Of a stretch of DNA of 31,947 nt, positions 1-31,947 are shown piece by piece. Numbering within the stretch: position 1 is the first letter of the stretch; each line of letters starts with the position of its first letter. The position numbers and the translations under genes are program-made. The notes under the pieces are model-generated. The model made no database searches and was not told where the DNA came from. It saw only the letters and a program-made list of their open reading frames with translations. The DNA is from a virus. Location of the stretch: IMG/VR virus record IMGVR_UViG_3300025476_000006, positions 1 through 31,947 of that record; one strand, 5' to 3'.

Positions 1-994
1 CAGCTAACAAGGTGGGGTCAAAACCAGCACCTGCATAGACAGGAAGTCCTCTTGATGCCCCATGAGCTACTTTCGCCAGGGTAATAGCGTTATCAGCAAC
101 TACTGGAGTTGGAATAGCAGCCCATCCAACGTCACCCTCTGCTCCCGATGCAGTTAAAACGTATGCGGTTGTTCCAGCAGCTAGTCTTGTGGGGGGTCCA
201 CCGGAACCATTATAAGTAAGAATATCTCCACGAGTCCCGTGTTCCATCATTGCTGTAGTCACATAGTCATTTGCAATGGACAAATCATGGTTATGGTCAC
301 TACGAGCCACTGTTGAAGCAGAACCAGCAGCACCTGAAGAGCTTGATGTAACTGCCCCAGGTTCACCTGATGCCAACGCATAGTTATTGATGGGAACCCA
401 GGCTGAACCAGAATAGATGTAAAGTAAATCTTCGTCATCTACAAAGGTACACATGCCTTCTGTTGGGGTTGTAAAAACCCACGTTGAGCCTGATGCGGGG
501 TATTGTGCTATGTAGTTTTCTTTACCTGACCATACCCCAGACGCAGTGGCGGCAATAATATATCTATCGCCAGCAGCTTCCCCCCCAGGAGGCGCAGTAA
601 GACTTTTATCCTTAACACTATCCTTGAATTCTCCTACACCTAAGTGTGCCGCAGTAATAACAGCCTGAACCTTCTCTGCGGACCAAATATCAGTGCTGCT
701 TGTCCCGCTGTCGTTTATGGCTAATCCTGCTGCTGTAGCTCTTACCCAAGTGGACCCGTCACAAAACCATAAACCGTGACTGGTAGTGTCAGTATAAAGT
801 CTTCCAGCTACAAGATTCCCAGAAGGTTCCCCTGCACCTGAAAAACATCTACCAACTACATAGTTAGCAGCAGTAGAACCATCACCGACATAAACTAATA
901 GTTCATCTGTAGTAAACCCTAACTCACCAGCAGCCAAAGCTCCGCGTGTAGTTAGCTGTGCTTTCGTTCCTCGTCTTATCTGAATAGTTGCCAT
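1..994 (-). CDS. tail fibre / receptor-binding protein, C-terminus cut by window edge
   Basis: Reading from the ATG at 994, 331 codons stay open to the window edge, so the C-terminus is missing. The start is set by AAGGAGAT about 7 nt upstream, which lies over the stop of the preceding fibre gene. Residues 3-45 (IQIRRGT, then LAAGELGFTTDELLVYVGDG) match the N-terminal fold of Mtd-like and other phage fibre proteins. Residues about 123-203 resemble DUF2793: GDRYIIAATASGVWSGKENY, then a TWVFTTPTEG turn and a YIYSGSAWV strand. A DHNH motif sits at 233-236, followed by a common fibre segment near 256-293 (GDILTYNGSGGPPTRLAAGT). HxH motifs in fibres such as T4 gp37 bind iron. The role, adhesion to the host surface at the tail tip, is inferred from domains and position; the receptor cannot be told. 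Confidence 0.8.
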   Translation of the reverse strand, partial: MATIQIRRGTKAQLTTRGALAAGELGFTTDELLVYVGDGSTAANYVVGRCFSGAGEPSGNLVAGRLYTDTTSHGLWFCDGSTWVRATAAGLAINDSGTSSTDIWSAEKVQAVITAAHLGVGEFKDSVKDKSLTAPPGGEAAGDRYIIAATASGVWSGKENYIAQYPASGSTWVFTTPTEGMCTFVDDEDLLYIYSGSAWVPINNYALASGEPGAVTSSSSGAAGSASTVARSDHNHDLSIANDYVTTAMMEHGTRGDILTYNGSGGPPTRLAAGTTAYVLTASGAEGDVGWAAIPTPVVADNAITLAKVAHGASRGLPVYAGAGFDPTLLA

Positions 995-1006
995 GTTCGT
1001 ATCTCC

Positions 1007-1906
1007 TTAAAATTCTCCCCCATCTAGGGGTTCTTCGGTTACAATGCTACCTATCTCAATAGGAGCATCAGCGGAAGTAATTGACCCACAATCTATTCCT
1101 GCCACATAATGACCATGTTCTTCTGGGGGTCTTGCATCTGATAAACGTGCGTCGTTACCGACACATGCTGTATTAGTAGAACTACCGTATAAGACAGCAG
1201 CATTTAGTTTTCCCTTGGCATCGTCATAAGCAACCGACATACCTGTTTCGGTATTACTTGCCCACATTCCACCAGCCGTATCTTGAACAGCTTCAGTCCA
1301 ATCACTTACAGCCGTGCTTGCAATGTTTATTGAACTATGATTATGGTCGCCCGCTGCGGCATTTGTTGAGCCTGTCCCTAACTGTGGGATTAATCTCCAT
1401 ACTGCGGCTCCGATTGTCTCCGCTACACATATCCAACCATTCCCCGCATACAACCATAGATCGCCATTACGAACACCGTCAGCGTAATCATCGCCAGTAG
1501 TCGGAGTGCCGGTCCCCTTCCATGTTCGAGGGACTCTTGCGCTTAACACCCACCGTTTGTTCGCATTGTCGGGGTCTGGAGTGTCTGGAGCAATAATGTA
1601 GGGACTATCCTCTGCACCACCATTGTCGGCATCAAGCACATGGATATAAACTCTAGTGGGGTTACTACCGACAAACACTATTGCCGTGTCCCCATCGGTC
1701 AGGTCTACACCGGCCAGGCTATCAAGCGCAGCGGTTGTCCCGCCTGTGAGCAGAGTTTTGGCGAAGTTGAACCCACCTGATACCAGCGCTGCAAGTTCTT
1801 GAAGTGTCTCGGTTAAGTCAGTAAAATTTGTATTACAAGCCTCGAAACACCCATGAACACTATCTGCGGGTGTAACGAGGTCTATTAGTGTCGGTGTATA
1901 GGGCAT
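1007..1906 (-). CDS. tail fibre protein, 299 aa, with DHNH motif
   Basis: The protein begins with a short N-terminal region whose EACNTNFTDLTETLQELA stretch looks like the NANFTEL helix found near the start of many baseplate-attached fibre proteins. A beta-rich middle follows, then GTGSTNAAAGDHNH at 177-190, and near the C-terminus a GNDARLSDARPPEEHGHY segment. That last type of segment recurs in phage fibres and carries HxH. The start is preceded by GGAGG 5 nt upstream, and only 12 nt separate the gene from the 57-residue gene. It shares the DHNH arrangement with the next fibre gene, so the two may be successive parts of the same fibre or alternative adhesins. No enzymatic motif is visible. 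The fibre assignment rests on composition, motifs and position. Confidence 0.7.
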   Translation of the reverse strand: MPYTPTLIDLVTPADSVHGCFEACNTNFTDLTETLQELAALVSGGFNFAKTLLTGGTTAALDSLAGVDLTDGDTAIVFVGSNPTRVYIHVLDADNGGAEDSPYIIAPDTPDPDNANKRWVLSARVPRTWKGTGTPTTGDDYADGVRNGDLWLYAGNGWICVAETIGAAVWRLIPQLGTGSTNAAAGDHNHSSINIASTAVSDWTEAVQDTAGGMWASNTETGMSVAYDDAKGKLNAAVLYGSSTNTACVGNDARLSDARPPEEHGHYVAGIDCGSITSADAPIEIGSIVTEEPLDGGEF

Positions 1907-1918
1907 TATGCCTCCGTG

Positions 1919-2092
1919 TTATTCTGCTTGTCGTTGAATTTCTGCGCCTAGCCTGTTTATGAAGTCTTCTAACGCTCCGATAAATGTGCCGGGGTTAATA
2001 CCATCTGGTGTTTGGTTGATTAGCTGCTTCTGTAAAAAAAGCAGTTGTGAAAGTAATTGTATTGTCATTGGGTCTATGTTTGAATAAGTCAT
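1919..2092 (-). CDS. small protein of unknown function, 57 aa
   Basis: A complete 57-residue frame fills the space between two fibre genes. It starts at ATG 2092 with AGAGGA 7 nt upstream and ends in TAA; the neighbours lie 2 nt and 12 nt away. The product starts MTYSNIDPMTIQLLSQLLFL and has two predicted helices, a hydrophobic first one (about 9-25) and an amphipathic C-terminal one (GTFIGALEDFINRLGAEIQR). It has no cysteines and no signal peptide. The ribosome binding site and exact fit between neighbours argue that it is real. Small helical proteins beside fibre genes can be fibre assembly chaperones or short linkers, but nothing in the sequence decides this. Confidence 0.65.
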   Translation of the reverse strand: MTYSNIDPMTIQLLSQLLFLQKQLINQTPDGINPGTFIGALEDFINRLGAEIQRQAE

Positions 2093-2094
2093 TG

Positions 2095-5000
2095 TTAATT
2101 CCTCTGCAATATTAACTGTCCTGTCGCTGTGATCATTGCAACACCACCACCATATATAATATTAGAAGACCCATAAGCGGATTGGACTAGCCCTCCAGTA
2201 AAATTAGTTATAGGAGTTGTAATGGTTGTTGGTGTGTTGTAGTAGGATATATCAAGATCTACGAAGTCCTTGATATACCAGCTCTCCCCACCCCAACGTT
2301 CATTAATATAACCTGTTTCGGCAGCGAAATGGCCTATAGAGCCAGATGTAATGGCGTTACGCCACCATGCTGTGGTGGTCCCTGTTCTTGATATAGTAGC
2401 TGATCCAGCATCTCGCAATACTAAGCCTGGCAGGTTAAAAAATACGGAATATCCGTTAGTGATTTGTAGTGTAAATACATTGTTACTAGCAGATTGATTA
2501 TTAAAACTATAAACATTCCAGGTTCCTGCCATTGTATTTGTATTCGATAGTCCCACATAGCCTACTAGAATTAAATCTGTGCCTAAAGTCTGAAGTCTTG
2601 AGTATAAGTTATCTGGACCTTGTGCCAACATAACTAATGTTCCGTTACTATGTAAATAAACGTAATATCTGACACCTGGAGCGCCAGAGACATTAAGCCA
2701 CAAGCCAGATGGAGGAACATTAACCCTGAGTAAACCAGAGGTAACAACCACCGTAGTCATACCACTTGTCGGATACAGAACGACCCAATTTGCATTGTAA
2801 TAGTCAAGTCTAACACCAAGTCCATTAGATTGTTGTATTGAGAATACGTTCTGTGCAGAAATTAATGATGCTAATTGATTATAATAACTATCCATCATTT
2901 GTTGGTTTTTATAGCTAGACCATAATGTGTTGGGTGAAACATTAACATCGTCTATAACTAACATCGGTTGATTTATAGAATCAGTAACATACGAACCAGT
3001 AAAATAGCCCGTATTATCCATATCAAGCGTAGCAACCCACCTGGCATTATTCCCCGGATAGTTGGCGCTCAAGTAAGCATCGCTTGGGCTTCTGAGGCTG
3101 AGAAACAACTTGCAAGCTAAACTCCCCCAACAAGGTCTATCGTTAGCTAGATACAAGTAAACAGGAACAGTAGTATGTTGATAAAGCTGTGTTCCACTTA
3201 AACTTAAAGGGCTTGATTGGTTAGCTTCTGTGTAATTATATAAAGGAGATGTCCTTGTTATTTTATGAACAGTAGAATCAGCAGAATTATAGAGCTGTGT
3301 CCCTCTACCTCCCACCATAACAATTCCAGACGTTCCCTTGCGTCGTATAACCCTCATTTCTGAGGTTGATGTATATTCAAGTGTCATTTCAGCCAATCCA
3401 TCAAAGTATGCCGGATTTAATGTAGCCTGTCGTATGGCCGAAATGTTGGCCGAATATATTAGTTTCCGAACACCGTCAGTCCGAACCTGCCCAATATGCC
3501 TAGCCCAATAGCCTCTCCATGTTTCAGCTAATCTACCTTCCTCTGGTGTTTTAGTAGAAAGGAATACCCTTAGTCGTAGGTCTTTGTTGATATAATATGG
3601 CCCTGTTGTCCCATTACCAGCACCCTCGTCATCGTCGTGCCACGGTCTATTCGTTGCAGGGTTTATAGCGTTATCATTATAGATGTCGCTGTCATTAGAG
3701 ATATAGACGTAATATAGTGTGTTTACTGCTATCGTTGTATAATCAAAGGTTAACAGACCATTACCATCAACCAGTATTCGAGTATCCGTAATATTTAAGT
3801 TTAGACTTTCACCAATGAAGTATAGCCTGCCCCCAATAAACATCTGTCCGGCGGTTCCATAAGTCCTGTCTAGTTGCAGTGTGTTTTCATCTACGAATTC
3901 TAAATCGAAGTCACTGAACTCACGGAAGGTTTCTTTGAGATCAGCGGCACGAGAGATGTTCATGTTAACTTCGTAGAGAAATTCTACTCTGTCCGAAACA
4001 TTGGCAGGAACGGCGGTCTGGCACTGACCTATTAGAATAGCGTTATATGCGTCAGTTGTGGACATTCCTAGCCTATTATTTATAGGCTCAGTCTTTGAAC
4101 AAAACAGTCTTCCTCTAAAGTCGTAAGTTGAAAAATTGAAACAATCATTTTTGTTGGCTAGGTAGACCCAATATTCTTCAGGATTACCTTCTGTGCTATG
4201 CTGTAATAAAGATGTTGAAAATGATTCTGTTTCTTCCCACCAATCCAAGACAGGTGAAAATGAAAATACACTGGTGCGTTTAGATGTATCAACAACAGCT
4301 TCATTGACGGTTGTATATTCAAAATCACTATTAGTTGGGCGTAGAGATAATTCTGTTGGGCTTACATAGATTAGCTGGATGTCAGGGTTTAGTCCTCGTA
4401 GTGTTTCCCCATACATACTGACAGTGCTAACTATTCCGAGGTCGTCGTTAAGCCCGCTGATTCTCTCTCGTTCCCACGCCTCACCTGTCCAGAAAACAGG
4501 AACATCGGGTTCAATTATTTTATGACCTTCACCTACCTTAAAGCCAGAGGAGGGAAGAAAACTAGGTCCACCTGTTACGTCAGCATACCATTCTATTTCG
4601 TGCCAGCCTTCTTCCTCTGCGCTCCAAAAGAAGTATCTCCAAATTGTTTCACCATCGCTTCCAATTCTGTCTACAACCCTAAATACGGTGTTAGGCTCCT
4701 GTGTCTCAGTTGGAAGCAGAGTCACGCTAGACGCTTGGTCAACTTCTTCAGGGATTAACTGCCATGTGCCTTCCGACCAAAAATAGTAATAGATTAATTC
4801 CTGTAATCTTGAAGGATCACCATAATAATTACCTTCAGGTGAAACCCTGTTTAATTCTTTCCCGTAATTACCGTCCTTTATGTAACCAACTCTAGCCGGG
4901 TCTGCGGGATAGTTTGTATAGCCTAGCTTCTCAATATCGTCTTCTGATGTCTTTGCGTTTGTCCATTTAGTATTTGCTGCGAGTTTCGCTGCATCAACTG

Positions 5001-5418
5001 ATGCTAAGTATGTGTCTATCAAGTCAACGGCTGATTGTTCAAGAAACCTAACATTCCCTGTCCTATATGATTCAACCATTGTTGCAATAGCGTCAAACGC
5101 TTCATCAATCGTAGGCAAGGAGTCTCTGACAGTATTAGCGCAGGCTTGGTAAGTTGCAAACTTATCGTTGATTTTATCGAGTTTAGCCTGTGTTGGGGTA
5201 GAGATAAAGGCAGGTAAAGCCGCCCTGTAGGTAGTTATGGCAGTGTTTTCAGCATAGGTTTTGTTAAGGAATACCGCAGTTGTTGTCATATCTCTAATAG
5301 ATTGGACATACGAATATAGCTGGAGCATTACTGCCTGCGGCAATTCAGCCTCAGTGTACGCTCTTGTAGCCTCGTCGTTAACTATATTCAGATATTCGTC
5401 TATCAGAGTTGTAGCCAT
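2095..5418 (-). CDS. large tail fibre / adhesin with beta-rich repeats, 1107 aa
   Basis: Residues 1-165 are helical, rich in A, D, T and Y, and look like a baseplate-attachment or trimerising region. Residues about 205-280 contain two related YYFWSEGTWQLI / YFFWSAEEEGWHEI elements. From about 345 a loosely repeated beta unit follows, each copy holding a YxVYLAN-type strand: YWVYLAN near 416, YYVYISND near 569, VYLYLAND near 753 and YYVYLHSN near 918. Each is preceded by strand-rich sequence and most are followed by an LRLRVFLST- or ILIGQ-like strand. The last 100 residues are Gly/Thr/Ser/Asn-rich, as in fibre tips. There is no recognisable hydrolase motif. The ATG has only a weak ribosome site and starts 3 nt after the previous stop, so coupling is likely. 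It is probably the main long fibre; receptor specificity is unknown. Confidence 0.7.
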   Translation of the reverse strand: MATTLIDEYLNIVNDEATRAYTEAELPQAVMLQLYSYVQSIRDMTTTAVFLNKTYAENTAITTYRAALPAFISTPTQAKLDKINDKFATYQACANTVRDSLPTIDEAFDAIATMVESYRTGNVRFLEQSAVDLIDTYLASVDAAKLAANTKWTNAKTSEDDIEKLGYTNYPADPARVGYIKDGNYGKELNRVSPEGNYYGDPSRLQELIYYYFWSEGTWQLIPEEVDQASSVTLLPTETQEPNTVFRVVDRIGSDGETIWRYFFWSAEEEGWHEIEWYADVTGGPSFLPSSGFKVGEGHKIIEPDVPVFWTGEAWERERISGLNDDLGIVSTVSMYGETLRGLNPDIQLIYVSPTELSLRPTNSDFEYTTVNEAVVDTSKRTSVFSFSPVLDWWEETESFSTSLLQHSTEGNPEEYWVYLANKNDCFNFSTYDFRGRLFCSKTEPINNRLGMSTTDAYNAILIGQCQTAVPANVSDRVEFLYEVNMNISRAADLKETFREFSDFDLEFVDENTLQLDRTYGTAGQMFIGGRLYFIGESLNLNITDTRILVDGNGLLTFDYTTIAVNTLYYVYISNDSDIYNDNAINPATNRPWHDDDEGAGNGTTGPYYINKDLRLRVFLSTKTPEEGRLAETWRGYWARHIGQVRTDGVRKLIYSANISAIRQATLNPAYFDGLAEMTLEYTSTSEMRVIRRKGTSGIVMVGGRGTQLYNSADSTVHKITRTSPLYNYTEANQSSPLSLSGTQLYQHTTVPVYLYLANDRPCWGSLACKLFLSLRSPSDAYLSANYPGNNARWVATLDMDNTGYFTGSYVTDSINQPMLVIDDVNVSPNTLWSSYKNQQMMDSYYNQLASLISAQNVFSIQQSNGLGVRLDYYNANWVVLYPTSGMTTVVVTSGLLRVNVPPSGLWLNVSGAPGVRYYVYLHSNGTLVMLAQGPDNLYSRLQTLGTDLILVGYVGLSNTNTMAGTWNVYSFNNQSASNNVFTLQITNGYSVFFNLPGLVLRDAGSATISRTGTTTAWWRNAITSGSIGHFAAETGYINERWGGESWYIKDFVDLDISYYNTPTTITTPITNFTGGLVQSAYGSSNIIYGGGVAMITATGQLILQRN

Positions 5419-5421
5419 ATA

Positions 5422-5799
5422 TTATGCGCCTGTCTGGTTAGGAGCGCCGTTATCTGTATGATAACCTGGACTGCCTAACCCTTGTGTCGGTCCTTTTAAT
5501 TCAGATTGTGACGGAACAGCGGAACTAGACGATTTAGCGTGGAAGTTAAAATTAACTATCTCAAAACCTTGTTGGATAGAATGTTCCTTTTCCTCAATCT
5601 TAACTTCTTTCCCAAACACCTTCCAACAAGCTAAAGCATGTTCATCCCACGCTAAACCACCTTCGGACTTGGCCTTTTCTTTGCACTGTTCCTCTGTTTT
5701 ACCTTCTGGTAAAAAACCATAGCCAGTTTTCAAGGCGAGAGCCGCCATAGCCCTCGCCACATTGTCAACTGCACCTTGTCCGCTGCTACCTTCAGCCAT
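5422..5799 (-). CDS. hypothetical protein, 125 aa, between baseplate and fibre genes
   Basis: I do not recognise this family. The N-terminal half (about 8-70) is a compact charged domain with a Gly-rich lead-in, an AVDNVARAMAALALKTGYGF helix and two cysteines in EEQCKEKAKSEGG and HALACWKVF. A beta-like stretch (SIQQGFEIVNFNFHAK) follows. The last 35 residues are low-complexity and rich in Ser, Gly, Pro and Asn, so probably disordered. It starts directly after the stop of the 48/64-residue gene with no spacer, which suggests translational coupling. Its place between the DUF4815 baseplate protein and the large fibre makes a fibre-connector or small virion protein plausible, but that is inference from position only. 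Confidence 0.6.
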   Translation of the reverse strand: MAEGSSGQGAVDNVARAMAALALKTGYGFLPEGKTEEQCKEKAKSEGGLAWDEHALACWKVFGKEVKIEEKEHSIQQGFEIVNFNFHAKSSSSAVPSQSELKGPTQGLGSPGYHTDNGAPNQTGA

Positions 5800-5946
5800 C
5801 TATCTCTTGCCCTTCTTAGTAGCCATTTCCTGAACCATAGCCTCTAATGTTTCCATGCGGCTCTTTAAATCCTCATTCTCTTTTTTGAGCTTTTCTGTCT
5901 TTTTATCAGCCGATGTAGGCACTCGTTTCATCCATCCGTTTGCCAT
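5800..5946 (-). CDS. small coiled-coil protein, 48 aa (or 64 aa)
   Basis: The C-terminal two thirds (KKTEKLKKENEDLKSRMETL onward) has heptad spacing of Leu/Met and ends in a basic KKGKR tail, as in a short coiled-coil oligomeriser. Two starts compete. ATG 5946 (MANGWMKRV) has GGAG 6 nt upstream and is chosen here. ATG 5994 would add 16 residues and would share one base with the stop of the baseplate gene in the TAATG form common in this window, but it has no good ribosome site (GAGG about 13 nt away). The protein may help assemble or attach the fibre encoded after it; this is a guess from coiled-coil content and position. Confidence 0.55.
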   Translation of the reverse strand: MANGWMKRVPTSADKKTEKLKKENEDLKSRMETLEAMVQEMATKKGKR

Positions 5947-5993
5947 ATTTCTCTCCGTCCATCCTTGTGGCTTATTTATATCTGCAATTATCA

Positions 5994-8900
5994 TTATGAA
6001 CAGATGCCTCGTATCTTTTTAACCTTGGGTGTTACCACTCTATTACCTGTTTCGAGGTAGAATCTAAGTCGGCATTGAGTAAATGGATTAACAACCATTG
6101 TTACCGTTCCACCGAAACTACCGTTACCTGCAATGTCGGCCCCTGTAGTTGCATCAACCAACTCAAAGTCATCAGTGGTTACGTTTACAATGCGCCTAAT
6201 GCCATTAGCATTGGTATTTCCCGTAACACCAGCTATCAACACAACAGTGTTTTCTTCGTAACCGTGACCTGCGCTTGTGCAGACAATAGGTGTTGCATTA
6301 GTTGCATCAGTAATTGAGACTTCGCCTCTAGTGTTAAAGGTATATTCCTTGTAAGTGCCATCACCTACGTTGGTTGGGACAAACCCTGCGGCTGGTTTTA
6401 ATTCAACCCATACCTCGCCATCATCTATTGAATAGTAGGGTGTAACACTTCTAGTTCCGCTACCATTAACACCGTCGGTATTTATGTCGGCCACAACAAC
6501 GACTTCGCTACAATTCTCGTCGAACTCAGCGTTAGTCCCGATATAATCGCCATCTTCTGCGTTGAGTAGAGCAATTATGCCCGCACCGCTATCTAATATC
6601 TGGAATGTTGCGCCTGTCCCTGTGACATCACACATAATTTTAACTTTAGTAGCTACAGACGAGAGGTCAGTATCTATCCCAGGTAAAAAGGCCGACCAGT
6701 TAGTTCCACTGTCCACGCTATAGGCCCAATACATATTACAGCCTGTAGGCATAAGATGTGTAACCGCAGTAATAAATGCACTTGCCTGAAGTCCAGTAAT
6801 TTCGTCGAAAACTACCTGTGCAATGTTCTGGAAATTGGCTTCACCTAATTCAAAGGTTAAATCCCAAGTAGCATGAGGTTCCCATGTTGAGTTGTTGGGG
6901 CTTGTAAATAGCACTCCACCAGTTGCTTGCGCTCGCAGCATTGTGCCATCGGAAACATTAACCTCGCCCATCTTGGCAACCCAAACATTGTAGGTTGTGG
7001 TATTACAATGAATGACTACACAATATTCACCTGCGCTATAGCCAACCATCTCGTCAAACGTAAACGTGGTTGCCAAACTAGCGTCGTCTGATATTGCAAT
7101 ACTCGCAGGGTAAAGCGTTTTACTCTGCAACACCTTCATAGTAGGTGAGCCGTTAAAGGTTTCCCTTATTTCTACTGTTACAGGAAGCGTTGCATCTTTA
7201 GATTGAAAATACAGCTTAACGTAACTAATCCAGCGAATACCCGATTCAACAGCAAATGTTTGGGCTAATGGATCGCCGTAATGGAACAATCGTCCACCTA
7301 AAGCGTCAGGACCAACGACAACTTCTCTTTCTGTCGTACTTAATATCCCCATGACTGTTTTTTGATGTGTCTCTAGGAATCCCTGGCTTGTAAACACTCC
7401 CATTGCGTAAGTTTCTTCGGGGTCTGCGGCTGAAAACACATTAATGTTTTTTCTACCCACTGCGATACCCGAAGGCATAACAAACCTAGCTGTAAGTTTT
7501 CCTGCGCCACTGGAAACAACTGTTGATTTACTCTTATAAGTAGAAACTCCAGCAACAGAGGGAGATACATGCAAGAAATCAACAGGAACCCCGTCTATTG
7601 TGCAAGCCATATCAGTGCTAGGCAATACGCCATGAACCTCTACATTGATATAAAAAGGGCTACCATCTTTTGTAGTCCTGCAATATGGGATTACTGATAA
7701 GTCTACAACCCTGTCAGAAACTTCAACTAACGTCCGTTCAGGGATAATTTGCTTATAGGCACCGCTACGCTCTATGGCTGCGTTAACTCCGCCTCCACTA
7801 GCAGTTGACCAGTGTACTCCGCCTGTCCCTGTTAGATTATTGTTGTTCTCTACCATACTCCTAGCGGCCCATCCGCCAGAATTGTCCCAAGCTATCTTCC
7901 ATGCGCCCCAAGTAATCTGTCTAGCAAGTTCAGCGTTAGTTTGCTGAACCCAATTCATCTGCTCATCGTAGTTAGCATCTATTAACGCCATTTGAGCCAC
8001 ATCAGTCCAAAAGTCTTCGAGAGGCGTAAGACTCATCGTACCTAGCCAACCATAAAGTTCATTTGGATTGACGTTTAGAATCGCTGTAGCTTTAGGTTGT
8101 GACAGAAACACCGTAGGGGAGTAATCGAAAACAACCACTGAACCTATTTTGGCAATGTTGGTTGAGTTAACCAAATCAACAGATAGGCTTTGTCCGTCTT
8201 CAGATGCAGGAAGCCTTAGACACTGTTCACTGCCATCTATGGCTACGTTAAAGGTTACACCATTAGTATTAAATGCCACATCAGAGTGCTTAAAACCTAT
8301 TAGTGGGTCTGTAAAAATTCCCTTAGCTTCAGCAGCAGCGGGATTGTCCGCAGCGTCTTTCTGAACCTCAGTCAATGCAGCCTGATATTTTAATCTATCA
8401 ATCTGGCACTGCATTTCATTAACAGACCAAACAGTTTTCCTCTGAACTTCCAGCTTCTCAATCATTACGTTTTCTGGATAGTAGGTATAGGGTGGCACTG
8501 TTAGCTGTGCAATAGTTAGTGGGCCAACCTGATTAGCTGGTATTGGAGGTAACACCGCAGGTGCGCCAGGAATCCTAAAAAAGTAACCATCACTTCCCAA
8601 TGCAAGTTTATCCACACGAGCCAGATAATAATCATAGTCAAGTCTTGGTGAATCATTAACTGTTGGTAACACTTTAGCCGCATCTCCAGTTGAGCCTACT
8701 CTACGGAAATCAATACAATCCCTTAACTGAGTAACCCCATCAGGAGCTAATTCAATTTCAGGATAGTCGTTAACATAACTATCAGGGCTTACATAATCAC
8801 CCGCAGTCGATTTCCAGTATTCGAATGTGACGTAGTAAGTTGCGGCTGTAGTAGGTTGACCAAGAGGGGCCGAGCCTTGCGCTCCCGCAGCACTCCAATC

Positions 8901-10913
8901 AATTGCGCTTGTCCCAAATTCAATTGAAGGAACAGTTGAACTATTCTTGGTTAACGAATAAGAAGAATACTGGTCAGTTGATTGACCTGAACTGTTGTTT
9001 ACTCTCAGGATTCTAATAACATCGCTTGCATTCCCACTTAAGCCAGCAACAGCATCGCCACTCACTGACTCAACTGCGGTTCCACCTGTAAATACTATTG
9101 TGTCTGAACCGTCTTCAGAGCCTTTTGTAATAGTTGCGTCGGTTACTGTAACTCTAACCTTAGTAACCTGAGTTGGGTTATAAGAGTGCAAATACTTGAG
9201 GTAATATGTCGCCCCATTGCTAGGGTCTGAACCACCCAATGACCAATCTATGTCGCCATCAGTTCGCTTAAAATCTGTAAGGTAGATAAAATTGTATTTA
9301 CTGTCGTGACAATCAGCCAGAGTATTACTTACACCCAACAATGTGCTTGCGGAATAATCCATACTATCTGTGTCACTTCCGCCATCTCGAACAACTGATT
9401 CAACCCTCTCCGTAATATATGAAAGGTCTGTAATCTCTTTGACGTAGTTGTCGTCCATTTCATAGATGCGAGTTCCAGTAACATAGTAGGTTCCAGTAGC
9501 TACGCCGAGAATTGTGTAAGCGTCTGATGCCACGGCCTCAACGGTCAAATTCTTACCATCACACGCTTTTATCATTACGTGCGTGCCACTTGCAGCGCAC
9601 TGGACTAGCGGATACAAAACACCATTTGTTGGGTATGCGTTAATGCTAGTATTGATAGCTGCGGACACATCGGCGGCTGTTGCTGCTGTTAGTCCAGCAC
9701 CAAATGTCACTGTATGGCTACTTCCCGCACCTACCTTAATTTTAACAGCTAAATTGGCAACATTGAAATTCTCTGAGGTTGTTCCAATAGTATAGCCACC
9801 AGTTGCATCGAATGAGCCTAGAACACTATTATTGACACTACCAACGTCCCTAGCTTTAGGAATCTCAACAGTCTGTGTAGCGATAGTCTCAATCTCGTTA
9901 CCTTCTACATAGGCTTTACCTGAGTAGATATAGGCTGTCATCAGCGTATCATCGTCGTCGATGTTATCTTTAACTGAAATCTGAAATGGTCTGACTACAA
10001 AGTTACCAGAAGTATCAAAAGTCCTTCGAGCCATTTCCTTCTGAAGTTCAGTCTTCTCACTCTTGATAACCGTGAATACTGGAGCATTGTCGATGAACTC
10101 TCGAATATCAACCTGCCCAGCTGTATCAACAACCCAAGTAATCGTGTAAACTAATCTGTCTGCCCCAGCTTGAGCATACTGAAGGTCAACGCCCTCATCC
10201 TGATTTTTGATATATGCGTCTGTTCCTGATGTCACTACGGTAGGCGTAATTGTTAAGCCAACAACTTCTTTGCCACTTCCAGTTAGTGTAACCTGTCCGG
10301 CTGGAACAGGAACATACTGACCATCTAACTGTATTTTGCCCTCAGTAAAGTTCCAGGTGGTTCCACTAACAAACTGCTCTGCCAAGCCCTCGATGATGTC
10401 GCCGTTTTTATGGATAGCTGATGCAATGTCTTTATCCGCTCGCTGCAATATCCACTGCATGTCCATAAGCTCTTGTCGTTGCAGATACCTTCCAGCGTGA
10501 AACAACATTGCTCGCCATTCAGGTCTACCTGAAGTGTTTTCTACTGGAGCAACTACCGTGGGTGACACTGTTTGGTTCGTATCATTAAAAGACCACGGAG
10601 CCGCAGTTGCTTCCCCAAGATACCTGTATGAGCCTGTAGAGAGTTTGTAATATTTAACGCCCAACACGCCATCAGGAATTGAGTCTATGGTTAACGCAAC
10701 ATAATTACCCGAAGTCAATACCGCAGGTCCATCAGTTACGATGACAATGGCGCATGGCGTGGTTTGACCAACGAGCGAAACAAAGGTGGCCACGTATGAA
10801 TAACTCGTAGAGCCTGTGGTCCCAACAACCGCTGCGGATAGAATAGGCTCCGCTAGGTCATCCATAGCCCTGAGTTTATAGTCGCTAATCTGTTTTGAGT
10901 CTAAGAAGCCCAT
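5994..10913 (-). CDS. giant baseplate/tail protein with DUF4815-like domain, 1639 aa
   Basis: Residues about 125-350 match the DUF4815 type: PEWRAMLFHAGRYLQRQELM, then helical IASAIHKNGDIIEG and strands ending at RRTFDTSGNFVVRPFQISV. The family continues near 740-1010 with DYYLARVDKLAL and LTPLEDFWTDVAQM. Residues about 375-475 carry a beta-rich domain also found in the sheath and decoration proteins here. Near 1240 a DPLAQTFAVESGIRWISYVK segment resembles the LAQTF strand of wedge proteins in large phages. Residues about 1534-1606 look like an FCCH-like domain (ITDATNATPIVCTSAGHGYE), inserted before the final TQCRLRFYLETGNRVVTPKV strands. The ATG follows AGGAG by 8 nt. It is probably a peripheral wedge or fibre-anchoring subunit. 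The DUF4815 call is good; the exact baseplate position is inferred from gene order. Confidence 0.8.
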   Translation of the reverse strand: MGFLDSKQISDYKLRAMDDLAEPILSAAVVGTTGSTSYSYVATFVSLVGQTTPCAIVIVTDGPAVLTSGNYVALTIDSIPDGVLGVKYYKLSTGSYRYLGEATAAPWSFNDTNQTVSPTVVAPVENTSGRPEWRAMLFHAGRYLQRQELMDMQWILQRADKDIASAIHKNGDIIEGLAEQFVSGTTWNFTEGKIQLDGQYVPVPAGQVTLTGSGKEVVGLTITPTVVTSGTDAYIKNQDEGVDLQYAQAGADRLVYTITWVVDTAGQVDIREFIDNAPVFTVIKSEKTELQKEMARRTFDTSGNFVVRPFQISVKDNIDDDDTLMTAYIYSGKAYVEGNEIETIATQTVEIPKARDVGSVNNSVLGSFDATGGYTIGTTSENFNVANLAVKIKVGAGSSHTVTFGAGLTAATAADVSAAINTSINAYPTNGVLYPLVQCAASGTHVMIKACDGKNLTVEAVASDAYTILGVATGTYYVTGTRIYEMDDNYVKEITDLSYITERVESVVRDGGSDTDSMDYSASTLLGVSNTLADCHDSKYNFIYLTDFKRTDGDIDWSLGGSDPSNGATYYLKYLHSYNPTQVTKVRVTVTDATITKGSEDGSDTIVFTGGTAVESVSGDAVAGLSGNASDVIRILRVNNSSGQSTDQYSSYSLTKNSSTVPSIEFGTSAIDWSAAGAQGSAPLGQPTTAATYYVTFEYWKSTAGDYVSPDSYVNDYPEIELAPDGVTQLRDCIDFRRVGSTGDAAKVLPTVNDSPRLDYDYYLARVDKLALGSDGYFFRIPGAPAVLPPIPANQVGPLTIAQLTVPPYTYYPENVMIEKLEVQRKTVWSVNEMQCQIDRLKYQAALTEVQKDAADNPAAAEAKGIFTDPLIGFKHSDVAFNTNGVTFNVAIDGSEQCLRLPASEDGQSLSVDLVNSTNIAKIGSVVVFDYSPTVFLSQPKATAILNVNPNELYGWLGTMSLTPLEDFWTDVAQMALIDANYDEQMNWVQQTNAELARQITWGAWKIAWDNSGGWAARSMVENNNNLTGTGGVHWSTASGGGVNAAIERSGAYKQIIPERTLVEVSDRVVDLSVIPYCRTTKDGSPFYINVEVHGVLPSTDMACTIDGVPVDFLHVSPSVAGVSTYKSKSTVVSSGAGKLTARFVMPSGIAVGRKNINVFSAADPEETYAMGVFTSQGFLETHQKTVMGILSTTEREVVVGPDALGGRLFHYGDPLAQTFAVESGIRWISYVKLYFQSKDATLPVTVEIRETFNGSPTMKVLQSKTLYPASIAISDDASLATTFTFDEMVGYSAGEYCVVIHCNTTTYNVWVAKMGEVNVSDGTMLRAQATGGVLFTSPNNSTWEPHATWDLTFELGEANFQNIAQVVFDEITGLQASAFITAVTHLMPTGCNMYWAYSVDSGTNWSAFLPGIDTDLSSVATKVKIMCDVTGTGATFQILDSGAGIIALLNAEDGDYIGTNAEFDENCSEVVVVADINTDGVNGSGTRSVTPYYSIDDGEVWVELKPAAGFVPTNVGDGTYKEYTFNTRGEVSITDATNATPIVCTSAGHGYEENTVVLIAGVTGNTNANGIRRIVNVTTDDFELVDATTGADIAGNGSFGGTVTMVVNPFTQCRLRFYLETGNRVVTPKVKKIRGICS

Positions 10914-10928
10914 TCTATATTCTCCTAA

Positions 10929-11441
10929 TTATCTGAATTCAATCATAATTTCTATTACTTCAAGTCTTGTGTCAGTCATAATGGTCGCTACATCATTGTC
11001 TAGGTATTCCAGTAAGCCTTCTGAGCTAACATTTGCAGGGGCAAGCCATGAATCAGATTCATGGCCCAATACCGGAACGAGGTTACTAAATAGCGCAACC
11101 TGCCGAAATGTCTCGTAAGGCTGTCCACTGGTCGGGTCAAAACGAGCCAGCATATAAAGGAATCTTGCCCCTTCGTCTATTGCGTCTACGTCAGCAACAA
11201 ATTCGTATTTGGTTCCGAGATGCGTAACGTCTTCACCAGTGCTAACAACTTTACAAAGCGTAACCTGTGTAGGAGTAACGTACACAACAGGTTCCTCAAT
11301 GGTAGAAGCAGTCGGTGACGGATCAGGTGGGTTTTTTTCATTGTCCCATGCGGTAGTTCGTCCAATAGCAACCCAATAAGTTGAGTTTGTCTTATGGAGT
11401 AGTCCCCTTCGCGCGCGGCCTTGGTATGTAGTGACGGCCAT
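10929..11441 (-). CDS. baseplate wedge-associated protein, 170 aa (gp8 position)
   Basis: The N-terminus contains YWVAIGRTTAWDNEKNPPDP, a form of the 'IGRTTPWDDENNPP' segment seen near the start of a family of phage virion proteins encoded next to DUF4815 proteins. The remainder is a mixed alpha/beta domain with strands such as VVYVTPTQVTLCKVV and a C-terminal LEVIEIMIEFR. No catalytic motif is seen. AGGAGAT lies about 7 nt before the ATG, and gaps to both neighbours are 11-15 nt. Position between the gpI-like gene and the DUF4815 gene suggests a wedge subunit linking the inner baseplate to the outer fibre-bearing ring. Equivalence to T4 gp8 is not shown by the sequence and is only a positional analogy. 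Confidence 0.6.
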   Translation of the reverse strand: MAVTTYQGRARRGLLHKTNSTYWVAIGRTTAWDNEKNPPDPSPTASTIEEPVVYVTPTQVTLCKVVSTGEDVTHLGTKYEFVADVDAIDEGARFLYMLARFDPTSGQPYETFRQVALFSNLVPVLGHESDSWLAPANVSSEGLLEYLDNDVATIMTDTRLEVIEIMIEFR

Positions 11442-11452
11442 ATTAATATCTC

Positions 11453-12733
11453 CTATGGTTCTTCTTCAGTTTTTTGGACTCCAGCCTGCAAAGCAGCCTC
11501 ATATTCTGTTAGAGGAATAGCCTCGTCGCCTTCATTGCCTAAAATATCATCTATGTTTCCAGGCAGGTTGCTGTCTCCAGTTAGATAACCCTGTGCAACG
11601 GCAAGCCCTTCTCTGTAGCCAGTTATTTGTGTAGCCCAACCAAGCGATTCAAACTCATCGTAATTATCTAATTGGTGAATCCCGTAACGACTCTGTGTAG
11701 CCAACACCTCAAATACGCCGAATATGTTGTGCCAACTATCTTCTGTAGCAACCGCAGGTCCACACTCAAATAGGATAGACTTTGGATGCCATTCAGATAT
11801 TTGAAATCCACGTTCCGGTTGCCACGACAACGGCAATTCCCCAAGTATAGAATCACCAATATTGCCTATTAGTGCTGCACTCTCGTGATAATAGATTGGG
11901 TAATATGTCTTTTGAGGAGCAAGGCTTGGATACCAGGAAAGGAAAACATCTCCCAGTGTTCCTATGTTAAGACCACCATCCGAATTACTTATCTGATGCC
12001 AAACTATAGGGAAGTAAGACTTTTGAACCTGTCTATTTGGCATCCATGATAGGAATACATTTCTATCAGCCTCATAGTCAGTGATTATGTTTCCATAACC
12101 CAAGACACCTTGTCTTTGGTTGCCAGAGTGCAACATCTGCCCATGAAGCAGAGAGAAGTCCATCTCCCATATTGAGAATAGTTGCCTACCATATATCAGA
12201 TACCAGATAGTTCCAGCGGGGACTGTTTTCTGCATGACAGGTTCAACTTCGGCTCTAACTAAACTAGGGACAGAAGAATCGACTAGCTTTAACTGGTATG
12301 CTCCGTCATGCCAGAAATTAGCCGTGACCATGTAGGAATCAGGTTCACTCAATCGACCTTGGCGTGATAGGACAAGTAGTTTGGAAGCATTATCTGTAAC
12401 TTGGATAGATTCACAGCCAAGTTCAACCATGTCGTCGGAGAGGCGAGCAATGGTGCCTTTGTAGGAGGCTCTCTTTAACGCATATCTGATTCTGTTTCTA
12501 TTCCAAAGAAACGACTTATTGTCATCCCACTCATGCCCAACAAGATCCTTAATTAGAGGCAAAAACTTATCATCGGCTTTGTCTATGCTAACAAACTTTA
12601 GATATTCCTCTATTGTCCCGCCAATATGCTCAAGTTCATCATCTATGGCGCCAAAGAATCTTCTTGATACTGTGTCGGAATCTAGCCTACGCCATATTTC
12701 AGGAACTCTTGCTATGAGTGGGTATTTTGCCAT
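11453..12733 (-). CDS. gpI-like baseplate wedge protein with C-terminal SWxP repeats, 426 aa
   Basis: Residues 1-180 resemble the P2 gpI / T4 gp7-type tail protein. Helices (YLKFVSIDKADDKFLPLIKD) are followed by the characteristic RIRYALKRASYKGTIARLSD turn and an NFWHDGAY strand, where proteins of this family read 'KGT...L'. It directly follows the gpJ gene with 2 nt between them, the standard J-I order. The C-terminal half is unusual: three spaced units FLSWMPNRQVQKSYFPIVWH (227-246), FLSWYPSLAPQKTYYPIYYH (264-283) and LPLSWQPERGFQISEWHP (300-317), about 37 residues apart. The final 60 residues are acidic. The gpI role in wedge assembly is well supported by order and N-terminus; the repeats have no role I can name. 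Confidence 0.7.
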   Translation of the reverse strand: MAKYPLIARVPEIWRRLDSDTVSRRFFGAIDDELEHIGGTIEEYLKFVSIDKADDKFLPLIKDLVGHEWDDNKSFLWNRNRIRYALKRASYKGTIARLSDDMVELGCESIQVTDNASKLLVLSRQGRLSEPDSYMVTANFWHDGAYQLKLVDSSVPSLVRAEVEPVMQKTVPAGTIWYLIYGRQLFSIWEMDFSLLHGQMLHSGNQRQGVLGYGNIITDYEADRNVFLSWMPNRQVQKSYFPIVWHQISNSDGGLNIGTLGDVFLSWYPSLAPQKTYYPIYYHESAALIGNIGDSILGELPLSWQPERGFQISEWHPKSILFECGPAVATEDSWHNIFGVFEVLATQSRYGIHQLDNYDEFESLGWATQITGYREGLAVAQGYLTGDSNLPGNIDDILGNEGDEAIPLTEYEAALQAGVQKTEEEP

Positions 12734-12735
12734 TA

Positions 12736-14169
12736 TTATCCTACGGTCACGCTAATGTCGCCAGCAACAAAGATTTCACCAATCCCTGCCTGTTGATCTA
12801 TTAGCGGTGTCACGAAGTTGACGTATTTAACTCCAGCGGTAGCGGTTATTGCAGAGAATAAATCTCCGAAAGAAAAAGTCCCTGCTATAGTCTGATTATC
12901 AACAGATAGCGCCGTCTGAATCTTGGTTACAACCTGAGAAATAACAGAGGCAGATTGATAGCCTGTCTTAATGCCTAACGAACAGGTTACGTCAAGCGCA
13001 ACTTCTACGGCGTCAAGGATAACGTAACGTCCTTCCCAATCTCCTAGATGTCCGTATATCTCACAAATTGCCATAATGTCGTCTATCATGGTTCCGGGAA
13101 GCGGGCCGCCGCCTTCAGGAACAGCATATATGACAACATACAGGTGAGGCATTTCGGGGACTGTGTTTCTGTCTGCGGCCTGAACATATTTTACGCCAGA
13201 AACGTGTTCTTTAATTAGCGTGTTATAGTCTACCTTTGTTACTCCACGCCGCTGTATCCTGGATGCTTCGGGAATCCTAAGTCTTAGTTCTTCTGTGTCT
13301 TCAGCCGGACCTCCGCCTCTTAACGGAAGAAGATTAGTTACAGAGATAACACCTGCAAATGCGCCAGGAACATCAACAACAACATTTTCTCCGCAGTTTC
13401 CGTCTGTCCCCGCTGTAACGATATAGTTTACGGTCATGTCTCCAGTGAATGTGTTTACGCCCTTGGTTCCGTCGCCTAACGTCAAATAAACCACATCTGA
13501 TGTGTCGTTTGGTCCTTCAGCCATAAGATTAAGCTGGAAATGGTTGTCTGTAGCCGTGCTTTGCCAAAAACTGTCAACTTCAGTCCATGTAATGACGGGA
13601 TCTGCTCCTGTTGTAACAGTTACAGTGTTAGCGCAAACACTCTCGCCTAAATTGTATGTCCTTTTGTTTGTTATGTCTGACAGGTCAAAATCTGCCTGTG
13701 TAAGTGTCAAAGTATTAAGTGTTCCCTGAATCACAGGGATCTCAACGGAACTTTCACTAACCTGAAAAACTATGTCTGATGTTGAAAGATAAGTAAGAGC
13801 GTCAGACCTATAAAATGGCGTATATTGTGGAATATCAAGATCAGTCGAAGGGAAGTCGTCACCTTTGGTTGCAGTTAAGTAACCTTGTGCTCCAGACGCT
13901 AAAAGGGCTTTCTCGTCAACCGTAGTGGCCTGATCTATAAGTGACTGTTTGAACTTAGCGTATTCAATACAAGTCTCCTCGTAAGCCTCATCCTGGTAAA
14001 ACGCCAAGTAATCAGATTCGCTCGCAAGTAATCGTGTCAAAACATTAGCAATACCCGAATAATTAAGGTCCGTCAGTTCAGGAAGTTCGGTTCGTATCGC
14101 CGTCATAATGGCTTCAAGCCTAGCCGTAAAGTCGCGGCCTACAAAAGTTGTATAAGCGGTTGTTGCCAT
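12736..14169 (-). CDS. baseplate wedge protein J (P2 gpJ / T4 gp6-like), 477 aa
   Basis: The N-terminal helices (LTDLNYSGIANVLTRLLASE) and following region are those of baseplate J proteins. The middle holds the beta domain with YLTLGDGTKGVNTFTGD near 228-244. The diagnostic segment is LRGGGPAEDTEELRLRIPEA (283-302) followed by RRGVTKVDYNTLIKEH and then VKYVQAADRN, which is nearly the family consensus for GG.D.E....R..AP and T..DYE.L. The C-terminal part has a ferredoxin-like alternation. J proteins dimerise to build the iris that links wedges around the hub. The ATG has AAGGA about 12 nt away, which is weak, so coupling from the gp25-gp53 gene 16 nt upstream is likely. Confidence 0.88.
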   Translation of the reverse strand: MATTAYTTFVGRDFTARLEAIMTAIRTELPELTDLNYSGIANVLTRLLASESDYLAFYQDEAYEETCIEYAKFKQSLIDQATTVDEKALLASGAQGYLTATKGDDFPSTDLDIPQYTPFYRSDALTYLSTSDIVFQVSESSVEIPVIQGTLNTLTLTQADFDLSDITNKRTYNLGESVCANTVTVTTGADPVITWTEVDSFWQSTATDNHFQLNLMAEGPNDTSDVVYLTLGDGTKGVNTFTGDMTVNYIVTAGTDGNCGENVVVDVPGAFAGVISVTNLLPLRGGGPAEDTEELRLRIPEASRIQRRGVTKVDYNTLIKEHVSGVKYVQAADRNTVPEMPHLYVVIYAVPEGGGPLPGTMIDDIMAICEIYGHLGDWEGRYVILDAVEVALDVTCSLGIKTGYQSASVISQVVTKIQTALSVDNQTIAGTFSFGDLFSAITATAGVKYVNFVTPLIDQQAGIGEIFVAGDISVTVG

Positions 14170-14185
14170 TTTTATTTACTTGTCC

Positions 14186-15046
14186 TTAAAAATAGTTTGT
14201 AGAAAGCTGATTCCGCATCCTTGCTACGGACGGCATCCTTAATGTCAATCCAACAGGCAGTTCCCTGTTAGGGTTCATTACCGATCTGTGTGCGCCGCTT
14301 TTAGCTTGGTCCTGGACATACATCTTGGCTATTACCCACCAAAGCCTAATGTCTCCGTAGTGGTCGTTAGAGATGAAGAACCATGTGTCTTTATGAGAAG
14401 TCGTGTAAGCGTAATCATCTCTCGCGTAAGGAATGTTTTTCCGTCTATATAGCCGATTATATGATGAGCCGTTTTTGGTGGCGATAGGATTGCCATAATA
14501 ACGGCTGAAGTAATCGTGACCGCTCGCATCCCTGTCCTGGGATTGATACTCAGTATCTCTAGTTTCTGATGGTGTCACAAACGGAGCGACAAGATTTCCA
14601 GGGACATTGCTTGGGATAAAGTTAATCGAAACGTGGACGTAAGCCTGGTTGGTCTGTGTCCATCTCGATGTTACTTTCCATTCTACGTTGTCTTCGGGAA
14701 CACTTGCCCTTTTCTCCCAACGTGCGGTGGAGGTATTAAAATATAAGGTTGTGACAATCCTTGTCTCATCAGTATCGGGGTCGAACAGTACATTGTGAAC
14801 GAAACTACCAAAGTTAGGCAGTGTGTCGTATTCGCCGACATTGGTGAGAATAATGTGATAAATGCTCTCCGCAATAAGGTTTCTTCGTGCGGGCACTGTT
14901 TCGCGAGCGGTCCAGCTATCGGACATATATGCCAAGTCAACGGAACAGGCGTTTAGATTCCCTTCGCTCCAGGTAAAATCCTTGGTAATAGGATCTATCC
15001 TGAGAGGGAACGAGATGCCTTTTCCGAGAAAACTATTGTTCGTCAA
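14186..15046 (-). CDS. fused gp25-like and gp53-like baseplate wedge protein, 286 aa
   Basis: Residues 1-150 are gp25-like: FLGKGISFPLRIDP at the start and an AESIYHIILTNVGEYDTLPN segment (59-78) correspond to the 'I..IL.T..GER...P.FG' signature, with FGSF at 79-82. Residues about 200-282 look like T4 gp53: DTWFFISNDHYGDIRLWWVI (220-239), then a PVGLTLRMPS strand (264-273), the LysM-like 'YGD..LWWVIA ... G..L.IPS' pattern. So two wedge proteins that are separate in T4 appear as one chain. The start is TTG 15046; it is preferred because the conserved FLGKGI sequence begins four residues later. It overlaps the spike gene by 14 nt and has little ribosome site of its own. Gp25 is a sheath-initiation wedge core; gp53 clamps wedges together. 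Confidence 0.75.
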   Translation of the reverse strand: MTNNSFLGKGISFPLRIDPITKDFTWSEGNLNACSVDLAYMSDSWTARETVPARRNLIAESIYHIILTNVGEYDTLPNFGSFVHNVLFDPDTDETRIVTTLYFNTSTARWEKRASVPEDNVEWKVTSRWTQTNQAYVHVSINFIPSNVPGNLVAPFVTPSETRDTEYQSQDRDASGHDYFSRYYGNPIATKNGSSYNRLYRRKNIPYARDDYAYTTSHKDTWFFISNDHYGDIRLWWVIAKMYVQDQAKSGAHRSVMNPNRELPVGLTLRMPSVARMRNQLSTNYF

Positions 15047-15992
15047 ACTTACTGAAATAGCTTTTTACCCCCTCTATTAGAGGTTCAAAAAATTCTTTCG
15101 GGTCTTCTTTAATAGCTTGAACAATCATCTGTTTGGTAACGTATATTGCGTCTTTCTTCCCAAGGAGTTGTTGTTGCACGCCTCCAGCGGTTAGGAAGAT
15201 CGCCTGTTCCTTTGAACTCATGAGGATGCTAGGGTCACACTCACCGGGGCTTCCCCCTGCGAACATGGAAAATATGCCTTCTCCATCTTTTGCAACTGAG
15301 ATCCAACCTTGCCCATTAACATCCAGAAATCCGCAGATACAAATACCATTTTTGGATATTTCACTTGGCATCGGCGCTGTCTGGGCCATAGCTGATTTTG
15401 TTCCTCGTGTCGCTCCCTTGCGCCATTTACTCTCGTCACCCTTCTTTTCTTCTTCGTCCTTGTCTTTTCCTGGTGTGGCCCAAAAAAAACCTGCTCCTGT
15501 GAAATCAACCATGTGCATAGATTCCTGTTGGCCGTTATCATCAAAAACCAAGGAGTGACCGGCTTCTGTCTTAATAACACGTATCCTTGTGCCTTTCCTG
15601 AGATCCTGATCTATAATTATCTTGGCTTCTTTCGGTATCAATTCCTTGCCAATCTTTTCAGGCTCTTTAGATACTCCAGGACCAGGAAAACAAACAGGGT
15701 CAAGGTAATTCGGCATAAAAAAGGTTACAAATACTGGTTGACCAGGAACCAAAGGCCACCATTGTCCAAAGTCTCCATCGTTGTAAAACGTGCTTACAGG
15801 TATCGAAATAACTTCGCACCACTGTAGCCAATTCTCTTTACTAACATGATTAAGACCTGTACACTCAACCTTAACTCTGCCCCTGCCTTCAGGATCTTTC
15901 AGGTCGCGCACAACACCTAAGTGTAAACCATTGGATTGCATCATGTGTTCAGGTTCGCCCGGTATTGTAAGTTTGTTATTGCCTGATGACAT
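15033..15992 (-). CDS. baseplate spike with OB-fold (gp5/gpV-like), 319 aa
   Basis: Residues 22-110 form the OB-fold of spike proteins: GLHLGVVRDLKDPEGRGRVK, then WCEVISIPVS, then a hydrophobic LVPGQPVFVTFFMPNYLDPV strand pair. A second beta part (RIRVIKTEAGHSLVFDDNGQ, 136-155) is the usual transition to the trimeric spike. Residues about 174-200 are a very charged insertion (KDKDEEEKKGDESKWRKG). There is no lysozyme domain as in T4 gp5, no PAAR tip and no long beta-helix repeat. The C-terminal 60 residues are helical. The gene shares its ATG with the hub stop in TAATG form, so both are made together. It should sit as a trimer under the hub and pierce the outer membrane or envelope. Confidence 0.8.
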   Translation of the reverse strand: MSSGNNKLTIPGEPEHMMQSNGLHLGVVRDLKDPEGRGRVKVECTGLNHVSKENWLQWCEVISIPVSTFYNDGDFGQWWPLVPGQPVFVTFFMPNYLDPVCFPGPGVSKEPEKIGKELIPKEAKIIIDQDLRKGTRIRVIKTEAGHSLVFDDNGQQESMHMVDFTGAGFFWATPGKDKDEEEKKGDESKWRKGATRGTKSAMAQTAPMPSEISKNGICICGFLDVNGQGWISVAKDGEGIFSMFAGGSPGECDPSILMSSKEQAIFLTAGGVQQQLLGKKDAIYVTKQMIVQAIKEDPKEFFEPLIEGVKSYFSKFDEQ

Positions 15993-17185
15993 TATCCAAC
16001 CATGCTATCTATGTTTGGTGGCGGAGCCGATGATTGTGGAGAGTAGCTGCCGTCTTTCTTAGATTCTTTCTTTTCTTCCTGGACCCACTTGTTAGATTGG
16101 AAACCAGCAATCTTTAGGTGTTCTCCTGCCGCCCTACCCTTTTGCAGTTTCACTCCCCATCTGAAGTCAATCAACATCTCGTCGCCTTCTTCTTCTGGTT
16201 GTCCAAAAACAAAAGTGTATTGGCTTTCTCCGTCTACGTCCCTGCATTTTATTGTGGCTGAATCTTTCTCATAGATGTTGGCATACATGATGATAGGCTG
16301 TTCAATAGGTTTTCCGTCCTTGCCAAGAGTGGCCCGCATTAATTCACACATGGTATGATAGCCGCTATCAACTCCCCATCGCTGCGAGGATTTTTTGACG
16401 TACCACTTGCCGCTTCCTTCAGGCCCAACATTCTGGACTGTGACACATTTCTTTGCTTCAAGACCGGGAAGTCCTATACATTCCAAATGACCATAAATAG
16501 TTGAATTGCCCGCTTTCTTTTCTTTCTGGTTCATTTGGTTTTCGGTTATCTCATTGGCTATGGCGTTAAGATCCGCCATCATCCTCCCACCCAACGAACT
16601 GTCAGCCTTGGGGAAATTCCCTTTTAGTTCGCCCGGTTTCTGCCCTCTAATTGGTGTCTCTCCGCCGCCTTGAGCAGACTTTTTACACTTAGCCATGCCC
16701 ATAACCCAATTAATCCCTGCGTGCGCTGTCTTGTTGTGCATAGGGATCTTCTCTGGGCCTTTTTTCGGCTCCTCTAGTTCAATCTTCCCTTTTATTTTTC
16801 CACTCTTGAATAGTGAATCCAGCGTATCAATGATTTTGGGATCAACTTCAGTGCTACCGGCGAAAGTTGTGCCTGTAAGCCTCTCTGTGCAGTCCATCCC
16901 AACAACACGAATCGAACAAGCCTTGGATGTATGAAAACCTTCCTCTTTATCTTTAATCGTCATGGTTACAGGCTTGCTCATTTTGCCGTTCCAGTAACCA
17001 TATCTAAGTGTAATTTCTGATTCTGTTCGTAAAGAGCCTGACAGTTTCCCTTCAGGGTTCCCAAATTCAGCGGTAAGTGTAGATATTCCTTCTTCAACGT
17101 CATCAAGTTGCCACATAATGCAAAGTTTGGTCATGTCTTGACCGTTGACGGTGATACTAAAATCCGGTGTCATTACTCGACCCAT
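15992..17185 (-). CDS. baseplate hub protein (gp27 / late control gpD-like), 397 aa
   Basis: The start MTPDFSITVNGQDMTKLCIM is the hub beta-barrel opening seen in gpD/gp27 proteins ('P.f.i.vnG.d.T'). It continues with DVEEGISTLTAEFGNPEG and ITLRYGYWNGKMSKPVTMTI, the barrel strands. Between residues about 145 and 240 is a basic linker with Gly/Lys-rich stretches. Then STIYGHLECIGLPGLEAKKC (227-246) and GKWYVKKSSQRWGVDSGYHT resume the family's second barrel and its 'G.w.v....h....Gy.t...l.r' end. The C-terminal 30 residues are Ser/Pro/Lys-rich and probably flexible. It forms the trimeric hub joining tube to spike. TAATG overlaps link it to genes on both sides. Confidence 0.82.
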   Translation of the reverse strand: MGRVMTPDFSITVNGQDMTKLCIMWQLDDVEEGISTLTAEFGNPEGKLSGSLRTESEITLRYGYWNGKMSKPVTMTIKDKEEGFHTSKACSIRVVGMDCTERLTGTTFAGSTEVDPKIIDTLDSLFKSGKIKGKIELEEPKKGPEKIPMHNKTAHAGINWVMGMAKCKKSAQGGGETPIRGQKPGELKGNFPKADSSLGGRMMADLNAIANEITENQMNQKEKKAGNSTIYGHLECIGLPGLEAKKCVTVQNVGPEGSGKWYVKKSSQRWGVDSGYHTMCELMRATLGKDGKPIEQPIIMYANIYEKDSATIKCRDVDGESQYTFVFGQPEEEGDEMLIDFRWGVKLQKGRAAGEHLKIAGFQSNKWVQEEKKESKKDGSYSPQSSAPPPNIDSMVG

Positions 17186-17637
17186 TACTTCACCACCCTC
17201 ATTGTTAGCTTTATCTTGCCCTGATACGGAAGAAGTGAATTAGGGTTAGCCAGATAGTCGGTAGAAGCGTCAATGTGCAATAGTATAACCGTTTCGTTAA
17301 TATAACTGCCCATGATAAACTTTAGCTTGGGTGGCCGTTTAATAAAGCCTCCGACCTTTGCGTCTTTCATCTTAAATAACTGGTCAACAACTGTCTTTAC
17401 GTTATTGTCGCCTCGTTTGGATCTGCTAACATCAAATTCAATCTTTATTTCTTCAGAATTACCGCATCCGAATTCCTGTATTGGAGAGTTACGCCCTGCT
17501 ACACGAAGCTGATTCCACGGAACCGAAACACTCCTGTCCGTTTTTGATGGGTTCCACTGAAAACTGTAACTACCGGCTCCGCCTTCAGTGTCAATCAACA
17601 TACAGGACGTATTTGAGTGCCAAGCGTCAGTTCCCAT
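17185..17637 (-). CDS. tube-end baseplate adaptor, CIS-tube domain, 150 aa
   Basis: The opening SCMLIDTEGGAGSYSFQWNP followed by VSVPWNQLRVAGRNSPIQEF and EEIKIEFDVSRS fits the CIS-tube domain of contractile injection systems (Afp7/PVC7-like and XkdP-like proteins), where an 'F.fNP..l' start and a 'l.f.l.ld' strand are typical. No C-terminal LysM domain is present, so it is the short form of the family. Gene order tape measure, this gene, hub, spike is the order in which XkdP-like proteins are found. It should connect the last tube ring with the hub. Stop and start codons overlap as TAATG at both ends. Confidence 0.7.
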   Translation of the reverse strand: MGTDAWHSNTSCMLIDTEGGAGSYSFQWNPSKTDRSVSVPWNQLRVAGRNSPIQEFGCGNSEEIKIEFDVSRSKRGDNNVKTVVDQLFKMKDAKVGGFIKRPPKLKFIMGSYINETVILLHIDASTDYLANPNSLLPYQGKIKLTMRVVK

Positions 17638-20285
17638 TAGGTTACAAATCCCATCGGATCTCCGCCGTATCCATGATAATTAACGTCACGGTTCTTCTGT
17701 ATGATGTCGGCTACAACCTGTGCTATTACTCTGCCGTCTAGTTGCAGACGATTCTCAATCTGTGATGTAAGCGTAATTTGAGGAGCGCCCTGCCCTGCTC
17801 CACCGTAAGACATGAACGGCACTGCCATACGCTCTGACAGGCTCATATCGTTAAATCCTTCAGGAGCGGGAGATGCTCCAGGAGGAGTCTCGAACTTCGG
17901 GATATAGGGAGCAACTTTCGCCTTTATGCTGTCAATCGCAGATCCTATGTCACCGATTAGTTCAACAATCTTATTCGGCAGATAATCTATTGCCGCATAA
18001 ACTTGCTGTGCATACATGTCCCATGTCGCTCCAGCTTCTTTTAATGGACCAATTATGCTGTTATTCCAAAAGTCACCTAACGATTGCCATAAGGTTCCTG
18101 AATCCCAAGTCGTCATTGCGGAACCGGAGATGCTATCCCAAATAGGAGCCAATAAGTTTCCAATTCCAGTTACGGTGTCGTAAATCCCTCCCTTTATAGC
18201 TTCTGGTCTTGTCCAAAGTGGTCTTTCCAAAAAGTCGTTGAAACGCCCTGGTTTGGGTTTAACTTTTAGTTCGTTCCAAAAGCTCTTAGCTATGTCAGCT
18301 ATTCCCCCTCCAAACCATTCGACAATATCCATAGTTGTGTTGCCAAGGTCTTTTGCAAGCGACAATACAGTAGGAGCAAGCCAACCCGATGTTTTGCCTG
18401 TTTTGGCTGTTTCTATCATCCTTTCCCGAAGCATTTCAGTTTCCGCTACACCGAATTCTGAAATTAGGTGTTCCTGGTGCTCTCTAATCCAATCGTGAAC
18501 CTTGGAGGGACTCCATTGATCTCTTGCGACAGCCCGTTGTGTGCTCATTAATGTTGTTGCATAATTAAAAGGCCCAGAAATTGCTTTTGCTATAATGTGC
18601 GCCCCAGGCCAATCTGATATTGTTGTGCTAAAATTTTGTAATGAAGTTGAAACTCTTTCATAAGCTGTCCCCGCATCAAGTAATGTCTCTAACACCGTCT
18701 TTGTTAGGTCAGCATCAACGGAATTGGCGATCTTGTCTTTCATCTCCTTGTATCTAGTAGCGAAACCTTCGGAAGTAACAGACCTAATCAACGGTATCCA
18801 GTTTTTTGAAACACCAAACTCTTTGACAATATTGAAGCCTTCAGCCTCAAGGTCTTTCATAATCCCGCCCATAGCTTTTAAGAAATCAGGCGCAATATCT
18901 TCGTCACCCATGTATTTGTTAACGAGCTTGCTTCTTATGGCGTTCATATATTGGGTGTTATGGTCTTTATTCAGCTTCTTTTGTTCAGGCGTAAGGTTTA
19001 GTCCCTTAGTGTCTCTCCATAATCCTGTTCGTTTCATAATCATCTGAGCAAAAGGATCGCCTTCACCTTCAAAAAGGTCTTTAGCCCCTCTGCCTGATTG
19101 CCCTGGTTGAAAGCCTAAGTCAGAAGTCGCCGCCACAAGCGCCAATGAAGCTGGCATAGACCATCCTCTGTCCAATACCGACGGAAGGATGTATCTAAAT
19201 GCGGACTGTATGCCTGGACCCCATATAGCTGAAACAGCAATGGTCTTGCCAATTTGTGCTGCTATGCCCTGTGACAAGCCTCCAATGTCAACATTTCCAA
19301 ATCCTTTTACGTCAGCCTTGCCACCACTTTGGAGTTGTCTGGACACCTCCTCTGGCAGTTTAGTCATAAAGGCCAACATGGTCTTGGTCATAAGTTCAGC
19401 AGTCTTCTCGACACTCATCTTGGAGATCATCGAGACTTTAATTGACGCTTCATTCATCTTCTGCATATTGCCAAAACCAATAGCTGAAACATCAAATGCG
19501 CTTGCAGTCTGCGTCATAGCCTGTATGTATGATTCTGCCGAGACAGTCCAAAACTTCTGGGAAAACATCTTTGCGGCAAATTCAGTGTCTTTTTTAAGGT
19601 TTTGGTCAAACCCCAATGGTGACAGTTCGCCTAAACTATGCGCCATCTTCTGTCGTGAACGACCCAAACCAATGTCTGTCGCTCCGTATTGCGCCGCCTG
19701 TATTCCAGCAGACCACATCCTGTATCTTAACAGGAACCAGGGAGCCTTCCCCCAAATGGAGTCCATGAGGAAATTACCTGTATCATCAGGAGCCATCTTA
19801 GGCTTTCTGCCGCTTCCTCCACCACCTGGCTGTTGGAACGGTATAGGTTCGCCCGCCTTGTTAACCTTCATGGGAGCTATCTGGTAGCCCTTGGCGGTTC
19901 CCATAGCAACATTGTATCTCTCAACTGCGGTAGATAAAGCGCCTAATGCGGAGGCTGCGGCTGATGCTTTGGCAGGAGTATCGGTAATGGCCTTGTTGAA
20001 CAGTTCAGCGTTTCTCGCAGCGGTTCCCATAGAAGATGAGCCTTTAAAGAAGTCACCTAGTTTAGCGCCCTTTACTCCCAAGTCTTTAATCGAAGCTGCG
20101 GCATTACCAAGAGCGGACAAACCTTTAGCAAAGTTCATTATAGGCGCAATGGCTCCTGTAACAGATGTTCCAACACCAACTAACTTATTGGCTACAGCCT
20201 CAAATGAAGCTATAACGTGCTTGTTGGCCTCTACAACCTGTTGAACACCGTCTACCTGATAACCAATGCCAATAGTTTGATCCAC
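17637..20285 (-). CDS. tail tape measure protein, 882 aa
   Basis: The gene follows the frameshifted chaperone with no gap (TAA then GTG at 20285, AAGGGA about 10 nt upstream) and precedes the baseplate hub genes, the fixed place of the tape measure. The protein is long and helical: Ala/Gly-rich amphipathic helices at 20-125, a Gly-rich linker at about 145-165, and a long helical middle with hydrophobic stretches near FLLRYRMWSAGIQAAQYGAT and AISGPFNYATTL. A conserved-looking C-terminal segment QITLTSQIENRLQLDGRVIA precedes the end and is typical of tape measures of this size. No lysozyme, peptidase or transglycosylase motif is visible. Using the known rule of about 0.15 nm per residue, the tail shaft would be near 130 nm; this is an estimate. 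Confidence 0.85.
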   Translation of the reverse strand: MDQTIGIGYQVDGVQQVVEANKHVIASFEAVANKLVGVGTSVTGAIAPIMNFAKGLSALGNAAASIKDLGVKGAKLGDFFKGSSSMGTAARNAELFNKAITDTPAKASAAASALGALSTAVERYNVAMGTAKGYQIAPMKVNKAGEPIPFQQPGGGGSGRKPKMAPDDTGNFLMDSIWGKAPWFLLRYRMWSAGIQAAQYGATDIGLGRSRQKMAHSLGELSPLGFDQNLKKDTEFAAKMFSQKFWTVSAESYIQAMTQTASAFDVSAIGFGNMQKMNEASIKVSMISKMSVEKTAELMTKTMLAFMTKLPEEVSRQLQSGGKADVKGFGNVDIGGLSQGIAAQIGKTIAVSAIWGPGIQSAFRYILPSVLDRGWSMPASLALVAATSDLGFQPGQSGRGAKDLFEGEGDPFAQMIMKRTGLWRDTKGLNLTPEQKKLNKDHNTQYMNAIRSKLVNKYMGDEDIAPDFLKAMGGIMKDLEAEGFNIVKEFGVSKNWIPLIRSVTSEGFATRYKEMKDKIANSVDADLTKTVLETLLDAGTAYERVSTSLQNFSTTISDWPGAHIIAKAISGPFNYATTLMSTQRAVARDQWSPSKVHDWIREHQEHLISEFGVAETEMLRERMIETAKTGKTSGWLAPTVLSLAKDLGNTTMDIVEWFGGGIADIAKSFWNELKVKPKPGRFNDFLERPLWTRPEAIKGGIYDTVTGIGNLLAPIWDSISGSAMTTWDSGTLWQSLGDFWNNSIIGPLKEAGATWDMYAQQVYAAIDYLPNKIVELIGDIGSAIDSIKAKVAPYIPKFETPPGASPAPEGFNDMSLSERMAVPFMSYGGAGQGAPQITLTSQIENRLQLDGRVIAQVVADIIQKNRDVNYHGYGGDPMGFVT

Positions 20286-21202
20286 TTAACGCTTATCCCT
20301 TGCCTTTTCAGACTGTTCCTTTTCCCAATTCCGCTGCTCTAAAAACATCTTCCAGTACTTCCTTCTCAACCTTGACGGCCACGCCATCACATGCTCTGGT
20401 AAGAAGTGGTAGTGATACATGAAGTTGTGAACTTCCCATTCAAGAGCCTCATCCGTATATCTCGCTTCAGGAAAGAACGGGGCTAGGTTCTTTATCCCCT
20501 TGGAAGCAAAAAGCCCCTGTGTGTCAAAAAATTTGACACCTCTTTGTATGAACAAACAGTACAAGCGATGTTGGCAACGGCCTTGTATCCGCAAATCAAC
20601 TTTTCCCTTGTCTCACGAATTGCAAGGTGATCCGCTTGAGGCAAATTAATTACGTCCTCGTAGGTCGGCGGTTTACCGTCTAACTCCTTGAGAACCTGAA
20701 AATCGGCCTGATTAGGATCTGAGTTGCCCGCAGCCTCAAGACCCATTAAAAGCTGTTCCTGTCTCCCGTCTAGGAAACCAATGGATGCTTTTACCTGAGT
20801 CCTTGGGAGCGTAATCTGCAAAACAGGATCGTCTTGTCCCTGTAACGCCTTTGGGAGAGCGACAACCTCAAGTTCAGTAAGATCTTTTTGAGTATGAATT
20901 GGTTCACCACATCTAGGACAAACATTATAAAGGTGTAGAATGTTGCCATTATTGAACTTGTAGTTTTCAACGCTAATCCATTCCTGGTCAGGCACTTTGA
21001 GGTCGAGTATCCCTTCTCTACCTGGCTCTTTCTTCCCGTCTATCGACACAACGATACAGGCCAGAAAGTCAGGTATGACCTCAAATACCTTTTTGCCACG
21101 GCGAGCAAATACCTTGTCAGCGTATCCGTCGCCTTCCTGAATGACTATCGCTCTCCCAAAGGGAGTTTTGAAGCTGTTTTGTTGCTTCTTATACTCTATC
21201 AA
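20286..21202 (-). CDS. tail assembly chaperone, -1 frameshift fusion (gpGT-like), 305 aa
   Basis: A ribosome that slips back one base at the heptamer 20528-20534 leaves the 236-residue frame after Phe225 and continues in a second frame to the TAA at 20286. This gives 225 + 80 residues (join 20286-20528 with 20528-21202 on this strand). The added part begins FDTQGLFASKGIKNLAPFFP and ends in a basic helix (LRRKYWKMFLEQRNW onward). It has no start codon of its own with a ribosome site and ends exactly where the tape measure starts. A -1 shift between tube and tape measure genes to make a gpG/gpGT pair is a well-known tailed-phage feature. The G part would bind tape measure and the T part recruit tube subunits. 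The shift is inferred, not measured. Confidence 0.75.
20479..20517 (-). promoter_or_regulatory. candidate stimulatory hairpin downstream of slippery site
   Basis: Ten bases after the heptamer, GGGGCT (20512-20517) can pair with AGCCCC (20479-20484) across a 27 nt loop. Frameshift stimulators usually start 5-10 nt past the slip site, so the position fits. The six-pair stem with a long loop is modest, and a pseudoknot would need more pairing than I can establish by eye. Confidence 0.3.
20492..21202 (-). CDS. tail assembly chaperone, unshifted product with Cys4 zinc-ribbon-like site, 236 aa
   Basis: This is the normal reading product of the chaperone gene, lying between tube and tape measure genes. 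The start is TTG 21202, with AGAGG 5 nt upstream formed by the last codons of the tube gene. The chain has two CxxC pairs: C95-C98 in VCPRCGEPIH and C214-C217 in ACTVCSYKE. Spacing and the CPRCG form suggest a zinc ribbon assembled from the middle and end of the protein, with a helical insertion (LEVVALPKALQGQDDPVLQI and a MGLEAAGN helix) between them. The second pair lies only seven residues before the slip site, so both the short and fused forms keep it. I know no exact family name; the function is assigned by position and frameshift. Confidence 0.7.
   Translation of the reverse strand: MIEYKKQQNSFKTPFGRAIVIQEGDGYADKVFARRGKKVFEVIPDFLACIVVSIDGKKEPGREGILDLKVPDQEWISVENYKFNNGNILHLYNVCPRCGEPIHTQKDLTELEVVALPKALQGQDDPVLQITLPRTQVKASIGFLDGRQEQLLMGLEAAGNSDPNQADFQVLKELDGKPPTYEDVINLPQADHLAIRETREKLICGYKAVANIACTVCSYKEVSNFLTHRGFLLPRG
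20528..20534 (-). promoter_or_regulatory. -1 ribosomal frameshift slippery heptamer A AAT TTT
   Basis: On the minus strand the chaperone frame reads TCA AAT TTT TTG, giving the canonical X XXY YYZ heptamer A AAT TTT, with T TTT TTG overlapping it two codons along. Slipping back one base gives AAA TTT re-pairing and then TTT GAC ACA CAG, which enters the 80-codon extension. The site sits inside a perfect inverted repeat, GTGTCAAATTTTTTGACAC (20521-20539; 8 bp stem, 3 nt loop). The original frame continues only 11 more codons to TAA. Confidence 0.78.
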
Positions 21203-21204
21203 GA

Positions 21205-21678
21205 TTACCTCTCAATTTTATAGGCATACTTGATTTCAACTTCATCTATTACGTTTTTATCCCAGGCGTTAGAGACTTTATTAGAAGTCCCGTTGTCTGT
21301 GACAAAGCAGTAATAAAACTCAGTCGTCCTCACGTTTATGCCCGCATTATCCATCTCGTATAAACTTGCGTTCCTAAAACATGCGGAGATCGGCATACCG
21401 TTACCGCTTTGTGCATCCTGGCACTCAGTCATCCACTGGTAAAAGTAGAGTCCGCCCGACCCACTATCGGGAACAACAAGTTTCAAAATCAATTTATCGA
21501 AGGTTAATCCACCGGGTTCAGGGAACGGGTGATTCTGTCCTGCGCCTTGGTGTTCGCGTACGGCGATCTTGGCCTTTCCGGGGTTACATTCCTGCACCCT
21601 GGCTGCCACGAGGCCGTTAACCTCAAATCTGTATTTCCACTCTGCTATGGTGTTAAAACCGTAGTTGTCTTCAGCCAT
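21205..21678 (-). CDS. tail tube protein (T4 gp19-like), 157 aa
   Basis: Length and pattern fit the T4 gp19-type tube family. Strand FNTIAEWKYRFEVNGLVAAR opens the fold, GGLTFDKLILKLVVPDSGS gives the conserved 'G....i.l.rg....' strand, YFYQWMTECQDAQSGNG follows as the 'f..W........g' helix, and RNASLYEMDNAG plus VEIKYAYKIER close it with the 'e..e..y..l.r' end. The gene lies 12 nt after the sheath, as in most contractile-tail phages. Rings of six copies form the inner tube through which DNA passes. The chaperone starts 2 nt after its stop. Confidence 0.85.
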   Translation of the reverse strand: MAEDNYGFNTIAEWKYRFEVNGLVAARVQECNPGKAKIAVREHQGAGQNHPFPEPGGLTFDKLILKLVVPDSGSGGLYFYQWMTECQDAQSGNGMPISACFRNASLYEMDNAGINVRTTEFYYCFVTDNGTSNKVSNAWDKNVIDEVEIKYAYKIER

Positions 21679-21690
21679 TGTGTTATCCCC

Positions 21691-23958
21691 TTATCTTACG
21701 TTCCAGCCAGACAGTTCATAAAGATCCTGGAACTGCTCAAAGGCTTCTCCAGCGCCGACAATACCCATGTTGAACATGAGGTAGTAAATAACCTGAGTAG
21801 GCTGTATGAGCGCCCTACAGTGGTATTTGCCCCTGCTAATATCCAGGCCGGTATTGATAACCGCATTAAGCAGATTCCCTTTGCCATCCCAGTAAGCATC
21901 TCGATCTGTCTGAATCAGGAAATCATATATTTGGTATCTATCCTTAAACTCCTTGAACGCAGGTTCGAGTACTCGATGTATCTGCCTCCATGTCATTGGA
22001 TGGTTGGGGTCGAACAGGAATGTTTCCAAGACCGGAAGTATCATTCTGTTTGCGGAGGTTATGAACCTGACCACGTTTAGGTTACGCAGGGCTGTAGGAG
22101 GTATCCACGTAGTCCGTTGTTCCCAAAACATCGCTCCCTGTATTCCCTTGATTCTGGAAATGAACAGGTAGTTAATGCCGTTATCAGCAAAAAGGTCAGC
22201 ATACCCAGTGGAGTTGTAACCCCTAATGTCGTAGTCAATTCCTTCACAAAGAGTTACCTTGCCACGTTTCGGGCCTACAGGAGCATAACTTGTGTTATAC
22301 AGGTTATCGGTCTTACATAGACATGCCGCTAAGTGTCCAAGAGATGAAATATACTTACGGGTATTGTCCATATCATCGTACACGAGAGGCCGACCGTAAA
22401 AAAGTGAGAATCTGTGCGAGTTCCACGCACCGAAGCCGTAACCTATTCCAAGTCGCCAATTTAGGGCTTCAGCCGGTGTCATGTTCGCAGGAATCTCACC
22501 ATAGGCAATCATGTCCGCCCTAAGTTCGACGTAAGCGATTAGCGCCTGATAAACCGTAGCTGAGTTGGTTCCAGGAATCATAATGTCCATCGCAGGGTTC
22601 CAAGTCTGGTCAGCGGCATACATCCCTGTCTGTGCAACAGCGTTACCAATCCAATCTGACTCAATCATGGTTCCGCCGTCTGAACCACCAGTAAGCGCAT
22701 TTCCTGTGGTATTCTCTACAGGTCTATTAGTGTATCCTGCGCTTGAACTTTCAAGGTCAGTCAAATAAATCAGTTCAGATCGTTGATTCACATAATTAAG
22801 GACATAATGGTCTGAGGTAGAATCCATGTTCACATCAGAAAATGTCTCTGTAAGTCCCTGGTTAGAGTAAACCACCTTTAAAGTGAACGCTGTGTCTGAC
22901 TGAAGCGGAGAAGGCCAGATTTGAACCAGCACGCTGTCGCCCCAGAGTCCAGGGTTTCTTGCATCTACCTGGAGGGTCGGCTGAGTAACGCCTGTGGTTC
23001 CCTCAATCAGCGTTGTGGTTAATCCTAGTGCGGTCAAACAAGTTGAGCCTGATTGACATTTAATAGAAACGCTCGCCCCTGTTCCAATAGTCAGAATCCT
23101 AACCGCTCCACTAATGGAATAAGCGGTGGCTAAGACTAATCCCGCCAACTGAGTGACTATCTGGCTAGAGGTTAGTGTGAATGATCCTGAACCTTCTCCC
23201 GCAGTAACAAGAGTAAAGGTCTGGTCCGCTGTTCCGTTAATTGCTATGACAAGTTTATTCGTTCCCGCAACAGCCGCAGTAACCGCCTCACTAAAGCCTA
23301 AGGTTGAATATGCGTCGTTTGACACTGCGCTAACCGTTAACCCCGCGGTTACGGTGTTAGCAACAATGTAGACTTTCTCATCGGCTGTAGCGCTTGCGGT
23401 CAGGTCTGTAGTCTGAGCATTTATGATGTCTGCCACTTCAGCCGCAGTGACTAGCGTATCAGCAGGGAACGTAACAGTTTGGGGAGAGCCTGCCGCTACG
23501 GTAATCTTAAACTTATCATTTATGCCTGTTCCAAAGTTGAACGGTCCAACTTCCGTCCCTGTAATGCTACCGGCTGCCGCTGGAATAAACGTATATGGCC
23601 CTGTAGCCGCAGTCATTGTCGCACGAGTCGCCGTTGAGCCTCTGTCTGAAAGTGTTACGCTCGAAGTTAACGCTGTAATGCTAGTTGCATCCGCTGCGTC
23701 CGTATAATGCACAACACGTATGATTATTAGTCTTCCGCCCTGTCTCAGCGCCATTTCAGCGACGAGAGGATCGTTAGACCACGTTACTTTGTTCCCAAAT
23801 TTTATTCGCAGTTCATCAAGCGATGAAACCGCTGTTGCTGTTGCAACCGGCCCTCGCTCGAACTGACCTATCATCACCACCCATCCGAGCAACACTTCAT
23901 CAACGAACATGCTCAAATCGGTAATGCTGTTTATAACTCTTGCAGCGCCTAAACTCAT
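21691..23958 (-). CDS. tail sheath protein with two inserted beta domains, 755 aa
   Basis: The N-terminus (VDEVLLGWVVMIGQFERGPV, then SSLDELRIKFG and the DPLVAEMALRQGG helix) and RNPGLWGDSVLVQI near 333 are sheath signatures. The C-terminal 150 residues hold the conserved contractile core: FWEQRTTWIPPTALRNLNVV, ISSANRM-like FITSANRMILPVLETFLFDP, MTWRQIHRVLEPAFKEFKDR, and a YLMFNMGIVGAGEAFEQ beta-arm. Residues about 138-223 and 232-315 are two tandem copies of a beta-rich domain also present in the decoration and DUF4815 proteins; they make the sheath larger than T4 gp18. They probably decorate the outer surface. AAGGAGG 6 nt before the ATG is among the strongest ribosome sites in the window, as expected for a high-copy protein. 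Confidence 0.92.
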   Translation of the reverse strand: MSLGAARVINSITDLSMFVDEVLLGWVVMIGQFERGPVATATAVSSLDELRIKFGNKVTWSNDPLVAEMALRQGGRLIIIRVVHYTDAADATSITALTSSVTLSDRGSTATRATMTAATGPYTFIPAAAGSITGTEVGPFNFGTGINDKFKITVAAGSPQTVTFPADTLVTAAEVADIINAQTTDLTASATADEKVYIVANTVTAGLTVSAVSNDAYSTLGFSEAVTAAVAGTNKLVIAINGTADQTFTLVTAGEGSGSFTLTSSQIVTQLAGLVLATAYSISGAVRILTIGTGASVSIKCQSGSTCLTALGLTTTLIEGTTGVTQPTLQVDARNPGLWGDSVLVQIWPSPLQSDTAFTLKVVYSNQGLTETFSDVNMDSTSDHYVLNYVNQRSELIYLTDLESSSAGYTNRPVENTTGNALTGGSDGGTMIESDWIGNAVAQTGMYAADQTWNPAMDIMIPGTNSATVYQALIAYVELRADMIAYGEIPANMTPAEALNWRLGIGYGFGAWNSHRFSLFYGRPLVYDDMDNTRKYISSLGHLAACLCKTDNLYNTSYAPVGPKRGKVTLCEGIDYDIRGYNSTGYADLFADNGINYLFISRIKGIQGAMFWEQRTTWIPPTALRNLNVVRFITSANRMILPVLETFLFDPNHPMTWRQIHRVLEPAFKEFKDRYQIYDFLIQTDRDAYWDGKGNLLNAVINTGLDISRGKYHCRALIQPTQVIYYLMFNMGIVGAGEAFEQFQDLYELSGWNVR

Positions 23959-23970
23959 CTGAGTTCCTCC

Positions 23971-24234
23971 TTATCCCTCGATCCGTAGTTTCTTTTCATG
24001 CACCAACCGTTTTATAAAGTCGTATGGTAGAAGTTTCCCCAATATAGGGGCAGATGTTCGGTTTGATGACAGTTTCGGTCCCAGATCAATGCCCGTGCCG
24101 TCGGTGAGAGGGATATGTTGAGGACACGGTTGAAGGTTCGTTATTATCTTGTAGCCTGGGTTCACTTCTCCTTGTGGAATCGGTGATACCAACGGCGTTT
24201 CCTCTATTGTCACGTCAGTCTTTTCCTTTGCCAT
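23971..24234 (-). CDS. small protein before the sheath, 87 aa (DUF2635-like position)
   Basis: The start is ATG 24234, with AAGGAA 6 nt upstream and one base after the preceding stop. A longer reading of the frame would run 138 nt into the terminator gene and is rejected. The product has a charged N-terminus (MAKEKTDVTIEETPLVSPIP) and then short strands (PGYKIITNLQP, IPLTDGTGIDLGP). It ends with a LLPYDFIKRLVHEKKLRI helix-strand. Mu-like phages carry a small DUF2635 protein in the same place, but similarity here is only in size, position and general layout. Function unknown. Confidence 0.65.
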   Translation of the reverse strand: MAKEKTDVTIEETPLVSPIPQGEVNPGYKIITNLQPCPQHIPLTDGTGIDLGPKLSSNRTSAPILGKLLPYDFIKRLVHEKKLRIEG

Positions 24235-24235
24235 A

Positions 24236-24835
24236 TTAAATTCCTTCGTAATTATTTTCAGGTTCAATATCGAAGAATATTTCTTGAATACTCGAAGTGT
24301 CGTAAGCCTCAAGCCGGTCAATCCAAACTGTTCCAATTGACAAAGACGTAACAGCGGCAAATAGAGGCACATCTAGTTCGTCCATGTTTTCAATGTCACC
24401 CGTAATAACTACTGGATGTTGACCCTCGATAGTCGGTGATAGACCGGGAGGGAACGCCTGTAATATTCCAAGCTGTAATTGGTCTGCATGGGTCTTTTTG
24501 GTAGCTAGAGCGTGGACATGATAAAAAACTGTTATAGGTGTGGGAAATGGTTTAATTGTGTAACTTACTGGCCCTGTGGCTGTAACGCCAATAGCGTGTG
24601 ACATCTGAGGTGGAACGTCTATTGTTGTTTCTGTGGTAGAAGGAACCGCAATCTCTATCGCAGGTCTTGCCCTATCAGAATCAACACGAATGTACATCCT
24701 CGCAAACGCCAGGCATGGGAATACTGTTTCTCCCTTTTCCCTTTCGGGCCAATAGGAGTAGACCTTCATTGGATTACCGTTATGAGTAATCTTTGAAAGT
24801 CTATTAAACATCCATGTATCCAGCGTATCTAGCAC
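24236..24835 (-). CDS. tail terminator-like neck protein, 199 aa
   Basis: The chain starts with a helix (MLDTLDTWMFNRLSKITHNG) and then strands interrupted by VFPCLAFARMYIRVDSDRAR. A central TIKPFPTPITVFYHVHALAT strand and a KKTHADQLQLGILQAFPPGL helix follow. This helix-strand-strand-helix order is that of tail terminator and tail completion proteins. It is encoded between the gp10-like neck gene and the sheath, the usual place. The start is GTG 24835 sharing G with the TAG of the previous gene (TAGTG). It would cap the last tube/sheath ring and join to the head. The family call is by topology and order only. Confidence 0.55.
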   Translation of the reverse strand: MLDTLDTWMFNRLSKITHNGNPMKVYSYWPEREKGETVFPCLAFARMYIRVDSDRARPAIEIAVPSTTETTIDVPPQMSHAIGVTATGPVSYTIKPFPTPITVFYHVHALATKKTHADQLQLGILQAFPPGLSPTIEGQHPVVITGDIENMDELDVPLFAAVTSLSIGTVWIDRLEAYDTSSIQEIFFDIEPENNYEGI

Positions 24836-25599
24836 TAAAACGGCACCTCGTCAGGGTTTCTTAACCGTCCCTGCCAGTATTTGCTCATATAGTAAACTCG
24901 ACCCAAAGCCCGTGATGTAGCGTTGAAGTAGGTGTTAAAAACTAAGTCTCCCACCTTTTCCCTGGTGTCTGAAACAAAAGGTCTTCCTTCCCTACCCATC
25001 CTGGTTATCTCTTTCACTTCTTTGGTCTTTGTTTTGTATTTCTGCGTCCCTTTTTTGGTAAAGCCATTCTTCACATCATACGCTACGGTTTTAGTGTTGA
25101 ATTCTTGTCCAGCGCCTCCCTCAAGGCTATGTGCAATATCAGCTAATTTACTAACGTCGTGGTGACTCATTCTTGGGCTTGCGCTATATACACCTTTTCC
25201 ACTTGAAGATTTAGGAGGTCTTTTCCTAACCTTGGGAACAGCCCTTTTCCATGTGCGCTGTTGGAGATAACCTGGGTATGTGGCTCCTGGGTGCCAGCCG
25301 ACTTCTCCACCAACACTATTAGGCAGGGAGATTTTAGTTTCTGATGCGATGGAGTTGTGCAATAAGCGAGTTCGGAACAATACTCTGGTGTCATAACCAT
25401 GTTCAGCTTTCCATGCGGCGTATTCTGGTTCATTTGCTGCATAATCGTTATTAACCATCGTATTTTTCATCTCAGTAACTATCTGCTTACCAAGACTCTT
25501 GGACGCTGCAATCAACACTCCATTAAAGGTATTCTCGAAGTTTTTACCTCGTTGAAGGAAACTCAAATCTTCTTTTCGGATTTTAATGTTAAGTTTCAT
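24835..25599 (-). CDS. HK97 gp10-like neck / tail completion protein, 254 aa
   Basis: The N-terminal helix (NFENTFNGVLIAASKSLGKQ and following) and RVLFRTRLLHNSIASETKIS, where gp10-like proteins read 'tG.L..SI......', fit the HK97 gp10 family. A shell of strands (VGGEVGWHPGATYPGYLQQR) follows with the typical 'g....YA...E.G'. The middle is a long basic Ser/Lys-rich insertion (about 120-205), and RPFVSDTREKVGDLVFNTYF resumes the family's 'R.fl......' end. At 254 residues it is roughly twice the usual length because of this insertion. It overlaps the previous gene by 11 nt. Function: joining the neck to the tail during assembly, by family and order. Confidence 0.6.
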   Translation of the reverse strand: MKLNIKIRKEDLSFLQRGKNFENTFNGVLIAASKSLGKQIVTEMKNTMVNNDYAANEPEYAAWKAEHGYDTRVLFRTRLLHNSIASETKISLPNSVGGEVGWHPGATYPGYLQQRTWKRAVPKVRKRPPKSSSGKGVYSASPRMSHHDVSKLADIAHSLEGGAGQEFNTKTVAYDVKNGFTKKGTQKYKTKTKEVKEITRMGREGRPFVSDTREKVGDLVFNTYFNATSRALGRVYYMSKYWQGRLRNPDEVPF

Positions 25600-26020
25600 C
25601 TAGGTCGTATCCGAATCCTTCGCCTCTAACGGTGCTATCAAGTTCAACGGCTTTTCTTACATGAACATAAGTAATAGGATCTGTGGCTCCCTGTGGTCCT
25701 ACCTTAACGGTTAGCGGATAACCCTTACAAAGATCCCATCTTTCGTCACCCTTGCGAAAATATGCGTCAGGTTTAAACTTTGCTATTCCCTTGTTAACCA
25801 ACGCCTGTGTCTCGAACAGCCATATACTTTGCTCACCGTCCATTGCACCGGCTACACCAAGGCTTAACCCTTCGGCTTGTCGTTGAAGGTCAGTCCACTC
25901 CATGCACTGCAAGCTAAAAAGTTCCACGTTGTCTTCGACATAAGCGACTTCCGCTCCATGTCCAAACTGGAAAGCCTTGTGAACAATCCTAAAAACGCTG
26001 TTCTTGACATTTTCTCGCAC
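25589..26020 (-). CDS. head closure-like connector protein, 143 aa
   Basis: I place the start at GTG 26020 (MRENVKNSVF after initiation). It shares its first base with the TAG stop of the previous gene (TAGTG), a junction used elsewhere here, and has GGAG 9 nt upstream. The longer alternative, TTG 26041, has no ribosome site. The protein has an SVFRIVHKAFQFGHGAEVAY start, a YVEDNVELFSLQCMEWTDLQ region, and GDERWDLCKGYPLTVKVGPQ. It ends in an acidic DLDET tail. Its size and its place third after the capsid fit a head-closure or stopper ring, but I do not recognise a family motif, so this is mainly positional. Confidence 0.5.
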   Translation of the reverse strand: MRENVKNSVFRIVHKAFQFGHGAEVAYVEDNVELFSLQCMEWTDLQRQAEGLSLGVAGAMDGEQSIWLFETQALVNKGIAKFKPDAYFRKGDERWDLCKGYPLTVKVGPQGATDPITYVHVRKAVELDSTVRGEGFGYDLDET

Positions 26021-26463
26021 TATACGAGTCTCCAGGGCCAATGGTCATATTGTTGGTTTCTTGCTATAGATCTAACTCCGCAACCAGGCCAGGGAGGAGC
26101 AGGGTCAGCGTCGGTCCCGCTAGGGATAATGCCTGCCCCTTTGCCCGCTGTAGTCTTTAAAACCTCAATAGCTTTCTGTAATGCTCGAAAGAAATCTGAC
26201 CGGCTTGGTAACTTCGTCGTTTCTGGCCCTGTCCGTAGTTCCTGCACTTCGTCTGAGTAAATCAGTGCTAACCTTGGGACAATCGCCTCTAGCGTCAATG
26301 CGGCTACATACACCCGTTCCTTGTCGTTTAAGTTGTTCGGGTCAAACCCCTGTGAAGCGATTTGAGAATCAATCACAATAGGAAGGTCTGTTACCAAGTC
26401 TCCATCAATGTGAAGTATTGGTCGAATGTTGATTTCGACAAGTTGTTGGATGTCTACAGCCAT
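26020..26463 (-). CDS. head-tail adaptor-like protein, 147 aa
   Basis: Residues 1-100 are mainly helical: LVEINIRPILHIDGDLVTDL, then NLNDKERVYVAALTLEAIVP, then a SDFFRALQKAIEVLKTTAGK helix. That fits the helical adaptor rings (gp6/gp15-type) that bind below the portal. The last 35 residues are different: Gly/Pro-rich with SIARNQQYDHWPWRLV at the end, where W and R would suit docking to a neighbour. Start ATG 26463 overlaps the previous stop as TAATG. No family motif is certain, so the role rests on helical pattern and order after the capsid gene. Confidence 0.5.
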   Translation of the reverse strand: MAVDIQQLVEINIRPILHIDGDLVTDLPIVIDSQIASQGFDPNNLNDKERVYVAALTLEAIVPRLALIYSDEVQELRTGPETTKLPSRSDFFRALQKAIEVLKTTAGKGAGIIPSGTDADPAPPWPGCGVRSIARNQQYDHWPWRLV

Positions 26464-26879
26464 TATAGTTGCGCCTTAACCTCTGCCTGTCGGTCCATCA
26501 GCTTTTTAATGAGGTCTTTTTTGCTATCGTGTTTATCCGTCTTGGCTCCAAAAGCGGCAACGGCTTTCTTTAATGTGAAATAGGCCATAGATTCAGCGTC
26601 TTCCTTCGTATAGAAACGGTAAGCCAATGCTTCGTCACCTGGAACGCTAAGGTTAATATCAGGCTCAACCGCAATCACTTCAGGAGTTATCTCAATAGCG
26701 TCTTCTTGATTGGGATCGTCCCTAACCTCAAAGATTACAAGCCCTCCTCCGTTTAGCCAATTTCTTGTCATACGCCCGACTGGTGGAACATAAGGAACTA
26801 CGTCATCACCTGTAATGGACAAAGTTGTTTCGGGATCTATAAAACAAGTCTTCTGATTTTTGAGCCTGATATATTTCAT
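26463..26879 (-). CDS. small head/neck protein with SAP/HeH-like C-terminus, 138 aa
   Basis: The N-terminal half is beta-rich (MKYIRLKNQKTCFIDPETTL, then GRMTRNWLNGGGLVIFEVRD). The C-terminal 40 residues, AYFTLKKAVAAFGAKTDKHD followed by SKKDLIKKLMDRQAE, have the helix-extended-helix pattern 'L...L...g......K.dLI..l' of SAP/HeH/LEM-type DNA-binding modules. It lies directly after the major capsid gene, where similar short proteins with an N-terminal beta part and a HeH end occur in other phages. Nucleic-acid binding is suggested by the motif, not shown. The start is 3 nt after the capsid stop. Confidence 0.5.
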   Translation of the reverse strand: MKYIRLKNQKTCFIDPETTLSITGDDVVPYVPPVGRMTRNWLNGGGLVIFEVRDDPNQEDAIEITPEVIAVEPDINLSVPGDEALAYRFYTKEDAESMAYFTLKKAVAAFGAKTDKHDSKKDLIKKLMDRQAEVKAQL

Positions 26880-26882
26880 GTG

Positions 26883-27992
26883 TTACACCAGTGGCGCCAT
26901 CCAGGTTGGGAATCCGTAACCTGAGAAAAGTTTACTCTTGTCTACAACGATCCTCGAAAGGCGCTGGACATTGACAAAGCCGGACATAATCGACACGACC
27001 GATCCTTGTACCTGTCTGCGTATGATCCTCTCAGATTCAACCAGGAGCGGTCTGAACACGCAGTAAAGGAGCGCCTGTGACGGATCGAAAAGAAGACACT
27101 GATTGTCGCCAATAGATGAGCTAATGAAATGAGGAATACGGCTAGGAACGATTCTGTTTCTGCTCTCTACATTAACAGCGGCGGAACCAAGGCCACCAGC
27201 GGTAGGCTTGAATTCAGCGATGTTGAGGATGTAGTTAGACATCGTTTCCGACGTAACCATTGACTTCCAATCGTATCCAATCAGGTTTGAACGGGTCCAA
27301 AGAACCAGGAAGTCAGAAAAGGTCAAAGACGAACCTGTGCCTGTTCCAACGACTGTAGCGGCTTCTGAACCATCTGTCTGATCGCCAGAGATAAGCGCTG
27401 TTACGGCGTTTTTATAGAGCTTGGAGTTAAGTTCAAGTCCTACTCTCTCCATCCAACGAGACAGTATCGGGAAACTTACGGACAGAATCATTTCGTCCGA
27501 CCAGGAGAGGCCAATACCTGTTTTGCGAATCTTGGTCGTTTTTGTTCCCCAGGTGTATTCGCTATCAGGAATAGTTTCAGCCTCGTTAACTGGCAGGTGT
27601 TGTGGATGCTCAAAATCTATCCAGGGAGAAACTACGTCCATGCTGTTGACGTTCTGAGTTCCCATGCAAAGATCCTGGTATTTAGCTGAAAGTCCAACAC
27701 CACGAACAATGAAGTCTCGAATAACTTCAGGGGCAAGGTATCTAACGTCGCCCGCCAAGGTTAAAAGATGACCAAGTGTAAGGCTCGTGCTGTTAAGTCC
27801 GAATTCCTGGAATATAGCGGGAAAATCCAAAGGCTCGCCTTCACCATCAAAATATCCATGCCTAGCGCAGAAATCCTTTACGCTTACTTCGCGTCCGGGC
27901 GCTGCATCACTACCTCTATATTCATTCAACGGGTCTAGGATTTTCTCTTTAAGAGTGTGTCGAAGACCGAGAATTGCTGAATTATTATCCAT
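26883..27992 (-). CDS. major capsid protein, HK97-fold, 369 aa
   Basis: The gene lies after protease, scaffold and decoration genes, and AAGGAG 7 nt before the ATG gives it a strong start. The chain has a helical N-arm (RHTLKEKILDPLNEYRGSDA), an E-loop-like region (VSPWIDFEHPQHLPVNEAET followed by YTWGTKTTKIRKTGIGLSWS), and a spine helix SFPILSRWMERVGLELNSKL. P-domain and A-domain strands follow (FSDFLVLWTRSNLIGYDWKS, RNRIVPSRIPHFISSSIGDN, LLFDPSQALLYC), and it ends RLSRIVVDKSKLFSGYGFP. Length and order fit HK97-fold capsid proteins. I cannot say where the protease cuts; the N-terminal arm shows no obvious long delta domain, consistent with a separate scaffold. Confidence 0.82.
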   Translation of the reverse strand: MDNNSAILGLRHTLKEKILDPLNEYRGSDAAPGREVSVKDFCARHGYFDGEGEPLDFPAIFQEFGLNSTSLTLGHLLTLAGDVRYLAPEVIRDFIVRGVGLSAKYQDLCMGTQNVNSMDVVSPWIDFEHPQHLPVNEAETIPDSEYTWGTKTTKIRKTGIGLSWSDEMILSVSFPILSRWMERVGLELNSKLYKNAVTALISGDQTDGSEAATVVGTGTGSSLTFSDFLVLWTRSNLIGYDWKSMVTSETMSNYILNIAEFKPTAGGLGSAAVNVESRNRIVPSRIPHFISSSIGDNQCLLFDPSQALLYCVFRPLLVESERIIRRQVQGSVVSIMSGFVNVQRLSRIVVDKSKLFSGYGFPTWMAPLV

Positions 27993-28004
27993 TTCTGTTT
28001 CTCC

Positions 28005-28682
28005 TTAATCTTCCAGAATCTCGATAAGGTCGCCAGCGTCTCCGCCTTTGATGATAAGACAAGTGGGCGCTCCGTGACTTCCCGCTGTAGGCGCATAGGT
28101 CGCCGCAGTAATTCCCAACACCGCATTTGCGTGATGCGACGGTGCGTTTATGGTAAACGAACTGCCGGTGTTTACGGCGCTGATAGCGATTGTGCCCGTA
28201 GGTGTAATCGAAGCCACAAAATCAACGGCTGTAGCATTAATAAGAGCGACAGCGGCTACGAGTGTCCCTGTAACAAGAGTGAAGTTCTGAGGTGAACCAC
28301 TATCTATCGTGATGTTAAAAATATCGGTTGCGCCTACGCCAAAGGTCATGTTAGGACCAACGGCTGTTCCTGCATGATAAGCTGCGGCAGGAGAGGTAAA
28401 CGCATAAATTTTATTGTCAGGGCCATGCACACCAGGGCCAACAACCAAACTATCTACACCTGCAACGGCCTTGTCGTAACGGTGATTGTATTTCGTGGTT
28501 ACGGTATAAACTGTGTCATTGTAGTAATTCGCTATTACCCTGCCAATATAGTTAGGGTCAGCGACTCTCGTAACCTCTACGATCTCCAGATCATCATTGA
28601 TCCTAACCGGAGTACCCATAGGCAGGTTCAATGTGTCGCAGGTAAGGCTAATCCTTAGAACGTTTTCAGCTTTCTGATCCAT
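28005..28682 (-). CDS. capsid decoration-like protein with inserted beta domain, 225 aa
   Basis: Residues 1-100 (LPMGTPVRINDDLEIVEVTR, then IGRVIANYYNDTVYTVTTKY) look like capsid-stabilising proteins of the DUF2190 kind. The final 20 residues, CLIIKGGDAGDLIEILED, match the usual 'G.....a..Gd.v.v..' end. Between them (about 108-197) sits a foreign-looking beta domain that shares ITIDSGSPQNFTLVTGTLVA with the sheath and the baseplate protein. A decoration protein with an inserted surface domain is the simplest reading. The ATG shares a base with the protease stop (TAATG) and has GGAGGGAG just upstream, so it should be well expressed. Decoration function is inferred from position between scaffold and capsid. 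Confidence 0.65.
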   Translation of the reverse strand: MDQKAENVLRISLTCDTLNLPMGTPVRINDDLEIVEVTRVADPNYIGRVIANYYNDTVYTVTTKYNHRYDKAVAGVDSLVVGPGVHGPDNKIYAFTSPAAAYHAGTAVGPNMTFGVGATDIFNITIDSGSPQNFTLVTGTLVAAVALINATAVDFVASITPTGTIAISAVNTGSSFTINAPSHHANAVLGITAATYAPTAGSHGAPTCLIIKGGDAGDLIEILED

Positions 28683-29266
28683 TATTCTCTCCCTCCATTA
28701 TCCTTTCGACCAAAAAGCGCCTTCATATCCTCGAAAGCTTCACTGTTATTGATCGTTTTGGGTTTTTCTTCTTCAATCGGAGCGGACTCTGCGGATCGCA
28801 GAGGACCAAATCTTCCTTCGGCTATTTCCTTGTAAAGATTCAGTTGCTCCTCAACAAAACCGAGATCCTGTGAATTTGATATTCGACCACGGATACGCTT
28901 GTCATTCTCTGACATATCGGCATCTGTAACTTTGGCTTTGTCAAACCATGACACGGCCTCTCTACGCTGAGAAACCAGGAAGGCTTCGCCATGCTTTGCG
29001 TATTCGAGTTTAGCCGGGAGCCTGTCGAGAATCTCTGCGCTTTTCAGCCCTTGCTCGTCTTCCAAAACCACGTATGGCTCCAGGTCTTTAATTTTGCTCT
29101 GATAAGCCAATAGCGCCTTGTGATTATCTAGCAATCCAGAAATTCTTTTTAGAATGTTGTCGGTCGCTTCGCGGAGTTGCTCCGGCAGCAGGGTGGCTTC
29201 GTCCAGGCTAAAGTCTACTTTAAGCAGGTTCGCCACTTCTCCCAAGTGAGTCATTACGTCGGCCAT
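28682..29266 (-). CDS. nested scaffold protein from internal start, 194 aa
   Basis: In frame inside the protease gene, ATG 29266 (MADVMTHLGEVANLLKVDFS) is preceded by GAGGAGGT with 6 nt spacing, a better ribosome site than that of the full gene. The product is nearly all helical and charged (LREATDNILKRISGLLDNHK, QSKIKDLEPYVVLEDEQG, SQDLGFVEEQLNLYKEIAEG), ends in a flexible acidic-to-basic tail and has no enzyme motif, as scaffolds do. Lambda Nu3 within gene C is the classical case of a scaffold made from an in-frame start inside the protease gene. So the phage probably makes much free scaffold and little protease-scaffold. Separate expression is inferred from the sequence. Confidence 0.72.
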   Translation of the reverse strand: MADVMTHLGEVANLLKVDFSLDEATLLPEQLREATDNILKRISGLLDNHKALLAYQSKIKDLEPYVVLEDEQGLKSAEILDRLPAKLEYAKHGEAFLVSQRREAVSWFDKAKVTDADMSENDKRIRGRISNSQDLGFVEEQLNLYKEIAEGRFGPLRSAESAPIEEEKPKTINNSEAFEDMKALFGRKDNGGRE

Positions 29267-30097
29267 CTTGTGACCTCCTCTTTTAGTTTTATGTGGCGTT
29301 TTGGAACCTGTGTGGTCTAACGCCTTGGTTACGCTAGTTGCGTGATTCTTGATTGGTGAAGTTCTTGGTCCTGCATTGGGATCTGCGCCTTCACCTGTTG
29401 GCAGTATTGCCATGTGTCCTACATTAACTATTTTCTGCGCTATCCAGCGCACTTCTTTGCCATCAACTGTTTTACCCTGTTTAGAAACAAATTCTTCAAT
29501 TTCCATTTCGGGGTGTGAGCGTGTAAACTCCGCTCTAATGCCGATAGACCCCGACCTGATTATTCCCTTTTGGATGCCTATAGCCGCTCTTTTATCAAAC
29601 TCACAATCAACAACTACGTCGCCATTGATACCGGCCACTATGTCGCTTGTATCTTCCCATTCAGCGTTATCTATGTTTCCTGCGACATCCCTGGCTGAAT
29701 CTGAATGATCCCACCTGAGATCGGGCTTATCCTTGTTGATTAGTGGTATCGCCGTTTTAAGGGCTTCCCCTCCGTTTGCGGTATAATCTACAAGTTGCGG
29801 TTGCCAGTAAGACGAATGAGGCCATGCTTTAACTGCACTTAGAAAACGCCATTTTTGCCTAACTACTCCGTCTGACGGCATATCATCGTCTTCGTCTTCA
29901 TCAGGTTCTTGTTTGTCGGGTTCCTCTGGCTCTTGTCCGTCATGTTCCGCTTTAACTTCTATTGCCGGTTCTTGAGGAATTACCCTGACGGCGCAATGAA
30001 TAACGCTGTCCATCTCATAGACATCTGCTTCTATCTCTGCATCGTAACGAGAAAAAGAGACTTTCATCTCATTTAATATTTTCTGTGATTCGTCCAT
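28682..30097 (-). CDS. prohead protease fused to scaffold, 471 aa
   Basis: I start at ATG 30097 (MDESQKILNE), with GGGAGGG 4 nt upstream; TTG 30100 is less likely. Residues 1-50 are a small strand-rich lead and 51-75 a highly acidic linker. Residues 85-245 look like the S78/U35-type capsid maturation protease: DLRWDHSDSARDVAGNIDNA gives a candidate catalytic His131, GIIRSGSIGIRAEF gives Ser182 or Ser184, and ILPTGEGADPNAGP is the family's 'l...GanP.A' close. A basic linker (250-276) leads to a helical scaffold from Met278. The enzyme should cut scaffold, itself and other head proteins before DNA filling. Its position between portal and capsid fits. The third catalytic residue cannot be named by eye. 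Confidence 0.75.
   Translation of the reverse strand: MDESQKILNEMKVSFSRYDAEIEADVYEMDSVIHCAVRVIPQEPAIEVKAEHDGQEPEEPDKQEPDEDEDDDMPSDGVVRQKWRFLSAVKAWPHSSYWQPQLVDYTANGGEALKTAIPLINKDKPDLRWDHSDSARDVAGNIDNAEWEDTSDIVAGINGDVVVDCEFDKRAAIGIQKGIIRSGSIGIRAEFTRSHPEMEIEEFVSKQGKTVDGKEVRWIAQKIVNVGHMAILPTGEGADPNAGPRTSPIKNHATSVTKALDHTGSKTPHKTKRGGHKMADVMTHLGEVANLLKVDFSLDEATLLPEQLREATDNILKRISGLLDNHKALLAYQSKIKDLEPYVVLEDEQGLKSAEILDRLPAKLEYAKHGEAFLVSQRREAVSWFDKAKVTDADMSENDKRIRGRISNSQDLGFVEEQLNLYKEIAEGRFGPLRSAESAPIEEEKPKTINNSEAFEDMKALFGRKDNGGRE
29273..29280 (-). promoter_or_regulatory. strong internal ribosome binding site for nested scaffold
   Basis: The minus-strand sequence GAGGAGGT lies 6 nt before ATG 29266, inside the codons for the basic linker of the protease-scaffold protein. 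It is the longest match to the anti-Shine-Dalgarno sequence that I noticed inside any gene of this window. Confidence 0.75.
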
Positions 30098-30236
30098 CAA
30101 CCCTCCCTTCTTTCATGCTAAGTTCCTTCTTCTTCCCTTTTCTGGAAACCGGAAGGCGATGGTCTAGCGTGAAAACTTCCTGCCCATCCTCTGTTGTGCG
30201 TTTATTTAAGATCAAGTTCTGTAATAGTTGCTTCAT
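30069..30236 (-). CDS. possible small basic protein across the portal-protease gap, 55 aa
   Basis: This 55-codon frame (ATG 30236, TGA 30069) covers the roughly 100 nt between portal and protease, overlapping the portal end by 35 nt and the protease start by 29 nt. The product begins MKQLLQNLILNKRTTEDGQE and continues with a basic VSRKGKKKELSMKEGR stretch. It would be the only TGA stop here and the ribosome site is poor (GGA/TGG 8-15 nt away). It may simply be a frame left open by chance in the only sizeable gap. Included because nothing else explains the gap and the overlaps resemble those of real neighbours. Confidence 0.35.
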   Translation of the reverse strand: MKQLLQNLILNKRTTEDGQEVFTLDHRLPVSRKGKKKELSMKEGRVDGRITENIK

Positions 30237-31554
30237 CAGAAAAACCATTCCATTGTGTTGTGCTATATGGATTTAGAGAATATCTTCCTTTTTGCTGGCT
30301 AAATGATGCTGTGTATGCGCCTGAAGTTACGGTCCTGTCATCAAGACCCAGGATTTTCCGTCCTTCTTCTGGTGTAGCAAGTCCAGCTTCTACCTGCATG
30401 ACTACAGCCTGTGTCAGCATTTGCCGTGCTTCTGATTCTTTAAATACGTCCTTGAGAAAATCGTTGTTGTATTCAATCTCTACGCCAATATCACCCATTC
30501 CGCTGAAAGCCATGTTGAGTCTGTGACCATGTTCCAGACACTTTTTAACACCCAACTGATACAGGGTAAGGTTCCTCAACATCTCCTCGTAAACGACCTT
30601 TGAAAGACCTTCGCTGCCAGACGAGAATTCCCATCCAAAGAATATCGGGTGACGTTGAAGACCCGCAAACATTCCCTGTAAGACTACCTGTAGAATGTCT
30701 TTGGCTCCCTGTGCGGATGATTGTGTATTTTGGAACGTGAATTTTATGTTGTCGTAACCAATCCCAATTCCGTGGTTAAGGTTGTTTGTAATTGTGTCTG
30801 AGATAGCTTCCAAGTAAGCGCCAGCCTTTGCATCATATTCTGCCTGTGTCTCTCCTGATTCTCTAGGAGGAGCGTCAACTGAAGCTAACAAAACACCTAA
30901 CCCACTGATTTTTTCCATCCACGATTTGATCTGCCTGTTAATGTTTTTGTGTATTTCACATGCTTCCAACGCAGACGCTATCGGAGGAACAGGGTAAGGT
31001 GAATCGTCTTTCAAGACCAATGCGTGATATACGGTTTGAATTGGGTTTAGAGGAACAAGTTTCCCCTGTTGGCTCTGGACAAGTTCAAGTGTGCCAGCGT
31101 TATCGGCATACCTAAATCGAAGTGATTTTATTGGAACCAGGAAGCCGCGGGATATTTCGCTTATTGATCTGTTGGGTGTCCACTCAACGCAACATGCCGC
31201 AGTTAACGCCAACTGTTTGAGGAGCGCACATTGTATTCCCTGTAACGATACCCTTTGTGCGAACTGATTAGCGCAATCTATAGCTTCGTTAGCTCTATCC
31301 TCAGAATCGGCTCTAACATAAAGGTTGTGACCTGATCCCATTCCCAGACTAACGGTAGTCTGAACGAATTTGCTCACATAAGGATCTGTTACAGCCACAT
31401 AATTGATTACATCGTATAAACCGAAAGGAAATGTCGCTGGTATTGTGTATGATTCCCTAAAAGCAGGTGTGTTAAGCGCATCCTCGTCCCTGGAACGTCT
31501 AGGAACAACTCTAGGCAAACCTAAAGCCGCTCTCTGTCGAGGTCTTGCAAACAA
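30202..31554 (-). CDS. portal protein, 450 aa from TTG (up to about 459 aa)
   Basis: Portal features: NTPAFRESYTIPATFPFGLY, then the wing (VINYVAVTDPYVSKFVQTTV), a clip-like basic part with VPIKSLRFRYADNAGTLELV strands, and the stem/crown region QGMFAGLQRHPIFFGWEFSS. The LRNLTLYQLGVKKCLEHGHR helix follows, as does EEGRKILGLDDRTVTSGAY at the end, where portals read 'G..T..E.R..lgl'. It lies after TerL and before the protease, as expected. The only standard start is TTG 31554, with AAGGA too close for normal use. The frame stays open upstream with residues IGAISKIKELF that look like real portal N-terminus, back to an ATA overlapping the TerL stop (31579-31581). The exact start is unsettled. The portal forms the dodecameric DNA channel of the head. 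Confidence 0.82.
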   Translation of the reverse strand: MFARPRQRAALGLPRVVPRRSRDEDALNTPAFRESYTIPATFPFGLYDVINYVAVTDPYVSKFVQTTVSLGMGSGHNLYVRADSEDRANEAIDCANQFAQRVSLQGIQCALLKQLALTAACCVEWTPNRSISEISRGFLVPIKSLRFRYADNAGTLELVQSQQGKLVPLNPIQTVYHALVLKDDSPYPVPPIASALEACEIHKNINRQIKSWMEKISGLGVLLASVDAPPRESGETQAEYDAKAGAYLEAISDTITNNLNHGIGIGYDNIKFTFQNTQSSAQGAKDILQVVLQGMFAGLQRHPIFFGWEFSSGSEGLSKVVYEEMLRNLTLYQLGVKKCLEHGHRLNMAFSGMGDIGVEIEYNNDFLKDVFKESEARQMLTQAVVMQVEAGLATPEEGRKILGLDDRTVTSGAYTASFSQQKGRYSLNPYSTTQWNGFSDEATITELDLK

Positions 31555-31577
31555 TTCCTTTATTTTAGATATTGCGC

Positions 31578-31947
31578 CTATGATGCCCTCGCCTTAATGA
31601 ATATTGGCATACACATCGGCCCTGGTTGTTGTCCAAGGTCAAATGCGGCTACTGCGGCGCTATTCATCGCCATAGCAAAATGGTTAACTACGTTTGGACC
31701 ACTATCGTAAACACGACGGGTCATGCCTGTGCTGGTGGCTTCATTCTTTGTGGTCAATGCTCGTAAGTGCCGTCGAAGATCCTCAACTGTAGCAAGATCT
31801 TTTCCTGAAACCATCTTCCTTGCCGGTAGCCAGATTTTGCCTTCCTGCATACGGTCAATCATGGAATCCAGGGCTTCGGTTCGATCCATAGAAACAGTGT
31901 CTATCTCAAAGAAGCCTTCGTGTGTTTCCACGCCACGTTTAAGTTCC
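31578..31947 (-). CDS. terminase large subunit, C-terminal end only
   Basis: The frame is open to the right window edge, so only the last 122 or so residues are present. A GTG at 31931 exists, but the reading continues upstream of it and it is not taken as a start. The piece contains GFFEIDTVSMDRTEALDSMI, an EGKIWLPARKMVSGKDLATV segment and VYDSGPNVVNHFAMAMNSAA. The last resembles the final helix of the TerL nuclease domain, where proteins read 'D..DHa..AL.Y'; Asn stands at the usual second Asp, so the metal ligand may be the earlier Asp. It is followed directly by the portal gene, the classical TerL-portal order. TerL is the ATP-driven DNA packaging motor and headful nuclease. Confidence 0.72.
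   Translation of the reverse strand, partial: ELKRGVETHEGFFEIDTVSMDRTEALDSMIDRMQEGKIWLPARKMVSGKDLATVEDLRRHLRALTTKNEATSTGMTRRVYDSGPNVVNHFAMAMNSAAVAAFDLGQQPGPMCMPIFIKARAS

Follow-up and report, generated by a model that had tools for sequence, protein, structure and literature searches.

The putative tail assembly chaperone gene of the phage studied here very likely undergoes programmed -1 ribosomal frameshifting, as judged from the layout of its reading frames and from its relatives. The DNA analysed (hereafter the window) spans the 31,947 bases of a virus record and carries a module of contractile-tail genes on its minus strand. The explanation that accounts best for the data, and that we consider clearly probable, is a -1 frameshift that would yield two chaperone forms, at a slip site specific to this lineage and within a perfect hairpin that is mostly a by-product of the local sequence. 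Strong comparative support attaches not to this hairpin, which had been singled out in the preliminary description, but to a covarying long-range stem located downstream of the slip site in the relatives.

The putative chaperone gene and its probable slip site

The putative chaperone gene sits between the tail tube gene and an 882-aa ORF called tape measure (Table 1). Near its 3' end the minus strand reads TCA AAT TTT TTG in frame, and the sequence, frame and coordinates given for this stretch in the preliminary description, which had recognised a canonical heptamer in it, were all confirmed. The -1 frame is open from 20612 and, as had also been proposed, continues for 80 codons after the slip to a stop codon (20288-20286) that is directly followed by the GTG of the 882-aa ORF. 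The slip had been assigned to A AAT TTT; this heptamer is present, but it need not be the sole slip site, since T TTT TTG overlaps it and the family uses T TTT TTC, a form from which the window's T TTT TTG differs only in the last base. The only further in-frame canonical heptamer in the ORF is CCCAAAG, starting at 20855. The frames, the heptamers, the conserved layout and the RNA covariation in the relatives described below are direct observations, whereas slippage in the phage of the window, its frequency, the heptamer used, the move of the slip site (from protein alignment) and the assembly role are inferred.

Table 1. Coordinates of the features discussed, numbered on the window
Feature	Position	Strand	Basis or remark
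Sheath	23958-21691	minus	PHROG/Pfam family search
Tail tube	21678-21205	minus	PF06841 match
Putative tail assembly chaperone (236-aa product of the zero frame, TTG start)	21202-20492	minus	ORF list and distant homology
Perfect slip-site hairpin (19-mer; 8-bp stem with TTT loop)	20521..20539	minus	Inverted-repeat search and fold
Heptamer A AAT TTT	20534-20528	minus	Fusion would read SNF-FDTQG
Overlapping heptamer T TTT TTG	20531-20525	minus	Fusion would read SNFL-DTQG
-1 frame extension, 80 codons (20528-20289) and stop	20286..20528	minus	Length after a slip on A AAT TTT; fusion of about 305 aa
Predicted downstream stem (20519-20510 paired to 20450-20441) around an inner hairpin	20441..20519	minus	Fold prediction
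C TTT TTG, aligned with the family slip site, apparently decayed	20507..20513	minus	Protein alignments
Putative tape measure gene, 882-aa ORF, GTG start at 20285	17637..20285	minus	Position, and annotation in the relative KX501134

Neither Pfam nor PHROG gave a family match for the 236-aa protein, so the name tail assembly chaperone rests on the position of the gene and on the frameshift layout. The 882-aa ORF had no Pfam or PHROG family match either; its designation thus rests on position, on layout and on KX501134, in which the ORF after the extension is annotated as 'tape measure'. The absence of a named-family match lowers confidence in the name chaperone rather than in the mechanism, as many chaperones would be expected to lack such matches. 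Among six chaperone proteins of relatives that were scanned, two matched T4_baseplate (PF12322) and five matched phrog_150 'baseplate hub', and none matched a family called chaperone. Profile comparison of the window protein with ten relatives (hhalign probability 93.7%, E 1.9e-7) pointed to distant homology, with 20-21% identity. The protein also carries CPRC and CTVC motifs, a putative zinc ribbon (encoded within 20913-20545), whose position is common only to L079, L087 and L088 among the proteins scanned. Rfam gave no match within 20200-21300, and no feature annotated the chaperone frame or the extension in the five public phage records that we viewed.

Conservation of the frameshift layout in relatives

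Scanning with aligned major capsid proteins led to 23 loci, and tail regions were obtained from those eight of 12 records in which a tube match was present. In these eight regions and in L004, that is, in all nine of the first relatives, the protein ends in FF[F/Y], the slip sequence is T TTT TTC, and the end of a -1 extension adjoins the long ORF that follows. A second scan, with an alignment of the chaperones of these nine relatives, led to 53 loci, which together with L038 and L004 made 55 examined loci, several of them from the same records as the first nine. Four truncated genes (L060, L077, L090, L091) and L089 were removed, and the remaining 50 loci, the window and L007 were reduced at 85% identity to 37 sequences (36 relatives and the window). 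TTTTTTC followed by an extension of 49-68 codons was found in 50 of the 50 loci with an intact gene end, which strongly supports the -1 shift that had been claimed for the tail chaperone. The contrary pattern named in the preliminary description, in which the heptamer is absent and the second frame is a gene of its own, occurred in none of these 50; the distant record LR756508, considered below, carries its extension, with an ATG, in the +1 frame.

In the 36 non-redundant relatives the heptamer is invariant: the base in front of the two Phe codons is T throughout, even though the codon to which it belongs encodes seven different amino acids, and the Phe codons themselves are without exception TTT and then TTC. 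The probability of an invariant heptamer by codon use alone would be about 1e-38 if the sequences were independent, which relatives are not. Furthermore, the next long ORF starts between -11 and +40 nt from the extension stop in all 36. An RNA polymerase slipping on the T run, giving transcripts one base longer or shorter, would also be compatible with an invariant run of six T. However, the run is followed by C in 36/36 relatives and stands in the heptamer phase that ribosomal slippage requires, and a longer run occurs only in L069. Six T are also fewer than are usually needed for transcriptional slippage, which we regard as highly improbable here.

The extension had been described as having no start of its own. 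This is not strictly so in the window, whose -1 frame contains a TTG at 20594 with the SD-like sequence AAGGGA 9 nt upstream and more TTGs at 20564 and 20555, and a separate protein begun at TTG 20594 or at another in-frame TTG could account for the open frame. The statement does hold for 29 of the 36 non-redundant relatives, whose -1 frame contains no ATG, GTG or TTG between the point where it opens and the 15th codon beyond the slip site. All 36 keep the heptamer, and we consider independent initiation of the extension very unlikely and retain frameshifting as the preferred reading.

Closer relatives of the window were sought among viral contigs (with the chaperone, tube, baseplate, tape measure and capsid proteins and a DNA pattern) and among genome contigs (with the sheath and capsid), and the only close ones were L007, which is the same as L002 and L003, and L008, which ends before the chaperone gene. 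L007 is therefore the only close relative carrying the slip site, and it is identical to the window there. It differs from the window at one position over 30462-21763 (8.7 kb) but diverges in patches elsewhere (21762-20546 and above 30462), and this mosaic pattern is suggestive of recombination. Window and L002 agree at every position from 20545 to the end of L002, against 61 differences over the 671 nt ahead of the slip site. We had taken this identity as a sign of constraint on the slip site; the idea was dropped, as a patch boundary explains it and near-identity over most of the length makes L007 no test of constraint.

Several other loci deserve mention in their own right. In L089 (2459-3140) an early stop interrupts the chaperone gene, with TTTTTTC and the extension retained downstream; the interruption may be an assembly error, a deletion or a decaying gene. 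The contig of L038 (CANQPD010000018.1), a relative of this phage type, was binned with an uncultured Dysosmobacter MAG, which hints at a host range for the gut members. Four further phage records were also read, and TTTTTTC was found in three of them. The fourth and most distant, LR756508.1 (L102; 225876-228177), is from a 484-kb uncultured phage and has no canonical heptamer; at AAC TTT CTA TTC (about 1420-1700 of the locus) its extension lies in the +1 frame, with an ATG there that is preceded by AGGAGG, so that a +1 frameshift or a separate start is possible; the -1 arrangement is thus not shared by every distant relative.

RNA structures around the slip site

The evidence for a downstream RNA structure comes from several comparisons among the 37 non-redundant sequences, which include the window. 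For 174 segment pairs, a swap test set the pairing within each sequence against the pairing obtained when segments were exchanged between sequences. The strongest pair was +43..61 with +70..88 (z -5.75; positions counted from the first slip base), and +7..25 paired with +79..97 and with +88..106 at z -5.25 and -5.24. A test dedicated to the long-range stem gave z -7.1, with 0 of 5000 permutations as low. In addition, randomising the synonymous codons of the extension weakened the fold at p<0.05 in 24 of the 37 sequences (mean z -2.5), the other 13 not being significant, and the fold was weaker at the same level in 18/37 (mean z -1.8) when the extension codons were only permuted. Counted from the first slip base, the stem begins at 12-14 nt in 16 of the 37 sequences, with an overall range of 7-17 nt.

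Covariation pointed in the same direction. In a covariance-model alignment of 29 sequences, which are the best-matching of 44 sources in an alignment fitted to the model, two-sided changes were found in 52 cells, compared with 17.0 +/- 4.3 in shuffles, and 85.9% of the cells pair, compared with 35-56% in slid versions. The 12 seed sequences gave 10 cells with two-sided changes against 3.4 +/- 1.6. Further pair types were no more frequent than in shuffles in either the 29-sequence or the seed alignment. In clade 2 (nine sequences) a double change was seen in only one of 15 predicted pairs and the covariation term was unfavourable, and 15 of the 44 sources, including the window and L007, had no match to the covariance model on the expected strand at E<=0.03.

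For the window itself, the evidence for a downstream structure is suggestive. The predicted stem begins 5 nt downstream of T TTT TTG (8 nt downstream of A AAT TTT), and the fold of 20550-20435 retains both the slip-site hairpin and the downstream stem, which do not overlap in it, with 3 of 200 shuffles as stable. The outer stem alone gave p 0.08, the window was not significant in codon-aware tests (p 0.175 and 0.335), and the RNA model of the relatives had no match to the window at E<=1. A pairing of GGGGCT with AGCCCC had been proposed downstream of the hairpin; both sequences are present, at 20517-20512 and 20484-20479, but the minimum-energy fold instead pairs CAGGGGCUUU with GAGGCUCUUG further downstream. 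A pseudoknot formed by GGGGCT, AAAGAAC, AGCCCC and GTTCTTT was also considered; it is possible on paper only and we do not claim it.

The hairpin enclosing the slip site is real as a repeat: minus strand 20539-20521 reads GTGTCAAA TTT TTTGACAC, which corresponds exactly to the 8-bp stem and 3-nt loop first described, and the window contains only one other perfect inverted repeat of this size (11046-11064). It had been suspected at the outset that the repeat may be partly accidental. The stem is partly dictated by codons: with the slip site and the downstream arm fixed, one of the 24 synonymous choices for the Val-Ser codons yields the perfect stem, or 6% when choices are weighted by the codon use of the gene. 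Compared with random synonymous versions, the hairpin of the window has p 0.01 by duplex and 0.022 by fold, 1-2% of the versions being as good by energy. The excess over chance is modest and was noticed after the fact.

This excess would be expected if the hairpin were a selected regulator that sets the shift ratio, folding when no ribosome is present, slowing the arriving ribosome or holding back the downstream stem, and so adding to the frameshift. The family data contain a signal of this kind: over the 37 sequences the mean z at the slip site is -0.72 by fold, the lowest of 39 positions along the genes, and -0.48 by duplex, the lowest of 65 positions, with a mean z of 0.05 for a control segment, and strong enclosing hairpins made of other letters are present in L043, L065, L068 and L087. 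However, p<0.05 was reached in only 7 of the 37 sequences by fold and 4 by duplex, uncorrected, and the hairpin is weak or absent in many relatives. The duplex signal falls to second of 65 when the window is excluded. In the swap test the arms gave z -2.6, tenth of the 174 segment pairs, and shorter arms were not significant (p 0.17). That one of the 24 codon choices yields the stem of the window also counts against selection, and the hairpin should be unable to coexist with a ribosome on the slip site. As it must melt before slippage, it could at most tune the event. We regard a selected regulator as unlikely, and the hairpin as most likely a by-product of the slip sequence and its neighbouring codons.

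The hairpin had been presented as the unusual part of the locus, a claim that received weak support: the stem is partly codon-dictated, and is strong in some relatives and absent in others, yet the small family signal does peak at the slip site. In the comparison of related genomes for compensatory changes, which had been suggested as a check, L007 was identical at the site and hence uninformative, and the distant relatives gave a weak positional signal. A conserved embedded hairpin as a family element, suggested when nine relatives were folded, was weakened with 37 sequences and controls.

We also weighed a role of the palindrome unrelated to translation, as an operator or as a terminator on the plus strand. 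There is one terminator-like match on that strand, but 0.9 such sites are expected by chance, and the palindrome is present as a single copy in the window. The same palindrome is found in repeat arrays of L093, L095 and L097, but these arrays lie in stop-rich DNA of contigs without a match to the window proteins, and we hold a DNA or transcript element to be extremely unlikely. The arrays themselves (L093 at 3433, L095 at 7861 and L097 at 851, all on the minus strand) consist of near-identical GTGTCAAATTTTTTGACAC palindromes, the same 19-mer as in the window hairpin, which is probably a coincidence.

An apparently relocated slip site and comparison with known frameshift systems

The slip site of the window appears to have moved 18 nt upstream of its ancestral position. 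The hhalign profile alignment with the ten relatives is ungapped through the C-terminus and sets THRGFLLPR against AIPDFFFPT, and two multiple alignments likewise place GFLLP of the window against DFFFP of the family with no gaps. With this alignment, the slip codons of the family match the TTT TTG that follows GGC in the window, and the intact heptamers of the window are found 18 nt further upstream. Additionally, there are 12 residues from the last cysteine of the zinc-ribbon-like motif to the residue before the aligned Phe in L079, L087, L088 and the window alike. The extensions of the window and its relatives have weak similarity (11-22% identity), and their alignment places FF of the family against PFF of the window 18 codons past the slip site, so that the extension gives no independent support for the move.

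Our first idea had been that T TTT TTG of the window was positionally homologous to T TTT TTC of the family; it was given up after the C-terminal alignments and kept as a rival. An unmoved site would mean either that T TTT TTG is the family site and the C-terminal alignment is misplaced, or that slippage still takes place at C TTT TTG. AAT TTT TT is common to the window and L004, the window heptamer has the family form, and the chaperones are only about 20% identical, all of which would fit such a reading. Against it stand the gapless placement of GFLLP on DFFFP in three comparisons and the shared cysteine distance, and re-pairing in the P site at C TTT TTG would probably be poor. We consider it improbable that the site has stayed in place.

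According to the relocated-site reading, the run AAATTTTTTG would let a ribosome on TCA AAT TTT TTG move back by one base, and RNA structure starting 5-8 nt downstream would probably assist. The programmed -1 frameshift would yield two forms of a myovirus tail assembly chaperone, of 236 aa and, as a fusion, about 305 aa, whose presumed targets are the tape measure and tube proteins, by analogy with G and GT of phage lambda. The slip site would be specific to the lineage, as the relatives examined use a position further downstream. A more elaborate scheme joins both RNA structures: the slip site would be held in the local hairpin, whose 3' arm is, in some members, the 5' arm of the long-range stem, and the ribosome would melt the first and free the second, a switch operating during translation that would set the chaperone ratio. 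The lineage of the window would then have shifted its site 18 nt upstream and rebuilt both elements, with the old slip site inside the new stem. We give this scheme a low probability.

Frameshifting in tail chaperones sets the ratio of two tail assembly proteins. The present case adds a broad set of mostly uncultured and little-annotated myoviruses with an invariant heptamer and a long-range RNA structure covarying downstream, and one lineage with an apparently moved slip site, so that slip-site turnover and the role of the RNA structure become testable by simple reporters. The frameshift layout should also aid annotation in records such as the five public ones viewed here.

That tail chaperone shifting was already known, as the preliminary description had stated, agrees with the literature on lambda-type chaperones, in which -1 frameshifting is well known (PMC5009743), and about 7% frameshifting was measured for one prophage cluster (PMC3711429). 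Upstream hairpins attenuate -1 frameshifting in the SARS coronavirus element and in model systems, as described in two papers (PMC3639245, PMC6321510). The window resembles these cases in that the ribosome has to melt a hairpin close to the slip site, by which slippage could be tuned. However, those attenuators lie upstream and refold behind the ribosome, whereas the arms of the window hairpin flank the slip site and its function is putative. Incompatible structures around the frameshift site act as switching elements in Class 2 umbravirus-like RNAs (PMC10602861). Those are plant virus RNAs that were tested experimentally, whereas competing pairings are a possibility in only some of the relatives and the two structures of the window do not overlap. 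Control by structures on either side of the slip site is also discussed in the PRFect paper (PMC10885494). Our literature search, which covered openly licensed papers only, found no paper on frameshifting in these phages.

Regarding the T4 baseplate family PF12322 and phrog_150, some chaperones of the relatives match them whereas the window protein matches neither. Lastly, a close functional parallel is the G/GT tail assembly chaperone of phage lambda, whose -1 frameshift was reportedly described by Xu, Hendrix and Duda in 2004. The lambda slip heptamer is GGGAAAG. The window differs from this system in its heptamer, in its contractile-tail module and in its apparently relocated slip site, and its relatives differ from lambda in the covarying long-range RNA structure downstream.
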